Origin: Clostridia bacterium
GTDB taxonomy: Bacteria; Bacillota; Clostridia; Oscillospirales; Acutalibacteraceae
Direction of reading: 5' to 3'
DNA length: 64,000 nt
Assembly (NCBI GenBank): GCA_017473165.1
Contig: JAFUNA010000014.1
Span: 1-64,000, forward strand
Shown: positions 1-64,000 of the stretch, piece after piece
Position numbering within the stretch: the first letter of the stretch is position 1
How the letters are laid out: each line of letters opens with the position of its first letter
Made by a program: the position numbers and the translations under genes
Notes under the pieces: generated by a model
Database searches by the model: none
What the model was told of the DNA's origin: nothing
The model's input: the letters and a program-made list of their open reading frames with translations, nothing else

Positions 1-216
1 AATCTTTGAAATAGCCTCGTATTCCTGCAGATTTTCGCCTTGCTGTGACGAAAATCTGCTCTTTCAAAACTGCTTCGCATCTGAAATGCAATAGGTTGCG
101 TGCAGTCGGGCATTTCTTCGATGCAGGCATACGGGCGTATGGCAAAGAGAAAAATGCTCGAATGTGCGTAAGATATTGTATTTCAGACATATGAGATTAC
201 TGTTTCAAAAAGTATA
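1..216 (-). mobile_element. MITE-like element, copy A (cut by window edge)
   Basis: The reverse complement of this stretch matches 2729-2945 at roughly 85 percent by eye, including a terminal motif reading TATACTTTTTGAAACAGTAA (on the minus strand) at 197-216. The other end lies beyond position 1, so only about three quarters of the element is present. It encodes nothing. Positions 217-346, between this element and the first gene, hold no feature I can recognise apart from AT-rich sequence. Confidence 0.6.
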
Positions 217-346
217 CACTTCAGCAAAAATTAAAATGACTTGAGAGGGCACAACCTTTGCAAGCCGCTTTTTACAGTTGTGAAATAAATGTTCTTGTTT
301 CTGTTTTGTTTGTCATAAGTTATGACCTTTCTGCATTTCATTAATT

Positions 347-757
347 TCAAAACTCAAATCTTTTTCCGTTTTTATAAATAATGCCGTCTGTAACGGTGAT
401 TTTTAAAATTATAGTGTTTACATCATTTTCATTGGTGTGTCCATTATCATACCAGGAAGCAAAGGCTTCTCTTAATTTTTCAGCCAAACCCTTGTTTTCT
501 TCATTGCAGATATAGCCCAGACTTTCAGCTTTTCCGTGACCCGAAAACCATTCACCGCAGATTGCAACAACAGGATTTTTATTAATATGCTTCATTTTAT
601 TAGTTGCAGCGTTTGTAATTGTATAAAATGCTTCGTCAACATAAATTGCATCAACCGTTCTCACCCAAGGCTTACCAGTTTCATCAACAGTTGCAACCGA
701 TATAAGTGAATCGTTACCAAAACGTTCAGTTAAAATGCTATCAATATTTTTCTTCAT
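347..757 (-). CDS. pyridoxamine 5'-phosphate oxidase-like flavin-binding protein
   Basis: Product of 136 residues with the small split-barrel fold signature of the PNPOx-like family: an early SVATVDETGKPWVRTVDAIY strand pair, then FYTITNAATNKMKHI and NPVVAICGEW. Members bind FMN, or sometimes F420 or heme; many in Clostridia are general stress or antimicrobial-resistance-like proteins of unknown substrate. The protein has no signal peptide and should be cytoplasmic. I chose the ATG at 755-757 because GGGGGTG lies a few bases upstream; an in-frame TTG five codons earlier would sit on that ribosome site. The gene follows the Cys-rich gene 781-1239 by 23 bases and is probably cotranscribed with it. 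Both genes are more AT-rich than most of the window. Substrate unknown. Confidence 0.75.
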   Translation of the reverse strand: MKKNIDSILTERFGNDSLISVATVDETGKPWVRTVDAIYVDEAFYTITNAATNKMKHINKNPVVAICGEWFSGHGKAESLGYICNEENKGLAEKLREAFASWYDNGHTNENDVNTIILKITVTDGIIYKNGKRFEF

Positions 758-780
758 ATCTTTCACCCCCAAAATTCACA

Positions 781-1239
781 TCATCTGTCTGAAATTTCGG
801 CAATCCGCAATTCAACCATTTTCTTCAAAAACGGCAAATCGTTTTGAGTTGCATTATCAATACGAAATGTGCAACCGCATACTCTGTCAAAAACTTTTCC
901 AAAGATATTTTTAGTTTTTCCTCCACCGCAGGAGCCGCAATTGCCGCAATGGTCAACATATCTCCAAGCAGAGATTTTTATTTTCTCATCCACAGTTTCA
1001 CATTCATAAGCATTGCTGTCTTCAGACCAAATTGTCCAATCGTTTTCCGGCTCATCAGGGTCTTTGATTGCAATAAAGCAAACATATCCACCCTTGAACT
1101 TACAGAGATAATATATCTTATCTTTCCAATAATTGTTGTCTTTTACGAACTCGATGTTATTTTTTAGCAAGAAATCCGCAAAGCTTAAAGCAGTTTGCTG
1201 CATTTCACCACTTAAATTATCTTTGATGCTTTTGTTCAT
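781..1239 (-). CDS. conserved hypothetical protein with a CGNCGSCGGG cysteine cluster
   Basis: Product of 152 residues, no signal peptide or membrane segment. The C-terminal third carries a compact cluster, HCGNCGSCGGGKTKNIFG, followed by VCGC, which looks like a metal- or Fe-S-binding knuckle. The N-terminal half (about 1-85) contains aromatic-rich strands such as WKDKIYYLCKFKGGYVCF and DWTIWSEDS. I do not recognise a named family with confidence; similar short proteins with this cysteine pattern are common in Clostridia and often annotated hypothetical. GAAAGGA precedes the ATG by 8 bases. The PNPOx-like gene follows directly, so both may act in one redox or stress response; that is inference only. 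Confidence 0.7.
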   Translation of the reverse strand: MNKSIKDNLSGEMQQTALSFADFLLKNNIEFVKDNNYWKDKIYYLCKFKGGYVCFIAIKDPDEPENDWTIWSEDSNAYECETVDEKIKISAWRYVDHCGNCGSCGGGKTKNIFGKVFDRVCGCTFRIDNATQNDLPFLKKMVELRIAEISDR

Positions 1240-1448
1240 ATCAAAATCCTTTCATGTTGATTTGTTCTTGTCTTTCAAAATTCTACATTTACGTTTATCA
1301 TTCAATCATAACATCATTTTACAATAATATGCAGTTGATTTACAATAGATAATTCGGAGAATTAAAGCGTAATCCTCCGTGGCAAAACATTGATTCATTT
1401 CAGTTGACGTATCATAATTAAAAACACTGGATAATTGGAAGTAAAATC

Positions 1449-1590
1449 ATGAGTCGTCTTGAAGGAAAAATTGCAATTATATAGGTTGCCGAAAAAAATC
1501 CGCAAAGCAAAAGGAGAAGTGTTGCCTGCCGTGAGCGATATTTCATCGGTTCAACCCTGTAATCAATACGATAAAAAATTACGGCTGACT
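1449..1590 (+). pseudogene. possible remnant of a short-chain dehydrogenase gene
   Basis: An ATG at 1449 with GGAAG upstream reads MSRLEGKIAII then stop. This is the usual opening of a classical SDR just before its TGxxxGxG cofactor motif, which is missing. Further on, one frame reads GEVLPAVSDISSV and another reads INTIKNYG, which resemble the later SDR strand and the (V)xxTIxKYGxID segment. The order is right but the frames differ and about 100 residues are absent, so this looks like a decayed, internally deleted copy. The match is by eye and short. The rest of 1240-1621 holds only a small CGGAG/CTCCG dyad near 1353-1378 and the terminator. Confidence 0.3.
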
Positions 1591-1624
1591 GATTTTTAAA
1601 ATTTCAGTCAGCCCGTTTTTTTTA
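1583..1624. terminator. bidirectional rho-independent terminator
   Basis: Perfect 10-bp stem GGCTGACTGA / TCAGTCAGCC (1583-1592 and 1604-1613) with an 11-base loop. Eight or more T follow on the plus strand and an A-rich run precedes it, so it can also end the minus-strand GH16 gene, whose stop is at 1622. Confidence 0.9.
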
Positions 1625-2539
1625 TTTTTGATAAATTTTCACATAGTCAACAATAAACTCTGTTTTGTAGTTTTCCTTATCGAGCTCTGCAAGTTCTTCC
1701 TCGGAAGGAATCTCAAGTGAAACAATAACATCCTCGGGCACTTCCGAAACACCGTTTCCGAAAGAGGTTCTGCGGGTTTCAATACCGTTGACATAGAAAA
1801 TATATTCATCATCTGTCCATTCAAGTCCGTAGGTGTTGTATTTTTCATAAATATCGTCGCCGTAAAAACTGCCAAGTCTTTCAGATTGGAAACCATCCTG
1901 CACTCCGTCAACACCTGCACAATGGACGGTCTGCGTAACGGAATCTTTACCAATCTTTTCATCCCAGCTCATTGATTCAAATATATCAATTTCCGCACCG
2001 CCAACACCGCCTTTGGAAACCGAAGCCGTATAAGGCGAATCCGCTTGAAGCCAAAAAGCAGACCAATATCCCGCACCCGAATTTACGATGCAACGAATTT
2101 CAAAATAGCCCTTGCAGTAGCGTTCTTTGAGCTTTATCATGCCCGTATACCAGCCCTCGCCGTACATTCCGTCGGTCTGATAATCGCCGGTCATAATCAT
2201 GTTTCCGTTTTCAACTCTGACCTGACTTTCAGCATTGAAACCGCCTCTGCGCGGACCGCTTCCTCTGTATTCCCAGACTTTTGTGTTGAGCTCATTGCCA
2301 TCAAACTCATCCTTAAAAACAAGACTGTATCCGGTAAGATCAAGTGCTTCTCCACGAGGAGTTGTCGGCAAGTCCAAAACAGTCAGACCGCAAAGCTCTA
2401 TTATTGCGAGAAATGAAGCAACAATCTTCTTAAGAGAGAACGAAGTAAAAATCTCGGTAAGATAAAACCATTGCTGTTCAACACCCCACAGCTGTCTGGG
2501 TGCAAGCTTCAGAACCTCTGTCAAAAATGTTTCAAACAT
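1622..2539 (-). CDS. GH16 family beta-glucanase/laminarinase-like glycoside hydrolase
   Basis: Product of 305 residues. The catalytic GH16 motif is present as GAEIDIFESM: E183 (nucleophile), D185 and E188 (acid/base) fit the family pattern ExDxxE. Flanking family landmarks are LVFKDEFDGNELNTKVW near residue 75 and GLEWTDDEYIFYVNGIE near 240. GH16 enzymes cut beta-1,3, beta-1,4 or mixed beta-glucans or galactans by a retaining mechanism; the exact glycan cannot be read here. The first 60 residues are not a standard signal peptide: an amphipathic stretch (FETFLTEVLKLAP) is followed by a hydrophobic segment around 35-53, so membrane attachment is possible. Start chosen at the ATG 2537-2539 behind GGGGTGAT. 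Single-gene unit with its own promoter at 2581-2609. Confidence 0.85.
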   Translation of the reverse strand: MFETFLTEVLKLAPRQLWGVEQQWFYLTEIFTSFSLKKIVASFLAIIELCGLTVLDLPTTPRGEALDLTGYSLVFKDEFDGNELNTKVWEYRGSGPRRGGFNAESQVRVENGNMIMTGDYQTDGMYGEGWYTGMIKLKERYCKGYFEIRCIVNSGAGYWSAFWLQADSPYTASVSKGGVGGAEIDIFESMSWDEKIGKDSVTQTVHCAGVDGVQDGFQSERLGSFYGDDIYEKYNTYGLEWTDDEYIFYVNGIETRRTSFGNGVSEVPEDVIVSLEIPSEEELAELDKENYKTEFIVDYVKIYQK

Positions 2540-2580
2540 AATATCACCCCATAAATTTTTTAGAATTTGTAATAATATAA

Positions 2581-2609
2581 ATATTACCATTGAATTTTTT
2601 GGTTGTCAA
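2581..2609 (-). promoter_or_regulatory. sigma-A promoter of the GH16 gene
   Basis: On the minus strand TTGACA (2604-2609), 17-base spacer, TAATAT (2581-2586), about 40 bases upstream of the GH16 start. Confidence 0.7.
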
Positions 2610-2652
2610 TTATTATCTGACAATTAAATAATTAAGCAGCAAACACATTAAT

Positions 2653-2676
2653 ATATTGATAAAGTTTTATCAATAT
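2653..2676. promoter_or_regulatory. 24-bp palindromic operator, Rex-like
   Basis: Perfect inverted repeat ATATTGATAAA-GT-TTTATCAATAT. Its core TTGATAA-N4-TTATCAA (2656-2673) has the same geometry as the Rex redox-repressor site TTGTTAA-N4-TTAACAA. It ends four bases before the -35 hexamer of the promoter at 2681. No T-tract follows, so an operator is more likely than a terminator. The regulator is inferred. Confidence 0.5.
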
Positions 2677-2680
2677 ACGC

Positions 2681-2709
2681 TTGACATAACTCGGCAAATA
2701 TCTTATTAT
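2681..2709 (+). promoter_or_regulatory. sigma-A promoter reading towards the OYE gene
   Basis: TTGACA (2681-2686), 17-base spacer, TATTAT (2704-2709). Transcription from here would pass through the whole MITE-like copy B and give a leader of about 320 bases before the reductase gene at 3037. Confidence 0.7.
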
Positions 2710-2728
2710 ATATTCGTATGTTTATACT

Positions 2729-3011
2729 TATACTTTTCAAAATGGTAATCTCATAAGTCTGAAATGCAACAATATCACGCACATTCGGGCATTTTTCTCT
2801 TTGACATACGCCCGTATGCCTGCAGCGAAGAAATGCCCGACTGCACGCAATCTGTTGCATTTCAGATGCGAAGCAGTTTTGAACGAGAAAATTTTCGTCG
2901 TATCAAGGCGAAAATTTGCAGAAATACGAGGCTATTTCAAGAATTTTCAACGCAGATACGGCGGAAAGCTTCCGTTCAAAACCTTATTGATTACCGTTTC
3001 GAAAAGTATAT
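2729..3011 (+). mobile_element. MITE-like element, copy B (complete)
   Basis: About 283 bp bounded by terminal inverted repeats of 22 bp: left TATACTTTTCAAAATGGTAA, right end the complement of TATACTTTTCGAAACGGTAA. Both sides abut TA, as expected for IS630/mariner-type target duplication. Inside, TCTGAAATGCAACA (2758-2771) is mirrored near 2850-2865, and GGGCATTT is mirrored by AAATGCCC, so the single strand can fold into a long imperfect hairpin. There is no transposase. Its reading frame continues into the reductase gene but is not part of that protein. Confidence 0.6.
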
Positions 3012-3036
3012 AATTTCAAATAAGGAAGTGGTTTCA

Positions 3037-5097
3037 GTGAATCAACAGTACGAAGCATTATTTACCCCCTGGAAAATCGGTAATGTTGAAATCAAGAACA
3101 GAATCGTTATGTGTCCCATGGGCGGTACATCGCTTTTCGGCTGGTTTGAGCTTGGCGGTTGTCACTTTGACAAGGAGGCTGCAAAGCTTTTCCTTGAAAG
3201 AGCTAACAACAACGTTGGTCTTATTATCCCCGGCATCGCTCCCCTTCGCGACACCTTCTGGGGCAAGTGGCTCTGGCAGAATCCCAAAATGTTCGAAGAC
3301 CTCAAAGTGTTTATGGACGAAATTCACAAAACAGGTGCAAAATTATTTGTTCAGCTTACGGCAGGTATGGGCCGCTCATGGGCTATCACCGAGCTTGTTG
3401 CACCTCTTCATAAAAATAAATTTACCCGTGCTATTTTAAAGCCTATTCTTGACACTTCACACGAGCTTGCTTCTCCCAGCCCCCAGCCCTCACGTTGGGC
3501 TCATGACATCATCTGCCCCGAAATGACTGTTGAGCAGATTCACGAAATCATTGAAGCATTCGCAAAAACCGCAAAGCTCTGCCGTGACGCAGGCGTTGAC
3601 GGCGTTGAAGTTCATGCTGTTCACGAAGGCTATCTTCTTGACCAGTTCGCAATTGAATTCTTCAACAAGCGTACCGACGAATACGGCGGAAGCTTTGAAA
3701 ACAGATATCGCTTTGCTGCCGAGGTTGTTAAGGCAATCAAGGCTGAATGCGGCAACGATTATCCCGTTTCACTCCGCTACTCCGTTGAATCAAAGATGAA
3801 GGGCTTCTGCGAAGGTGCAATGCCCGGCGAAGAATATACGGAAGTTGGCCGTGCCATGCCCGAATCCGAAAAGGCTGCAAAGTATCTTCAGGATGCAGGC
3901 TATGATATGCTTAACGCAGATAACGGTACATATGACTCATGGTACTGGGCTCATCCCCCCATGTATATGCCCCAGAATTGCAACCTCGAGGATGTTGCAC
4001 ACATCAAGAAGTTTGTTGATATTCCCGTTGTTTGTGCAGGCCGTATGGAGCCCGATGTCGGTGCACAGGCTGTTGCAGAAGGCAAAATCGACGGCGTTGG
4101 TATTGCACGTCAGTTCCTTACCGACCCCGAATGGATTACAAAGCTTATCGAGGACAGACTTGAGGACATCAAGCCCTGCATCTGCTGCCACAGCGGCTGC
4201 TTCAACTTCTCATCCTCAAAGGGTCACGCAAACACACAGGATCTCCTTGACACAATGGGTCTTGCACGCTGCGCTCTTAACCCCGAAACAATGCAGTCCA
4301 AGAAATATAACATCAAGCCCGCAAAGAAATCAAAGAAGATTGCCGTTATCGGCGGCGGTATCGGTGGTATGGAAGCTGCAATCGTTTGTGCAAAACGCGG
4401 TCACAAGGTAACTCTTTACGAAAAGAGCGACAAGCTCGGCGGCGTATTTATCGCAGCTGCAGCTCCCTCATATAAAGAAAAAGACCGTGACCTCATTGCA
4501 TGGTACATCCGTGAGGTTGCAAAGCATCCCATCGAAATCAAGATGAACACAGAGATTAAGGATATCGATGCTCTCGGTGCTGACGAGGTTATCGTTGCAA
4601 CAGGCTCAAAGGCAAGAACAATTCCCGTTAAGGGTGCTGACACTGCAATCGAAGCAGTTGACTTCCTTCTCGGCAACAAGACTGTCGGTGACAACGTTGT
4701 TATCATCGGCGGCGGTCTTACAGGCTGCGAAATCGCTTACGAGCTTTATCTTCAGGGCAAGAAGCCCACAATCATCGAAATGCAGGACGACCTTATCACA
4801 ACTCCCGGCGTTGCTCTTGCAAACACAAGCTATCTCCGTGACTTCTTCAAGGCAAACAAGGTTCCCGTACACCTTGAAACATCGCTTTGCGAAATCAACA
4901 ACGGCAGCGTAAAGGTTAAGGATAAGGAAGGCAAGACCTTCGATATTCCCACAGACTCCGTTGTTATGTCGGTCGGTTATGTTCCCACACCCGTTGCTCC
5001 CAAGAGCAAGCACGTTCACGTTATCGGTGACGCTGCAAAGGTAGGCAACCTCCGCACAGTTATCTGGGGCGCATGGGACGTTGCAATGAAGCTGTAA
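3037..5097 (+). CDS. FMN/4Fe-4S/FAD reductase of the Old Yellow Enzyme-2,4-dienoyl-CoA reductase type
   Basis: Product of 686 residues, the usual length of FadH/enoate-reductase-like enzymes. Residues 1-370 form the FMN TIM barrel (YEALFTPWKIGNVEIKNRIV, then HAVHEGYLLDQF and EYGGSFENR). C381, C384, C388 and C412 are the likely 4Fe-4S ligands (KPCICCHSGC). Two Rossmann motifs follow: GGGIGGMEAA near 438 for FAD and GGGLTGCE near 557 for NAD(P)H. Such enzymes pass hydride from NAD(P)H through FAD and Fe-S to FMN to reduce an activated C=C bond. Substrates known in gut Clostridia include dienoyl-CoA, enoates and 3-keto-steroids, and this sequence does not decide among them. I start it at the GTG 3037 behind AAGGAAG; the longer open frame upstream is MITE sequence. 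Cytoplasmic, monocistronic. Confidence 0.85.
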   Translation: MNQQYEALFTPWKIGNVEIKNRIVMCPMGGTSLFGWFELGGCHFDKEAAKLFLERANNNVGLIIPGIAPLRDTFWGKWLWQNPKMFEDLKVFMDEIHKTGAKLFVQLTAGMGRSWAITELVAPLHKNKFTRAILKPILDTSHELASPSPQPSRWAHDIICPEMTVEQIHEIIEAFAKTAKLCRDAGVDGVEVHAVHEGYLLDQFAIEFFNKRTDEYGGSFENRYRFAAEVVKAIKAECGNDYPVSLRYSVESKMKGFCEGAMPGEEYTEVGRAMPESEKAAKYLQDAGYDMLNADNGTYDSWYWAHPPMYMPQNCNLEDVAHIKKFVDIPVVCAGRMEPDVGAQAVAEGKIDGVGIARQFLTDPEWITKLIEDRLEDIKPCICCHSGCFNFSSSKGHANTQDLLDTMGLARCALNPETMQSKKYNIKPAKKSKKIAVIGGGIGGMEAAIVCAKRGHKVTLYEKSDKLGGVFIAAAAPSYKEKDRDLIAWYIREVAKHPIEIKMNTEIKDIDALGADEVIVATGSKARTIPVKGADTAIEAVDFLLGNKTVGDNVVIIGGGLTGCEIAYELYLQGKKPTIIEMQDDLITTPGVALANTSYLRDFFKANKVPVHLETSLCEINNGSVKVKDKEGKTFDIPTDSVVMSVGYVPTPVAPKSKHVHVIGDAAKVGNLRTVIWGAWDVAMKL

Positions 5098-5111
5098 TTT
5101 AATAAAACAAC

Positions 5112-5150
5112 AAAATCCGCCTGACCTTTATGGGGTCAAGCGGATTTTTT
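5112..5150. terminator. bidirectional terminator between convergent genes
   Basis: Stem AAAATCCGC (5112-5120) / GCGGATTTT (5140-5148), extended inward by TGACC/GGTCA, with T-runs on both strands. Ends the reductase gene and the minus-strand gene whose stop is at 5156. Confidence 0.85.
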
Positions 5151-5155
5151 CTGTT

Positions 5156-6328
5156 TTAATTTTCCGTAAACTCAATAAACGCATATTTAATTTGTTTTCT
5201 CTCATATGTATAGCTGATATAAAGATTGTTACCGTCCTCAACGATTGAGGGATACGAATACTCGGAAAAAGGATTAATGGGGGCTTCCTCAAGAGTCATA
5301 ACATCCTCCCATGTTTCACCGTTATCCTTTGACACGGAAAGAATAAGTCGGTTTCTTAAGCCCTCAATGCCGATTGGGTTATATGCAAGCCAGAGCCAAC
5401 CGTTATCTGTCATTACGCAGTCAATTCCGCTGCTGTTATTCATAAGCCCCGTTGAATATGCTTCACACCAGGTATAGCCGCCGTCATATGAATCGCTTCT
5501 GTAAATTCTGCCGGATTTTGTTCTGAACATGGCATGAATTCCACCCTCTTTATCTTCCCAAAGTGCCGGCTGAATCATCTGTGCATCTGCTCCGATAAGG
5601 TTCTTTGATGCAACATAATCGGTTTTTGTCCAGGTTTTTCCGCCGTCCTCGGAGATATCAAAAAACGCCTTCCATGAGCCCTGCTCGGTTGACGCAGGTG
5701 CAATAATTATTCCGTCGGATGTGGTGAGGCACTTGTTTTTAACCGGACCTCTGCCACCCGATGTATCGCCCTCAACAAGCTCCTTGGGCTCTGTCCAGGT
5801 TGCACCGAAATCAAAGGTATCAACATACTTCGTTACCCATGTTTTTGTGTCATCACCGACTTTATAATAGAGTCTGGTATAAAGCGTGTTGCTTTCAAGC
5901 ACGGGATTCCAATGCGCCTGCGTGTCGGAGGTTTCAATCTGCTTCGGCTCACTCCAGATTTGTCCGTCATAAACGGAATACCAGATTCGCACATCACTGC
6001 TGCCCTCTTCTTTGCCCGCAAACCATGCCGAAAGAATGTTTCCGTTAGGCATTTTTACAATCGTTGATGCGTGACTGCTGATAAAATGTTTTCTCGCTTC
6101 GAAAATCGCATCGGAATCACAGATAAATTCAATTTCCGATTTCGGATTGGTGCTGCCAATAAAAACGCTTGCAAGTCTTTCTGCCAAATCCGTAAAAATC
6201 TCAAACACGGGTGAAACCGTCTGCGGATAGGCTGCTGTTTCTTCTGCAGCAAAGCCTGTTGTGCCGACGCTTACTGCAGTTGCGGTTGCAAGTACAAGTG
6301 ATAAACCTTTTTCAAAAATCTTTTTCAT
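5156..6328 (-). CDS. secreted BNR/Asp-box sialidase-like protein
   Basis: Product of 390 residues. A signal peptide (KKIFEKGLSLVLATATAVSV, cleavage near FAAEE) is followed by an amphipathic stretch, PVFEIFTDLAERLASVF. From about residue 75 comes a six-bladed propeller of the BNR_2 type: SHASTIVKMPNGNILSAWFA, HWNPVL, GGRGPVKNK, SSGIDCV. Asp boxes are SEDGGKTW, SYDGGYTW and SKDNGETW, plus a looser TFDFGATW. Proteins of this family are often labelled exo-alpha-sialidase, but I do not see the FRIP motif of classical GH33, so the substrate is open. Start at ATG 6326-6328 behind AAGGAG. It has its own ECF-like promoter at 6375-6404 and is separated from the upstream operon by a terminator, so it is independently regulated. 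It should act outside the cell, on host or dietary glycans. Confidence 0.8.
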   Translation of the reverse strand: MKKIFEKGLSLVLATATAVSVGTTGFAAEETAAYPQTVSPVFEIFTDLAERLASVFIGSTNPKSEIEFICDSDAIFEARKHFISSHASTIVKMPNGNILSAWFAGKEEGSSDVRIWYSVYDGQIWSEPKQIETSDTQAHWNPVLESNTLYTRLYYKVGDDTKTWVTKYVDTFDFGATWTEPKELVEGDTSGGRGPVKNKCLTTSDGIIIAPASTEQGSWKAFFDISEDGGKTWTKTDYVASKNLIGADAQMIQPALWEDKEGGIHAMFRTKSGRIYRSDSYDGGYTWCEAYSTGLMNNSSGIDCVMTDNGWLWLAYNPIGIEGLRNRLILSVSKDNGETWEDVMTLEEAPINPFSEYSYPSIVEDGNNLYISYTYERKQIKYAFIEFTEN

Positions 6329-6374
6329 TATGTTAATCTCCTTTAAATTTATTGGGACTCTCTCCCTCACACCC

Positions 6375-6404
6375 ATAAGACGAACCGAATTTTCATTTGG
6401 TCTA
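6375..6404 (-). promoter_or_regulatory. ECF-like promoter, site A
   Basis: On the minus strand TAGACC (6399-6404), 16 bases, CGTCTTAT (6375-6382), then GGGTGTGAGGG. An AT-rich block lies upstream. It sits 46 bases before the start of the sialidase-like gene. The same element occurs at 36192, 39449 and 41049 with identical spacing. Confidence 0.65.
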
Positions 6405-6430
6405 AAGAATTTTGAAAAATTTTTTCATAT

Positions 6431-6462
6431 AAAAAATACGCCTCTGCAAAAACCGCAGAGGC
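6431..6462 (-). terminator. terminator of the acetyltransferase operon
   Basis: Stem GCCTCTGC (6440-6447) / GCAGAGGC (6455-6462) with a 7-base loop. On the minus strand it is followed by a T-rich run (6430-6437). It lies 16 bases past the stop at 6478. Confidence 0.85.
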
Positions 6463-6477
6463 ATAAGCTTCTCTATG

Positions 6478-7092
6478 CTATTTTATATTGCCGTAATCAA
6501 TCTTTTTATCCTTGAAATAATATTCACGGTCGTGCTCGCCGATTTCACGCAAAACCCTGCACGGATTTCCCACCGCAACAACATTTGAGGGAATATCCTT
6601 TGTTACAACGCTGCCCGCACCGATAACGGTGTTGTCGCCGATTGTTACCCCGGGAAGCACGATAACTCCCGCACCGAGCCAGCAGTTTCTGCCGATATGA
6701 ACGGGCATATTGAACTGATATGCCTTCTCACGAAGCTCGGGCAAAACGGGATGACCCGCCGTTGCAAGAACAACATTTGGTCCGAGCATGGTGTAATCAC
6801 CGACATAGATGTGAGTGTCGTCAACAAGGGTCAGATTGAAGTTTGCATAAACGTTTTTGCCGAAGTGCGTGTGCTTTCCGCCCCAGTTTGAGCGAAGCGG
6901 CGGCTCAATATAGCAGTTTTCGCCGATTTCGGCAAACATTTCCTTAAGCATTGCCTCACGCTTGCCAAGCTCCGTAGGTCTTGTCTGATTGAAGTCATAA
7001 AGCCTGTCAAGACACTTGAGCTGCTCATCCATTATTTCGTCGCCGTCGGGCAGATAGAGCATCCCCGACTGCATTTTTTCTTTTTCGGTCAT
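6478..7092 (-). CDS. maltose/galactoside O-acetyltransferase family protein (left-handed beta-helix)
   Basis: Product of 204 residues, the usual size of Maa/LacA/NodL-type sugar acetyltransferases. The N-terminal cap reads EKMQSGMLYLPDGDEIMDEQ. From about residue 60 the hexapeptide repeats of the left-handed beta-helix begin, with the hallmark NFNLTLVDDTHIYVGDYTML, then GAGVIVLPGVTIGDNTVIGA and GSVVTKDIPSNVVAVGNP. The family transfers acetyl from acetyl-CoA to a sugar hydroxyl in the cytoplasm. The start is the ATG at 7090-7092 behind AGGTGG, one base past the stop of the DUF2804 gene, so the two are translationally coupled. Acceptor sugar not identifiable. Confidence 0.9.
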   Translation of the reverse strand: MTEKEKMQSGMLYLPDGDEIMDEQLKCLDRLYDFNQTRPTELGKREAMLKEMFAEIGENCYIEPPLRSNWGGKHTHFGKNVYANFNLTLVDDTHIYVGDYTMLGPNVVLATAGHPVLPELREKAYQFNMPVHIGRNCWLGAGVIVLPGVTIGDNTVIGAGSVVTKDIPSNVVAVGNPCRVLREIGEHDREYYFKDKKIDYGNIK

Positions 7093-7093
7093 T

Positions 7094-8188
7094 TTACCAC
7101 CTGTTTTCAACATATTCACACCAAGTGAACAGGTCTTTTATTTCTATTTTTGTTCCGTCGTCAAGAGTCACGTCGCCGTTCCACATTCCGAAAATCTGAT
7201 GGCAGTTCATTCTTCCGACCTTGAAATCAACGTCAGTATGGTTATCAAGAGTCGGTGTCATTGTCATGTTGAATCTGCCGTCCTCGGAGATAAATTTCCA
7301 CTCCTCCAGATATCTGTCCTTCGGGAATTTTTCAACATCCACTGCACCGAATTTATGCACCTTGCCGTCATAGATAAGGCAGGTTTCGGTTGCATGGCTT
7401 TCGTTGCCGATTGCCCAGGTTATCTCAAATCCGAAAAGGTGCTTATCTCCGTTTTCGTCATTTATATATTGCGTTCCGCTGCCCCAATACCAGACCATTT
7501 TGTGAACGGTGTTCACTCTGCCCCAGTCGAGAGTGCAGAAGGAATCTTCTTTGGTGAATTTCAGCTCATAATCGCCCCATTTAACGCATCCCTCACAGGG
7601 CATACAGAACTGCTTTGTTGTCATAAAATACTTCGTTTTATCCTCATCAAAAGGAAAAACGGTTGTTATGCTTTCAAGGTCGGGCATTATATCCATCCGG
7701 ACATTGCATTCAAGGATTTTTCCTTTATACGGCTGTCTGTACCAAAGAGTTCTTTCGGTTTCTTTGGTGTTAAAATCGAATTCCGCAGAGCCGATTTTAT
7801 CCTTATAGCGGTTGGGAACATCGCCCTTTGCGGGAGGAACGTGCTTGTTTGCTCCGAGGAAATATTTCATGGCATCAATAATAACCTCGCCCGTTTCAAG
7901 GTCAACAACCTTTGCTCCCACATAGCCGCCGACATTGATGTTGGCAAAGCTTATGAGAATCTGCATCTTGCCCGCAAGAATATTATAGAAATCCCATTCT
8001 TTTCTGCTCATTATGCCCGTTTTGACATAATCTCTGTTATATGTAAAAACATTTTTTCTTGCCCAACCCTTGGCAAGCAGAGTTCCGTCGGGTGCAAGAA
8101 GCGGAGTTTCTTCGGTATACTCCGTCTGCTTTGATTTTTCTTTCCAATCATTAAAAGGCACATACGTTCTCGGCAATTCCTTGCTCAT
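7094..8188 (-). CDS. DUF2804 family protein
   Basis: Product of 364 residues resembling DUF2804 along its length: TPLLAPDGTLLAKGWARKNVF near the N terminus, WYRQPYKGKILECNVRMDI in the middle, FCTLDWGRVNTVHKMVWYWG and HLFGFEITWAIGNESHATET towards the C-terminal half. The family is a beta-rich protein of unknown function, common in Clostridia and Bacteroidetes; some resemble lipocalin-like or AttH-like folds, but no activity is established to my knowledge. No signal peptide. I take the ATG at 8188 behind GGGGAG; an in-frame GTG lies two codons upstream. It is coupled with the acetyltransferase gene downstream and has a promoter at 8218-8246. Confidence 0.7.
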   Translation of the reverse strand: MSKELPRTYVPFNDWKEKSKQTEYTEETPLLAPDGTLLAKGWARKNVFTYNRDYVKTGIMSRKEWDFYNILAGKMQILISFANINVGGYVGAKVVDLETGEVIIDAMKYFLGANKHVPPAKGDVPNRYKDKIGSAEFDFNTKETERTLWYRQPYKGKILECNVRMDIMPDLESITTVFPFDEDKTKYFMTTKQFCMPCEGCVKWGDYELKFTKEDSFCTLDWGRVNTVHKMVWYWGSGTQYINDENGDKHLFGFEITWAIGNESHATETCLIYDGKVHKFGAVDVEKFPKDRYLEEWKFISEDGRFNMTMTPTLDNHTDVDFKVGRMNCHQIFGMWNGDVTLDDGTKIEIKDLFTWCEYVENRW

Positions 8189-8217
8189 ATTCACATCTCC
8201 CCATATCTTTTTAATAT

Positions 8218-8246
8218 ATTGTAGCTCATTTTGCCGATAATTTCAA
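8218..8246 (-). promoter_or_regulatory. sigma-A promoter of the DUF2804-acetyltransferase operon
   Basis: Minus strand TTGAAA (8241-8246), 17 bases, TACAAT (8218-8223). The -35 overlaps the stop codon of the small gene upstream. Confidence 0.6.
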
Positions 8247-8485
8247 CACTTTCCTTCAACAAACCATTTGCCGTGGTTATCCTCATAAATAAAGGTTTCT
8301 TTCCCGTTAATCTGAACGGTATATCTTATCTCTCCGCCACCCACATTGAGAGATTTCACCTTGCAGCGGTTAAGCAGCCTTTCAACAATATAGACCGTTC
8401 CGTCCTCCCATTGAATACGCAGGGGTCGGCGTTTGCCGTCTTTGTCAACAAGAACATAAACATCAACAAACACCTTTCTGACCAT
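8243..8485 (-). CDS. small conserved hypothetical protein, 80 residues
   Basis: Short basic, strand-rich protein with no signal peptide: RPLRIQWEDGTVYIVERLLN, then GGGEIRYTVQINGKETFIYE. I do not recognise a named family, but the compact beta pattern, a good ribosome site (GGGGGAAAG, 5 bases before the ATG at 8483-8485) and its own consensus promoter at 8529-8557 support a real gene. It lies between GH92 and DUF2804, with a terminator separating it from GH92. Confidence 0.65.
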   Translation of the reverse strand: MVRKVFVDVYVLVDKDGKRRPLRIQWEDGTVYIVERLLNRCKVKSLNVGGGEIRYTVQINGKETFIYEDNHGKWFVEGKC

Positions 8486-8528
8486 ATTTCTTTCCCCCTC
8501 ACATCGCCGAACATTTGTTTGCTTTATT

Positions 8529-8557
8529 ATATTACACCCGTTACGCCGAAATGTCAA
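8529..8557 (-). promoter_or_regulatory. sigma-A promoter of the 80-residue protein gene
   Basis: Minus strand TTGACA (8552-8557), 17 bases, TAATAT (8529-8534). Confidence 0.7.
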
Positions 8558-8570
8558 GAGGAAAATCATG

Positions 8571-8600
8571 CAAAAAGCTCCGAAGTTTTCACCTCGGAGC
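8571..8600 (-). terminator. terminator of the GH92 gene
   Basis: Stem GCTCCGA (8577-8583) / TCGGAGC (8594-8600), followed on the minus strand by TTTTT. It lies just past the GH92 stop at 8608. Confidence 0.85.
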
Positions 8601-8607
8601 GTTTTAT

Positions 8608-10848
8608 TTAAAAGAATGTTTCGGGAACCTCTTTTCCGAATTCGGTGCAGGGCTCTTTTGACAGCTCAAAGCTGATTTTTCCGCCTGCAACAAGCTCGGA
8701 ATATGTGAGATATGCCCGGTTTATCTTTGTTCCGTTAAGATAAACGGCTTTTATATAAGGATATTCGAGCGGGTCTTTGTTACACTCAACGGAAAGCTTA
8801 TCCGAAACAGAGCATGAATGATATTTCGGGTCAAGCTTCACCTCTGCGGTTTTGAACAGCGGAGTGTTGATGAAATATGCCTCATGTGCGGGGCAAAGCT
8901 GTGCAAACCCGAGAGCCGAAAGAACATACCATGCCGAAAGCTGACCAACGTCCTCGTTTCCGCAGAAGCCGAATGCTCCCGTGCGGTAAGCCTCCTTCTG
9001 AACACGTCTTGTCCAGTACTGCGTTCTGTGAGGAAGTCCGAGCATACTGAAATAATGGGTTATGTTGTGACAAGGCTCGTTGGAATGGTTATAGTCATTG
9101 TTCCAGAGCTTTTTGAAATCCGCTTTTTTAAAGAATTTTTCAAGAAGTCTGACAGTGCGTTTCTCACCGAAAAGCTTGCTCAAGCCCTTTACGTCATAAG
9201 GCACAAACCATGACTGCTGATAAATATTGCTTTCCACGCAGCCGTTATCGCCGTATTTTCCCCACTCAAAAACAAATCTGCCGTTTTTGTGTCTGGGAGC
9301 CATAAATCCGAGCAAACGGTTAAAGTTTTCGCCGTAGCGTTTTGCTCTGCCTGCAAAATATTCGGCATCCTCATGCTTACCCATGGCTTCGGCAAACTTC
9401 GCCATGGTGAAATCCGCAAGCAGGAATTCAAGAGTATCGCTGAGCTTTTCAGGGAAATAGCAATCTTCCTTATACTGTTTGCAGTCGGGTCTTAACGATA
9501 TGAAGGGTTTGCCGAAAAGCTCCGTTGCACCGAGGCACGAAGCCTTTGCGATTTCATAGGTTTTTTCGGCATCAACGGTTTTTATTCCTTTGATATGTGC
9601 ATCGGCAATAACAATCAGTCCGGGGTCGCCGACCATGCTGTGCGAATCGTTTCCGAGAAGCTCCCATCTGGGGAATGAAATTCCTCTGCATTCCGCAATT
9701 TTAACCAGCGAATTGACATCATCCCTAACCATATCGGGGCGGATTATTCCCAAAAGAGGGAATTCGCTTCTGTAAACATCCCAGCCGCTGAACACCATAC
9801 GGTGGGTATATTCATCGGTTTCGTATATTTTGCCTTCAATGGAGAATTTTCCGTCAACATCGGCGGCAATTCTGGGGTCAAGGAGCGTATGATAAAGGCA
9901 GGTGTAAAAAATCTTAAGGTCTGTTTCGTCAGAGCCGGTAACGCTGACACCCTCAAGAGCCTTTTCCCATGTATCGAATGCAGTTTCGGCTTTTGCGTCA
10001 AAATCAAAGTCGGGGCATTCCTGCTCAAGATTTTTGCGTGCACCGTCAAGGCTGACATATGAAATTCCGCATTTTACGCAGATTTCCTTTGCATCGCTGC
10101 CGAAGCAGGCAAGAACTCCAATGTCTTCATTTTCAAAGCTTTTTACGCTTTCATCAATGAATTCTTCATTTGAGAAAAACTGCATTTTCTTTGCGGGAAC
10201 GGAAATTTCACAGACAAAATATAAGTCATAGGAAATTCTTCCGCCTCCCCTGCCGAAACCGCCGCCCGCAGGTGTACAATGAATGTGACCCTCGATGCGT
10301 CTGTCATTTACGATTCTGACCTCCTCAAAATCTGCGTGTCCGCCGATTCTGCGTGAAAGGTTGAATATGATTCTTGCATCTTCGCCCTCGGGATATGTGA
10401 AGCGGAGCATTCCCGTACGCTGCGTTACGGTTGCCTCTGCAAGAATTTTGTATCTGTCAAGAAAAACGGAATAATATCCCGCCTTTGCGGTTTCTTTTTC
10501 GTGAGAGAAGGGTGATTTCCAGCCCTCTTTTCCTTTTTTGAAGGTAACCTCTTCATTGCTGCCGCTGCGAAGGTCGGTTTCGCCGATGACCGGCATAATC
10601 TGAACATTGCCCAGATCGCCGTACCAGCCGATTCCGCTCATGTGATTGAAGCTGAAGCCCTCGATTGTGTTGTGGCAATAGTTATAGCCCGTGCCGTTGT
10701 CGCCGCCCGTTACCGTATCGGGAGAAAGCTGCACCATTCCGCCTGGCAGACACGCACCGGGATAAGTTTTTCCGCCTCCGTGCCAGCTTTCAGCCTGCTC
10801 ATCGCCAACCGTTCCTATTATCGGGTCAATATATTTTGCTTTGCTCAT
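8608..10848 (-). CDS. GH92 family alpha-mannosidase
   Basis: Product of 746 residues, full length for GH92. Family landmarks in order: KYIDPIIGTVGDEQAESWHG at the N terminus, PGGMVQLSPDT, GFSFNHMSGIGWYGDLGNVQ, then in the alpha/alpha barrel FSGWDVYRSEFPLLGIIRPD and near the C terminus GNEDVGQLSAWYVLSALGF. GH92 enzymes are calcium-dependent, inverting exo-alpha-mannosidases (mostly alpha-1,2, also 1,3, 1,4 and 1,6) acting on N-glycans and yeast mannan. No signal peptide is visible at the chosen ATG (10846-10848, behind CAGGTGAAG), so it probably acts in the cytoplasm on imported mannosides. It is divergent from GH127 and has its own promoter at 10880-10908. It fits with GH38 and GH125 elsewhere in the window. 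Confidence 0.93.
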   Translation of the reverse strand: MSKAKYIDPIIGTVGDEQAESWHGGGKTYPGACLPGGMVQLSPDTVTGGDNGTGYNYCHNTIEGFSFNHMSGIGWYGDLGNVQIMPVIGETDLRSGSNEEVTFKKGKEGWKSPFSHEKETAKAGYYSVFLDRYKILAEATVTQRTGMLRFTYPEGEDARIIFNLSRRIGGHADFEEVRIVNDRRIEGHIHCTPAGGGFGRGGGRISYDLYFVCEISVPAKKMQFFSNEEFIDESVKSFENEDIGVLACFGSDAKEICVKCGISYVSLDGARKNLEQECPDFDFDAKAETAFDTWEKALEGVSVTGSDETDLKIFYTCLYHTLLDPRIAADVDGKFSIEGKIYETDEYTHRMVFSGWDVYRSEFPLLGIIRPDMVRDDVNSLVKIAECRGISFPRWELLGNDSHSMVGDPGLIVIADAHIKGIKTVDAEKTYEIAKASCLGATELFGKPFISLRPDCKQYKEDCYFPEKLSDTLEFLLADFTMAKFAEAMGKHEDAEYFAGRAKRYGENFNRLLGFMAPRHKNGRFVFEWGKYGDNGCVESNIYQQSWFVPYDVKGLSKLFGEKRTVRLLEKFFKKADFKKLWNNDYNHSNEPCHNITHYFSMLGLPHRTQYWTRRVQKEAYRTGAFGFCGNEDVGQLSAWYVLSALGFAQLCPAHEAYFINTPLFKTAEVKLDPKYHSCSVSDKLSVECNKDPLEYPYIKAVYLNGTKINRAYLTYSELVAGGKISFELSKEPCTEFGKEVPETFF

Positions 10849-10879
10849 ATTCTTCACCTGTATATTGAATTTCCTGTTA

Positions 10880-10908
10880 AGTATACACCATGTTCTTGGT
10901 TTTTTCAA
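10880..10908 (-). promoter_or_regulatory. sigma-A promoter of GH92
   Basis: Minus strand TTGAAA (10903-10908), 17 bases, TATACT (10880-10885). Divergent from the GH127 promoter 20 bases away, so both could share a regulator. Confidence 0.65.
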
Positions 10909-10926
10909 TAATTAACCTTATTTTTG

Positions 10927-10955
10927 TTGACCTTAAACTTTATATTAAGTATAAT
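10927..10955 (+). promoter_or_regulatory. sigma-A promoter of GH127
   Basis: TTGACC (10927-10932), 17 bases, perfect TATAAT (10950-10955). Confidence 0.75.
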
Positions 10956-10985
10956 CAAATTACAGTCCGCATGAGGAGAATTGAA

Positions 10986-12905
10986 ATGGAGCAAAACAAA
11001 TTTTCAAAGCATATTGACATAATGAACATTGAAATTGCCGACCCTTTCTGGTCAAAGGAAATCGAACTGATAAAAAATGAGGTTGTTCCCTATCAGTATG
11101 ATGCCCTGCACGACAGAATCGAGGGTGCGGAAAAGAGCCATGCAATTGAGAATTTTGTCAAAGCAGGAAAAATTGCAGACAAGCTGAAAAATGGCGAAGC
11201 CGTGCCCGTCTACCCTGCCGACAAATGGCACTATCATGACGGCAACGCTCACCCCGATGCCTTTCACGGCTGGGTTTTTCAAGACAGCGATGTTTATAAA
11301 TGGCTTGAAGCAGTTGGTTATATTCTCTCCTGTCATCCCGACGGCGAGCTCAAAAGCAAGGCTGACGAGGTTATAAGGCTTGTCTGCTCCGCACAGCTCG
11401 AAAACGGCTATCTTGACACGCTTTATATAATCAACAACCGTGACGAAATTTTCTCAAACCTCAAGGATTTTCACGAGCTTTACTGCTTCGGTCATCTTGC
11501 CGAGGCTGCGGTCGGTTATTATAAATCCACAGGTGACAAAATGCTGCTTGATGCCGCCTGCCGTTTTGCGGATTTGATTTGCCAAACCTTCGGCGAGGAT
11601 AAAATCAAGGGCTACGGCGGTCACGAAATTGCAGAGATGGCTCTTGTTAAGCTCTATGACGTTACGGGCAAGCGGGAATATCTTGACACCGCAAAATTCC
11701 TCATAGACGAAAGAGGAAAGAAGCCCTATTACTACGATATTGTGCTCGGAAAAGAAACGGTTGACGACAACTATCACTACAATCAGGCTCATTGTCAGCC
11801 GAAAAATCAGCACGAAGCCGTGGGGCACGCCGTAAGAGGAGTTTATCTTTACAGCGGAATGGCGGATGTTGCAAAGCGTTTCGGCGACGAGGAGCTTTAC
11901 ACCGCCTGCAAAAAGCTGATTGACAACATAATCAATCAGAAAATGTATATCACGGGCGGAATCGGCTCAACGGTTGACGGCGAAGCATTCAGCTTTAACT
12001 ACGATTTGCCCAATGACCTTGCCTACAGCGAAACCTGTGCTTCAATCGGGCTGATTTTCTTTGCACGCAGAATGCTTGAAATTGAGCCTGACGCAAAAAT
12101 TGCGGATACAATTGAGCGTGCGCTTTATAATACGGTTTTATCGGGCATGGCACAAGACGGAAAGAGCTTTTTCTATGTCAATCCCCTTGAAGTTTTGCCC
12201 GAAGCTTCGCACAAGGATTCACGCAAGCGGCATATCAGACCTGTAAGGCAGAAATGGTTTGGCTGTGCCTGCTGCCCGCCCAACCTTGCAAGGCTGATTT
12301 CGTCAATCGGCGAATACTGCTTCACGGAAAACGAAAACACGTTTTTTGTTCACCAGTTTATCGGCAGCAAGGTGAATTCTGACAAAGCAACGCTTGAAAT
12401 CATTTCGTCTTATACAGATAACGGCAAGGTAAAATTTAAAATAAATCCCAAAGAAAAATTCATTCTTGCCGTGCGTATTCCGTCGTGGTGCGATAATTAT
12501 AAATTCTCACATTCCTGCGAAGTCAAAGACGGTTATGCTTATTTTGAAATTGAGAACGAGGTTGTTATTGATGCGGAATTTGAAATCAAAGTCAAAATGA
12601 TAAAATGCTCAAACAAGGTCCGTGCAAACGTTGACAAGGCTGCGGTTACAAGAGGTCCGTTTGTTTACTGCATTGAGCAAGCGGATAACGACAAAAACCT
12701 GCAAATGCTGAAAATCAGCAAAAATCCCGAATTTGAGCTTGACGGTGATTCGGTTATTGCAAAAGGCTGCAGAGAAAAAGAAATCGATGACCTTTACAGC
12801 GAATGGAGCGAAACCGAAGCCGAAGAAGTCAAAATCAGGCTCATTCCCTATTACAAATGGGGCAACAGAGGCGAAAACGAAATGAGTGTTTATATAAGGA
12901 TATAA
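10986..12905 (+). CDS. GH127 beta-L-arabinofuranosidase (DUF1680) family protein
   Basis: Product of 639 residues, normal for GH127. The zinc/cysteine active site is visible: E349 and C351 in AYSETCASIG, and C429-C430 in CACCPPNLARLISSIG, matching the three cysteines plus glutamate known to hold zinc, with one cysteine as nucleophile. GH127 removes terminal beta-L-arabinofuranose, as found on plant hydroxyproline-linked glycans and pectins; some DUF1680 proteins have other specificities. No signal peptide. Start chosen at ATG 10986 behind GAGGAGA; the frame is open further upstream but crosses the promoter. A nucleoside phosphorylase gene follows after 21 bases. Arabinose release is unlike the mannosidase theme around it, so substrate should be held loosely. 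Confidence 0.9.
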   Translation: MEQNKFSKHIDIMNIEIADPFWSKEIELIKNEVVPYQYDALHDRIEGAEKSHAIENFVKAGKIADKLKNGEAVPVYPADKWHYHDGNAHPDAFHGWVFQDSDVYKWLEAVGYILSCHPDGELKSKADEVIRLVCSAQLENGYLDTLYIINNRDEIFSNLKDFHELYCFGHLAEAAVGYYKSTGDKMLLDAACRFADLICQTFGEDKIKGYGGHEIAEMALVKLYDVTGKREYLDTAKFLIDERGKKPYYYDIVLGKETVDDNYHYNQAHCQPKNQHEAVGHAVRGVYLYSGMADVAKRFGDEELYTACKKLIDNIINQKMYITGGIGSTVDGEAFSFNYDLPNDLAYSETCASIGLIFFARRMLEIEPDAKIADTIERALYNTVLSGMAQDGKSFFYVNPLEVLPEASHKDSRKRHIRPVRQKWFGCACCPPNLARLISSIGEYCFTENENTFFVHQFIGSKVNSDKATLEIISSYTDNGKVKFKINPKEKFILAVRIPSWCDNYKFSHSCEVKDGYAYFEIENEVVIDAEFEIKVKMIKCSNKVRANVDKAAVTRGPFVYCIEQADNDKNLQMLKISKNPEFELDGDSVIAKGCREKEIDDLYSEWSETEAEEVKIRLIPYYKWGNRGENEMSVYIRI

Positions 12906-12926
12906 TTGTATTTATGGAGGCAAAAA

Positions 12927-13682
12927 ATGAGTATAATAGATACATTCGATTGTAACGGCAAAGAAATAATCGAGGCAGGAAAAAATGTAAAAAAGATAGA
13001 CAAATTTCCCAAAACAGTAATTATTGTTTTTTCTGCAAAGTTTTGTTCCCTGTTTCTCAACAAATATAATGCAACAGAAATAGGGCATCTAAACGGAGGA
13101 GGGCAAGAATATCCTATTTATCAATTTGAATATAAAGGTGTTCAAATGGGCTTTTTTAACACTGTTATTGGCGGAGCAGGTGCATCTGCATTTTTAGAAG
13201 AGCTCATTGCATTAGGTGCAGATAAATTCTTATATTTTGGTTCCTGCGGTGCATTGGATAAAGAAATAGCCGAGGGACATTTGATAGTTCCCGTAGCAGC
13301 CTACAGAGATGAAGGTGTGAGTTACCATTATGCAAAAGCATCCGACTTTTTGGAAATTAAATCAGCTCCCAGATTAACAAAGATTCTTGAAGATATTTGT
13401 GTACCATATAAAACAACAAAAACATGGACAACAGATGCTTTTTACAGAGAAACCGATAACAATTTGGATATGCGTAAGAAAGATGGATGCGGTGTTGTTG
13501 AAATGGAGTGTGCTTCTGTTATGTCAGTAGGACAATTCCGAAAAAAGGACGTCTATCAGTTCTTATATGCGGCAGACTGTTTAGGTGATAGCAGTTGGGA
13601 TAAACGGATGTTAGGAAATATGCCCGCAGATTTAAGAGAGAGGATTCTTGTGGTTGCCATTGAGGTGGCAAGCAGATTGTGA
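12927..13682 (+). CDS. nucleoside phosphorylase (uridine/purine phosphorylase family)
   Basis: Product of 251 residues of the PNP/UDP hexameric phosphorylase fold: GFFNTVIGGAGASAFLEELI (ribose/phosphate region), FLYFGSCGALDKEIAEGHLI, and the active-site segment GVVEMECASVMSV near residue 195. These enzymes split nucleosides with phosphate into base and ribose-1-phosphate in the cytoplasm. The start is ATG 12927 behind GGAGG. It sits 21 bases past GH127 and is probably cotranscribed, but its codon use is visibly AT-richer than that gene (many TTA, ATA and AAT codons), suggesting a separate origin. Exact base specificity cannot be read by eye. Confidence 0.85.
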   Translation: MSIIDTFDCNGKEIIEAGKNVKKIDKFPKTVIIVFSAKFCSLFLNKYNATEIGHLNGGGQEYPIYQFEYKGVQMGFFNTVIGGAGASAFLEELIALGADKFLYFGSCGALDKEIAEGHLIVPVAAYRDEGVSYHYAKASDFLEIKSAPRLTKILEDICVPYKTTKTWTTDAFYRETDNNLDMRKKDGCGVVEMECASVMSVGQFRKKDVYQFLYAADCLGDSSWDKRMLGNMPADLRERILVVAIEVASRL

Positions 13683-13723
13683 AATTCAAATCAAAGATAA
13701 TAAATCCCAATTTGTATATACAA

Positions 13724-13764
13724 AAAAGACAAGGTGAAAAACTCGCCTTGTCTTTTGCTTTTTA
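13724..13764. terminator. bidirectional terminator between convergent operons
   Basis: 11-bp stem AAAAGACAAGG (13724-13734) / CCTTGTCTTTT (13746-13756) with T-rich sequence on both strands. Ends the GH127 operon and the six-gene minus-strand operon. Confidence 0.9.
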
Positions 13765-13765
13765 T

Positions 13766-14968
13766 TTACTTTGCAACGGGAACGTTGATTTCAAGGTCAG
13801 TCAAGGGGAAGGAGCAGCAGGGATGAATGCAGCCGAATTTGTAGTCTGCAAGTCGGCGGTATTCAAGATGCTCGGGAACATAAACCTTGCCCGAAATCAG
13901 ATGCGAATGGCAGAATCCGCATTCGCCGCTGCGGCAGCGTGCGGGAACGGAAAGTCCGTTCTTTTCGATTGTCTGCATAACCGAATCTGCGGATGAACCG
14001 AAGATAATATATGTCTTATCCTGAATTGTAACGGTGATTTTGATTTTATCGGGTACGCCTGCGGGATAATCGGGCTGCGAAGCGGGATTACGGAACTCAC
14101 CGAACATTTCATGGCGGATATATTTCTTTTGAAGTCCGATTTTTTCAAGCTCTTTGTCAACAAACTCGTACATCTGCTGCGGTCCGCAGAGGAACACCGA
14201 ATAGGGCTCGTTTTCGGGAGCATATTTCTGAATAAGCTCCGCCGTGATGAAGCCCTTTTCAAGACCCTTTACGCCTCTTTTTGTCTTTTCGCTCAAAACA
14301 TGAACAACCTTGATTTTGTCGCATTTCTTTTCGAGTTCTTCAAGCTCCTCACGGAAAAGAATATTATCGTAGTCACGGCTGCCGTAGAGAAGAGTCATTT
14401 CAAAATCCTCATCGCCGTCGGCAATTGCGTTTGCCATTGAGAGGAAAGGAGTGATTCCGCTGCCGCCTGCAAGACAGATAACCTTTTTTGCATCACGGAG
14501 GGGCTGATATTCAAAGTTGCCCGAAGGTGCGGAAACCTCAACATTTGCACCCTCTGTCCATGTGTCGAAAATATAGCGTGACATAAGTCCGCCGTCAACA
14601 AGCTTGATTGTTAAAACATATTTACCCTCAAGCGAATCCTTGGGCGAGGATGAAATCGAATATGCTCTTGTTACGGGCATACCCTCGATTGTTTCAAAAA
14701 CGGTAAGATATTTGCCCGCTCCAAAATATGCAAGCTCTTTTGTTCCTCTTTCGGGGTCGGGAACAAGGGTAAAGCTTTTGCAGTCGGGTGAAATATCCTT
14801 AACCTCTGCAACCTTAAGATACTGACGTTTGGGGTGGAGTGCCTTGGCAAGGGTCATTGCCTGGTCTGATATCTGCACAAGCTCCGAGGGTGCAGACTCA
14901 AATCTTGTCTGACGTCCCTTAAGCAAGGGTAAAAATTCCTTTACCTTGAGTGATTTTAAATTTGCCAT
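13766..14968 (-). CDS. FAD-dependent oxidoreductase with C-terminal plant-type 2Fe-2S ferredoxin domain
   Basis: Product of 400 residues. After a 45-residue N-terminal extension comes an FNR-like module: FAD site RAYSISSSP near residue 103, NAD(P) site LAGGSGITPFLSM near 170, and FLCGPQQMYEF near 260. The C-terminal domain carries CRSGECGFC and, about 30 residues on, GCIHPCCS, the CxxxxCxxC...C ligands of a 2Fe-2S cluster. This flavin-to-Fe-S arrangement is that of electron-transfer reductases serving an oxygenase, reductase or desaturase-like partner. It starts one base after the stop of the phytoene-desaturase-like gene (RBS AAGGAGGG inside that gene), so the partner is probably that flavoprotein. 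Last gene of the operon. Physiological substrate unknown. Confidence 0.85.
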   Translation of the reverse strand: MANLKSLKVKEFLPLLKGRQTRFESAPSELVQISDQAMTLAKALHPKRQYLKVAEVKDISPDCKSFTLVPDPERGTKELAYFGAGKYLTVFETIEGMPVTRAYSISSSPKDSLEGKYVLTIKLVDGGLMSRYIFDTWTEGANVEVSAPSGNFEYQPLRDAKKVICLAGGSGITPFLSMANAIADGDEDFEMTLLYGSRDYDNILFREELEELEKKCDKIKVVHVLSEKTKRGVKGLEKGFITAELIQKYAPENEPYSVFLCGPQQMYEFVDKELEKIGLQKKYIRHEMFGEFRNPASQPDYPAGVPDKIKITVTIQDKTYIIFGSSADSVMQTIEKNGLSVPARCRSGECGFCHSHLISGKVYVPEHLEYRRLADYKFGCIHPCCSFPLTDLEINVPVAK

Positions 14969-14969
14969 C

Positions 14970-16523
14970 TTATTTACCCTCCTTAATCTTCTTGACAACA
15001 ATTCCGCCTGCTTTTTCGCCCGTGTAGTATGCACAGCCGTAGCCGTCACCTCTCTCCTGCGATGCACCGCAGAAGAAGAAATTGCTGAAGGGCTGGTCCT
15101 GCATATACTGAACGGTTCTGGGAATCATGCTGTCCCATTTTTCAAGCATATAGCCGTAGGGAGTTCCCCAGGGAGTATTGAGATAGCGTGCGAAGGTTGG
15201 AGGAAGTGCAATTTCGATTTCCTCAATATAGGGTGTTATGGAGATGTTGAGAGTCTTTTCACAGGTTTCAATCATATCCTTTGCAACCTTGGTTTTGAAT
15301 TTTTTATAGTCCTGCGGCTTGATATCCTTCATAACGTCGCCGAAGGTCATTGTTGTAAGGAAAAGCTGGCTTGTGCCCTCGGGAGTGCAGTCGGGAATGA
15401 TTTCGTTGAGGCAGTTAATAATGCAGAAGCCGCTGAAAAAGTTCTGTGCCGCTTCATACTGCTTATCGGAATCCGAATCGGGAGCAATGAAGATTGAATA
15501 GTCCTTGATTCCGAGCTCCTCCTTGGTTTTATTCATGCCGAGGTAAACGGTTGTGAGCGAGCAGGCAATCTTTCTTGCGTTGAGCATCTTAAGCTGCTTT
15601 TCGGGAATATCCTTTTTATCAAACAAATCGTTCCATACGGCGTTGGGTGAGGAATTGCAGATAAAATATTTGCCGTAAACCTCTTTTTCGCCGTTGATAA
15701 CAACGCCTGCGGGCTTACCGTTTTCCATGATAACCTTGGTAACCTCGGAGTTATACCAGATATCTCCGCCGTTATCACGGATAACCTTATCGATTGAAAG
15801 GCTCATTTCGTGGCTGCGAAGGCGGGGAATACCCGTTCCGCTCTTAACGTAGCTGTGAAGCACGCACATATAATAGAGGAAGTCAAACTTTGATGCGGGT
15901 GAGCCCATGTAGCACCAATAGGTGTTGAAAATATCCTGTGCCTTTTTGGGCATTCCGAGTGCATCAAGACCCTCTTTGACTGTGTGGGTTACCATTCTCA
16001 TGATGTCGGGAACATCCTTGAGCGAGCCGGGAAGCTTTGTTGGGTCGTCAAGGCATTCAAACGCCTTGAACATACGGGTTGAAAGGTCAAACGCCGCCAT
16101 ACAGCTGTCATATGAGCCCGGAACAAGCTCGTCAAGCTTTCTTGCAAAGGGCTGGAAGCCTACGGGCATACGGGCATCAACCGTTACCATTACGCCGTTT
16201 TCATTGAGAAAAGCATCCTTGTCCCCTTCCTTTGCGGGAACAACAAGGCGGAAGGTTGAGTCATGCTTGCACCAGTCAACCTCTGCACCCATACGGCAGA
16301 ACATTTCTTCAATCGAGCCGACTTCTTCGGGGCTGCCGATGCTTGCAAGCTCATGCAACGAGGGCTCAAACTCAAATCTTCCTCTTACGAATGAGGATGC
16401 GGAGCCGCCGGGAATGTTATGTCTTTCCAAAAGAAGGGTGGAAAGTCCCGCTTTGGCACAGGTTGCTGCCGCGGCAAGACCGCCGTTACCTGCACCGATT
16501 ATGATTACGTCATATTTTTTCAT
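14970..16523 (-). CDS. phytoene desaturase-like FAD-dependent oxidoreductase
   Basis: Product of 517 residues. An N-terminal dinucleotide-binding motif, DVIIIGAGNGGLAAAATCA, is followed by LLLERHNIPGGSASSF, the typical CrtI/NAD(P)-FAD oxidoreductase start; the C terminus has FFFCGASQERGDGYGCAYY closing the FAD site. The family includes carotenoid desaturases and isomerases, retinol saturase and many clostridial proteins of unknown substrate. No carotenoid gene accompanies it, so a carotenoid role is unlikely. The adjacent Fe-S flavoprotein (1-base gap) suggests a two-component redox system acting on a lipid or isoprenoid-like substrate; that is inference. I take the second ATG (16521-16523) because GGAGG lies 7 bases before it and only 4 before the first. 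Confidence 0.8.
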   Translation of the reverse strand: MKKYDVIIIGAGNGGLAAAATCAKAGLSTLLLERHNIPGGSASSFVRGRFEFEPSLHELASIGSPEEVGSIEEMFCRMGAEVDWCKHDSTFRLVVPAKEGDKDAFLNENGVMVTVDARMPVGFQPFARKLDELVPGSYDSCMAAFDLSTRMFKAFECLDDPTKLPGSLKDVPDIMRMVTHTVKEGLDALGMPKKAQDIFNTYWCYMGSPASKFDFLYYMCVLHSYVKSGTGIPRLRSHEMSLSIDKVIRDNGGDIWYNSEVTKVIMENGKPAGVVINGEKEVYGKYFICNSSPNAVWNDLFDKKDIPEKQLKMLNARKIACSLTTVYLGMNKTKEELGIKDYSIFIAPDSDSDKQYEAAQNFFSGFCIINCLNEIIPDCTPEGTSQLFLTTMTFGDVMKDIKPQDYKKFKTKVAKDMIETCEKTLNISITPYIEEIEIALPPTFARYLNTPWGTPYGYMLEKWDSMIPRTVQYMQDQPFSNFFFCGASQERGDGYGCAYYTGEKAGGIVVKKIKEGK

Positions 16524-16586
16524 CATTCAACCTCCGTATGAATGCTATTTTGAACTGATTGTTTTTTCTTTCAATATGTGCTTGTA

Positions 16587-18764
16587 TCAGTCGCCGAGAA
16601 GTCCGTAATATCTGCCCATCCAATAGGGAAGAAGGTAAATATAGGGCATCATTGCTCTCATTCCGTTTGCACCTGCCGTGCCGGGAAGGGTTGCGGTGCG
16701 GTTAACGATTTTGCTGTTGATGTCTACAAATCTTTCAGCACCCGAATCGCACACAAACGGGTTTCCGTCATAGTGAACAAGCACTCTTGACGAATATTCA
16801 ACGGGATATTTAAGCTGGGGCGGAATTCCCATAGCCTCCTGCTCGGTATCCCAGACAATGTCTTTTCTGTAGCTGTTATAAATTGGCCATCTTATGAGGT
16901 CAAGGTTCATTTCGGAAAGCGATTTCGCCGCATTTTCAACGTCGCAGCTGTTATTTGTGAGTGCACCGTAAACAATGTTGAAGAAGGGTGAACGCTCAAC
17001 TCTTTCGTATTCCCAATGGTGATTAAGACCCATTTTGAAAATCTCATTGTGAGCCTCATTATCCGTGTAGGCAATGAGAGGATAAATGTTAACGAAGTCA
17101 AGCTGGTCATCGATATGAGCAACGTGACCGTCCTCAACCTTATACTGCATACAGTTCATCGCATAGTGATGCTTCTTTATGAGCATATCAAAAACTTCGT
17201 TGTATTTTTCATCGCCCGTAACGTGATATGTTGTTTTGAGGAACGAAAGAATTTCAAGGGAATTTGTGCCTCTTTCGTAATACCATCTGTCGTCATTATT
17301 GAGAAGGTCGGGCTCCCAGTTTGCCCATGTTGTGGGAACGCCGTCAACGTCTGTAAGGTGGAAATTGTTCTCAATTATATGGTCTGTAATTGTTTTGACA
17401 ACCTCTGCAATTTTTTTCTTTTCTTTCTTATCGGCAACAAGGTCAAAATAAATTCCGTATGCGAAATAATGACCCGTCATTTCGTCGCTGGAGGTTTCGC
17501 CGAGCCATTCGCAATCGGGATTATCCTCACAAACGTGCCATTCCTCTCTGTTGCCTGTCATAAAGTTTTCTTCGTGTGAATATCTTGTTGCTCTTGCGGT
17601 GAAGCCCTTTCTGCCCGTAATTTCCGTGAGCTTAATCATTGCTTCAACTGCCTTTTTGGCGTTTGCCTTTGCGGCAGCATCACCCGTTACGGCATAGCGG
17701 AAGCACTGGCTGGCACAGTAAAGACCCGTGAAAAGTCCGTCATTGTCGGAATTGGGCAGCCAGCCCGACTCCATATCGCCGTATTTGCGAAGCTCTCTTG
17801 AAACCTGATAGCCTTCATTTCTTGTGAAATATTTAACCGCAAGCTCGTCATAGTGCTTTGCTTTTTCTTCAAGAGTCATGTACTTTGAGGTGATAAGGCT
17901 GATACCTTCGGGAGTTACGGCGGCAATTGTTCCCTTGTCAGAAACGGCAAGCTTTGTTACCGTTGGGTGCATAAGCCACGCACCGTATGAAAAATATGAA
18001 ATTTTGCCTTCAATAAGAGTGATTAACCCTGTGTTTGTTGCAAAGTATTTTTTGCCGTCGGGTGCAAAATACATATCGTTGAATGAACCGTCGGGCACGG
18101 AATAGAAATCGTTGCCGTTAAACCAGTAGTTTCTGCCGTCATAGATGTTAAGACCCTCGTCGGAGCCTACCCAGAGGTGACCGAGCGAATCAACTGCTGC
18201 ACAGTTGATTTTTTGGCTTAAAACGCCCGACATATCGGGGGTAATCTCTGCCCAATGGCGGCGCTTGCCCTTCATTGAAAGAAGTCCCTCTTCGGTGCAG
18301 CCGATATAAACCGTTTCGCCGTATTTTGATTTATTATCGTGTGCGGCAAGGCAGACGGTTTTTTCGGGCACATCAACAATCTGTCTGAATTCGCCGTTTT
18401 CTTCAAGATAGAGTGCCGCTTCGGTAATGAGCCAGAGTGATTTATCAAGAGCAACGGAAATATCAATTACGGGTGCATCAAAATCCGCAATTTTCTTGAT
18501 TTTACCTTTTTTGATTTCGGCAAGCGAATTGCCAACAGCCGCAAAAAGTCTGCCGTTTCTTGAAAAGAGCTTTGAAACGCTTGCGGAAATCTTTTTAAAT
18601 TTGCCGTCAGTATACTCAACAAGACAGTCGGGCTGTGCTATGTAAAGAATTTCACCGTCAAAGGCAACGGATGTAACGTTTTCAACGTCTATACCGTTAT
18701 CTGCGGTTATAAAAACCTTGTCGAACTGTTTGAATTGACCGAAATTCAGAGTTGCTTTTTTCAT
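16587..18764 (-). CDS. uncharacterised fusion of a regulator-type beta-propeller and an alpha/alpha-barrel domain
   Basis: Product of 725 residues, no signal peptide or membrane segment. Residues 1-300 are strand repeats ending in signatures such as INCAAVDSLGHLWVGSDEGL and NIYDGRNYW, like the Reg_prop blades that usually form the periplasmic sensor of hybrid two-component systems. After a linker (LEEKAKHYDELAVKYFTRNE), residues 330-725 look like a helical toroid: LYCASQCFRYAVTGD, TRYSHEENFMTGNREEWHVC, EWLGETSSDEMTGHYFAY, WYYERGTNSLEILSFLKTTY. The dense Trp/Tyr/Glu/Asp and the helical spacing resemble GH88/GH105/GH127-like or epimerase barrels, but I cannot assign a family. Start ATG 18764 behind GGGAGA. 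The fourth gene of the operon, after ribokinase by 37 bases, so a sugar-related role is plausible. Confidence 0.7.
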   Translation of the reverse strand: MKKATLNFGQFKQFDKVFITADNGIDVENVTSVAFDGEILYIAQPDCLVEYTDGKFKKISASVSKLFSRNGRLFAAVGNSLAEIKKGKIKKIADFDAPVIDISVALDKSLWLITEAALYLEENGEFRQIVDVPEKTVCLAAHDNKSKYGETVYIGCTEEGLLSMKGKRRHWAEITPDMSGVLSQKINCAAVDSLGHLWVGSDEGLNIYDGRNYWFNGNDFYSVPDGSFNDMYFAPDGKKYFATNTGLITLIEGKISYFSYGAWLMHPTVTKLAVSDKGTIAAVTPEGISLITSKYMTLEEKAKHYDELAVKYFTRNEGYQVSRELRKYGDMESGWLPNSDNDGLFTGLYCASQCFRYAVTGDAAAKANAKKAVEAMIKLTEITGRKGFTARATRYSHEENFMTGNREEWHVCEDNPDCEWLGETSSDEMTGHYFAYGIYFDLVADKKEKKKIAEVVKTITDHIIENNFHLTDVDGVPTTWANWEPDLLNNDDRWYYERGTNSLEILSFLKTTYHVTGDEKYNEVFDMLIKKHHYAMNCMQYKVEDGHVAHIDDQLDFVNIYPLIAYTDNEAHNEIFKMGLNHHWEYERVERSPFFNIVYGALTNNSCDVENAAKSLSEMNLDLIRWPIYNSYRKDIVWDTEQEAMGIPPQLKYPVEYSSRVLVHYDGNPFVCDSGAERFVDINSKIVNRTATLPGTAGANGMRAMMPYIYLLPYWMGRYYGLLGD

Positions 18765-18801
18765 ATGTGTTCTCCCATTGTTTTTTATTATTTTAAGATT
18801 A

Positions 18802-19734
18802 TCATATTTCCGACGTTTTGTCGACATACGTTTTTCGGATTTCGTCTGCCGTGGGCATCGAATTTACCGCACCCATGCGTCCTACGGCAAAGCTCCCCGC
18901 CCTGTTTCCCATATCGCAGGCGGCGTAAATGTCACCGCTGCGTACAAATTCAAGAGCCATTGCAGCCGTAAAGCTGTCGCCCGCCGCAGTTGTGTCAACA
19001 ACCTTGCAGGGATAGGACGGAATGATTTTCAGCCTTTCACCGTCCCAGACGCTGCAGCCTCTTTCGCCGAGCTTCAGCACAACAAACTTTGCCCTGCTTC
19101 TCTCCGAAAGAATTTTTGACGCTTCAAGAATCGTTTTTTCACTGTCGGGATAAACGCCCGTAAGAGCCTTGGTTTCGCTTTCGTTTGGAGTTATAATCGT
19201 TACGCCCTGCATTTTTTCAAGAGCAAAATTCTTTGCAGGTCCGCAGTCAACAACGGTGACCGCACCTTTTTCGATTGCACGGTTTACGCATTTTATAACA
19301 ACCTCCTCACGGGTTTCAAACTGTACCAGAAGAAGGTCAAGGCTTTCGTCTATGCAGTCTGCCGCTTCGTCGGGGTCAATTTCGGCATTGGCTCCCTCAT
19401 AAACAACAATGCGGTTTCTGCCCTCACCATCAAGAATGATTGCGGCAAGTCCCGTCTGCGACCCGCCTGTTGAAACCTTGGAAACGTCAACTCCGTTTTT
19501 CTTAAGGTTTTCAAGCAGCTTATGACCGTTTGTGTCATTTGCAACCTTTCCCGCAATTTTGGTTTTTGCTCCGAGGCGTGCAAGTCCGATTGCCTGATTC
19601 GCACCCTTGCCGCCGCAGGCATAGCCGTAAGATGTGCCCAAAACATTTTCGCCGACATCGGGCACTCTTTCCATGTTAAGAATGATATCCATGTTTATGC
19701 TGCCGACAACCGCAGCCTTTATTTTGCTGTACAT
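18802..19734 (-). CDS. rbsK: ribokinase
   Basis: Product of 310 residues, full length for PfkB-family ribokinase. N-terminal AAVVGSINMDIIL and GGKGANQAIGLARLGA (sugar-binding GG motif), C-terminal VVDTTAAGDSFTAAMALEF with the anion hole and catalytic aspartate of the DTxGAGD signature (here DTTAAGD). It phosphorylates D-ribose, or possibly another pentose or related sugar, at C5. Start ATG at 19732-19734 behind GGAG. It follows the ribulose-phosphate epimerase gene by 8 bases, which makes a pentose or ketose catabolic pair. No ribose transporter or RbsD is nearby, so the sugar may come from another intracellular source. Confidence 0.88.
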   Translation of the reverse strand: MYSKIKAAVVGSINMDIILNMERVPDVGENVLGTSYGYACGGKGANQAIGLARLGAKTKIAGKVANDTNGHKLLENLKKNGVDVSKVSTGGSQTGLAAIILDGEGRNRIVVYEGANAEIDPDEAADCIDESLDLLLVQFETREEVVIKCVNRAIEKGAVTVVDCGPAKNFALEKMQGVTIITPNESETKALTGVYPDSEKTILEASKILSERSRAKFVVLKLGERGCSVWDGERLKIIPSYPCKVVDTTAAGDSFTAAMALEFVRSGDIYAACDMGNRAGSFAVGRMGAVNSMPTADEIRKTYVDKTSEI

Positions 19735-19742
19735 ATAATCTC

Positions 19743-20405
19743 CTATAAAGCAGCTCTGAATTCGTCAGCCGCCTGCTTCATATCCTTGTCTTTGATAAAC
19801 AGGCTGCTTGTGCCGAGCACGAATATATCTGCTCCGCAGGCACTCAATTTTCTGCCGTTTCCGGGGCTTATGTTTCCGTCAACCTCAATGGGAATATGGG
19901 AGCAGCCGAGGCTGTCAAGAAGCTCTCTTGCGTGCTTTGTTTTTCTTTCCGCACCCGCAAAAAGCTTTTGTCCCGCAAAGCCGGGACTGACGGTCATAAC
20001 CAGAGCCATATCCATATAATCCGTCAGATATTCCATTGATTCAAGAGGAGTCTGGGGATTGAGAGCAAGTCCCGTTTTTATTCCCTTGCTACGGATTTGT
20101 TCAAGAGTGCGGTGAATGTGGATATCCGACTCATAATGAACGCAGAGATAATCGTTTTCGTCAAGCTTCATCATATCAATAAACCTTGACGGCTGATTGA
20201 CCATCATGTGAACATCAAGCGGAATATCGGTTATTGATTTGACGGCATTGACAAGGTCAAAGCCCAGAGTTATATTCGGCACAAAGCTGCCGTCCATGAT
20301 ATCAAGATGCAAAAGGTCAATTCCTGCTTTTTCAAGCTCGCAAACCGAATTTTTGAGCTGCGTTAAGTCGGCACACATCAGCGATGCAGACAATAATTTT
20401 TTCAT
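19743..20405 (-). CDS. rpe: ribulose-phosphate 3-epimerase
   Basis: Product of 220 residues, the standard length. TIM-barrel landmarks: SASLMCADLTQL at the N terminus, LLHLDIMDGSFVPNITLGFD (metal-binding His and Asp), LDVHMMVNQPSRFID, MALVMTVSPGFAGQKL and IEVDGNISPGN. It interconverts ribulose-5-phosphate and xylulose-5-phosphate using a metal. A closely related alternative is allulose-6-phosphate 3-epimerase; linkage to ribokinase does not separate the two. The start codon is the ATG at 20403-20405, 5 bases after the GDPD gene's stop, with AAGG about 10 bases upstream. Confidence 0.88.
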   Translation of the reverse strand: MKKLLSASLMCADLTQLKNSVCELEKAGIDLLHLDIMDGSFVPNITLGFDLVNAVKSITDIPLDVHMMVNQPSRFIDMMKLDENDYLCVHYESDIHIHRTLEQIRSKGIKTGLALNPQTPLESMEYLTDYMDMALVMTVSPGFAGQKLFAGAERKTKHARELLDSLGCSHIPIEVDGNISPGNGRKLSACGADIFVLGTSSLFIKDKDMKQAADEFRAAL

Positions 20406-20410
20406 TCAAA

Positions 20411-21433
20411 TCAATCCTTATTAAGTTCTTTTACGGTTTCATATGCCGTTTGCGGATAGTCGGTCATAATGCAGTCCGCTCCGTTTTCGGCAAGAAGTCT
20501 GATTTCGTCAACGCTGTTGATTGTCCAGTACTGAACGGCAATGTTATTTTTGTGGGCATAATTCAGCATCTCTCTTGTGCCGAGATTGATAATGTTGTCA
20601 AGAGCACTTGAACCGTAGGGAATCTGCAAAGCAGCATATGATGGGCTGACATCCTGAAGATTCCAGTTCATTCTGAAATAGAAATAAAACTGAATTGCTT
20701 CAATCGCATCCGCCGTGCGTGAAATTTCGGGATATTCCGATTTCATATAAGCCGAAACATCGGGTGCAAAGGTTGACCAGATTGCTCTGTTCTGCAAATT
20801 ACGCTCGGTTATGATTGAATAAAGCCTGTCAACCGCTCTTCTTCCGTTGCCGCCGATGCTCTTGATTTCAATACAGTATTTATATTCACCGTTGCTGTTT
20901 GCTTCGATATAGTCGATTATCTCATCACAGGTCACAACCTTGAGGTTATAGGGAATATCGTCACCTCTTAAACCCCTGTAGGGATATTCGCCGTTGATTT
21001 CAAAATTTTCGCCGAGATTGAGCACCTGTGCTTCTTCGAGAGTTACGGATGAAACATAAACATTCTTTTTTCCGAACGCTTCAACCGCATTTGATGTATC
21101 GTCATATGTAAGGTTATGAAGAAGAACGAGCTCGCCGTCTTTGGTTATCTGAACATCAAATTCAAGAGTGTCAACGCCGAGAGTATCGTTCTGCTCTATG
21201 ATGTTTTCAAACGCCATGAGAGTGTTCTGCGGTGCAAGCCCCGCACCCGAACGGTGAGCTGCAATGTCGGGATTCTTGTGCTCGGTTATGTATAGATTGG
21301 TCGATTCGGGATAGGTTTCAACGGGAGTATTCGGGTCGCCCGCATCGCCCATTGTAAGCATAATCGGAATGAGCATAAGTGCCGCCACAACTCCGTGAAA
21401 AATGTTTTTTATCGTGAGAATTATTGATGCCAT
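20411..21433 (-). CDS. membrane-anchored glycerophosphodiester phosphodiesterase
   Basis: Product of 340 residues. A hydrophobic N-terminal helix (about 3-28, IILTIKNIFHGVVAALMLIP) anchors or exports the protein. The GDPD barrel then starts with IAAHRSGAGLAPQNTLMAFE (catalytic HR and E), DTLEFDVQITKDGELVLLHN (metal ligands E, D, H), EYKYCIEIK (third Glu) and ends with YWTINSVDEIRLLAENGADC. Such enzymes release glycerol-3-phosphate and an alcohol from deacylated phospholipids or teichoic acid-like polymers, here probably at the outer face. It opens the six-gene operon and has promoter TTGAAT-N16-TATAAT at 21465-21492. RBS GGAGG. Confidence 0.88.
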   Translation of the reverse strand: MASIILTIKNIFHGVVAALMLIPIMLTMGDAGDPNTPVETYPESTNLYITEHKNPDIAAHRSGAGLAPQNTLMAFENIIEQNDTLGVDTLEFDVQITKDGELVLLHNLTYDDTSNAVEAFGKKNVYVSSVTLEEAQVLNLGENFEINGEYPYRGLRGDDIPYNLKVVTCDEIIDYIEANSNGEYKYCIEIKSIGGNGRRAVDRLYSIITERNLQNRAIWSTFAPDVSAYMKSEYPEISRTADAIEAIQFYFYFRMNWNLQDVSPSYAALQIPYGSSALDNIINLGTREMLNYAHKNNIAVQYWTINSVDEIRLLAENGADCIMTDYPQTAYETVKELNKD

Positions 21434-21464
21434 TCAGTTATCCTCCGTTGCTTTAATATTTCTA

Positions 21465-21492
21465 TTATATATTAAATTTAAATGATATTCAA
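21465..21492 (-). promoter_or_regulatory. sigma-A promoter of the six-gene operon
   Basis: Minus strand TTGAAT (21487-21492), 16 bases, TATAAT (21465-21470), in an AT-rich divergent intergenic region. Confidence 0.65.
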
Positions 21493-21509
21493 GAAGTTAA
21501 CGTATTTTG

Positions 21510-21538
21510 TTGTTATTTATTTGAAGATATGTTATAAT
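21510..21538 (+). promoter_or_regulatory. sigma-A promoter of the TetM-like GTPase operon
   Basis: TTGTTA (21510-21515), 17 bases, TATAAT (21533-21538). It leaves a leader of about 80 bases with small dyads (GCAA...TTGC around 21547-21572). I see no clear tet-type attenuator. Confidence 0.6.
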
Positions 21539-21627
21539 TTTTTCATTGCAATCGGTAAGACGGCAAGGTTGCTTTGTCCGTATGCGGATATCTTGTTCTT
21601 GAATAAAACATAACAGGCGGTGATTGA

Positions 21628-23640
21628 ATGACCGAAAAATTTCATAATATCGGAATTATGGCTCACGTTGACTCGGGAAAAACAACCCTGACGGAGCAGC
21701 TTCTTTATCTGACGGGTGCAATCCGTCAGGCGGGAAGCGTTGATTCGGGCACAGCCGCAACAGACAGCCTTTCAATCGAAAAGCAGAGGGGTATTTCCGT
21801 ACGCACCGCCACGGCATCAACTCAATGGAAAGATATCACAATAAACATAATTGACACACCGGGTCACGTTGACTTTGCGGGCGAGGTTGAGCGTGCACTC
21901 TCCGCTCTTGACTATGCCGTTGTCATAGTTTCCGCTGTTGAGGGAGTGCGTGCACACACGGAAAACATACTCAAATCCCTTGATGCCGCAAAGCTGCCGA
22001 GAATTGTTTTCATAAACAAAATCGACAGGGCGGGTGCAGACTCGGCATCGGTTATTTCGGAGCTGAAAAGCATTTCTTCGCAGTCATATTTTCTTCTTTC
22101 CGAAACGGAAAATGAGGGGTTTGATAATCCCTCTGTGAAAACAATTGACGGAGAAAAATTTGCCGTTGCCGCAACCGAAGCTCTTGCAGACCTCTGCGAC
22201 GAAGCGGCAGATGCTTTTCTCTGTGATGAAGCATTAACCGAAGAAAGAGCCGTTGAGCTGATAAAAAAAGAAATTTCCGACTGCAGGCTGACTCCCGTTT
22301 TGTGCGGAAGTGCGAAGCTTTCAATCGGAATCAGAGAGCTTGCGGATATTCTTGCAAAGCTCATGCCATCCGCTGAAAGACGGGCTGCTGACGGACTTTG
22401 CGGAATAATTTTCAAGATTGAACATGATAAAAATTTGGGGAAAGTTTCCCACATAAGACTTTTCGGCGGCGAAATTTCAAACCGTGACGAGGTTGAAATC
22501 ATCTCCCCTGCCGATAATATTACCGCCGATTCCGATGCGGTTGAAATTGAAGCAAAACCTCCCGCAAAAGAAAAGGTTTCTCAAATCAAAAGCTTTTCGG
22601 GTGCACGGCTTACCGATACGGGTATCGTCAAAAGCGGTGACATCGCCGCCGTATGCGGTCTGCCCTCTGCAAAAACGGGTCATTTCATAGGCTCGCTTGC
22701 CGTGAGCGAATCCGCAAAGCTTGTCAACCCGTTTTTGAGAGTCAGAGTCACTCCCTCTGACGGCGACCAACTGAAATTGCCCTCTCTTGCTGCTGCTTTG
22801 GGTGAGCTTTCCGACGAGGAGCCCTATATAGATGCAAAATGGGAAAACGGTCAGAAGGAAATCACAATCAGCACAACGGGCAAAATCCAGCTTGAGGTTA
22901 TCGACACCCTTTTAAAAGAACGTTATAACCTTTCGGCGGCATTCTCTCCGCCTACGGTTATCTATAAAGAAACGCCCTCGCAAAAGGGCTATGCACGGGC
23001 AAGCTACACCATGCCGAAGCCCTGCTGGGCGGTTGTTGAATTCATTTTCGAGCCGATGCCCCGAGGCTACGGCGTTTCGTATCACGGCAGACTGCCCTCA
23101 AACCAATGCTTTTACAGGTATCAGTCACACATACGCACCTCGTTCAACAGCTGTCTTGAACAAGGTCTTTACGGTTGGGAGGTAACCGATTTCAAGTGCA
23201 CCCTTGTCGGCGGCGAGCACCACACAATCCACACCCATCCGCTCGACTTTTTCGTCTGCACCCCCATGGCATTCATGAACGGGCTGAACGAAAACGGCTC
23301 TACCATTCTTGAACCGCTGCTGAAAATCAGAGTTTCCGCCCCCGCCGACCTTTCGGGCAAGGTGCTTTCCGAAATCGTCAAAATGGGCGGCGAATACGAT
23401 TCACCCGTCATCCGCTCGGACAATGTTGTTTTGGAGGCGATTGTTCCCGTTGCAACATCTATGGATTTTCCGACAAAGCTTGCGGTTATTTCGTCGGGCA
23501 AGGCGGTGCTCAATCAGTCATTCTACGGCTACCGTGAATGCCGTGACGGTCTGGAACACATCAATCCGCGCAGAGGAGTTAATCCCCTTGACCGTTCAAA
23601 ATGGATACTCTACGCAAGAGGCGCATATCAGACAGATTAA
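21628..23640 (+). CDS. TetM/ribosomal-protection-like translation GTPase (not evidently a resistance protein)
   Basis: Product of 670 residues, full length. G domain with GIMAHVDSGKTTLTEQLL (G1), RGISV (G2), IIDTPGHVDFAGEV (G3) and INKID (G4), then the EF-G-like domains II-V. LEQGLYGWEVTDFKC and the following region match the TetM/TetO C-terminal half. These proteins bind the ribosomal A-site region and, in true resistance forms, dislodge tetracycline with a domain IV loop reading YSPVSTPADF. Here the same place reads GGEHHTIHTHPLDF, without that Pro-Val tip, so resistance is doubtful. Start ATG 21628 behind GGCGGTGA. First gene of a three-gene operon with a membrane protein and GH38. It may be a housekeeping paralogue of unknown role. 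Confidence 0.85.
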   Translation: MTEKFHNIGIMAHVDSGKTTLTEQLLYLTGAIRQAGSVDSGTAATDSLSIEKQRGISVRTATASTQWKDITINIIDTPGHVDFAGEVERALSALDYAVVIVSAVEGVRAHTENILKSLDAAKLPRIVFINKIDRAGADSASVISELKSISSQSYFLLSETENEGFDNPSVKTIDGEKFAVAATEALADLCDEAADAFLCDEALTEERAVELIKKEISDCRLTPVLCGSAKLSIGIRELADILAKLMPSAERRAADGLCGIIFKIEHDKNLGKVSHIRLFGGEISNRDEVEIISPADNITADSDAVEIEAKPPAKEKVSQIKSFSGARLTDTGIVKSGDIAAVCGLPSAKTGHFIGSLAVSESAKLVNPFLRVRVTPSDGDQLKLPSLAAALGELSDEEPYIDAKWENGQKEITISTTGKIQLEVIDTLLKERYNLSAAFSPPTVIYKETPSQKGYARASYTMPKPCWAVVEFIFEPMPRGYGVSYHGRLPSNQCFYRYQSHIRTSFNSCLEQGLYGWEVTDFKCTLVGGEHHTIHTHPLDFFVCTPMAFMNGLNENGSTILEPLLKIRVSAPADLSGKVLSEIVKMGGEYDSPVIRSDNVVLEAIVPVATSMDFPTKLAVISSGKAVLNQSFYGYRECRDGLEHINPRRGVNPLDRSKWILYARGAYQTD

Positions 23641-23651
23641 AAGGTGATAAA

Positions 23652-24350
23652 ATGAAAGAAAAGAACAACATTCTTATATCGGTATTGCTTTTTATGAGCA
23701 TGTTTCTGCCGGTTATCAGCCTGATTCTTTACTGCTTCGGATATACTGTTACACTCATAAGCTATACCGCTTTTTCCGTTGTTTCGGCTTTGATTTTCGT
23801 TGTTTCTGCATATGTGATTTCCAAAGCCGGGAAATTGAATCCGAACAAAACATTGAGAATTTTAATCTCTCTTCTTCCCCTGTTTTCACTTATCAACGCA
23901 CTTATTTACATTTATAAATCCAAATCCGTTGCGGTTGTTATATGCATGATTATCTGTTTTATCTGCTCTGCTGTTGTTGCAGAAAGAATCTGTAATCATA
24001 AAATCGCTTCCGTATTAACCTCAATGGTTTTATCTCTTCCGATTCTTATTGTTTCATTTGCAGTCGTGTTTCTCGGAAATATCGGCGTAAATACGATTGT
24101 TGACAGAATCTACTCCCCTGAAAAAACATATTATGCTGAAATTGTTGACAGCGATCAGGGAGCATTGGGCGGTGACACGGTTGTTTATGTTTATAAAAAC
24201 AACAAGCTCGATTTGTTTTTTATGACAGTAAACAAAACTCCTCAGCGTGTTTATCTCGGCGATTGGAGAGAATACGAAACCATGCAGATAACCTGGAAAA
24301 ACGAAAACTGCTTGCTGATTGATTCAGAGGAATACACAATTAATAATTAA
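23652..24350 (+). CDS. polytopic membrane protein with small exported C-terminal domain
   Basis: Product of 232 residues. Five hydrophobic helices lie in about 1-150 (ILISVLLFMSMFLPVISLIL, TVTLISYTAFSVVSALIFVV, TLRILISLLPLFSLINALIY, AVVICMIICFICSAVVAE, LTSMVLSLPILIVSFAVVFL). A C-terminal domain of about 80 residues follows, containing YYAEIVDSDQGALGGDTVVY and LGDWREYETMQITWKNENCL. That C-terminal pattern resembles the DUF5412 type, a family of unknown function; I hold this loosely. Start ATG 23652 behind AAGGTGA, 11 bases past the GTPase stop and 12 bases before the GH38 gene. The only link to its neighbours is cotranscription. Confidence 0.6.
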   Translation: MKEKNNILISVLLFMSMFLPVISLILYCFGYTVTLISYTAFSVVSALIFVVSAYVISKAGKLNPNKTLRILISLLPLFSLINALIYIYKSKSVAVVICMIICFICSAVVAERICNHKIASVLTSMVLSLPILIVSFAVVFLGNIGVNTIVDRIYSPEKTYYAEIVDSDQGALGGDTVVYVYKNNKLDLFFMTVNKTPQRVYLGDWREYETMQITWKNENCLLIDSEEYTINN

Positions 24351-24362
24351 CATGGTGATAAA

Positions 24363-26780
24363 ATGAAAGAATTACACATGATTTGCAATGCTCATCTCGA
24401 CCCTGTATGGTTATGGCAGCGACCCGAGGGCATTGCTGAAGCAATATCCACATTCCGTGTTGCCGCAGATTTCTGCGAGGAATTTGACGGCTTTGTTTTC
24501 AATCACAACGAATCCGTGCTTTACGAATGGGTTGAGGAAAACGAGCCTGAGCTTTTTGAAAGAATTCAAAAGCTTGTTAAAAAAGGAAAATGGCGTATCA
24601 TGGGCGGCTGGTATTTACAGCCCGACTGCGTTATGCCCTGCGGCGAAAGCTTTATCCGTCAGATTGAAACAGGCACAAAATATTTTATGGAGAAATTCGG
24701 TGTAAAACCGCTGACTGCCATTAACTTCGACCCGTTCGGTCACACAAGAGGTCTTGTTCAGATCTTAAAGAAATGCGGCTATGAATCCTATGTTTTCATG
24801 CGTCCCTCACGGGTCGAAGCAGAGCATGATTTCATATGGAAAGGCTTTGACGGCAGCGAAATCATTGCCCACAAAATGAACTGCGGATATAATTCGGGTA
24901 AGGGTAAGATTCTTGAAAAAATCAACCGTATTCTTGAAAGAGAATACGGTGACGGCATAAACATGATGTTTTGGGGCATCGGCAACCACGGCGGCGGTCC
25001 GTCAAGAGAGGACCTCATCATCATTACCGATTTCATGAAAAGCAACCCCCAAAAGGGACTTATGCATTCGTGGTGTGAAAACTATTTTGACCGTATAGAC
25101 AAATCAAATCTTAAAACCTTTGATGAATCTCTCAACTACACAATGGTTGGCTGCTACACCTCCATGAACCGTATAAAGCAGGCTCACAGACGGCTTGAAA
25201 ATGATTTGGCGGTCTGCGAAAAAATGCTTGCATTAAGCGGTGTTCCCTATGATGAGAAAGAGCTTGAAAAAGCGGTTAAGGCTTTGCTTTTCTGCGAGTT
25301 CCATGACATTCTTCCGGGCTCAAGTATCAAAGCCGCCGAAGAGGATTCTCTTCGCCTTTTCTCCTACGGAAACGAGATTGCCGAAAAATACAAAACCAAG
25401 GCATTCTTTAAGCTTTGCCAAGGTCAGCAAAAAGCAAAAGACGGCGAAATCCCCGTTCTTGTTTTTAATCCCCACCCCTACAAAATCACAGAGAACATCG
25501 AGGTTGAATTCCAACTCCAAGACCAGAATTGGAACGAAAATGAGGTTACAATCGTAACCGTGCGTGACAGCAAGGGCAATTATCTTCCCTCACAGAACGA
25601 AAAAGAAGCCTGCACATTCAGCCTTGACTGGCGTAAGCGTGTCTGCTTCAGAGCGGAGCTTGAACCCATGAGCATCAACCGCTTTGACTGTGAGCTTCAT
25701 GTTGAAAATATGCCCAAACGCAAAATTGAGCCCTGCACACAGACAGACGAGCATTTCACCTTTGACAACGGTAAAATGCAGGTGCTTATAAGTAAAAAAA
25801 CAGGTCTTATCGACAAATACTGCGTTAACGGCATTGATATGCTGAATCCCGAAAGTGCAAAGATTACGGCGTTCAAGGATAACGAAGACCCGTGGGGAAT
25901 GACCGTTGAAGGTTTCAATGAACACATCGGAGAATTCACTCTGTTAAGCGCAGAAAAAGCAAACGCATTTAACGGCTATTCCGAGGAAACACTCGAAAAC
26001 GTGAGGGTTATTGAAAACGGCGCTGTAAGACTTAAAATTCAAGCAATTTTCGGCTATGCGGAGTCCTTTGCCGTTGTTACCTACATCTTGCCTAAAAACG
26101 GAGATTATATTGACATCAAAATCAGAATGCTCTCCAACAACAGCAGCAGATTTTACAAGCTTTCTTTTGACACGGCTTTCAACACTCCCGAATTTATCGG
26201 TCAGACCGCATTCGGAAAAGAAAAGCTTCGCACAGGCGGCGAGGAGGCTGTTTTCCAGAAATGGTGCGGTGCTTTTGAAAACGACAAGGGTCTTGCGGTG
26301 TTGAATAAAGGCACCTACGGCGGCAGCGTTGACAAAAATATTTTCAATATTTCGCTGCTTCGTACTCCTGTTTACTCCGCTCATCCCATCGGTGACAGAC
26401 AGCTCGCGGATTCCGACCGCTCACACGACAGAATAGACATCGGCGAGCGTGATTTTGAATACAGACTGACTGCTGACACAGCTTATCTTGACAAGCAGGC
26501 GGAAATCTTTAATCAGCCCTGTATTTCTCTTTCATTCTTCCCCTCGGGTGCAGGCGAAAAGAAAGATACGCGAGTTGAAATTGATAACTCCTATATCATT
26601 CTTTCAAGATATGAAAAAACTGCTGACGGCATAAAAATACGTCTGTTTAACTCATCAGATATCCCCGCATCTGCAAATTTATTTATTGACAGCAACAAAT
26701 TCAAAATCGATTTCAGCAAGTTTGAGATTAAGACATTTATTTACAAGGATAACACAATTAACGAAACTGCCATGATATAA
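24363..26780 (+). CDS. GH38 family alpha-mannosidase
   Basis: Product of 805 residues. Zinc ligands H11 and D13 lie in NAHLDPVWLWQRPEG; the nucleophile is D123 in NFDPFGHTRGLVQIL; FCEFHDILPGSSIKAAEED (near 312) is the conserved segment before the middle domain. GH38 enzymes are retaining, zinc-dependent exo-alpha-mannosidases, acting on alpha-1,2, 1,3 or 1,6 links. Very early placement of HLD and no signal peptide point to a cytoplasmic enzyme of the shorter bacterial type. Start ATG 24363 behind GGTGATAAA. Last gene of the GTPase operon; a strong terminator follows at 26786. With the second GH38 (46397-49336), GH92 and GH125 it gives broad alpha-mannoside trimming. Confidence 0.92.
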   Translation: MKELHMICNAHLDPVWLWQRPEGIAEAISTFRVAADFCEEFDGFVFNHNESVLYEWVEENEPELFERIQKLVKKGKWRIMGGWYLQPDCVMPCGESFIRQIETGTKYFMEKFGVKPLTAINFDPFGHTRGLVQILKKCGYESYVFMRPSRVEAEHDFIWKGFDGSEIIAHKMNCGYNSGKGKILEKINRILEREYGDGINMMFWGIGNHGGGPSREDLIIITDFMKSNPQKGLMHSWCENYFDRIDKSNLKTFDESLNYTMVGCYTSMNRIKQAHRRLENDLAVCEKMLALSGVPYDEKELEKAVKALLFCEFHDILPGSSIKAAEEDSLRLFSYGNEIAEKYKTKAFFKLCQGQQKAKDGEIPVLVFNPHPYKITENIEVEFQLQDQNWNENEVTIVTVRDSKGNYLPSQNEKEACTFSLDWRKRVCFRAELEPMSINRFDCELHVENMPKRKIEPCTQTDEHFTFDNGKMQVLISKKTGLIDKYCVNGIDMLNPESAKITAFKDNEDPWGMTVEGFNEHIGEFTLLSAEKANAFNGYSEETLENVRVIENGAVRLKIQAIFGYAESFAVVTYILPKNGDYIDIKIRMLSNNSSRFYKLSFDTAFNTPEFIGQTAFGKEKLRTGGEEAVFQKWCGAFENDKGLAVLNKGTYGGSVDKNIFNISLLRTPVYSAHPIGDRQLADSDRSHDRIDIGERDFEYRLTADTAYLDKQAEIFNQPCISLSFFPSGAGEKKDTRVEIDNSYIILSRYEKTADGIKIRLFNSSDIPASANLFIDSNKFKIDFSKFEIKTFIYKDNTINETAMI

Positions 26781-26785
26781 GCAAA

Positions 26786-26819
26786 AATCACCTGCAGCCT
26801 TTAAAGGTTACAGGTGATT
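26786..26819. terminator. bidirectional terminator
   Basis: Stem AATCACCTG (26786-26794) / CAGGTGATT (26811-26819) with a further CCTTTAAAGG dyad in the loop. It lies between the GH38 stop and the convergent gene ending at 26825. Confidence 0.85.
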
Positions 26820-26824
26820 ATATT

Positions 26825-28717
26825 TTATCTGTTACGCCATTTATTCATAAGCACTCTCATGAACAGTCCGCCCTGCACGGTGCGATGGCGGAAGGATACC
26901 CATTTGCCGCTGACGGTGTCATACCAATCGGTCATGGGAACACGGCTGTCGGTTTCGTTATATGCTTTCCAAAGAGGTGCAATGTAATCCGCAAAAACCT
27001 TTTTGCTTGACGCCATTGAAGCTGTCCAGACAAGCCAGTCGGATTTTGTGTAGTCCGCACGGCTGTCAAGAGGCATTCCGTATTTGTTGAAATGCTTCTT
27101 GTTATCGGCAATTTCCGCATCCATAAACTTCTGCGAAAAGAGCTTCGATTTCCAGACTCTGTCCCAAACCATGTTGTATTTCATTGAATATGTATTCGGT
27201 TGGTCAAAGGCAAGATTGGATGTGCCGTCGGCATTGAGTGCGGTGTTCATCCAGTTTTCAGCCATTTTCTTTGCTTCACGGCGATAGTAAGCCGCTTTTT
27301 TCTGCTTGCCCAGCATTTTCATGATTATTGACATTCCCTGAAGTCCCATAACAGCTTTGAGGGAAAGGTTGCAGTTATGGGCAAGGTGACCCGCAAAGTC
27401 ATCGGTGCAAAGCTGATTGCCGGGGTCTGCACCGTATTCGATAAGATAGCTGCACCATTTTTCAAGCAAATCAAGATGCTCCGCCGCAAAATCGGCACTT
27501 CCCGTTGCAATTGCAACGTTGGCATCCATAACAAGCATATTGCCGCATTCCTCAACGGGCATCTGATATTTGAGGGCATTCTCACCGTAAACCTGACCGT
27601 TAACCAGCGGATACTGACCCACATCATGGGGTGCAAAATCAAAAATCCACGCATCGCTTTTTGCATAGCGGATAACGGGTCGCATCATGCCCTTGACAAG
27701 CTCGGGATTATAGAGAAGGAACATCGGAATTGACGGATAAGAAACGTCAACCGTTGCGGCACAGCCGTTTGAGAAGCATTCCTTTGAAATAAACAGGATT
27801 TCGCCGTTTTCGTCAAGCACAAGCTTATGAGCGGCGATTACCTGACGGTAAGCAAGAGAAAGAAGCTCCGCATATTTTTCTCCGCCCGCTTCAAAAGCAT
27901 CTGCATAGAGCTTTCCGGAAAATTCCTTGCAGCGGATTTTAATTTCATCGTATTCTTCCGCAGCCTCGGCAATTGCTTCAAGAATTGTTTTGCCGTCTTT
28001 ATTCCAATAGGATTTAAGATGCTTCCCGAAATATTCAATGCTTACAATATCGTCATAGGCAAAATAATACATCATCCTTTTGCCTTCTTTGAGCTCTGCG
28101 CCGACATGAACATGGTCATCGCTCCAGACCTTGGCTGAAAAAGCTTCGGCATTTTCGGCATCGGTCATAAGATAAAAATAACCCCAGTCGATTCTCACAT
28201 CGTCGCCGCTTCTGTTGAGTGGCTTCTGCACTGTGTTGCCCATTTTCATGCCGACTGTTTTTCCTGCGGAAACTTTTTCGGTTTCAACGGGGCTCTGGTC
28301 AGCTTCGTCAAGACAAAGCTCCTCGTTTGCGGCAATGTTTATGTGAACATTGTGCTCTTTCCCGTCAATGGATTCCCATGAAAGCTCAAGATATGAAACA
28401 GGTCTTGTCAAAAGAATGTAGTCATCGGCAATTACGGGAGAAGTAAAAACAGCTTTGAGCCTGATTTTTCCGTTTTCAAAAACAGCCGTTGTTGAGAGAG
28501 CATCTATATCAAGTGAAATCTGATTCATTTTGTGAATATCACGGTGATATCCGAGAAAAAGGAATTTTTCGCCGTCAACATCAGCCGTGCCGATGATATT
28601 GTTGCTTTTGCCCGTCCAATGCTCGGTATTTGAAGCATTCAGTGCACAGTCTGACGACCAGACCGAAAAATAAGGGTCGATTGTAATAAGAGGTACGCAA
28701 GGTGCTCTTAATTTCAT
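26825..28717 (-). CDS. GtaA-like protein with DUF5127/DUF4965/DUF1793 architecture
   Basis: Product of 630 residues. The N terminus begins RAPCVPLITIDPYFSVWSSD, the usual start of this family; a beta-sandwich follows to about 260 (DUF5127-like). Then come LAYRQVIAAHKLVLDENGEI and FSNGCAATVDVSYPSIPMFL (DUF4965-like), and a helical toroid with FAPHDVGQYPLVNGQVYGEN, MPVEECGNMLVMDANVA and NMVWDRVWKSKLF (DUF1793-like). Fungal members are named glutaminase A, but many bacterial ones sit among glycoside hydrolases and the alpha/alpha toroid looks carbohydrate-active, so the glutaminase name should not be trusted here. No signal peptide. Start ATG 28715-28717 behind AAAGGACG. No clear own promoter, so it may depend on read-through from the gene upstream. 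Confidence 0.75.
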   Translation of the reverse strand: MKLRAPCVPLITIDPYFSVWSSDCALNASNTEHWTGKSNNIIGTADVDGEKFLFLGYHRDIHKMNQISLDIDALSTTAVFENGKIRLKAVFTSPVIADDYILLTRPVSYLELSWESIDGKEHNVHINIAANEELCLDEADQSPVETEKVSAGKTVGMKMGNTVQKPLNRSGDDVRIDWGYFYLMTDAENAEAFSAKVWSDDHVHVGAELKEGKRMMYYFAYDDIVSIEYFGKHLKSYWNKDGKTILEAIAEAAEEYDEIKIRCKEFSGKLYADAFEAGGEKYAELLSLAYRQVIAAHKLVLDENGEILFISKECFSNGCAATVDVSYPSIPMFLLYNPELVKGMMRPVIRYAKSDAWIFDFAPHDVGQYPLVNGQVYGENALKYQMPVEECGNMLVMDANVAIATGSADFAAEHLDLLEKWCSYLIEYGADPGNQLCTDDFAGHLAHNCNLSLKAVMGLQGMSIIMKMLGKQKKAAYYRREAKKMAENWMNTALNADGTSNLAFDQPNTYSMKYNMVWDRVWKSKLFSQKFMDAEIADNKKHFNKYGMPLDSRADYTKSDWLVWTASMASSKKVFADYIAPLWKAYNETDSRVPMTDWYDTVSGKWVSFRHRTVQGGLFMRVLMNKWRNR

Positions 28718-28736
28718 AATTTACGTCCTTTCAAAT

Positions 28737-28767
28737 AAAGGTGAGCGGAAATAAACCACTCACCTTT
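28737..28767 (-). terminator. terminator of the InlB-repeat protein gene
   Basis: Stem AAAGGTGAG (28737-28745) / CTCACCTTT (28759-28767), T-rich beyond it on the minus strand. It lies between the stop at 28778 and the next gene's ribosome site, so read-through may set the level of that gene. Confidence 0.7.
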
Positions 28768-28777
28768 ATGTTTTTTA

Positions 28778-31700
28778 TCAGAAAATCTTTTCGGGATATG
28801 TTTTTGTCAGACCGAAGAGTTTCTTGAAGAATGCGATAATCTTCTGGAAGAAGCCTGCCTTTGAGGTCATATCCTGTGTATCTTCGGGTGCAATGGGATT
28901 GTCGTTTGCATCAACAACAACTGCGGTAAAGGTTGTTGAGCCGTTTGCTGCGGGAGAAATCTTGCAGCTCAAGGTATCAGCGGAAACCTCCATGCTGAAG
29001 TTGCCGTTGCTTGAAATCCACTTGACCTTTGCCCCTGCGGGAAGCTCGCCCGTGATATCGGCATGAAGATAAATTGCATCGCCGTATTTGATTGTTGTCT
29101 GCGAGGGCTGTCTGATTTCCATTGTGAATGCGGGAGCGTTGTTTATTTCGTATTCGGAAATGAACGGATTGCTCTTGTTTCCTGCAGCATCTTCAAAAAC
29201 AACCTTAACTTTTATTGTGCCGTTCTGAATTGCGGTTGTGTCAAGAGTACAGGTGAAGCTGCTGTCGGATGCCTCACCCATGGGAATCCATGTTTTACCG
29301 CCGTCGGTCGAATATGAATAAACCGCCTTTGAGGGTCTGTCGTTATCGGTTGCGGAGGCGGTAAAGGTTGCTGTGCCGCTGATTGTGCTGCCGCTTGAAG
29401 AGTTCATTGTAACATTTGAGGGAGCCTGTGTATCGGCAAACGCCGCAGCTGATGCCTCTTCGGATTTCTCGCCCTCAACATCAAACGCACCGACTGCCGA
29501 CACCTGATAATAATAGCTTACACCCGTCTGAACAGCTGTGTCTGTGTAGGCTTTTGATGCAGTTGAAGTAAGAAGCGTATATGCTCCGCCCTCAATTCTG
29601 CGGTAAATATTGAACTTTGATGCGGAGGATGTCCACGAAAGCTCAATCTTATTCAGTCCGCCCTCTGCCTTGAGATTCTTAACCTGCGAAGGAATCGCCT
29701 CGTTGCTGATAATGAAATCAAGCTTTGATGTTCCCGTAAAGCGGTTAATGCCTTCAAGCTCTGCGGCTGCAACACCGACCTTTGAGTTGTTTTTGTAGGT
29801 TATTTCAAGCTCCTTCTGTGCATCAAAGGGCTCGTTTTTATATTTGAGATATACGGTCGGTGTGTAGGTTTTGTTTTCAAAATATACCCATGTGTATTCA
29901 AGCTCCGTCTGTGCGGATGAAAGAGCAATGCTGTCAGATGAAGCCTGTGTTTCAACAAACAATTCACGCTTTGAAACGGAGTTTGTTGCCACGGTCTGAA
30001 CAAGGGTTACGGGTCTGCTTGAAATTGCAAGATTGATGTCAAGGTTATAGAGTGCGGTTGAATCGGTAGCCGAGCCGTTTTCCTTGTTGAGAGGAATGTT
30101 TGTGAAGCCTGCGGGTCTTTGCGATGCGTTCTGAACAGTACCCTCGGCAACAAAGAAATCGCCCGTACCGCTTGCATCTTCTTTTACCTTGAGCTTGAAT
30201 TCGGCAAACCAATAATTTCCGTCAAACATAACGCTTGTTGAAGGTGTGAAAGTATACTGACAGGTGAATGCCTGGTGAGTATCGATAAAGCTCTGTGTCA
30301 GATATCCGTTTGCAACCATTGAAACAAGAAGATTGTGGTTTGACGCAAGCTTTGCAAAGCTGCCTGCTATATAGGTTTCTTCCGAGCCGATTGCTTCATA
30401 GTTGGTTGTCATAAGCAAGGACGTGCCGCTGCGGTAGTTATCCTCAAAGAAACGGTTATCATAGAAAACCATGAAGTTGCCCGCATTGGTGTAATAGTTT
30501 GTGCCGATGAAAAGTCTTGCCTTAACGGTGTCGCCGGGAAGAACGGTATCGGTAACCTCCCATTCCTCGGTGTCGGGATTCTGCTTATAGAATTCCGTTC
30601 TGAACGAAAGAGTATTTTCTTTTGAATAATCCCACTTTGCGGTGAAGGTCAGGTCGGTTTCGGGCATAACTGCGGGAACCTCGGGATCCCAGCCCGCAAA
30701 TGTATAGCCGACTTTTGAGGGAGTTTCGGGTGCGGTTATGGGCATACCGAAGGTTACAAATTCCTCGGTTGAAACGCCGTCAATAATCCATGTCACCTTA
30801 TAATCTGTTTTAACGAATATTGCGTAATAAACAAGGTCTTTTGCGGGCATGAATTCGGGAAGCTCCGCAATTTCGGTTGAGTCTTCTGATTCTGCCCAGC
30901 CGATGAACTCAAAGCCCTCAACATAGGGGTCTGCGGGAATGTCGAGCTCATCGCCGTAATTCACTTCAAACTCCTCATAAAGTCCGAGGTTATCGTAATA
31001 GCTTACGGTGTAAACCGATGGAGTCCATGTTGCGGTGAAGGTTTTGTCTTTATTACCCATTACCGAAACAACATCGTCCCAGCCATTGAAATCATAACCC
31101 TCTCTTGTGGGATTTTCGGGTGCAATGATTTCGGTGTCAAAGGCTGTGGGAACGGTTTTGATTTCCGTTCCGTCGCTGAACAAGCCGCCGTTTGCGTCGA
31201 ATATCGCATTATAAACTTCGGGAATAAGCTTATAGTAAAGCTCAACACTTCTTGCAGGCACGGTTGCACCTTCATTGAGGAGAACGGTGCAGGCTCTGTC
31301 TGTATAAGCCTGTGAAAGAGTGTAGCCTGCAGGCACTTCATAATCAAGCTGAGCATCGATTACGCTGCCGTATTCACCGCTGCCTGTTTTGACTTTTTCG
31401 TTTTTCTGTGTCTGCGGATTGTAAACATAATAGGAGATACTGTAGTTATTGATGTTGAATATTGCCTTGAAAACAACTCCGCCGACGGGAACAGTACCGA
31501 GGTTTCCGAGAGTGCCGATTCCGTCAAGCGACCAGCCGATGAAGGAATATCCCTCTTTTTTGGGTGCTTCGGGTGCTGTGATTACCGTTCCGTATTCGTA
31601 GTTGCCCGTTCTGTAAATTTCGCCGTCGGCAACGAAGGTTACCTCAAAGCTGAGGGTTGAGAATACGGGTGTGATAACGGTTGCCTGTGCGGGAACTGTG

Positions 31701-33208
31701 AAGGGTGAAACAACGGTTTCGCCGCTTTGATTTTCCCAATGAGAAAACGCCGTGCCCTCTGCCGCTGCGGGAGCGGTGAGAGTTATGCTGCTGCCAAAAT
31801 AATATTCATTTGCAGCTCCGTTTATCGTTACGGAATATTTGTTTCTGCTGTAATAAACCTTAAGAACGGTTGTGCCATCAGCCTTGATTGCGGCTGAAAC
31901 AACGCTTGAATCCGTGTCAAGGGTGAAGCCCTCTTTTGCCGCAGTGTCTGCGGCTGCGGTTTCGCCCGTTGTTCCGTATTTTACGGCAACGGTTTTATCA
32001 TAGCCCGTTCCGTCGGTGTTCATTATATATGTTTCAACGGAATATGCAACTCCGTCGGCAGGCTTCCAGTTTGGAACATATGTGACATTTGCAGCGGGCA
32101 TTTTTTCGGGCATTGCTTCGCCTGTTACGGAATCAATCCAGCCAGCAAACTCATAGCCCTCTGCTTCGGGAGCTTCGGGTGCGGCAATTGCTTCGCCCGA
32201 AACGAACCAATCGCTTACGGTTTTGCCGTTTTCATAGTCAAATGTTGCAGTGTATGCTCCGCCGATGCCGCCGTCAAGTCTGATTGCGGGGCGAACGCCG
32301 AAGCTTGTGAAATCAACGCTGTTGCCGTATTTGTCGGTGCTTCCGATATCGCTGACTCTGCGGGCATAATGGCTGTAATAACCCGAATCTCGCAGCCACC
32401 AGAATGAGCCGCCGTCAACAGCATAAAGACCCATTGCCTTTGCGTAATCCGTGCCCGATGCGGTAAGCTCCGAAGCGGAAAGAGCGGAAATTTCGCTTTG
32501 CGAGGGAAGAAAAATTTTATCAAAATCGCCGTCGCCGAGCTTTGAAAATGCAAGCTGCTCTTTTTCGGCTTCGGTAAATGCCGTACTCATGAAATCACCG
32601 TTGAGCCAGTCTGCGATTGTTGAATCGGCATAGCTGTTTGCGGCTGTTTTTCCCGATTGGTCGGCATAATAAAGATTTTCGATTTTATAAACCTCGTTTG
32701 CAAAAGCCTGTGCGTCAACAAGACTTTCGCTCACGGCAATCCCCTGCTCACCGTCAACAACCCTCCACTTGAGAGGCTCATATTCAAACCAGTAAACGGT
32801 ATTTGTTTTGTAGCCGTTATCATCCTGATATGAATTCTTTTCAGTTGACTTGCGGTATGTAAGCTCGGGACGGTAGTTTGTGAAGGTTACCGCCCTGAAC
32901 ATTTTCCCGTTATGCTCAACGTCAAAATATTTCAGCGAGCTGTCCTCACTCATCGAGCCTATGCTGCCGTTGCCGCTGAAGCTGCCGGCATTTTCCCATA
33001 AAAGAGTGTAGGAATTAAGCTCGTTAAGCAGATTTGAGTCAGACACTCTTTTCTGCGGATATGAGCCAAGCGTAAACACCTCGCCTGTTATGTATTCGGC
33101 AGCCCATGCACTGAAATCCGAAAAATCAACGCCTGCAAAAGGCAGGGCTGTAAAAACCATTACTGCCGAAAGGATAACGGCAAGGGCTTTTCTGAAAATT
33201 TTGTTCAT
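28778..33208 (-). CDS. very large secreted InlB-repeat surface protein with DUF6273-like and FN3 domains
   Basis: Product of 1476 residues. Signal peptide (KALAVILSAVMVFTALPFAG, cleavage near AWA-AEYITG). Residues 40-312: DUF6273-like module (FTLGSYPQKRVSDSNLLNEL, YWFEYEPLKWRVVD, ending FTSFGVRPAIRL). About 315-850: at least five InlB B-type (Listeria-Bacteroides) repeats such as PEAEGYEFAGWIDS, KKEGYSFIGWSLDG, TREGYDFNGWDDV and SKVGYTFAGWDPEVP. Next a cohesin-like beta domain (VLPGDTVKARLFIGTNYY), then an FN3 domain near 1190-1275 (PSQVKNLKAEGGLNKIELSW) and an Ig-like stretch. The C terminus is an amphipathic segment, FFQKIIAFFKKLFGL. There is no LPXTG. Likely an adhesin or substrate-binding surface protein. 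Promoter at 33242-33270, RBS GGAGG; single-gene unit. Confidence 0.85.
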   Translation of the reverse strand: MNKIFRKALAVILSAVMVFTALPFAGVDFSDFSAWAAEYITGEVFTLGSYPQKRVSDSNLLNELNSYTLLWENAGSFSGNGSIGSMSEDSSLKYFDVEHNGKMFRAVTFTNYRPELTYRKSTEKNSYQDDNGYKTNTVYWFEYEPLKWRVVDGEQGIAVSESLVDAQAFANEVYKIENLYYADQSGKTAANSYADSTIADWLNGDFMSTAFTEAEKEQLAFSKLGDGDFDKIFLPSQSEISALSASELTASGTDYAKAMGLYAVDGGSFWWLRDSGYYSHYARRVSDIGSTDKYGNSVDFTSFGVRPAIRLDGGIGGAYTATFDYENGKTVSDWFVSGEAIAAPEAPEAEGYEFAGWIDSVTGEAMPEKMPAANVTYVPNWKPADGVAYSVETYIMNTDGTGYDKTVAVKYGTTGETAAADTAAKEGFTLDTDSSVVSAAIKADGTTVLKVYYSRNKYSVTINGAANEYYFGSSITLTAPAAAEGTAFSHWENQSGETVVSPFTVPAQATVITPVFSTLSFEVTFVADGEIYRTGNYEYGTVITAPEAPKKEGYSFIGWSLDGIGTLGNLGTVPVGGVVFKAIFNINNYSISYYVYNPQTQKNEKVKTGSGEYGSVIDAQLDYEVPAGYTLSQAYTDRACTVLLNEGATVPARSVELYYKLIPEVYNAIFDANGGLFSDGTEIKTVPTAFDTEIIAPENPTREGYDFNGWDDVVSVMGNKDKTFTATWTPSVYTVSYYDNLGLYEEFEVNYGDELDIPADPYVEGFEFIGWAESEDSTEIAELPEFMPAKDLVYYAIFVKTDYKVTWIIDGVSTEEFVTFGMPITAPETPSKVGYTFAGWDPEVPAVMPETDLTFTAKWDYSKENTLSFRTEFYKQNPDTEEWEVTDTVLPGDTVKARLFIGTNYYTNAGNFMVFYDNRFFEDNYRSGTSLLMTTNYEAIGSEETYIAGSFAKLASNHNLLVSMVANGYLTQSFIDTHQAFTCQYTFTPSTSVMFDGNYWFAEFKLKVKEDASGTGDFFVAEGTVQNASQRPAGFTNIPLNKENGSATDSTALYNLDINLAISSRPVTLVQTVATNSVSKRELFVETQASSDSIALSSAQTELEYTWVYFENKTYTPTVYLKYKNEPFDAQKELEITYKNNSKVGVAAAELEGINRFTGTSKLDFIISNEAIPSQVKNLKAEGGLNKIELSWTSSASKFNIYRRIEGGAYTLLTSTASKAYTDTAVQTGVSYYYQVSAVGAFDVEGEKSEEASAAAFADTQAPSNVTMNSSSGSTISGTATFTASATDNDRPSKAVYSYSTDGGKTWIPMGEASDSSFTCTLDTTAIQNGTIKVKVVFEDAAGNKSNPFISEYEINNAPAFTMEIRQPSQTTIKYGDAIYLHADITGELPAGAKVKWISSNGNFSMEVSADTLSCKISPAANGSTTFTAVVVDANDNPIAPEDTQDMTSKAGFFQKIIAFFKKLFGLTKTYPEKIF

Positions 33209-33241
33209 ACGTTTTTACCTCCGACGCAGATATACGGATAT

Positions 33242-33270
33242 ATTATAATATAAAAATAAATAAAATTCAA
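33242..33270 (-). promoter_or_regulatory. sigma-A promoter of the InlB-repeat protein
   Basis: Minus strand TTGAAT (33265-33270), 17 bases, TATAAT (33242-33247), 34 bases before the start codon. Confidence 0.7.
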
Positions 33271-33283
33271 CACATATTAATAA

Positions 33284-33318
33284 ATAAGACACGATATCAG
33301 TCAGATAACGTGTCTTAT
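33284..33318 (-). terminator. terminator after the protease-coiled-coil operon
   Basis: 10-bp stem ATAAGACACG (33284-33293) / CGTGTCTTAT (33309-33318), followed by TTATTAAT on the minus strand. Confidence 0.75.
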
Positions 33319-33339
33319 CAAATCGTTTGTATTTAATTA

Positions 33340-34278
33340 TCAGAAATCCGTATACGTAACAAGCTCGTCAAGCTTGTCCTTCAATTCAATCATGGCTTCA
33401 TCGGTTTCGTAGTACATATCGCCGAGAATACCGATCGTTTTATCAAGACTTTTCAGCACTTCATCAACCTTTTCCTGTGCTTTATTGATGCGTTTGAGAA
33501 CGGTCCAGTCAGCAACAAGTCCGTCAAAAAAGTAGTCGGCAAAGCGAATAAATCCGCCTGTTTCAAGCTGAATTTCGCTGTTAAGCTCCACATCTGCAAG
33601 CTCTGTTTTGAAGCTTCGCAGCTCAATCTGAAACTCTTCGATTAAGCTCTGTGCCTCGTCAAGAGCACCGTGCTTTGCGATGTCTGAAACAATTCCGCCG
33701 CCAAACAAATCATATGCGCCCCAGCTTTCCGCATCTTTCAGCTTTTCGGAAACAGACTTTGCGATTTCTCTTGCTCTGTCACCCGCTCCGATTGCTTCAA
33801 TCAATTCCTTTTTACGTCCTTCTTGCGCCGCAATTTTTTCTTCAAGCCCTATTATTTCGGCAGACTCCGCCTTTTCCGCAGACTTTATCAGCGAAGCTTT
33901 TTCCTTGAGCAATTTCTCATAGGTTTCTTCCTGCTCCGACAAGGTTTTGAGTTCATCCTCACAGCGGCGTATTTCCCTTTGAACATATTCGAGTTCACGG
34001 GTAGCAGTATCGTATTTCATCGCTGCGGCAAGTGCTTCCTGACGCTCCTTGTCAAGCTTTTCGTCTTTTTTGCCGACAACGGTATAGAAAAATGCAGTCA
34101 GACTTCTTCCCTCAAGGCGGTCAACATCCTCCTGCTCATATTCCTTTTTTATTTTGAGAATTCTGACGTTATCCTCAAGGTCGTAAAGCTGCTTTTTAAG
34201 GTCCGCAAGCTTTGCTTCAACGTGAGGCTTCTCAAAAATCTTCTGTCGAAGCGACAACAATTCTTCGTTAAAATTCAT
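33340..34278 (-). CDS. cytoplasmic coiled-coil protein of unknown function
   Basis: Product of 312 residues. Most of 1-170 and 200-312 is heptad-rich, charged helix (VEAKLADLKKQLYDLEDNVR, REIRRCEDELKTLSEQEETY). Between them is a short Gly-rich break, AESWGAYDLFGGGIVSDIAK, then FIRFADYFFDGLVADWTVLK, the only segments that look like a conserved core. No signal peptide or membrane helix. This layout is seen in widespread clostridial hypothetical proteins; I know of no function. It follows the secreted protease gene by 46 bases with no terminator between, so it is probably in the same ECF-like-controlled transcript. I chose the ATG 34276-34278 (10 bases after AAGGAG); a GTG directly before it is possible. 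Confidence 0.75.
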   Translation of the reverse strand: MNFNEELLSLRQKIFEKPHVEAKLADLKKQLYDLEDNVRILKIKKEYEQEDVDRLEGRSLTAFFYTVVGKKDEKLDKERQEALAAAMKYDTATRELEYVQREIRRCEDELKTLSEQEETYEKLLKEKASLIKSAEKAESAEIIGLEEKIAAQEGRKKELIEAIGAGDRAREIAKSVSEKLKDAESWGAYDLFGGGIVSDIAKHGALDEAQSLIEEFQIELRSFKTELADVELNSEIQLETGGFIRFADYFFDGLVADWTVLKRINKAQEKVDEVLKSLDKTIGILGDMYYETDEAMIELKDKLDELVTYTDF

Positions 34279-34324
34279 CACGCGTTTTCTCCTTTTTTCA
34301 TTCCGTAAACCAATAATTCACTTC

Positions 34325-36100
34325 TTATCTTTTAAATGAGAGTCTGAACATTTCCATAATCCGTGAAAAAATCATCTGAAGGAAATCACCGAGATTAACA
34401 ACATTGCCCTCGGAAAAAGTTTTTGTCTGAATATCGCCGCACTTTACGCATGAGCGGGTGCTTGTTTCATTGCCGTTTCCGTCACTTGCATATTCGCTCC
34501 AGCTGCCGTAAACATGCTGACCGACGGGAAGCATCTTTTCCGATGAAATTTCACCGCACTGTGTGCAGACGGTCATTTCTCTGCCTGCTTCGGCACAGGT
34601 TGACTCAATCTTAACTGTTTCGTGTTCATGATGAGCACATTTTGTTATTGCCTGAATAAAAAGATTGCCGTAGCCTTCGTTCAGGCTGTCCTTCCAGCCG
34701 CTTTTGTATGTTCCGTAGTTGAGAAAGCTCTGACCCGCTTTGCAGGTAAAGGTTTCGCCTCTTTCAATGGGAACAAACGTAATTCCGTTTGAATTGTATT
34801 CCTCAAGAACAACGGAAAAAATTTCGCCGGGCTCAAGACCGATTTCCTCATCAAGGAAAATTGTGTGATAGCCTTCGTTTGCAATATATGTTTCGGTATA
34901 TGCAGCCTGTGTTCCGTCAACGGGTGTTGTATAGTCTGCGGGAAGGTTTTTATAAACGGTAACCTTAACGCTGATTCCGGGGTCTGCGGTAACTGTTGAA
35001 ACTGCTGAAAGAGTTTCATATCCGTCTGCAACAAAAACATTCGCACACTGTGTTTTGCCCGAAACGCCGTAAGCAGTCTGCCAATATGAGCCGTTATAGG
35101 TATAATTGTTGTAATAATCCTCGGCTGCCATTGCGGTGAAGCCTTCAAAAGTGCCGATTGATGCATCATAATAGGAAATCCAGAAGTATCCGCGGTTGCC
35201 CCAATCGTTGTTCCAGCTGTTTTTGCAAAGCCATGCACCGTTACCCTCGGGAGCATTCTTAAATTCCGATGCGGAATAATTGTCATCCCAACCGACAACG
35301 GTTACTGCATGGCTTGTGTCCGCTTCTTCGGGATAATAATAAGCATAATTGCTGAAATTGAGATATCCGTCATGATGATAATATGATGTTACAGCAGAGC
35401 CGTTTTCAATAATCCATTGCTTGACATCCGATTCGGTCTGAAGTTTTTCCCATGACTTTATTATTGAACCGCTTTCAGTTGTGTATCTGTTTTCTTCGCC
35501 GTAATTTCCCATTGAATCTATCTGATATCCGTTGAAGGGAAAGCTTTCTTCGTTTGCCATGCCCGACCAGCGTGCAAGAGTTGCCGCAGCCTTCTTTGAG
35601 TTGCCGCCTTTAAGGAAGGGGTTGGTTGTAACGTCCGTGCCGTCACCGTGAGTGCGGTCAGCTTCATCCTCGGTGCGTCTGTTGTGAGTATACCACACAA
35701 GATGAGCCTCGGAATAATCGGCATCCTCCGCCGTGTCAATGCCTTCAATTACGGAGCTTGTTTCCATTGCAGAGGTTGATGCAAACGCCCAGCAACTGCC
35801 CGACCTGCCCTGGTCTTTTACACAGGTTATAACACCCTTTTCTCTTGAATCGTATGCTGCGGGCAAATCCGCATTTCCCTGCGTTGAAATAACCGGCTCA
35901 TCAATAACCTCATTTCCGTTTTCGTCAACCATTATGTAGCTTTCATAGCCGTATTCGCTGACACCGACTATTTTCTCGGTGATAATCATATCGGGACCGT
36001 TTTCCGATGCGAAAGCACCGAACGACAGGCAAGCAGCCGAAAATACGGTTGATGCCGAAAGAACAGCCGCAATAACCTTTTTCATGATATTTGTTTTCAT
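34325..36100 (-). CDS. secreted papain-like (C1A) cysteine protease with C-terminal CxxC repeats
   Basis: Product of 591 residues. Signal peptide (VIAAVLSASTVFSAACLSFG). Catalytic residues are visible: oxyanion Gln in KDQGRSGSCWAFAS with C103, H264 in SHAVTVVGWDDNY, N294 in NSWNNDWGNRGYFWISYYD. A beta-rich domain follows (about 320-490), then two Cys-pair units, TVCTQCGEISSEKMLPVGQH and SCVKCGDIQTK, like the small zinc-ribbon-like repeats on clostridial surface proteins, and an amphipathic C-terminal tail, DFLQMIFSRIMEMFRLSFKR. It should digest peptides or proteins outside the cell while staying surface-associated. No long propeptide beyond about 40 residues. RBS AAGGAG; ECF-like promoter at 36192. 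Confidence 0.9.
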   Translation of the reverse strand: MKTNIMKKVIAAVLSASTVFSAACLSFGAFASENGPDMIITEKIVGVSEYGYESYIMVDENGNEVIDEPVISTQGNADLPAAYDSREKGVITCVKDQGRSGSCWAFASTSAMETSSVIEGIDTAEDADYSEAHLVWYTHNRRTEDEADRTHGDGTDVTTNPFLKGGNSKKAAATLARWSGMANEESFPFNGYQIDSMGNYGEENRYTTESGSIIKSWEKLQTESDVKQWIIENGSAVTSYYHHDGYLNFSNYAYYYPEEADTSHAVTVVGWDDNYSASEFKNAPEGNGAWLCKNSWNNDWGNRGYFWISYYDASIGTFEGFTAMAAEDYYNNYTYNGSYWQTAYGVSGKTQCANVFVADGYETLSAVSTVTADPGISVKVTVYKNLPADYTTPVDGTQAAYTETYIANEGYHTIFLDEEIGLEPGEIFSVVLEEYNSNGITFVPIERGETFTCKAGQSFLNYGTYKSGWKDSLNEGYGNLFIQAITKCAHHEHETVKIESTCAEAGREMTVCTQCGEISSEKMLPVGQHVYGSWSEYASDGNGNETSTRSCVKCGDIQTKTFSEGNVVNLGDFLQMIFSRIMEMFRLSFKR

Positions 36101-36191
36101 CTCTATCTCTCCTTAATTTTCTTTACGAAAATATAGTGTCGGTAATCGGTAAACGGTTAGGAATTAATTTTTACCGTTTTGCCTTACACCT

Positions 36192-36221
36192 ATAAGACGC
36201 TGTGAAAACAAATTTGGTTTG
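36192..36221 (-). promoter_or_regulatory. ECF-like promoter, site B
   Basis: Minus strand CAAACC (36216-36221), 16 bases, CGTCTTAT (36192-36199), then AGGTGTAAGG. An AT-tract (36222-36250) lies upstream like an UP element. It is 92 bases before the protease start. Confidence 0.65.
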
Positions 36222-36274
36222 TGTTTTTTTGAAATTTTTTAAAAATTTTTTTCTGTTTCGAAAATCATACTTTG

Positions 36275-36600
36275 ATTAACAATTAAACACACCTTAACAA
36301 GCAAACTACCACAAGCTAAAGTGCATAGTGCAGAGTGCAAAATAAGGGTCTGCGACGCAATTATATGCGGGATGTCGAGGACGCCGTCCCCTACGGCTGA
36401 AATAAATTTTAACGGTAGGGCGGGATGACCTCATCCCGCCGAAAAATAATCGCTGTAATCCACGGCGGCTTGGGGTCAAGCCGCCCTACATTCGAATTGA
36501 AGTATCATGGCAGGAACTGAATACCGCTTGCGGTGGAGGGATTCCTTATCCGCCCGAATAAAATCGGTCATAGGCGAAGCCTATCACACTTTGCACTTAA
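36275..36600 (+). repeat. hairpin-mosaic intergenic repeat, copy 1
   Basis: About 90 percent identical by eye to the complement of 53109-53467. Built from GC-rich hairpins: GGGATGTCGAGGACGCCGTCCC, split here as GGGATG...CGTCCC (36371-36392); GGCGGGATGA/TCATCCCGCC (36420-36441); GGCGGCTTG/CAAGCCGCC (36463-36484); CCGCTTGCGG; ATAGGC/GCCTAT. Ends carry AAGTGCAAAGTG-type inverted motifs. No reading frame. It occupies the intergenic space between the acyl-CoA synthetase terminator and the protease promoter. Confidence 0.75.
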
Positions 36601-36640
36601 GATTTTCATAATTAACTAAAGTATATTCTATAAAACAAAT

Positions 36641-36668
36641 GGAGGCAAGCATTTGAACTCTTGCCTCC
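36641..36668 (-). terminator. terminator of the acyl-CoA synthetase gene
   Basis: 9-bp perfect stem GGAGGCAAG (36641-36649) / CTTGCCTCC (36660-36668), 9 bases past the stop; the minus strand continues ATTTGTTTTAT. Confidence 0.8.
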
Positions 36669-36676
36669 GTTATTTT

Positions 36677-38980
36677 TTAGCCGTTTGCTTTTTCAAGATC
36701 CTTTTTGCGGATTTCAGCACGTCTTACCTTACCGCTGATGGTCTTGGGAAGCTCATCAACAAATTCCACGATTCTGGGATATTTGTAGGGAGCGGTGTGA
36801 GTTTTGACGTATTCCTGAATTTCCTTTTTGAGTGCATCCGTGCCGACCGTGCCCTTTGTGAGAACAATGGTAGCCTTGACAATCTGACCTCTTACCTCAT
36901 CGGGAACGGGTGTGATTGCACATTCAAGAACATAAGGAAGCTCCATGATAACGCTTTCAATCTCGAAGGGTCCTATGCGGTAGCCCGACGATTTGATAAC
37001 GTCGTCAATACGTCCGACATACCAGAGATAGCCGTCTTCGTCCATGGTTGCGGTATCGCCCGTATGATAGTAGCCGTCATGCCATACTTCCTTTGTTTTT
37101 TCTTCGTCCAGATAGTAGCCGATAAACAGACCGCAGGGTGCACCGTCCTTTGTGCGGATGCAGATTTCGCCGGTATCGCCCGTTTTGCATTCGTTGCCGT
37201 CGGGGTCAAGAACAACAACATCGTAAAGCGGACTGGGCTTGCCCATTGAACCGATTTTGGGAGTTGAACCAACGAAATTGGCGATTGAAAGAGTGGTTTC
37301 GGTCTGACCGAAGCCTTCCATTATGGTAAGACCCGTTGCCTTCTTGAACTGGTTGAACACCTCGGGGTTGAGTGCTTCGCCCGCAGTTGTTGCATATTCA
37401 ATGGAAGAAAGGTCATACTTTGACAAATCTTCTTTGATGAAGAATCTGTACATGGTGGGAGGTGCACAGAAGGTTGTGATGTTGTATTTCTTGAAGAGAG
37501 GAAGAATATCGTCGGAATGGAATCTGTCGAAATCGTAGGTGAATATGCCTGCCTCGCAGAGCCACTGACCGTAGAGCTTGCCCCAGAGTGCCTTGCCCCA
37601 GCCCGTGTCGGAAATTGTGAAATGAAGTCCGTCGGGATTTACATTGTGCCAATGCTTTGCGGTGGGATAATGACCCAGAGCATATTTATATGAGTGGGTT
37701 GCAATGCGGGGATAGCCCGTTGTGCCCGAAGTGAAGAGCATGAGCATGGGGTCATCGCCGCAAGGTGAATTTTCGTTGCGGAAATAATGAGTGCTGAAGC
37801 GTTCCATTTCAACATTGAAGTCGTTCCAGCCTTCTTTTTTGCCGCCGACAAGAATTTTTGTTAAGCCGGGGAATTCGGCAGCTGCCTTTTCGGCTTCAAC
37901 GGAAACATCTCCGTCAGCCGTGCAAACAATTGCCTTTACGCCCGCTGCCTTATATCTGTAGGTAAAATCGTGCTCAACAAGCTGGTTTGTTGCGGGAATT
38001 GCTATTGCACCAATCTTATGAAGAGCAAGCATACAGAACCAGAACTGATAATGACGCTTGAGAACAAGCATAACCGTATCGCCGCGTTTGATTCCGAGAG
38101 ATTCAAAATAGTTTGCGGTTTTTGCGGAATATTTCTTCATGTCGCTGAAGGTGAATCTGCGTTCGGATTTATCGTTGCCTACCCACATCATTGCAAGCTT
38201 GTCGGGATTCTTTGCCGCAATTGCGTCAACACAGTCGAATGCGAAATTGAATTTGTCCGCATTTTTGAACGAAATGCCGTTGAACACGCCGTTTTCGTCA
38301 TATGAAGATTCGATGAAATCATCGGCAACGGTTTTTGCCGATTTCTTTTCGGCGGCAACCGCTTTTGAAGCAATATAAGGTGCTTCGGGATATTCCTCGC
38401 TGACCTGTCCGTCCTGGGGATTAAGAACAACCGCATGGAATTCGCAGCCGCCCTCGCTGACGGCAATCATGCCGTGGGGAATGAGGCTGTTATAGAAAAT
38501 CGAGTCACCCTCGTTGAGAACATCAACGTGGTTACCGACCTGAACTTTGAGAGAGCCCTTGACAATTACGTCAAACTCCTGACCGTTATGGGAGCTGAGC
38601 TTGATGGGAGCATTCTGCTCCTCCTCAAGATAAGGGAACTTTACAAGGAAGGGCTCGGCAAGCTTATCCTTGAATTTGGGTGCAAGGTTATTATAAACAA
38701 AGCCTTTTTTCTTAATAATTTTAAGACCCTCGCCTTTTCTTGTTATTGCGAACGAGGTAAGAGTTGAGCTTCTGCCTTCAAGAAGATCAACAACTTCAAC
38801 GCCGCAGGCTTTTGCAAACTTATAGATAAATGTAAAGCTGAAATCGGTTTCGCCCTGTTCAAGAATTTTATAGTCCTCAACCGATACGCCCGTGAGCTTC
38901 GCAAGCTCCTCTTGCGAATAACCCGTTGCTTCTCGCAGGTCTTTGATTCTGCCTGCAACTTCCTTAAGATTGTAGTCCAT
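36677..38980 (-). CDS. HTH-cupin-acyl-CoA synthetase fusion protein
   Basis: Product of 767 residues in three parts. Residues 1-65: XRE-type helix-turn-helix (VAGRIKDLREATGYSQEELA, LTGVSVEDYKILEQGETDFS). Residues 90-185: cupin (SSHNGQEFDVIVKGSLKVQV, VLNEGDSIFYNSLIPHGMIA). Residues 215-765: AMP-forming ligase of the medium-chain acyl-CoA synthetase type, with P-loop LMLFTSGTTGYPRIATHS, MEGFGQTETTLSIANF, GYYHTGDTATMDEDGYLWYV, DDVIKSSGYRIGPFEIE and the acylation lysine in PKTISGKVRRAEIR. It should make an acyl-CoA from a carboxylic acid, ATP and CoA; the front half could sense a ligand or bind DNA. Start ATG 38980 behind AAAGGAG. A T-box leader (39021-39287) controls it, which is unusual for this enzyme class. 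Confidence 0.88.
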   Translation of the reverse strand: MDYNLKEVAGRIKDLREATGYSQEELAKLTGVSVEDYKILEQGETDFSFTFIYKFAKACGVEVVDLLEGRSSTLTSFAITRKGEGLKIIKKKGFVYNNLAPKFKDKLAEPFLVKFPYLEEEQNAPIKLSSHNGQEFDVIVKGSLKVQVGNHVDVLNEGDSIFYNSLIPHGMIAVSEGGCEFHAVVLNPQDGQVSEEYPEAPYIASKAVAAEKKSAKTVADDFIESSYDENGVFNGISFKNADKFNFAFDCVDAIAAKNPDKLAMMWVGNDKSERRFTFSDMKKYSAKTANYFESLGIKRGDTVMLVLKRHYQFWFCMLALHKIGAIAIPATNQLVEHDFTYRYKAAGVKAIVCTADGDVSVEAEKAAAEFPGLTKILVGGKKEGWNDFNVEMERFSTHYFRNENSPCGDDPMLMLFTSGTTGYPRIATHSYKYALGHYPTAKHWHNVNPDGLHFTISDTGWGKALWGKLYGQWLCEAGIFTYDFDRFHSDDILPLFKKYNITTFCAPPTMYRFFIKEDLSKYDLSSIEYATTAGEALNPEVFNQFKKATGLTIMEGFGQTETTLSIANFVGSTPKIGSMGKPSPLYDVVVLDPDGNECKTGDTGEICIRTKDGAPCGLFIGYYLDEEKTKEVWHDGYYHTGDTATMDEDGYLWYVGRIDDVIKSSGYRIGPFEIESVIMELPYVLECAITPVPDEVRGQIVKATIVLTKGTVGTDALKKEIQEYVKTHTAPYKYPRIVEFVDELPKTISGKVRRAEIRKKDLEKANG

Positions 38981-39020
38981 GTTTTTTTGCTCCTTTCGTT
39001 GTATTTGCTTTGAGGAAAAC

Positions 39021-39287
39021 AAAAACGCCCCAAAGCAATTTTTATTGCTTTGAGACGAGTAAAATCTAACCCGCGGTACCACTCAAATTGCACTTTTCGT
39101 GCCGCTCAACGGACTCCAACAAGCCCTACGCTTTAACGCAGCGTCTACGGAAGCTGTCTACTCGTTAAAAAACTTTCGGAGCTTCTGCTCGGAAGGGATA
39201 GCTTTGAACTGTTCCGCTGACGGCTCGCACCAAACGCCGCCTCTCTGAAAACTTTGCAATTCAGCTTTCTTCGTCATAGCTTTTATG
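39021..39287 (-). promoter_or_regulatory. T-box leader (tRNA-sensing riboswitch)
   Basis: On the minus strand: a Stem I apex with CAGAGAGGCGGC and TTGGTGCGAGCCG, later the T-box sequence AGTGGTACCGCGG (39072-39084), then terminator stem CAAAGCAAT/ATTGCTTTG with T-rich tail (39021-39052). Promoter TTGACA-N17-TATTAT lies just upstream. A candidate specifier is UUC (Phe), complement of 39206-39208, followed by A; AUC (Ile), complement of 39197-39199, is an alternative. The specifier was folded by hand and is uncertain; the T-box itself is clear. Confidence 0.9.
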
Positions 39288-39293
39288 TGAGAT

Positions 39294-39322
39294 ATAATAT
39301 CACCGAATTTTTGATTTGTCAA
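39294..39322 (-). promoter_or_regulatory. sigma-A promoter of the T-box leader
   Basis: Minus strand TTGACA (39317-39322), 17 bases, TATTAT (39294-39299). Confidence 0.8.
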
Positions 39323-39330
39323 TAGTTTTT

Positions 39331-39373
39331 TTATAAAAAAGGGAGTGCCCTGTGCCGCATGATGACACAGGGC
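39331..39373 (-). terminator. terminator ahead of the T-box promoter
   Basis: Perfect 8-bp stem GCCCTGTG/CACAGGGC (39366-39373 and 39347-39354, 11-base loop) followed on the minus strand by seven T. It ends transcription from the 39486 gene or from the orphan promoter at 39449. Confidence 0.9.
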
Positions 39374-39448
39374 TGCGAATGAAAAAAGGAAAAAGCATTT
39401 CCGAGGAGATGTCAATCAAAAAGTCGTTTTATTTATCCCACTCATTAT

Positions 39449-39478
39449 ATAAGATGCTTTAAAAACCGATTTGGTCTA
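39449..39478 (-). promoter_or_regulatory. ECF-like promoter, site C, with no gene behind it
   Basis: Minus strand TAGACC (39473-39478), 16 bases, CATCTTATAT (39447-39456), then GAGTGGG. One base differs from the CGTC of the other three sites. Downstream there is only about 110 bases to the terminator at 39331. Confidence 0.5.
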
Positions 39479-39485
39479 TGATTTT

Positions 39486-40391
39486 TTAAGAATTTATATA
39501 TTTTTTGTATTTTTTATTTGCAACCGCTAAAATCACGGCACCGATCAGCAGATAAATAACGGTAAGCTTCATCTGCAAATATATGAAATCACTTGAGAAA
39601 AGAGTTTCAAGGAAGGGGTTGAACTCGGAGCGGATATGAAGCACATATTTCTCTCCGTCAATGCTGTAAAAATCGGTAGTATAATATTCATCAAAGCTTC
39701 CGCTGTTATATGAATCTGCGATTTCAATGGAATCTCCTGTCCAGCCGGCAAGCTCGTCTGAAACTCCGTTCAGGACATCTTCGCTGAATGCTTTCTCGCA
39801 GAGCAATTTATATAACTTATGATTATGGTGGTTTTCGTCAATTTCCCAGCTTTTCGTGTTAAAATACCACGTTACATAATCAGACGAGTATTCGGCTTTT
39901 TCTTCAGAGAAAACAACTTCTTCTTTAACATCCCGCCATGAACCCGTTTGTGACATCAACATCCTGACAGGAATAATTTCACCATTTTTAATATTATAAT
40001 CTAAACATTTAACAGTCATACCATGGTCTTTTCCGAATTCACAAATCTGTTTTCTGATATCCGAGGTCAGATAATCGTCCAATCTGCAGAAGCTTTCATC
40101 CTTTATTATTTCAACATATGCTCCCGTCTGTGAAACAACATTTCCTTCCGAATCATAGAGAATTGCAGCGGTCGGAAAACCGAATCCGACTGTTCTCACT
40201 TCTCTCACTGTACGCTCAATATCGTAATCCCTGTTAACGATATCAAGACAAAATTCATTCAAATAAGATGTGTAACGGTTGAAATCCTCCAAATAATTCC
40301 CCCTGACACTGCTGAATATAAAATAAGTATTCACGCTGTAAAACACAAGAATAATTGCAAGAATTGCAGCAAAAAGATTTTTCTTTTTCAC
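39486..40391 (-). CDS. membrane protein with large extracytoplasmic sensor-like domain
   Basis: Product of 301 residues. A transmembrane helix at about 6-25 (FAAILAIILVFYSVNTYFIF) and a second at about 273-290 (MKLTVIYLLIGAVILAVA) enclose about 245 extracytoplasmic residues, followed by only a short basic tail (NKKYKKYINS). The layout matches the input half of a sensor kinase or chemoreceptor without any cytoplasmic output domain. The outer domain contains FPTAAILYDSEGNVVSQTGA, a PAS/Cache-like strand pair. I chose the GTG at 40389-40391, 8 bases after GGAG; another GTG three codons upstream overlaps that site. It follows the zinc-ribbon gene by 39 bases. Function unknown. Confidence 0.7.
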   Translation of the reverse strand: MKKKNLFAAILAIILVFYSVNTYFIFSSVRGNYLEDFNRYTSYLNEFCLDIVNRDYDIERTVREVRTVGFGFPTAAILYDSEGNVVSQTGAYVEIIKDESFCRLDDYLTSDIRKQICEFGKDHGMTVKCLDYNIKNGEIIPVRMLMSQTGSWRDVKEEVVFSEEKAEYSSDYVTWYFNTKSWEIDENHHNHKLYKLLCEKAFSEDVLNGVSDELAGWTGDSIEIADSYNSGSFDEYYTTDFYSIDGEKYVLHIRSEFNPFLETLFSSDFIYLQMKLTVIYLLIGAVILAVANKKYKKYINS

Positions 40392-40430
40392 TTTACTCAC
40401 TCCTAAACCAAATTTTTACCGTATGCGGTT

Positions 40431-41006
40431 TCAGTTTTCAAATAAATGTCTGCGTCTGTCAAAATATATCCAGTTAATCACGATATAGATTAACATGGTC
40501 ACAACACTGATAAGAATATCCTTAACCGATAAAAACACGCTGACATCCGTAGTCGGTGCAATTATTGCAAGACCGATAATCTCATAAGCACAGGATCTGA
40601 CAAGCATTGCAAGCTGAAGCAGATAAAAGAGCTTCGGACCGTTCTTTTTGAATTCAGCAAGCTGAAATCTTGTAACAATACAGAATGCGGCGAGTCCCAG
40701 AGCAATTACTCCGAAAACCATATCAACAGGTTTAAGTGTACCGAAATCCGAATAAATTTCGCCTCGCGAAGCTCCGCCGGTCAGATTCATTATACCGTTG
40801 GCAATTGCCGACAAAGCATCCGCAAAAAGCAGAAAATATATCTGCAATTTGAACCATTTCATTCCCATTCTCGACGGGGTTTCCTGCAAGGGCGCTGCTT
40901 CGGGAATCGCCGGTGCCTGTGTCTTTTCCGCCGAAACATCGGCTCCGCAGAATTTACAGGTTTCGGCATCGTTCGGAATATCTGCATTACAATACGGACA
41001 AGTCAT
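40431..41006 (-). CDS. zinc-ribbon membrane protein
   Basis: Product of 191 residues. A zinc ribbon opens the protein: C3, C6, C17 and C20 in CPYCNADIPNDAETCKFCGAD. A Pro-rich linker follows (APAIPEAAPLQETP), then four hydrophobic helices from about residue 50 (WFKLQIYFLLFADALSAIA, VDMVFGVIALGLAAFCIVT, KLFYLLQLAMLVRSCAYEII, ILISVVTMLIYIVINWIYF). No enzymatic motif. The ATG 41004-41006 follows GAGGAG. The ECF-like promoter at 41049 lies directly upstream, and the gene is followed by a sensor-like membrane gene, so the pair may take part in envelope sensing, perhaps as part of the control of that sigma factor; this is inference. Confidence 0.75.
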   Translation of the reverse strand: MTCPYCNADIPNDAETCKFCGADVSAEKTQAPAIPEAAPLQETPSRMGMKWFKLQIYFLLFADALSAIANGIMNLTGGASRGEIYSDFGTLKPVDMVFGVIALGLAAFCIVTRFQLAEFKKNGPKLFYLLQLAMLVRSCAYEIIGLAIIAPTTDVSVFLSVKDILISVVTMLIYIVINWIYFDRRRHLFEN

Positions 41007-41048
41007 TTTTATTTCTCCTCTTAAGCTGAATTTTTATCCTTTGCACCT

Positions 41049-41078
41049 ATAAGACGAAACAAAAACTATTTTGGTCTA
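41049..41078 (-). promoter_or_regulatory. ECF-like promoter, site D
   Basis: Minus strand TAGACC (41073-41078), 16 bases, CGTCTTATAGGTG (41044-41056), with an AT-tract upstream. It lies 43 bases before the zinc-ribbon gene, in the gap after the second CotH gene. Confidence 0.65.
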
Positions 41079-41095
41079 TGAGTTTTCAAAAAAAT

Positions 41096-42883
41096 TTAAA
41101 TTAAATTTTCAAGTCTGAAAATTCGGACAAGCTTTTCAAGAACATTGCTGAAAAAGATATTGAACTTATCTTCAAAATCCGTTTCAACTTCTCTTTCGGC
41201 AATAACTCCGATGTTGGCGGTTATGTAATCTGCCTTCGCCTGTGCGAAATCAGCAACCTTCTTTACGTCTGCCACATACTTTGTTTTTATTTCTGCGATA
41301 TCCGATGTGCCGTAGGTATTCCAGCGGATTGCATTTGCAACTGCGGAACCTTCGGTGTTTTCAGCGTATTCGGTTGTAATATATTCCGCCGCTTCTACTA
41401 CTGCGGATTTGATAACACCGTTCCACTTTTCTTTGCACATATCAATGAACTGCTGATTCTTTGTGATGTGATTATAGAATGTAGGGATATCGGATGTATC
41501 ACCCGCACCGAGGATTGTTACGCCGTAAAGTCTGCTGTGGCAGACTGTCCACTGTTCAGGCTTATTGTAATCAATACCGAATCTTATTCTGTCGCAGTTG
41601 CCGAATGCTCTGTCGTAATCCCAAACGGGACCTGCATAGAGAGTATCGTTAACGGGTTTATAGAGATATGTGCTTGTCAGACCCGCATCATGGTTTGCAT
41701 ACCATTCGTTAAGAAGATAAACATCAACCAGCGACTCAACATTGCAGTATTTTGCAATTTCGGCAAGTCCCTTGTTTCCGTAAACCGCATTTTCAAAATT
41801 CTGATACCAGCCGCTGATATACTCAATCTGCTCTTTCGATGCGTATTCGGGGGATTTAAGAATAATCGCCTGGCTGTTTTCGGTAACAAAACCGCTTATC
41901 TCTTCATCATATCTCGAAGGAAGCTCGGTTTCGATTATGTATCCGCCGGTTATATCTTTGGGATTGTTGGGAATTTCAATCCACTTTTTGGTATTTTCAA
42001 GATATCCGCTTGTTGAACCGTAAACACCGCCTCTGGGAAGAGCTTCGATATCAACATCGGGGTTTGCTTCTTCGTTTTCATCCTCAAGATTCTGAATATT
42101 GACTCTTGTTTTGTCAACCTCAACTCTTGTTGTGAGAAGATATGCACCTTCATAATTTCCGTTGATATAAACATCAACGGGTGTGAATTTCGGGGTATAG
42201 GGTACGCCCGCATTTTCAGCCGCAAGATAAGCAAGACTGTTTCTTAAAAGAGATGTATCGGCATAGTTTGCAATCAGACTCCACTTCTTGCTTTTGCCCA
42301 TACCGAAAAGGTTTTCTTTTTCTTCAAGCTTGATGTTATAGGGCTTCTTTGGCATTCCCCATGTTGAATTGCCTCTGCCCTTGATATAGTCAAGAAGCCC
42401 CGCACATTCGGTTTCACCGTCGGTATTTATAATTGTAATTTTGCCCTTTTCTTTATGCTCTTTATCAGCATGAACGGCATCAAGACTGCCGCTTTCGGTT
42501 TCGATGAATACGGAAGCTACCTTTGATTCATTAAAAATAACAACGTCATAGCTTGCTCCGTCACAGGTCAAAGTCACCTGCTGCTTATCCTTAAGGAACG
42601 CAGCGGAATCACCGTCAGTAAGCTTGGTTTCGCCGCAATATACATCGGCAGAAGCCGCAAAATCAATCACCGCTTCGTCAAGGCTCATTACAGCGGGAAC
42701 AAAAAGATAATATTTTGAGTTGCTTGCAAACCAGTTCACAGCAATGTCTGCATCATTCTCGGAATCCGTTATGTTCTTAATTGAAAAAGAAGTAATACCC
42801 GCTGCATCTGCAGCAAAAGAAGAAACGGAAAGAACGGAAAAGCTTAAAATCAACGCCAGAATGAGAGCAATTATTTTTTTCAT
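41096..42883 (-). CDS. secreted CotH-family protein kinase-like protein, copy 2
   Basis: Product of 595 residues. Signal peptide (IIALILALILSFSVLSVSSF). After a beta-sandwich of about 110 residues comes the CotH domain: LLDYIKGRGNSTWGMPKKPY, KENLFGMGKSKKWSLIANYA, LRNSLAYLAAENAGVPYTP, VDVYINGNYEGAYLLTTRVE, LLNEWYANHDAGLTSTYLYK and AGPVWDYDRAFGNCD. CotH of Bacillus is an atypical kinase that phosphorylates spore coat proteins; in Clostridia many CotH proteins are exported and attached to the surface. No dockerin or LPXTG; the C terminus is the amphipathic segment FNIFFSNVLEKLVRIFRL. About half identical to the gene just upstream, with the same architecture, so a tandem duplication. RBS CGGAGG. 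Confidence 0.88.
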   Translation of the reverse strand: MKKIIALILALILSFSVLSVSSFAADAAGITSFSIKNITDSENDADIAVNWFASNSKYYLFVPAVMSLDEAVIDFAASADVYCGETKLTDGDSAAFLKDKQQVTLTCDGASYDVVIFNESKVASVFIETESGSLDAVHADKEHKEKGKITIINTDGETECAGLLDYIKGRGNSTWGMPKKPYNIKLEEKENLFGMGKSKKWSLIANYADTSLLRNSLAYLAAENAGVPYTPKFTPVDVYINGNYEGAYLLTTRVEVDKTRVNIQNLEDENEEANPDVDIEALPRGGVYGSTSGYLENTKKWIEIPNNPKDITGGYIIETELPSRYDEEISGFVTENSQAIILKSPEYASKEQIEYISGWYQNFENAVYGNKGLAEIAKYCNVESLVDVYLLNEWYANHDAGLTSTYLYKPVNDTLYAGPVWDYDRAFGNCDRIRFGIDYNKPEQWTVCHSRLYGVTILGAGDTSDIPTFYNHITKNQQFIDMCKEKWNGVIKSAVVEAAEYITTEYAENTEGSAVANAIRWNTYGTSDIAEIKTKYVADVKKVADFAQAKADYITANIGVIAEREVETDFEDKFNIFFSNVLEKLVRIFRLENLI

Positions 42884-42910
42884 GATTATACCTCCGTTTT
42901 AAATCTGGAA

Positions 42911-42935
42911 GCCCCACATCGGGAGGATGCGGGGC
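42911..42935. other. intercistronic hairpin between the two CotH genes
   Basis: GCCCC-A-CATC / GATG-C-GGGGC with a 5-base loop and one mismatch. No T-run follows on the minus (coding) strand, so it is more likely an mRNA-stability or partial attenuator element than a full terminator. Confidence 0.5.
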
Positions 42936-42944
42936 AATTTTTGA

Positions 42945-44738
42945 TTATTCCATGTTTTCAAGACCGAAAAGAACGATTGCCTTTTCAAAAAGATTGTTTA
43001 CGCCGACAAGAATACCCTTGAACGCCTTAACAACAAAGTTTGTTTCGGGAGCATTGTTCTGAACCTGTCCGATTCCCGAGCTGATTGTTGATGCCTTTGT
43101 GCGTGCAAACTGCAAAACAGAAGCGGTTTCGGCTTCAAACTTATCCTCGATTGTTTCAACATCGGTTGTTCCGAAAATGTTCCAGCGGATTGCGTTTGCG
43201 ACTGCCGAGCCTTCGAGTGCATTGACATAGTCGCCGCCGATATAAGTTATTGTTTCCTTAACGGCTTTTTCCATATAGTCAAACCATACTCTGTCTGCCT
43301 TTGCGATGAAATCGCCGTTTTTGCAGATTACATTATATATAGTGGGCTTTTCTTCAACATCCCACTTGCCGAAAACGGTGTTTCTGTACATTCTGTTGTA
43401 GCATACGGTCCACTTATAGGGGTCTGTGTAGTCATTGCCGAAGCGGTCAAGGTCATTGTTGCCGAATGCAATGTCAAAATCCCAGACGGGACCTGCATGG
43501 AGAGGCTCGCCGACGGGCTTATAGAAATATGTGCTTGTGAGAGAAGCGTCCATGTTTGAGCACCATTCGTTGATAAGGTACATCTGTGCCATGGATTCAA
43601 CGTCAAGAATTCCGTTGAGCTCGCTCATATCAACGCTTGCATAGATTGCATCTTCAACCTTCTGATAGTAGCTGCTGATATATTCCATCTGTGCCTTTGA
43701 AGCATATTCGGGGGATTTCATTGTGAAGGGCTGGCTTCTGCTTGTAACAAAGCCGCTGACCTCACCCGCATATCTGTTTGCAAGCTCCATTTCGATAACG
43801 TAGCCGCCTGTGATATCCTCGGGATCGTTGGGAATTTCAACCCACTTCATTGTGTTTTCAAGAAGACCTGCATACTTGCCGTAAGCACCGCCTCTGGGAA
43901 GAGCTTCGATATCAACATCGGGGTTTGCTTCTTCGTTTGCATCTTCAAGATTCTGAATGTTGATTCTTGTTTTGTCAACTTCGATTCTTGTTGTGAGGAG
44001 ATATGCACCCTCATAGTTTCCGTTGATATAAACATCAACGGGAACGAAAAGAGGAGTATATTCCATGCCCGCTCTCTTTGCAGCTTCATAAGCAAGTGCA
44101 TTTCTTATGAGCGAAGCATCACCGTGGTTTGCAATAAGGCTCCACTTCTTGCTCTTGCCCATGCCGAAAAGATTTGCTTTTTCGTCAAGCTTGATGTTAT
44201 AAGGCTTCTTTTCCATTTCCCATGTAGAATTTCCTCTGCCCTTAATCTGGTCAAGAACACCGTCATATTCGATTTCGCCGTCTGCATTAACGATTTCGAT
44301 GAATCCCTTTTCCTTGTGGCTTTTATCTGCATGGATTGCATCAAGCGAGCCCGACTCTGTTGCGATGAATACGGATGCAACCTTTGACTCTTTAAGAATA
44401 ACAACATTGTATGTTACGCCGTCAGAAACAACTGCTGCCTCTGTTTTTTCACCGAAAGCTTCGGTAAGTGATTTTGCCTCGGTATAAGCCGCACCGTTAA
44501 CGGTTACGTTTGAACCGGAAACATAGAATTTCGCTGTGTCACAATCGATTGATGCGGGAATAAAGATGTAGTATTTGCCGTTAACCTCGTACCAATTGAC
44601 AACTCTGTCAACGTCGCCCTCTGTTTCGTCATACTGTGCAACGTATGCCGTAACAGGCTGTCCGTCTGCATAGCCGAGCATTGCGAATGCCGAGAATGCC
44701 ATTACCAATGCAAGTAAAAGTGCTGTTAATTTTTTCAT
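42945..44738 (-). CDS. secreted CotH-family protein kinase-like protein, copy 1
   Basis: Product of 597 residues with the same plan as its neighbour: signal peptide (LTALLLALVMAFSAFAMLGY, cleavage near ADG), beta domain to about 130, CotH domain with LDQIKGRGNSTWEMEKKPY, ANLFGMGKSKKWSLIANHG, VDVYINGNYEGAYLLTTRIE, LINEWCSNMDASLTSTYFYK and AGPVWDFDIAFGNND. The C terminus again has an amphipathic segment, VNNLFEKAIVLFGL. CotH enzymes use an atypical ATP-binding kinase fold; the outer location raises the question of where ATP would come from. It starts 21 bases after the phosphoglucomutase gene (RBS AAAGGAG) and is probably cotranscribed with it. Substrate proteins unknown. Confidence 0.88.
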   Translation of the reverse strand: MKKLTALLLALVMAFSAFAMLGYADGQPVTAYVAQYDETEGDVDRVVNWYEVNGKYYIFIPASIDCDTAKFYVSGSNVTVNGAAYTEAKSLTEAFGEKTEAAVVSDGVTYNVVILKESKVASVFIATESGSLDAIHADKSHKEKGFIEIVNADGEIEYDGVLDQIKGRGNSTWEMEKKPYNIKLDEKANLFGMGKSKKWSLIANHGDASLIRNALAYEAAKRAGMEYTPLFVPVDVYINGNYEGAYLLTTRIEVDKTRINIQNLEDANEEANPDVDIEALPRGGAYGKYAGLLENTMKWVEIPNDPEDITGGYVIEMELANRYAGEVSGFVTSRSQPFTMKSPEYASKAQMEYISSYYQKVEDAIYASVDMSELNGILDVESMAQMYLINEWCSNMDASLTSTYFYKPVGEPLHAGPVWDFDIAFGNNDLDRFGNDYTDPYKWTVCYNRMYRNTVFGKWDVEEKPTIYNVICKNGDFIAKADRVWFDYMEKAVKETITYIGGDYVNALEGSAVANAIRWNIFGTTDVETIEDKFEAETASVLQFARTKASTISSGIGQVQNNAPETNFVVKAFKGILVGVNNLFEKAIVLFGLENME

Positions 44739-44759
44739 AAATGACGCTCCTTTAATCTG

Positions 44760-46391
44760 TTATTCGGAAATTTTAGCCGCAAGAGTGTTGCGGATTGCCT
44801 GCTGTCTGATTTCTGCCTGCTCTCTGTTTTCACCCTTTACGGAGAAATAGAGCTTGAGCTTGGGCTCTGTGCCCGAAGGTCTTGCAGCTGCCCATGAGCC
44901 GTCCTTGAAATCAAAGCGGAGAACGTTTTCCTTGGGAAGTCCGTCAATTCCCTTTGAATAGTCAAGAAGCACGTCGAGGTCGTCAAAGAGGTTTTCGCCG
45001 CTTTCACGCATCGCCTTCATAGCGGACTGAATCTTTTCCGCACCCTCTTTTCCCTTGAGAACAAAGGTTTCGAGGCAGTCAAAATAGTAGCCGTATTCGC
45101 CATAGATTTCGTCAAGTGCATCAACAAGAGTTCTGCCGTTGTTCTTGTGATATGCAGCCATTTCCGCAATAAGCATTGATGCCGAAACAGCATCCTTATC
45201 TCTTGCGTGAGTGCCTGCGAGATAGCCGTAGCTTTCTTCATAGCCGAAGAGGAAGGTGTTTTCACCGCTTTCTTCCCAAAGGCAGATTTTTTCGCCGATA
45301 TACTTGAAGCCCGTGAGAGTCTGAACGGATTTTGCACCGTATTTTTCAGCAATTGCAGCACCAAGACCGCTGGTTACGATTGTTTTGACAACCGCTGCGT
45401 TTTCGGGCATTGCATCCTTTCTGAATTTGAGAACAAAGTCAACAAGAAGTGCACCCGTCTGGTTACCTGTGAGAAGAACATAGCTGCCGTTATGGAGCAC
45501 GCCCACGCCAACACGGTCGCAGTCGGGGTCTGTGCCGATAACGATGTCAGCACCCTCGTTTTCAGCCTGCTTGAGAGCAAGGGTGAGAGCATCCTTTTCC
45601 TCGGGGTTGGGTGAACGCACGGTTGAGAAATTTCCGTCGGGAAGCTCCTGCTCCTTTACGATTGAAACATTTCTGCCCTCAAGAATTCTGCGAACGGGAA
45701 CATTGCCCGTACCGTGGAGGGGTGTATAAACGATTTTGAGCTCCGAGGGTTCATTATAAAGGCTCTGTGTTTTAACCTCTGCAAGGAATGCCGCAAGAGT
45801 TTCTTCGCCTATCATAACAAGCTTGCCGTTCTTTTCAGCTTCGTCAAGTGCAAGGCAGGGAATATTTTTGATATCCTCAACCGCATTGACATATGCGATA
45901 ACCTTGTCGGCATACTGCGGAACAAGCTGGCAGCCCTTGGAGTCATATACCTTATAGCCGTTATATTCCTTGGGGTTATGGCTTGCGGTGATAACGATGC
46001 CTGCGGTGCAGTTATGATATCTTACCGCAAAGGAAAGAACAGGTGTGGGCATAAGGGTTTCAAAAAGGAAAACCTTTATTCCATGTGCACAGAGTACGCC
46101 CGCTGCGGTTTCGGCAAATGCTTTTGAGTTGTTGCGTGAGTCGTATGCGATTGCAACGGACTTTTCGCCCTCAAAGCATTCGTTGAGATAATCCGCAAGA
46201 CCCTTTGTTGCCTTTGAAACGGTGTATCTGTTCATTCTGTTTGCGCCTGCGCCCATAACTCCGCGCAGACCGCCCGTTCCGAACTCGAGATCCTTATAAA
46301 ATCTGTCCTCGAGCTCTGCTTTGTCTGTAATGCTTTCCAGTTCCTTTTTGGTTGCCTCGTCAAAGGTCAGCCAATATTCGTAACCTTTCAT
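44760..46391 (-). CDS. phosphoglucomutase/phosphomannomutase
   Basis: Product of 543 residues of the alpha-D-phosphohexomutase superfamily. EFGTGGLRGVMGAGANRMN near the N terminus, catalytic phosphoserine loop GIVITASHNPKEYNGYKVYD, metal-binding loop IVIGTDPDCDRVGVGV, sugar-specificity loop TFLFGYEESYGYL and phosphate-binding RPSGTEPKLKLYFS. It interconverts hexose 1- and 6-phosphates. The GEES-type loop (here GYEES) agrees with phosphoglucomutase 2/phosphomannomutase-like enzymes acting on Glc or Man phosphates. The ATG at 46389-46391 lies 5 bases past the GH38 stop, whose TGA falls inside the AGGAAGTGATAAAA leader, so the two are tightly coupled; mannose handling after GH38 is a sensible role. 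Confidence 0.9.
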   Translation of the reverse strand: MKGYEYWLTFDEATKKELESITDKAELEDRFYKDLEFGTGGLRGVMGAGANRMNRYTVSKATKGLADYLNECFEGEKSVAIAYDSRNNSKAFAETAAGVLCAHGIKVFLFETLMPTPVLSFAVRYHNCTAGIVITASHNPKEYNGYKVYDSKGCQLVPQYADKVIAYVNAVEDIKNIPCLALDEAEKNGKLVMIGEETLAAFLAEVKTQSLYNEPSELKIVYTPLHGTGNVPVRRILEGRNVSIVKEQELPDGNFSTVRSPNPEEKDALTLALKQAENEGADIVIGTDPDCDRVGVGVLHNGSYVLLTGNQTGALLVDFVLKFRKDAMPENAAVVKTIVTSGLGAAIAEKYGAKSVQTLTGFKYIGEKICLWEESGENTFLFGYEESYGYLAGTHARDKDAVSASMLIAEMAAYHKNNGRTLVDALDEIYGEYGYYFDCLETFVLKGKEGAEKIQSAMKAMRESGENLFDDLDVLLDYSKGIDGLPKENVLRFDFKDGSWAAARPSGTEPKLKLYFSVKGENREQAEIRQQAIRNTLAAKISE

Positions 46392-46396
46392 TTTTA

Positions 46397-49336
46397 TCAC
46401 TTCCTGAATCCTAAAGTTATTATTTCGTAGGGTGAATATTCAATTCGGCTTGATGAGCCGATTTTATCCTCAATAAGATTTAAAACGGATACCTCTTCGG
46501 GAAGGTCAATCACTCCCCTTGCGCCGTTCTGCTCGCAAAGACGGACAACAATGTATTCTCCGTTTTCCGAAAGCTTGACCGCCTGAAGCCACAAATCACC
46601 GAAATCGGGAAGATTTATTTCAGCCTCTGCTTTGCGCAGCGGTATATTGTATTCGATTGCTTTTTTGTTAATTTCCGCTGAAACGGCATCACCTGCGTGG
46701 GGATAAATCATATAGCAGAAATCATGCTGACCCATATCGGATGTGGGGTCGGGTCTTATTGTTGCACGCAGAAGCGAAAGAGCCATGCAGCCGCCCTCTG
46801 CGGAAACGCCATATTTGCCCGCATTGATGAGAGCAACTCCGCCGCCCTGCTCCGCCATGTCGCACCACTTATGGTGGCAGACCTCAAAGCGTGCCTTCTG
46901 CCAGCTTGTGTTGCGGTGGGTTTCTCTGCGGACTATACCTGCCGAGGTGTCGCAAAGCAATTCTCTGCTGAGAATGTTGCAGTCAAATTCAGCCTTGACA
47001 AGCTTATGCTTTTCGTTCCAGTCAACGATGTTTTCAACTTCGATTCCCCTTGACCGACGGAAAAGGCGGATTATCCGCTTCCATTCGCTTTTTTCGGTTG
47101 CGTGAGTTACGGAGAATTCCGCACACTCGCTGTCCGCACCGATAAATTCAAGTGAATTCTTAACGGTCATATCGCACGGTCTGTCCTTATAATTCGGCAG
47201 GATATCCCATGCATCGTAGTTTCCGGGGTTGTCGTGATACATCTTAAGCTTGTTGAAATCGCCCTTGACCCATTCTCTGTTAAGCTCCTTGTCACGTAGC
47301 GAAACAATGCTGCCGTCGGGAGCAAATTCAACTGAATAAAAGGGTGTTTCAGCTTTGAATCCGTCAACGGTTATCCAGTCGGAATTGCCGTTTGCGGCTT
47401 TGATTTCACCGCTTGAAAGGGAATTAATTTCGGGTATTGCATAAAATCCCTTTTCGCCCTTGCGGAGGATTTTTCCGTTTTCATCGGGAATAAAGGTTAA
47501 GCTGTTACGTCTGAAATTGAGCGTGTTGAAATATCTGCTTCCGCCGCCGATGATTCCGGCAAGCTCCTTTTCCATTTCGGCATAATCCGCCATTGCATCA
47601 CGGTAAACGGGAGTTATGTGGCTGCCGGGCAGGATATCGTGAAACTGATTTATCATCAGCTTTTTATAGATATTTCTGATTTTTTCGGCGGGATATTCAC
47701 CGCCGTTTTTCATTCGGCAAACAGAAAGCAACTCGGCATCACGGAGCATGAATTCAAGCTTTCTGTTAAGCTCCTTGAGCTTTGATTTTGTTGTGAATGT
47801 TCCTCTGTGCATTTCAAGATAAAGCTCGCCGTCCCAGACTGCAAGCTTATCGTTGCCGTCAAAATTCTTTGAAAGGAATTCCCTTCCCGTTGTGTGTTCG
47901 GTTTCGGCTACAACGGAAAGCTTTTTCAGACGGTGCATAAGCTCAACCATTTCCTCGGTTGCACCGCTTCCGCCGTCACCGTAGCCGAACATCTGAAGCG
48001 TTTGTCCACTCTCATTTTTATCTTGATATGCCTCCCAGTTTTCCTGCACCTGGCTTGGCATATTCCACGAAATGAAGTGGGTCGGCGGCACGCACGCATA
48101 AACCTCCGTGCCGTCAATTCCCCTCCAGATGAAATTGTTGTGGGGGAATCTGTTTGTATCATTCCAGGTTGACATCTTGTTTGAAACAAAATAGTCAACG
48201 CCGCTTTTCTTTAGTATCTGCGGTAAAATCCAGCTGTTGCCGAAAACATCGGGCAGCCAGCAGTTATTGACCGTCAGACCGAATTTTGCTCTGAAATAGC
48301 TTTGTCCGTAAAGGCATTGACGGATAAGGCTTTCGCACGAGGGTACGTTGCAGTCGGGCTCAACATACATTGCACCGACAGGCTCAAATCTGCCCTCTGC
48401 AATACGCTGTTTAAGCTCCTCAAAAATTTCGGGATAATATTTTTCAACCGTTTCGTATGTATAAGCTTGTGTATGTGCATATTTGAAATCGGGGTATTTG
48501 TCCATAAGACGGAGCTGAATGAGCACCGTGCGAAGATTTTTCTGCACCGCATGGATTCTTCGCCAGTAATATGCGATATCGAGGTGGGAATGTGCAACAA
48601 GGGCAACATTTCCGCCGCTTTTATAACTTTTATTTGAGAAAATATTTTTATCGATATGCTCCGCAGCAGCCCTGACATCTTCATCCCGCACATCGTCAAA
48701 GTCAATGTAATTGAGGGCATAGTCAAGCTCACGGATTGCAAGGGCTCTGAAATCCTCGTTAAAAACCTCGTTGAGTGCCGCATCAAGCAGCATTTCGATG
48801 TCATAAACAAGGTTCTGCACGGTTTCGTTGACAACGGCAATGTATCCGCCCTCAAAAATCTGGCGGCAGCCTCTTACGCTTAAGCTTTCGGGGTTTCGCT
48901 CGTCATCGGGCTTTGAGCGGTTATAACCCATGATTTCAAAATGCAGCTTTCTTCCATCAACATATTCCGAAAGATTCATTCTTTCTCGGTTGGGGTCGAT
49001 TCCGCCAACATAAACGCCGTTGACTTTTACAATCATCTCCGCTGCGGTCTTGAGTGCAAAGCAGTATTTTTTGCCCTCAAGGTGTGCGGGAATTTCATAA
49101 TCGGCTTCGATGAATGCCGTGCCGTCGGGAGTGAAATACATATCGCCCTTTTTGAGAGGTCTGAATTCATCATCGTAGAATTCAAAATTCATCTCCGAAA
49201 CCTGACGGGCATCTTTTATTCTGAATGTTGTAATTTCGTGTTTTTCGCTGTAAATATGCCTTTTCAGCCAGCCGAAACGCAGCCTGACCCATTCCTCGGG
49301 ACGCATACTTCTTCTTTCAACCTTGATATGTGCCAT
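46397..49336 (-). CDS. GH38 family alpha-mannosidase (long form)
   Basis: Product of 979 residues, the longer GH38 class. An N-terminal beta-sandwich of about 240 residues precedes the catalytic barrel. Zinc ligands H251 and D253 in VAHSHLDIAYYWRR; nucleophile D363 in WLPDVFGNSWILPQILKKSG; then MINQFHDILPGSHITPVYRD near 580. The C-terminal beta domains include ALINAGKYGVSAEGGCMALS and RPDPTSDMGQHDFCYMIYPH. Retaining, zinc-dependent exo-alpha-mannosidase of the cytoplasmic type; no signal peptide. It differs clearly from the 805-residue GH38 at 24363, so the two probably have different linkage preferences. ATG 49334-49336 behind GAGGTG, 11 bases after the NifU-domain gene; phosphohexomutase follows. 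Confidence 0.93.
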   Translation of the reverse strand: MAHIKVERRSMRPEEWVRLRFGWLKRHIYSEKHEITTFRIKDARQVSEMNFEFYDDEFRPLKKGDMYFTPDGTAFIEADYEIPAHLEGKKYCFALKTAAEMIVKVNGVYVGGIDPNRERMNLSEYVDGRKLHFEIMGYNRSKPDDERNPESLSVRGCRQIFEGGYIAVVNETVQNLVYDIEMLLDAALNEVFNEDFRALAIRELDYALNYIDFDDVRDEDVRAAAEHIDKNIFSNKSYKSGGNVALVAHSHLDIAYYWRRIHAVQKNLRTVLIQLRLMDKYPDFKYAHTQAYTYETVEKYYPEIFEELKQRIAEGRFEPVGAMYVEPDCNVPSCESLIRQCLYGQSYFRAKFGLTVNNCWLPDVFGNSWILPQILKKSGVDYFVSNKMSTWNDTNRFPHNNFIWRGIDGTEVYACVPPTHFISWNMPSQVQENWEAYQDKNESGQTLQMFGYGDGGSGATEEMVELMHRLKKLSVVAETEHTTGREFLSKNFDGNDKLAVWDGELYLEMHRGTFTTKSKLKELNRKLEFMLRDAELLSVCRMKNGGEYPAEKIRNIYKKLMINQFHDILPGSHITPVYRDAMADYAEMEKELAGIIGGGSRYFNTLNFRRNSLTFIPDENGKILRKGEKGFYAIPEINSLSSGEIKAANGNSDWITVDGFKAETPFYSVEFAPDGSIVSLRDKELNREWVKGDFNKLKMYHDNPGNYDAWDILPNYKDRPCDMTVKNSLEFIGADSECAEFSVTHATEKSEWKRIIRLFRRSRGIEVENIVDWNEKHKLVKAEFDCNILSRELLCDTSAGIVRRETHRNTSWQKARFEVCHHKWCDMAEQGGGVALINAGKYGVSAEGGCMALSLLRATIRPDPTSDMGQHDFCYMIYPHAGDAVSAEINKKAIEYNIPLRKAEAEINLPDFGDLWLQAVKLSENGEYIVVRLCEQNGARGVIDLPEEVSVLNLIEDKIGSSSRIEYSPYEIITLGFRK

Positions 49337-49347
49337 TGCGTTTCACC

Positions 49348-49581
49348 TCACACATCCTGGAAATAGGGCTTTTTGCGGATTCCGATAACCTTCACCTTTT
49401 CGCCTTTGTCAACTTCGATTCTCTGCTCAATCCACGCAAGACAGCGGTCAAGAATAAGACACTTTGAGCATTCGCCCTGCAAAAGCACTGTCACCTCGTT
49501 GTTTTCCCGTTTCACAAAGGTTATTTCACCGCCGTCGCCCTGCAGACGGGGTCTTATATATTCATTGATATATTTTTCCAT
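49348..49581 (-). CDS. NifU C-terminal-domain protein
   Basis: Product of 77 residues consisting of one NifU-like domain: NEYIRPRLQGDGGEITFVKR, then LQGECSKCLILDRCLAWIEQ with the CxxC pair that holds a transient Fe-S cluster in Nfu-type scaffolds. Such proteins pass Fe-S clusters to apo-enzymes. The start is ATG 49579-49581 behind GGGAGG. It is the first gene of a transcript with GH38, phosphohexomutase and CotH genes, none of which obviously needs Fe-S clusters, so the grouping is odd. Promoter at 49613-49641. Confidence 0.85.
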   Translation of the reverse strand: MEKYINEYIRPRLQGDGGEITFVKRENNEVTVLLQGECSKCLILDRCLAWIEQRIEVDKGEKVKVIGIRKKPYFQDV

Positions 49582-49612
49582 ATATCGGACCTCCCGAAAC
49601 TGTATCAGTTTA

Positions 49613-49641
49613 AATATAACATTAAATTTTATGTAAAGCAA
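49613..49641 (-). promoter_or_regulatory. probable sigma-A promoter of the NifU-GH38 operon
   Basis: Minus strand TTGCTT (49636-49641), 17 bases, TATATT (49613-49618). The -35 is weak. Confidence 0.5.
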
Positions 49642-49741
49642 TAAAAATAAAGAAAAATATTTTTATTTTGTCAAATTCTCTTTAAATAAATCAAATTATA
49701 TGTTAGAATTTATCTGTATAAATCCCGTTTGGAGTGATTTT

Positions 49742-51283
49742 ATGTTTGTTGTTACAAGCAATCAGATGTATCAGGCGGAATGCAACGCCGTTAAAAGAGG
49801 CTTCACCTTCCCGCAGCTTATGGAAAATGCGGGTCAGGCTTGTGCCGCTGTTATAAAAAAACATTTTTGCATCAGTAAGCAGAATCCCCGCAACGTTCTT
49901 ATCCTTTGCGGTAAGGGCAAAAACGGCGGCGACGGCTTTGTTATTGCAAGAAAAATGTGGGAATACGGCTGCGATGTCACCGTTCTTCTTGCCTGCGGAG
50001 AGCCCAAGGCACAGGATTCAATCGAAATGTTTTCGCTTGTTGAGGCTGCGGGAATAAACGTTGTCCGCTACGACAACAATCTCACGCTTCTCAAGCCTTA
50101 TTTTGAGAATGCCGATATTATTGTTGAAGCTATTTTCGGAACAGGCTTCACGGGTACGCTCAACCATTCATTGAGCGTGCTTGCACAGGCTGCAAACGCT
50201 TCAAAGGCAAGAATAGTTTCAATCGACGTTCCCGCAGGTGCAGACTGCGACTCCGCAACCGTTCAGGGTACGGTTTTCAAGGCTGACATGACAATTGCGA
50301 TTTCAGCCTACAAGCCCATTCACATAATGAAACCCTGCTGCAAGCATTGCGGCAGAATTGTTGTTGCGGACATCGGCATAACCGATGACGATTTCAGAAA
50401 AATTGACAGCGTTGCCTGCTTCACGCTCAACGCACAGGACATAAAGAAAATGCTGCCCAAAAGAAAGCCTGTTTCAAACAAGGGAACTTACGGACACGCC
50501 CTTTGCGTTTGCGGCAGCATGAGAATGACGGGTGCGGCATATCTTGCCGTTTCGGGTGCACTCCGCTGCGGTGCGGGTCTTGTTACGGCGGCATTTCCGC
50601 AGAGTGCATATGCGGCAATCGCCCCCAAATTCACAGAGCCTCTGCTTCTTCCGCTTGAATCAAACTTTGAAGGCACCTTTGCGTTCAATGCCATGGCAGG
50701 CGTTATGGAGGCTTCAAACAGAGCAACGGCAGTTCTTCTCGGCTGCGGCATAGGCTTCAACAAAGACACGGTCAGAATGGTCACAAACCTTGTCAAAGAG
50801 CTCAAAAAACCAACAATTATTGATGCAGACGGCATAAACGGACTGACAACAAATATAGATATACTGAAAGAAGCTCAGGCTCCGATTATTCTCACACCCC
50901 ATCCGGGTGAAATGAGCCGTCTTTGCGGCAAGCCCGTGCCCGAAATCATTGCAAATCCTATCGGAATTGCCCATTCCTTCGCAAAGGAATACGGCGTTAC
51001 CGTTGTTCTCAAAACCGCAAACACCGTTGTCTGCGACGGCAAGCAGATTTATGTCAATTCAACGGGCAATGCGGGTCTTGCAAGAGGCGGCAGCGGCGAT
51101 TTGCTTTCGGGAATGGCGGTTTCGTTCCTTGCACAGGGCATGACTCCGTTTGATGCGGCGGTATGTGCCGTCTATCTTCACGGACTGTGTGCGGATGCCG
51201 TTGCGGAAAAGACCTCTATGAGAGGAATGCTTCCCTCGGATGTTCTCAACTATCTGCCCGAGCTTTTTTCAAAATTTGAATAG
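49742..51283 (+). CDS. nnr: bifunctional NAD(P)H-hydrate epimerase / ADP-dependent NAD(P)H-hydrate dehydratase
   Basis: Product of 513 residues with the usual two-domain fusion. Residues 1-205: YjeF_N epimerase (QMYQAECNAVKRGFTFPQLM, LILCGKGKNGGDGFVIARKM, IVEAIFGTGFTG, VSIDVPAGADCDS). Residues 225-505: ribokinase-like dehydratase (GTYGHALCVCGSMRMTGAAY, PTIIDADGINGL, IILTPHPGEMSRL, NAGLARGGSGDLLSGMAVSF). It repairs damaged hydrated NADH and NADPH in the cytoplasm. Start at ATG 49742 behind TTGGAGTG. Followed after 11 bases by a lipoprotein gene. A housekeeping gene; nothing unusual in it. Confidence 0.93.
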   Translation: MFVVTSNQMYQAECNAVKRGFTFPQLMENAGQACAAVIKKHFCISKQNPRNVLILCGKGKNGGDGFVIARKMWEYGCDVTVLLACGEPKAQDSIEMFSLVEAAGINVVRYDNNLTLLKPYFENADIIVEAIFGTGFTGTLNHSLSVLAQAANASKARIVSIDVPAGADCDSATVQGTVFKADMTIAISAYKPIHIMKPCCKHCGRIVVADIGITDDDFRKIDSVACFTLNAQDIKKMLPKRKPVSNKGTYGHALCVCGSMRMTGAAYLAVSGALRCGAGLVTAAFPQSAYAAIAPKFTEPLLLPLESNFEGTFAFNAMAGVMEASNRATAVLLGCGIGFNKDTVRMVTNLVKELKKPTIIDADGINGLTTNIDILKEAQAPIILTPHPGEMSRLCGKPVPEIIANPIGIAHSFAKEYGVTVVLKTANTVVCDGKQIYVNSTGNAGLARGGSGDLLSGMAVSFLAQGMTPFDAAVCAVYLHGLCADAVAEKTSMRGMLPSDVLNYLPELFSKFE

Positions 51284-51294
51284 CAGGTGATTAT

Positions 51295-51819
51295 TTGAAA
51301 AAGGCTCTTTATGTTTGTGCCGTGCTGTTGTTTTTTATCACGGCAGGATGTGAAAAGCAGGCAGCCCCGAAAAATCAGACCCCTCCCCCGATTCCCGCAG
51401 CCTTCACCGCAAAGCTTGATGTTAAATTCGGTGATATATCAATGACCGCATCGCTTACAAAAAACGCTTCCGACGACTACACGGTGCAGATGCTCACCCC
51501 CGAAATAATGTCACCTCTTGCACTTGCTTATAAAGACGGCGGTTGCACGGTGACCTATGACGGGCTAAATTTTGAAACCGATCTCAACCGCTTTCCGCAG
51601 TCGGAATTTGGCGGACTGTTAACCTGCGCACTCTCGGATATCGAACACGGAATCGAGATTGAAACCATGATTTCCGAAGGCACGGTTACATATAAAGGCA
51701 ACGGTGAAAGAGGAATTTACACGGTTAAAAGAAACGCCGAAAACGGTGCATGGCTTGAATTTTCAGCCGAAGGTGCACAGCTTCACGTTGTTTTTTCCGA
51801 ATACAAAACATCTCAATAA
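51295..51819 (+). CDS. small lipoprotein of unknown function
   Basis: Product of 174 residues. A lipoprotein signal peptide (KKALYVCAVLLFFITAGC) with the lipobox ending at Cys 19, then a Pro-rich linker (PKNQTPPPIPAAF) and a beta-rich domain (FGDISMTASLTKNASDDYTV, GCTVTYDGLNFETDLNRFPQ). That pattern recalls LolA/LppX- or DUF4825-like beta-half-barrels, but I do not assign a family. It begins at TTG 51295 behind AGGTGA, 11 bases past the NAD(P)HX repair gene, so it is cotranscribed. Located on the outer face of the membrane. Terminator follows at 51827. Confidence 0.75.
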   Translation: MKKALYVCAVLLFFITAGCEKQAAPKNQTPPPIPAAFTAKLDVKFGDISMTASLTKNASDDYTVQMLTPEIMSPLALAYKDGGCTVTYDGLNFETDLNRFPQSEFGGLLTCALSDIEHGIEIETMISEGTVTYKGNGERGIYTVKRNAENGAWLEFSAEGAQLHVVFSEYKTSQ

Positions 51820-51826
51820 ACGCAAC

Positions 51827-51855
51827 AAGGGTCGGTGCAAAACGCATCGACCCTT
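51827..51855. terminator. bidirectional terminator
   Basis: 12-bp stem AAGGGTCGGTGC (51827-51838) / GCATCGACCCTT (51844-51855), one G-T pair, between convergent genes. Confidence 0.75.
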
Positions 51856-51859
51856 TCAA

Positions 51860-52939
51860 TTATATTACTATGCTTTCCAAAACCGCAAGTGCTTCGGTGA
51901 ATTCCTTTCCCGAATTGAATTTCGGCAGCCTTTTCAGCAGAGCGGAATAAAATCTCTGCTCGCTTTCTTCTTCCTTTTGCTGCTGTTCTTTTTTGAATTC
52001 TTCAAGCTTTTCTTTTACGGCGGCAAGGAAATCGTCTTTTTTATAAATCGGCATTTTATCCGTGCCGAGCTCCGCCGCAAGCTCTTCAAGCTGCTCAACG
52101 GTATCCGCACCGAATTCCTTAACCATTTCCATAAAAACAGGCTGTTCAAAATAAAATCTTCGTCCCGAAAGATAACCGAAGGTTTTTCTTGCATCAAGAT
52201 AGCCCATACGCATTCTTTTTTCAAGCATTTCTTCGCTGAAATCGAACGCCGCACCCAAATCGTCAATATCGTACGGTCTGATATAAACCGTTTCGGCACA
52301 GGTCATGTCACGTCTGTGTCCGAGCCCCTTCATCGAAGAAATATCAACAACAATCAGCCTGTTATAGCCGTGCTTGCGAAGCATTCCTATGGGTGCATTG
52401 TCATAGACACCGCCGTCAAGATAACGCTCACCCTCGGGCCCGATTTTGTTTACGCCGGGCACCTTTGAGGATGCAAGCAGATAGTCATGAAGCTCACCCT
52501 CGGGAATATCGTCAATGAATATCTCAAGCGGAGCAAAGCCCGACAGCTGAAACGTTACCATACCGAAGGGAATGCCCGATTTTCTGACCTTTTCCTCATC
52601 TATGAATTCTTCAAGAAGGTCTTTTGTGGGTGACGCATCAATGCCGCCGTTTTTTACGATTTCCTTAAACAAAGCGGGAATATTCCTGAAGCTGAAAAGA
52701 TTTTCGGGGTCACGAAGCTCCTCATTTATATTTATTCCTCTGTCAACGGATGCGTTTTTCCACAGGTTTACGGCATCCTCAAAACAGTCTGCCGCAATCA
52801 GCGCACCGTTAATCGAGCCGATTGAAACGCCCGCAACAACCGAAAACTCAATCCCCATTTCACGCATTGCCTTCCACGCACCGAGCTGATATGCCCCCTT
52901 GGCACCTCCGCCCGCAAGCACAAGACCGTATTTTTTCAA
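51860..52939 (-). CDS. patatin-like phospholipase
   Basis: Product of 359 residues. Oxyanion motif GGGAKGAYQLG at residues 10-20, nucleophile S39 in GVSIGS, and the dyad aspartate in YLDGGVYDNAPIG near residue 200. The last 60 residues are a charged coiled-coil tail (KEKLEEFKKEQQQKEEESEQ). Patatins hydrolyse acyl esters of phospholipids; bacterial ones may be housekeeping lipid hydrolases or effectors. No signal peptide. The start is TTG 52937-52939 behind GGAGGAGA, which gives exactly the family N terminus (KKYGLVLAGGGAKGA). Single gene; a weak promoter (TTTACA at 52993-52998) may serve it. Confidence 0.9.
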   Translation of the reverse strand: MKKYGLVLAGGGAKGAYQLGAWKAMREMGIEFSVVAGVSIGSINGALIAADCFEDAVNLWKNASVDRGININEELRDPENLFSFRNIPALFKEIVKNGGIDASPTKDLLEEFIDEEKVRKSGIPFGMVTFQLSGFAPLEIFIDDIPEGELHDYLLASSKVPGVNKIGPEGERYLDGGVYDNAPIGMLRKHGYNRLIVVDISSMKGLGHRRDMTCAETVYIRPYDIDDLGAAFDFSEEMLEKRMRMGYLDARKTFGYLSGRRFYFEQPVFMEMVKEFGADTVEQLEELAAELGTDKMPIYKKDDFLAAVKEKLEEFKKEQQQKEEESEQRFYSALLKRLPKFNSGKEFTEALAVLESIVI

Positions 52940-53045
52940 AATATCTCCTCCGTTTTTATGCTGATTTTATTTTATCACACTTCCGATATAAATGTAAACA
53001 ACAAAAATCAAGAAATGACCTACTGTTACAAATCTGCAATTTTTA

Positions 53046-53074
53046 TTGACAAAAGGGAGCTGTAATTATATTAT
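53046..53074 (+). promoter_or_regulatory. sigma-A promoter upstream of the repeat and GH125
   Basis: TTGACA (53046-53051), 17 bases, TATTAT (53069-53074). The mosaic repeat lies between it and GH125, so the leader would be about 420 bases. Confidence 0.7.
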
Positions 53075-53108
53075 TTATGTATACTTTATAAAGCAGCAAC
53101 ACACTTTG

Positions 53109-53467
53109 TTAAGTGCAAAGGTCAGAGTGATAAGTGCAAAGTGTCGGATAGGCTCCGCCTATGACCGATTTTATTCCGGAGGATAAGAAATCCCTCCACC
53201 GCAAGCGGTATTCAGTTCCTGCCATGATACCTCAATTCGAGTGTAGGGCGGCTTGACCCCAAGCCGCCGTGGATTACAGCGATTATTTTTCGGCGGGATG
53301 AGGTCATCCCGCCCTACCGTTAAAATTTATTTCAGCCGTAGGGGACGGCGTCCTCGACGTCCCGCATATAAATGCGTCGCAGACCCTTAACTTTGCATTT
53401 TGCACTTTACACTCTGCACTTTAGTTTGCAGCGGTTTGCTTGTTAAGGTGTGTTTGATTTGTTAATT
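53109..53467 (-). repeat. hairpin-mosaic intergenic repeat, copy 2
   Basis: Inverted relative to 36275-36600 and about 90 percent identical by eye, including the AT-rich shoulder AAACACACCTTAACAAGCAAA. Same hairpin modules in the same order. No coding content. It fills the whole space between the promoter at 53046 and the GH125 ribosome site. Confidence 0.75.
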
Positions 53468-53499
53468 AAAATATGAAATTTCCCGAAAGGATGATTTGA

Positions 53500-54783
53500 A
53501 TGAAAATTCCCTCATGCGTTGAGGCAAGAATGAATAAATACTGCGAAACAATCGAAAAGCACAGCAAAAAGCTTGCACAGCTTTACCGCAACTGCTATCC
53601 CAACACGCTCGAAACGGCAACGGAATTTATGGATGACGGCTCTGTTTTTGTTTTGACAGGCGATATCCCCGCAATGTGGCTGCGTGACTCAACGGCAGAG
53701 GTTTCGCATTACATTCCCCTTGCCGCCGATAACGAGGATATCCGAAGCATAATCAAGGGCGTTATCAAAAGACAGAGAATGTATATCAGCCTTGAGCCCT
53801 ATGCAAACGCATATAAAAAAGAGCCCAACAACCACAGGGAATTTGACGATTATCCCGAAAACCATCCCATCGTATGGGAAAGAAAATACGAAATAGATTC
53901 CCTCTGCTATCCCGTCAGACTTGCTTATCTTTACTGGAAAGCTACGGGCGACAGCGAAGTGCTCGGCGAAGATTTTCTTGAGAGCACCAAAACAACGGTT
54001 AATCTTTGGAGAACCGAGCAGCATCATTTTGAAAAATCTCCCTACCGCTTCACAAGAAAGAACTGTCCCGAGCAGGACACAATCCACAACAACGGCATGG
54101 GCAGTCCCGTTGAATACACGGGCATGACGTGGTCGGGCTTCAGACCCAGCGACGATGCCTGCCGCTACGGATATCTTGTTGCATCAAATATGTTTGCGGT
54201 TGTTGCTTTGGGCTATCTTGAAGAAATGCTCAGGAGTGCATATCCCGAAGAAAAAGAGCTCATTGCCGAATGCACCGCACTCAAAGCCGACATTAACAAG
54301 GGTATTGCGGAATTTGCGGTTGTTGACCACGAAAAATACGGCAAAATCTATGCCTGCGAGGTTAACGGCAAGGGTGATTATTTCCTCTTTGACGATGCAA
54401 ACGTGCCCAGTCTTCTCTCCGCACCCTATCTGGGCTTCTGCGATTACGACGATGAAATCTATATGAACACCCGCAGATTTATTTTAAGCAAGGATAACCC
54501 CTATTATTACGAAGGCGAGTTTGCAAAAGGCGTCGGCAGCCCCCACACTCCCGAAGGATATATCTGGCACATTGCACTTTCAATGCAGGGTCTTTCAAGC
54601 AGCAATCCCGACGAAATCCGTGAAATTCTTCATATGCTTGAAACAACAGACGGCGGCACGGGCTATATGCACGAGGGCTTTGATGCAAACAATCCCGATA
54701 AATTCACAAGAAGCTGGTTCAGCTGGTCATGCGCCCTGTTTGCAGAGCTTGTTGAAAAAGCTGTTGACGAAAAAATTATTTAA
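53500..54783 (+). CDS. GH125 family exo-alpha-1,6-mannosidase
   Basis: Product of 427 residues, typical of GH125. Landmarks: FVLTGDIPAMWLRDSTAEVS near residue 55, KYEIDSLCYPVRLAYLYWKA near 128, GMTWSGFRPSDDACRYGYLV near 208, FDDANVPSLLSAPYLGF near 298, and TGYMHEGFDANNPDKFTRSW near 388. GH125 enzymes are inverting alpha-1,6-mannosidases acting on N-glycan cores and yeast mannan backbones. No signal peptide, so cytoplasmic. ATG 53500 behind GAAAGGATG. It completes a set with GH38 and GH92 covering alpha-1,2, 1,3 and 1,6 mannose links. Not in an operon; a tRNA gene follows. Confidence 0.95.
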   Translation: MKIPSCVEARMNKYCETIEKHSKKLAQLYRNCYPNTLETATEFMDDGSVFVLTGDIPAMWLRDSTAEVSHYIPLAADNEDIRSIIKGVIKRQRMYISLEPYANAYKKEPNNHREFDDYPENHPIVWERKYEIDSLCYPVRLAYLYWKATGDSEVLGEDFLESTKTTVNLWRTEQHHFEKSPYRFTRKNCPEQDTIHNNGMGSPVEYTGMTWSGFRPSDDACRYGYLVASNMFAVVALGYLEEMLRSAYPEEKELIAECTALKADINKGIAEFAVVDHEKYGKIYACEVNGKGDYFLFDDANVPSLLSAPYLGFCDYDDEIYMNTRRFILSKDNPYYYEGEFAKGVGSPHTPEGYIWHIALSMQGLSSSNPDEIREILHMLETTDGGTGYMHEGFDANNPDKFTRSWFSWSCALFAELVEKAVDEKII

Positions 54784-54801
54784 GAAAATTCAAAAAAGGG
54801 C

Positions 54802-54830
54802 TTGCAAAATCCAAAACATTATGGTATTAT
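54802..54830 (+). promoter_or_regulatory. promoter of the tRNA-Thr gene
   Basis: TTGCAA (54802-54807), 17 bases, TATTAT (54825-54830), 40 bases before the tRNA. Confidence 0.65.
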
Positions 54831-54869
54831 AATCTGCGTTCGATACGGAACAGAAAAATATCATAATAT

Positions 54870-54945
<76 letters not shown>

Positions 54946-54947
54946 GA

Positions 54948-54977
54948 AAAAAGCACTTCTTTCGGGAAGTGCTTTTT
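54948..54977 (+). terminator. terminator of the tRNA gene
   Basis: 12-bp stem AAAAAGCACTTC (54948-54959) / GAAGTGCTTTTT (54966-54977) directly after the CCA end. Confidence 0.9.
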
Positions 54978-55046
54978 CAGTTATATTGCTTTAGGATGTT
55001 TGAAAAAATGCGATAAAGCCGAAAGCAATCAAGCCTCATATTTTGA

Positions 55047-55075
55047 TTGACAAAAATCATAATACATATTATTCT
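55047..55075 (+). promoter_or_regulatory. sigma-A promoter of the GxGYxYP lipoprotein gene
   Basis: TTGACA (55047-55052), 17 bases, TATTCT (55070-55075), 25 bases before the start codon. Confidence 0.7.
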
Positions 55076-55099
55076 TTATTGCAGAAGGAGATGGTTTAA

Positions 55100-56770
55100 A
55101 TGAAATCTTTTACCGCTGTTCTCATGTCAATCGCACTTTTCTTTTTAAGCTGCTTTACCCCCGAAACGCCTGCTGCAAAAACTGATGCGGAGCTTGAAAA
55201 AATCGGCTCAATCTGCCAAAAGCACGAGCTTTCGGACAAGCTTTATGTTATAGACGTTTCCGCACTTCAGGGCGAGGGCGAAAAACATATGGCAATTGCC
55301 CTGCAGGGCATTGTTGCCAAAACAAACCCCTGCATTTTCGTTCGCAACAACCAATTCAGCAACAAATATCTCAACGAAATCGAAAAAAGCGGAATCGAAA
55401 TCATTTTTAATGACGAAAACGGCAAGCCCTGGACTCTGCCCGCTCTTCTCAACAAATTCAAATCTTACATCGGCGATTCGGGCTATGTTCTTTACAAAAA
55501 GAGCGATAAAGCCGAAGGTCTTAACATGGCAACAAACCTTGCCGCCCTCTACGGCTGGCTGCCCGTGCCCGAAAACCTTGAGCAGCTTGCAATCGATGCA
55601 GGTCTGACCCTCAAAGAGGATTATACAAAAACAAATTACAATGTACTTTTCCAGTGGAATTTCTTTGAAACCCACAAAAGTGAATTCAATTACAACGCCG
55701 TTGTGAGCCTCCAATACAAAGTTGACGGTTTGCGTGACCTTGCAATTCAGCAGGGATTTTTCACCTTCTATATTGACGATGACGAAGACACAAATCTTCT
55801 TCGCAAATGTGTTATGGAATATGCGGGCGACAATGTTCCCGTGCTCGGCTGGGTAAAATATGAGGTTGCATTTGTTGAACAGGCTTCAAAAAGCGGCAAC
55901 ATCGCTCTTCCCTCTGACCACAGCCATAACTTGAGCTATCTTTCATCCTTCAGATGTGACATTCCCGACCAAAAGCACAGCGAAGCAAAGGAATATACCG
56001 ACAAAACAAAGCATTACTGTGCTCTTGTTTTCAGCGACGGCGACAATCTTCAATGGATTCAGAACGGCTACAGCGATTTTTATCAGAAGCAAAACCTTAA
56101 AAATCAGTTTCCCGTAACCTGGTCATTTTCTCCCACGCTTCAGGAATTTTCGCCCGTAACGGTTAAGCAGATTTATTCCGACGCAAGCGAAAACGATTAT
56201 TTTATGGCGGGTGTTTCGGGTGCGGGCTATATTCATCCCACCGAATATCCGTGGAAAGCCCTTACAGGCTTCACAGACCTCACCGCCGCAACAATGGCAA
56301 AAAGCAAGTTGAGCTATGTTCAGATTCTTGACGGCACTCCCGAGAACGAGTTTGAAGATAAAATTCTCACCGACAGACTTGAATATTACGCAAGATACCA
56401 AAACATCAAGGGCGGTGTTTTGAGCCTTGACCCCGACAGATACGCAGGCGGCGAAGGCAAGATTTATTTTGTCAACGACAAGCCCTTTATCAGCTACAGA
56501 CTTTCGCTCTGGCATCCCGACGGCGAGGGTGCAAATCTTACAACAGAGTGGCTTGACGAGCAGGCGGCAATTGTTAATTCATATCCCGCAGACATGAATT
56601 CAATCAACGGCTACAGCGTTATCAACATTCACCCCTGGACGGTAAGCGTTGAAAACCTTGCGTATTTCGTAAGCAAGCTTGACGAGGATGTTGTGCTTGT
56701 TACGATTGACGAGCTTATGGAAATGATTAACGAAAACATTCCTCATGAAGATGCAAAACCCGCAAAATAA
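55100..56770 (+). CDS. GxGYxYP-domain lipoprotein, putative glycoside hydrolase
   Basis: Product of 556 residues. Lipoprotein signal (FTAVLMSIALFFLSC) with Cys 18 as the lipidation site. An N-terminal domain (about 45-290) with LYVIDVSALQGEGEKHMAIA, then the C-terminal domain with CALVFSDGDNLQWIQNGYSD and the family signature GVSGAGYIHPTEYPW (GxGYxYP pattern with His for Tyr). The family is described as putative glycoside hydrolase and occurs beside sugar-degrading genes in gut bacteria; no activity is established to my knowledge. The Asp-rich FSDGDN and the GxGYxHP loop look like an active site. Surface-located, monocistronic, RBS AAGGAG. Confidence 0.85.
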   Translation: MKSFTAVLMSIALFFLSCFTPETPAAKTDAELEKIGSICQKHELSDKLYVIDVSALQGEGEKHMAIALQGIVAKTNPCIFVRNNQFSNKYLNEIEKSGIEIIFNDENGKPWTLPALLNKFKSYIGDSGYVLYKKSDKAEGLNMATNLAALYGWLPVPENLEQLAIDAGLTLKEDYTKTNYNVLFQWNFFETHKSEFNYNAVVSLQYKVDGLRDLAIQQGFFTFYIDDDEDTNLLRKCVMEYAGDNVPVLGWVKYEVAFVEQASKSGNIALPSDHSHNLSYLSSFRCDIPDQKHSEAKEYTDKTKHYCALVFSDGDNLQWIQNGYSDFYQKQNLKNQFPVTWSFSPTLQEFSPVTVKQIYSDASENDYFMAGVSGAGYIHPTEYPWKALTGFTDLTAATMAKSKLSYVQILDGTPENEFEDKILTDRLEYYARYQNIKGGVLSLDPDRYAGGEGKIYFVNDKPFISYRLSLWHPDGEGANLTTEWLDEQAAIVNSYPADMNSINGYSVINIHPWTVSVENLAYFVSKLDEDVVLVTIDELMEMINENIPHEDAKPAK

Positions 56771-56778
56771 AAAATAAC

Positions 56779-56798
56779 GGGCGGCAAAAATGCCGCCC
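56779..56798. terminator. bidirectional terminator
   Basis: 8-bp stem GGGCGGCA/TGCCGCCC with a 4-base loop, T-rich on the plus side, between convergent genes. Confidence 0.85.
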
Positions 56799-56804
56799 AT
56801 ATTG

Positions 56805-57314
56805 TTATTTTCTTTTAACAAGCTTATAAATTATCGGCGGTAAAGCCGAAGCAACAATCAATACAATGCAAAAAATAATATGTGCCGCTGTAAAGCCTAC
56901 GGGTCTAACGCTCCCGTAAAACGCTGCAAAATAGGCGTCAAAAGCAGATAGCACAGGCATGGCAGGTATCAGAAGTAATAAAAGTATTAAGGAAACATAT
57001 CTCTCAAGTCCGAGAAAAAACTGATTTATCTGAAGAAGCAGAAAAGAAACCGAAGGAACAATCAAGAACAAATAAGCTCCGAAAAACACTGCATCTCCCG
57101 ACTTTCTTTTGCAAAACACCGCAAAAGCCGACGAATATACAAGCAGAAAGAACGGAAACAACAGACTTAATGTTTCGTTTCCGCCGGGAACATACACATA
57201 GTCAACCAAAAACGGAATTCTTCCTGCTGAAAAAATGCCCAAAGCCCAAACCGCAATCGTTATTGCAACACCGAGGAAAAACCGCTTTGTATCTGAATGC
57301 TTTTCATTCGCCAT
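56805..57314 (-). CDS. four-helix integral membrane protein, unknown
   Basis: Product of 169 residues with four clear hydrophobic helices (about 12-32, 48-66, 76-98 with 105-125 continuing, and 143-163), a short acidic N terminus and a basic C terminus (YKLVKRK). No conserved motif that I recognise. ATG 57312-57314 behind AAGGAGTG. Divergent from trmO; convergent with the lipoprotein gene, so it stands alone. Confidence 0.65.
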   Translation of the reverse strand: MANEKHSDTKRFFLGVAITIAVWALGIFSAGRIPFLVDYVYVPGGNETLSLLFPFFLLVYSSAFAVFCKRKSGDAVFFGAYLFLIVPSVSFLLLQINQFFLGLERYVSLILLLLLIPAMPVLSAFDAYFAAFYGSVRPVGFTAAHIIFCIVLIVASALPPIIYKLVKRK

Positions 57315-57421
57315 ATTACCACTCCTTTCCTTGATTTAATTTTATCACAGCAAAAGATTAATTGTATTACAGAAATATTAAGATTAATTTACAAATTATT
57401 ACATTAACCAAAGGTGAAAAG

Positions 57422-58093
57422 ATGAAACTTAAAACAATAGCACGCATTCACACCGATTTCACTTCAAAATTCGGCATTCCCCGTCAGAGCGGGTTGGTTG
57501 ACGAGCTTGAAGCAACAATCGTTTTTGAGCCCGAATACAGGAATCCCGATGCACTTCGCGGAATTGAAGAATATTCCCACATTTGGCTTTTGTGGCAGTT
57601 TTCGGAATGTGCCGACAAGGAATGGACTCCGACGGTCAGACCCCCCAGACTCGGCGGCAACAAAAGAATGGGTGTTTTTGCAACACGCTCCCCTTTCAGA
57701 CCCAACCCCATAGGGCTTTCAAGCGTCAGACTTCTCGGCGTTGAGAAAACGGAAAAGCTCGGCACGATTCTACGGGTTTCGGGTGCGGATTTGCTTGACG
57801 GCACGCCGATTTATGACATCAAACCGTATCTGCCTTATGTTGACTCCCACCCCGAGGCAAGCAACGGCTTTGCACTTGATGAAAAAGAGGGCAGACTGAC
57901 GGTTGAATTTCCCGATGAACTGCTCAAAAAAATACCGCCCGAAAAACAGGCGGCATTGAAAGCGGTGCTCGCCCAAGACCCCCGACCGGGCTATCAGAAC
58001 ACGCCCGAAAGAGTCTACGGCATTGAGTTTGCAGGCTTTGACGTCAGATTCACCGTTGAGGGTGATAAACTGACGGTTATTAAAATTGAATAG
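57422..58093 (+). CDS. trmO: tRNA (N6-threonylcarbamoyladenosine37-N6)-methyltransferase TrmO
   Basis: Product of 223 residues of the TsaA/YaeB/TrmO family: ARIHTDFTSKFGIPRQSGLV, YSHIWLLWQFSE, GVFATRSPFRPNPIGLSSVR, the signature LLDGTPIYDIKPYLPYVDS, and C-terminal ALLAQDPRP-like segment (ALKAVLAQDPRPGYQ). It uses SAM to add a methyl group to t6A37 in certain tRNAs; the E. coli enzyme works on tRNA-Thr with a GGU anticodon. Start ATG 57422 behind AAAGGTG. The tRNA-Thr(GGT) gene, with A37, lies 2.5 kb upstream. Terminator at 58104. Confidence 0.92.
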   Translation: MKLKTIARIHTDFTSKFGIPRQSGLVDELEATIVFEPEYRNPDALRGIEEYSHIWLLWQFSECADKEWTPTVRPPRLGGNKRMGVFATRSPFRPNPIGLSSVRLLGVEKTEKLGTILRVSGADLLDGTPIYDIKPYLPYVDSHPEASNGFALDEKEGRLTVEFPDELLKKIPPEKQAALKAVLAQDPRPGYQNTPERVYGIEFAGFDVRFTVEGDKLTVIKIE

Positions 58094-58103
58094 TAATTGT
58101 AAC

Positions 58104-58130
58104 GGCTGTCTTAATGCGACAGCCCGTTTT
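58104..58130 (+). terminator. terminator of trmO
   Basis: Stem GGCTGTC (58104-58110) / GACAGCC (58118-58124) followed by CGTTTTTATTTT. Confidence 0.85.
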
Positions 58131-58167
58131 TATTTTGCAGGAGGCAATTCATAAACACATACCCAAT

Positions 58168-58233
58168 CCGCCTTTTTTCGGCGGGAACATTAATCCCTCC
58201 ACCGCAAGCGGTCCCCCTCCCTTGAAAGGGAGG
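58168..58233. repeat. fragment of the hairpin-mosaic repeat family
   Basis: Three adjacent small hairpins: CCGCC/GGCGG (58168-58184), CCCTCCACCGCAAGCGGT (shared with both large copies) and CCTCCCTT/AAGGGAGG (58217-58233). It lies in a short gap before the M56 gene. A further scrap with GCTTGACTCAAGC is at 61751-61766. Confidence 0.5.
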
Positions 58234-58274
58234 CAAAATCCGACCTGCATTTGAAATTAAATTTCAAAATATTT

Positions 58275-61200
58275 TCAGCTTCGTTCAAACACCGCACCGT
58301 CGGGCACGGGTGTGCCCGTTACGTTATAATCGGGCATTTTCGATGAACTTGCGGCATCAAAAATATATTTGTTGCCATCAACTTTGAAAACATAAGTGTT
58401 TTTTCCGTCATCGGTTTTCATTATCAGCCTTGTATCGCTCAACTGAAATTCACCCTCGGCATAGTAGCTGCTTAACGGCGAATACATAAAGACAAATCTG
58501 TTGTTATCCTTCAGCGCAAAATTCGGCTTGATATAATCCGTGCTGTCCGTGTAGGTATAGACTGCACTGCTCTCGGAAAACACAAATCTTTCGGAAACAA
58601 GTGCATCGGCAAAGTTTGTGTCACCCAAATCATTTCTGCTGACTTCAACGGCTATAAGCCATCCGCCCATCGCCGTATCGCCGACCTCGGGCACAAGCTT
58701 GTCAATGAGAATTATCATCGATTTACCCTGCCGTGCAACCATATCAACCTCAAATCTGACCGAGGTTGTACCGTCGGAAACATAGATAAGATAAAGAACA
58801 TTTTCCTTAAAAAAGCTATCGTTATATTTGCTGCTTGACTGTCCGAATGACGGCAGCTCGTCCCATGTTGAGTCAAACTGAAAATCATCAGCTGTTGCCT
58901 TAACAAATTTCTCAAACCCCTCTGCAGTTTCAAACGCTGCAACGGAACGGTGGCTCGGGTCACCGTAGGGTGACCAATACTTTTTCTCCGCATTTTCAAG
59001 AAGGATTTTTTCGCCGTTCTCGTTATATCCCGCCCAGCTTACCGTTGCAGCAAAATCAACGGGCTGATATGTTGGTCTTGTAAATTCGGGCTTGGTTGTT
59101 GCAGGCAAGGTCGGCTTTTGGAATTTTTCAGTTGACGGCTCTTCTGCCGTCACGGCGACGGTAGTATAAACCTCGGTGTTTTCGGTTACGTTTTCGATTT
59201 TTTCGAACACGGTGTTATCGGCAAAAAAATCAATATAGAATGTGTTGAAGCTTTGAGTTTTTCCGCTTAAGGATTCACCGACAATATAGATAAATTCCAT
59301 TCTGTAGCATTCGGACTTCGGAATGGAAATTCCGTCAAAGGAATAATCAAGGGTCTTGGTTTTATGGGGAGAAACAAGGTCAAATTTTCTTGCTTCATCT
59401 TCAGCGGATGCAGACTTGCATTCCTCCCACCAATAGCCGTCTTTAAGGCAATAAAGCCTGAAGCTGCCGTCAATATAAATATTTTCATTGCTTCTGCTTA
59501 CCCATTCAATCCGTGCATGGGGATTATCTTGCTCAAAGGAGGATTCAATTATATAAGCCTCAATATCCTTTGTGCTTGACGAAACAACCGTGTCGGAGGT
59601 CAGATTTTTGAAATATCTCGCAGCCTTTTGGTCATTCATTTCATGGAGTTTTGTTTCATACTCGCCGTAAATGAATTTTGCCGCAACCAAAGGAGGCATT
59701 TTGTTTTTGATTGAGTCCTTCCAACGGTTGCCGTCACTTGCTTCCCAGTATTCCGTAAGTGTGTATACATCATTGATAACGTTGAATGTCAGCGCCGCAA
59801 CATTACTGCTGCCGCCTATACTTGATACCCCGTTTTCTCCGAGAACATATTCATCATAAGATACATACATATAAGCCGTTACAGTTTCGATTTCACCCGA
59901 ATCCGCGGGTCCGCCGGCTTCGGTTGAAACAACCTCGTGCGATTCAAACGCAGCCGTGCCCTTGTTGTATCTGCCGCTGTGATACTCCATTATCGCCGCC
60001 GAAATTGCATCGTCAAGGGTCTGGTTCTGAATAAACTCAAACTTTACATATGTTGTTTCAACGCCGTTTTCCGAGGCAAGCTCAACGCCCTCGGAGCCTA
60101 AAAGCACCGTTATCCCCGCCATTTCAACAGGCTCGTCAAAAATATTCTGATAAAGAGGTGTACCTTTTAACTGAATTGTCAGCTCCCCTGTCTGAAGATT
60201 TGTTTCGGTTATTTCAAACATAGTGCCGTTTGGCAGTTTTTCTCTTTTTCCGTCATTCGCACGGTAAACAAAGGTTCCCGATTCCGCAGGCATTGACGTT
60301 GTGCCCTCGTAGGTTGAAACGGTAACCTTGAGCCTGTAGCCCGCATCGGGATATTCCTTTTCGGGATTTGTAAGGAAGCATACCGCTGCAACAATGCAGG
60401 CGATAACCGCAAGAATAATCACCCAAAAAGCGGGCTTTTTGTAGCTCATAACGCACTTCACACGCTCTTTAAGACCGACTTCACCAAAAGCAAGCGGGCA
60501 AGCCGCAATTCTTCTGCGATTAACGGAGCATTCAAGCAGGGCGGTTGCATAGCCTTTTCGTGCCGTTTCATCCATTTCGGAGCATACCTTTTCGTCGCAA
60601 GCCATCTCAATATCACGGCACAGAAGAATATAGGCAATCCACACAAGCGGATTAAACCAGTAGACCGCAAGAATAAGGAATCCCAGAGGCTTTATCCAAT
60701 GGTCACGGCGTTTGAGATGTGAATTTTCATGAGCAACAACGTGATTTCGGGTTTCGTCATCCATGCCGAAGGGAAGATAGATTTTCGGCTTAAATACGCC
60801 GAGAATAAAGGGAGATTTCACCGTTTCGCATTGCATGACATTGCCGTCAAGCAAAACGGCTGTCGAAACGCTTTTCTTAACTTTTATGTAGCTGACAATT
60901 CCGTAAATCAGAATTGCTGCAATGCCGACAAGCCAGACAATTGCACCGATTTCGGTCAGAATTTGCAAAGGATTTGCACTTGCACCAACCTGCGGTGCAA
61001 AGGTTTCGGAAATAACGGGATTTACAACGCTGTTAATCACGGGAATTCCGCTTGAAATTACAGGCTCATTAAGATAAGCAATATCTGTAGGTATTGTTTC
61101 CGCACTCGGAATAAGGCTCATTGCACTTTCGATTGAAAACGGCAAAACAAGTCTTATGCCTGCAATTGCCCAGAGAATGCAGATGAATTTTCTCGGAATT

Positions 61201-61292
61201 TTCTTGAAAATGAGTCTGACAAGCATTACGGCAAGAATTATGTAGCTTGCGGTTATGCTGACATTGAGAAAATCAACAAAAATGTTTGCCAT
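58275..61292 (-). CDS. BlaR1-type M56 membrane metallopeptidase with very large extracytoplasmic domain
   Basis: Product of 1005 residues. Membrane helices at about 10-28, 37-55, 115-140, 205-228 and 290-312. The cytoplasmic loop has the zinc peptidase site HVVAHENSHLKRRDHW (HExxH type) and MACDEKVCSEMDETARKGYA. After the last helix about 690 residues lie outside, replacing the penicillin-binding domain of BlaR1. They appear to hold several beta domains and a Thr/Pro-rich linker (EEPSTEKFQKPTLPATTKPE). In BlaR1/MecR1 signal binding activates the protease and inactivates the BlaI repressor. Start ATG 61290-61292 behind GGAGG, one base after the blaI-like stop, so they form one system. Signal unknown; no beta-lactamase nearby. 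Confidence 0.88.
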   Translation of the reverse strand: MANIFVDFLNVSITASYIILAVMLVRLIFKKIPRKFICILWAIAGIRLVLPFSIESAMSLIPSAETIPTDIAYLNEPVISSGIPVINSVVNPVISETFAPQVGASANPLQILTEIGAIVWLVGIAAILIYGIVSYIKVKKSVSTAVLLDGNVMQCETVKSPFILGVFKPKIYLPFGMDDETRNHVVAHENSHLKRRDHWIKPLGFLILAVYWFNPLVWIAYILLCRDIEMACDEKVCSEMDETARKGYATALLECSVNRRRIAACPLAFGEVGLKERVKCVMSYKKPAFWVIILAVIACIVAAVCFLTNPEKEYPDAGYRLKVTVSTYEGTTSMPAESGTFVYRANDGKREKLPNGTMFEITETNLQTGELTIQLKGTPLYQNIFDEPVEMAGITVLLGSEGVELASENGVETTYVKFEFIQNQTLDDAISAAIMEYHSGRYNKGTAAFESHEVVSTEAGGPADSGEIETVTAYMYVSYDEYVLGENGVSSIGGSSNVAALTFNVINDVYTLTEYWEASDGNRWKDSIKNKMPPLVAAKFIYGEYETKLHEMNDQKAARYFKNLTSDTVVSSSTKDIEAYIIESSFEQDNPHARIEWVSRSNENIYIDGSFRLYCLKDGYWWEECKSASAEDEARKFDLVSPHKTKTLDYSFDGISIPKSECYRMEFIYIVGESLSGKTQSFNTFYIDFFADNTVFEKIENVTENTEVYTTVAVTAEEPSTEKFQKPTLPATTKPEFTRPTYQPVDFAATVSWAGYNENGEKILLENAEKKYWSPYGDPSHRSVAAFETAEGFEKFVKATADDFQFDSTWDELPSFGQSSSKYNDSFFKENVLYLIYVSDGTTSVRFEVDMVARQGKSMIILIDKLVPEVGDTAMGGWLIAVEVSRNDLGDTNFADALVSERFVFSESSAVYTYTDSTDYIKPNFALKDNNRFVFMYSPLSSYYAEGEFQLSDTRLIMKTDDGKNTYVFKVDGNKYIFDAASSSKMPDYNVTGTPVPDGAVFERS

Positions 61293-61293
61293 A

Positions 61294-61650
61294 TCACTTG
61301 CCTCCTTCAATTATCTGCCGTATTTCGGCAATCTCATCGTCGGAAAGCTTCTGACGGCGTGCAAAAGCTGCAATGAATGCGGGCAAAGAGCCTTCAAACT
61401 TTTTTTCCATAAGCTCGTCGATTTCGGAAACCTCGGCTTCATCCTTTGAAACGATTGAGGTTACGATTGTGTTTTCGTTTTTCACAACTCCCCTTTCGGA
61501 AAGACGCTTGATAACCGTATAGGTTGTTGTTTTTGACCAGCCCAGCTTTTCCTTGCACAGCTCGGAGAGCTCACGGCTTGAAATCGGCTCATGCTCCCAG
61601 AGAATCAGACAAAATCTGTATTCGCTTTCAAAAATTTTCGGTGTAGCCAT
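61294..61650 (-). CDS. BlaI/MecI-family transcriptional repressor
   Basis: Product of 118 residues, full length. Winged helix: IFESEYRFCLILWEHEPISS, RELSELCKEKLGWSKTTTYT (recognition helix KTTTYTVIKRL), RGVVKNENTIVTSIVSKDEA, then a C-terminal dimer helix pair (DELMEKKFEGSLPAFIAAFA). It should repress its own operon until cleaved following M56 sensor activation. ATG 61648-61650 behind AAGGGGATA. Operators are visible over its promoter at 61675-61724. Confidence 0.92.
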   Translation of the reverse strand: MATPKIFESEYRFCLILWEHEPISSRELSELCKEKLGWSKTTTYTVIKRLSERGVVKNENTIVTSIVSKDEAEVSEIDELMEKKFEGSLPAFIAAFARRQKLSDDEIAEIRQIIEGGK

Positions 61651-61674
61651 ATTTTATCCCCTTTTCGTTTTATT

Positions 61675-61724
61675 CTAATGCATTAGTACAACTGTATTCT
61701 AACGCATTAGAACAAGTTTGTCAA
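61675..61724 (-). promoter_or_regulatory. promoter and BlaI-type operators
   Basis: Minus-strand promoter TTGACA (61719-61724), 17 bases, TAGAAT (61696-61701). Over it lie palindromes CTAATGCATTAG (61675-61686) and CTAACGCATTAG (61699-61710), centres 24 bases apart, with TACAACTGTA (61687-61696) between, the TACA/TGTA core known for BlaI/MecI. The operators cover the -10 and the start region, as expected for autorepression. Confidence 0.8.
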
Positions 61725-61792
61725 TAGTTTTTTTAATTTACACCGCAGGGCAGCTTGACTCAAGCCGACAAGAGCGCAGACAAAAATAAGAA

Positions 61793-61821
61793 TTGATTTT
61801 AGTTTAAAAAATTGTTATAAT
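61793..61821 (+). promoter_or_regulatory. sigma-A promoter of ligA
   Basis: TTGATT (61793-61798), 17 bases, TATAAT (61816-61821). Confidence 0.7.
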
Positions 61822-61838
61822 AGTAACATTAATTATAA

Positions 61839-64000
<2,162 letters not shown>

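Follow-up and report, generated by a model that had tools for sequence, protein, structure and literature searches.

The gene under study lies on the minus strand of a 64,000-nucleotide stretch of a Clostridia genome (contig JAFUNA010000014.1, positions 1 to 64,000; hereafter the window), as do all features given coordinates below. It spans positions 36677 to 38980, stop codon included, and encodes an HTH-cupin-acyl-CoA synthetase (ACS) fusion of 767 amino acids. The ATG start was picked by eye (the list of open reading frames holds a longer frame of 801 amino acids), and an AGGAG ribosome-binding site, also read by eye from the sequence, is found at 38990 to 38994. The HTH domain comprises residues 12 to 65 (38786 to 38947; HTH_3, 36.1 bits, cut-off 23) and the cupin domain residues 127 to 184 (38429 to 38602; Cupin_2, 33.9 bits, cut-off 27.2), the combination that defines XRE-cupin regulators by sequence. 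The AMP-forming ACS domains cover residues 253 to 751 (36728 to 38224) and consist of AMP-binding (PF00501, residues 253 to 623, 199.2 bits) and AMP-binding_C (PF13193, residues 673 to 751, 77.9 bits). Both exceed their Pfam cut-offs, as members of the AMP-forming ACS superfamily do, and the YXXGD motif of the superfamily is present as YHTGD in the alignment. HTH_31 also scored above its cut-off, and HTH_19 scored below.

A T-box leader RNA precedes the gene, extending from Stem I to the antiterminator at 39048 to 39286. It matched RF00230 at 96.1 bits, above the gathering score of 93 and over the full length of the model (1 to 219), and was the one T-box found by Rfam in the whole window. A sigma-70-type promoter-like site (TTGACA-17-TATTAT, 11 of 12 consensus matches) lies upstream at 39294 to 39322, and a comparable promoter layout was seen by eye in relatives. 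The T-box motif of the UGGN type, AGUGGUACCGCGG, carries UGGU as the acceptor-end binding sequence (39071 to 39083, from the RF00230 alignment). An intrinsic terminator hairpin with a 14-pair stem and a T-rich tail, at 39026 to 39057, competes with the antiterminator. Scans of positions 38950 to 39500, weak on their own, gave 2 promoter-like and 2 terminator-like sites, versus 0.9 and 0.7, respectively, in shuffles; the fold of the 3' part of the leader had a z of -2.55. The first-pass annotation had proposed a complete T-box leader (promoter, Stem I, terminator) followed by a single gene with HTH, cupin, and ACS domains, and both parts of this description are borne out by the Rfam and Pfam scores and by the promoter-like site and terminator.

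An AUC specifier conserved among close relatives

The specifier triplet is AUC (Ile), at 39197 to 39199. It forms the 3' end of the specifier loop, with a single base between it and the CUUC helix strand, and the 3' side of Stem I in the window reads CAGUUC-AA-AGCU-AUC-C-CUUC. This position agrees with the '+0' rule that names the place of the specifier in the available text of TBDB. CUUC pairs with GAAG, each of the four pairs being formed in 52 or 53 of 53 leaders. AGCU, just 5' of AUC, has its partner strand in the 5' half of Stem I; this helix was scored by a script against shuffled partners because the MAFFT alignment A2 loses its register there. The mean pair run with the own partner was 4.48 in 33 AUC leaders, versus 3.40 with shuffled partners, and 5.35 versus 3.46 in 20 GUA leaders. 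None of 500 shuffles matched the observed run in either set, a figure that is no probability since the leaders are kin. Because its segments were picked by a pattern requiring ATC or GTA, A2 is also no test of specifier diversity, which was judged from reads with an open-triplet pattern.

Applied by eye to control leaders in the window's genome, the same rule gave UAC for tyrS, UUC for pheS, and AUC for ileS; these synthetase genes were identified by inspecting their translations, and the alaS leader gave an ambiguous reading. Two specifiers, UUC (Phe) and AUC (Ile), had been put forward as candidates, together with a check by the covariance model RF00230. AUC holds as the specifier and UUC does not, as it sits in a helix just upstream. 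Apart from a chance second match in L069, UUC did not occupy the specifier place in any of the fusion leaders read, and the idea of a phenylacetate route to Phe is not supported. Nor is the triplet a codon for an amino acid without an acyl-CoA-derived route, such as Ser or Lys, which had been named as speaking against the proposal. The partner tRNA-Ile was sought and not found in G000 (a scan of 30 tRNA loci out of 32 matches), by pattern in three genomes, and in G056 (25 of 30 tRNA loci listed among 46 matches).

Close relatives were collected by a GTDB contig scan, of which the best 80 of 560 were kept. All 80 are MAGs of Clostridia and, where a source is named, come from the caecum, colon, or rectum of a ruminant. 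Among these best 80 of 560, GGTACCGCG is present in 73 of 77 leaders (L052, L095, and L103 were left out of the count for short upstream DNA), and the open-triplet pattern reads AUC at the specifier place in 77 of 79 rows. In the remaining two the upstream DNA is too short, and L105, which gave no row, is AUC by eye. Since GGTACCGCG and the AUC specifier are kept across the leaders of relatives, the leader element is not a product of chance. A second pattern match occurs elsewhere in 2 of the 77 AUC rows. At the specifier place of fusion leaders the pattern returned either AUC or GUA; other triplets came from L194, a misreading that is GUA by eye, and from second matches in L066 and L069. Chance matches appeared in two rows without the T-box motif (L028 and L143). 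Among 16 unfused or partial relatives the motif is rare, being found in L025, L030, and L035 only, and the first two of these read AUC.

Ile-type and Val-type paralogs and their neighboring genes

We extended the survey to distant relatives at the family level (60 genomes, 35 with a match at E 1e-100) and at the class level (391 genomes, 181 with a match at E 1e-180). From these, 80 stretches were fetched, and the class search added 29 new loci. A script read 117 rows as 61 AUC, 29 GUA, 1 AAG, and 26 without a call. Its anchor failed in some rows, which were re-read. Re-reading assigned AUC to seven rows by pattern (L145, L147, L150, L165, L168, L171, and L174) and to L135 by eye, as well as to two rows with a degenerate T-box (L182 by pattern, L139 by eye). 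GUA was assigned to L199 by pattern and, by eye, to L200, L229, and L194, the AAG row. Upstream DNA was too short for a specifier reading in L167, L175, and L209. No T-box was recognizable before four fusions (L187, L188, L191, and L211) or before six split genes (L127, L143, L144, L146, L234, and L235). The final tally of the 117 rows is 71 AUC, 33 GUA, 3 not readable, and 10 without a T-box. No third specifier was seen on the fusion gene in these rows or in the close relatives. A Leu specifier, which would pair with isovalerate, was considered and was read in none of the fusion leaders examined. As a separate observation, leaders with CUC or CUG (by eye) precede a LeuA-like gene beside some operons for a VorBAC-type oxidoreductase (VOR).

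The two specifiers separate in the protein tree, which was built from 88 fusions (8 were kept of 30 that are over 86% identical to the window's protein). All 31 GUA-labeled rows fall in one clade of 34 with an SH-aLRT of 100, and the remaining three members are L229 and L199, which are GUA on re-reading, and L209, which is not readable. Outside the clade are all 48 AUC-labeled rows, L182, L139, and the four fusions without a T-box.

We then examined gene neighborhoods at 82 loci, many of them short and one of them (L127) from the window's own genome. A VorB-type gene lies beside the fusion in 14 of the 82, VorA and VorC both accompany it in 12 of these 14 (not in L128 or L210), and the aminotransferase IlvE does so in 10 (not in L128, L196, L200, or L210); the L210 locus stops at a contig end. 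In seven VorB loci (L128, L129, L132, L133, L194, L198, and L200) an AUC-type and a GUA-type fusion stand in tandem, and in L196 the AUC-type gene is accompanied by a second ACS in three frames. The AUC type occurs alone with VorB in L130, L135, and L137, and the GUA type alone in L131, L138, and L210. The usual order is ACS, ParA-like ATPase, VorB, VorA, VorC, IlvE, and the full tandem cluster reads ACS(AUC)-ACS(GUA)-ParA-like-VorB-VorA-VorC-IlvE. Aminoacyl-tRNA synthetase genes match the specifiers as well: the AUC type lies near ileS in three loci (L134, L176, and L228), and the GUA type directly precedes valS in one (L136). Among the NCBIfam assignments, VorB (549.5, cut-off 399), the branched-chain aminotransferase (490.2, cut-off 307), ValS, and IleS exceed their cut-offs; VorA, VorC, and LeuA-like match their families below cut-off.

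Consistent with this linkage, VorB (E 1e-100) was detected in 61 of 69 fusion-bearing genomes versus 10 of 44 without the fusion (Fisher p = 1.8e-12, uncorrected for kinship). With completeness of at least 90% and contamination of at most 5% required of each genome, the numbers were 48 of 50 versus 7 of 40 (p = 2.0e-15, likewise uncorrected). The 69 genomes are those with fetched fusion loci rather than all genomes with a match; two of the eight in which VorB was not detected at this threshold are well assembled. The 44 are the genomes without a match listed at family and class level (at class level, 20 of 210), and different E limits underlie the two lists. Neither group includes genomes in which the synthetase occurs only unfused. 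The 2-oxoacid:ferredoxin oxidoreductase partner that had been postulated from the window is thus found beside the gene in relatives, usually with IlvE, and co-occurs strongly with it genome-wide.

In the window's own genome, the fusion gene stands alone, with no recognized amino-acid neighbors. VorB occurs once, on contig C31 (locus L127), where it clusters with VorA, VorC, IlvE, a ParA-like gene, and a split pair of HTH-cupin and ACS genes; no T-box was listed at this cluster when the genome was searched with Rfam. A classical ilvA-ilvB-ilvN-ilvC-ilvD operon with T-box stems (by eye) is also present, so the fusion enzyme would provide a second route to Ile and not the sole source.

Predicted substrate of the enzyme and probable role of the HTH-cupin part

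The nearest solved chain to the ACS domain is 3ETC (685 bits), MacsMa of Methanosarcina acetivorans. In the sequence alignment, the MacsMa pocket residue Trp259 maps to W466 and the Gly that replaces the Acs pocket Trp maps to G558. Both are invariant in 50 fusions, giving the alternate Trp and the Gly of a Macs-like pocket. Which of the two Acs tryptophans is the pocket one, and part of the Acs numbering, are our assumptions. The residue roles in the MacsMa pocket and its preference for 2-methylbutyrate are as given in the available portion of PMC10455477. The likeness to MacsMa includes a Gly at the position of query residue 462, although MacsMa is archaeal and its matched chain, an ACS of 580 residues, has no HTH-cupin part.

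Among NCBIfam models, the best match is MbcS of Staphylococcus aureus (NF047394), at 448.6 bits and far under the equivalog cut-off of 850; AcsA acetate--CoA ligase (TIGR02188) scored 252.1 bits against a cut-off of 724.95. According to the part of PMC10026030 available, MbcS activates 2-methylbutyrate and isobutyrate, and butyrate and isovalerate are poor substrates. These two acids are the ones predicted by the two specifiers (2-methylbutyrate from Ile, isobutyrate from Val).

We compared the enzyme domain between 51 AUC and 33 GUA rows, with L182, L139, L199, and L229 labeled by hand. Only positions 462 and 465, beside W466, show under 5% overlap between the two types within the ACS domain. 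Position 462 is Gly in 50 of 51 AUC rows and Ala in 33 of 33 GUA rows, and position 465 is Leu in 49 of 51 AUC rows and Met in 25 of 33 GUA rows. Position 462 aligns with the Val of the Val-Thr pair in acetyl-CoA synthetase (9g79), which we take to be a pocket residue, and is Gly in MacsMa and Ala in 4-hydroxybutyrate ligase (8biq). A natural guess from the alignment is that the GUA type may have a smaller pocket for a four-carbon acid. The differences at 462 and 465 represent one event, since they mark one clade, and most other discriminating positions (under 5% overlap) sit in the HTH-cupin part.

The HTH-cupin part resembles XRE-cupin regulators in its HTH and Cupin_2 domains and differs in being fused to an enzyme. 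The two functions are encoded separately in other genomes: L127 has an HTH-cupin gene beside a separate synthetase gene, and two Bacteroidota records have an annotated cupin gene (HTH unchecked) beside a separate synthetase gene, with proline or arginine genes and no VOR as neighbors. As judged from these adjacent genes, the fusion probably joined a pre-existing HTH-cupin/ACS pair. Fusions without a T-box align across the HTH-cupin part too. We sought an HTH operator upstream of the gene, where an inverted-repeat count gave mostly A/T runs and only a conserved element stood out: TTTGAATATCACA, which precedes the T-box in 49 of 66 close relatives. The HTH-cupin part is probably an autoregulator that senses the acid or its CoA ester.

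A proposed route from branched acids to Ile and Val

2-Methylbutyrate is the branched acid left by Ile fermentation. We propose, with a probability of about 0.77, that an Ile-type T-box controls a branched short-chain ACS for the salvage of Ile from 2-methylbutyrate, and that the GUA-type paralog serves the salvage of Val from isobutyrate. When Ile is short, uncharged tRNA-Ile would stabilize the antiterminator and the fusion gene would be transcribed. The enzyme would then use ATP to convert scavenged 2-methylbutyrate to 2-methylbutyryl-CoA, a VorBAC-type oxidoreductase would carboxylate this reductively to 3-methyl-2-oxopentanoate, and IlvE would aminate the product to Ile. The sister paralog, under its GUA (Val) T-box, would take isobutyrate to Val by a parallel route, and the N-terminal HTH-cupin part would probably add autoregulation by the acid or CoA ester. 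The overall idea of the first-pass annotation, activation of a branched acid followed by carboxylation to an amino acid precursor, gains support from the AUC specifier, the VOR linkage, and the co-occurrence, with 2-methylbutyrate as the likely substrate and carboxylation as the likely direction of flux.

Several observations count against this proposal. The gene is alone in its genome, the VOR cluster lies elsewhere without a T-box match, and a classical ilv operon exists. In addition, tRNA-Ile was not found among the tRNA loci scanned, the MbcS cut-off was missed, four fusions and most of the unfused relatives read show no recognizable T-box, 8 of 69 genomes lack VorB at the threshold used, and the pocket change is one event.

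The anteiso primer of branched-chain fatty acids normally derives from Ile, and an Ile T-box would also suit an enzyme that scavenges 2-methylbutyrate to prime their synthesis, as MbcS does in S. aureus. MbcS, the best NCBIfam match, feeds FabH according to the available part of PMC10026030, and the window's gene lacks recognized amino-acid neighbors. However, relatives link the gene to VorB, VorA, VorC, IlvE, ileS, and valS, and VorB co-occurs with it, which makes priming an unlikely main role. Fatty-acid priming and Ile salvage could coexist.

We consider it improbable that the protein is mainly a DNA-binding regulator, with the ACS domain acting as a ligand sensor or making the ligand of the cupin. 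Both N-terminal domains, HTH and cupin, are intact and persist in fusions with no recognizable T-box, most of the residues that discriminate the AUC and GUA types fall within them, and the TTTGAATATCACA element is conserved before the T-box. Yet across 50 fusions little or no variation is seen in much of the synthetase, including W466 and the C-terminal domain, and cupin and synthetase genes are adjacent but separate in other genomes.

VOR enzymes are reversible and best known from amino acid fermentation, but a catabolic role, in which VOR turns BCAA 2-oxoacids into acyl-CoA and the synthetase is part of the breakdown, is very improbable, as AMP-forming synthetases spend ATP to form acyl-CoA and a T-box that switches a gene on when an amino acid is lacking has the wrong sign for breakdown. 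The same two properties argue for the biosynthetic direction of the salvage route proposed here.

A broader, tentative version of the salvage proposal, which we rate at somewhat less than even odds, is that salvage is addressed by tRNA: each paralog would be induced by the tRNA of the amino acid that its acid yields, the specifier would predict the substrate, and the HTH-cupin part would supply a second input, the presence of the acid.

The leader shares with known Ile-type T-boxes (RF00230) the AUC specifier in Stem I, which by eye is also that of the ileS leader in this genome, together with the UGGN motif, antiterminator, and terminator. In contrast to known T-boxes, its target is an ACS and not a tRNA synthetase, transporter, or classical biosynthesis gene, and its specifier loop is small, with a flanking helix in which the two strands vary together. 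Our literature search, in which survey coverage was partial so that an earlier listing is possible, found no description of an acyl-CoA synthetase gene preceded by a T-box; the word 'acyl-CoA' is absent from the main text of PMC2494555, PMC3766115, and PMC7778990. MbcS shares substrates that fit the Ile and Val specifiers, as far as its available description goes, and differs in serving fatty acid synthesis. Work by Robinson and Allison in 1969 reportedly described the carboxylation of branched acids to BCAA in the rumen. The available parts of two sources report the same acid-to-amino-acid pairs there, Ile from 2-methylbutyrate and Val from isobutyrate, by reductive carboxylation (PMC2812497, PMC7356843). 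In those parts, the sources treat physiology or a methanogen genome, whereas we propose a bacterial gene set under RNA control. The locus thus apparently gives an established riboswitch class a target and a paired code that are both new, within a pathway that is itself known.

As far as the available sources show, rumen anaerobes have been known since papers of the 1960s to make Ile and Val from branched acids, and our proposal adds a gene set and its control. If it is correct, the code in the leader RNA would help annotate ACS enzymes, a family whose substrates are hard to predict, and T-boxes would extend from amino acid synthesis and uptake to the cross-feeding of volatile acids in ruminant guts.

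Promoter element and other features of the window

Upstream of the T-box, 49 of 66 promoters from close relatives carry the conserved element TTTGAATATCACA. The window has, in place of this element, an imperfect inverted repeat (GTGATAT..ATCTCAC) that lies across the -10 at positions 39287-39303. This promoter site is a possible operator for the HTH domain of the HTH-cupin-acyl-CoA synthetase (ACS) fusion. The intergenic DNA at 36350-36560 contains many GC palindromes, such as GGCGGGATGA..TCATCCCGCC, which perhaps represent a repeat family. Inspection by eye also identified two similar secreted proteins, CotH-type kinase-like, encoded in tandem at 41096-42883 and 42945-44738.

Variants of the synthetase gene

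At a locus that combines an ACS fusion under an AUC T-box with a second ACS and VorB, the second ACS copy of the operon is split over three reading frames (L196:4075-5667). In the Parabacteroides and Bacteroides records (L296 and L297), the cupin and AMP-binding genes are separate and lie amid proline/arginine biosynthesis genes, surroundings that hint at another acid or another use there.

Leucine specifiers and a tandem leader at ilvA

T-box motifs were located upstream of a LeuA-like gene adjoining the VOR oxidoreductase operons at L128:16337, L131:12733, L133:4222, and L138:1897. Read by eye, all four specifiers correspond to Leu, with CUG in L128 and CUC in the others. Two tandem Stem I-like units were found by eye upstream of the ilvA operon in the window's own genome (L123:3938-4440, contig C30 of G000). 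The specifiers, likewise read by eye, are AUC in the first unit and CUC in the second, and the GGTACCGC motif follows only the second unit, with none after the first. This leader may integrate Ile and Leu signals.
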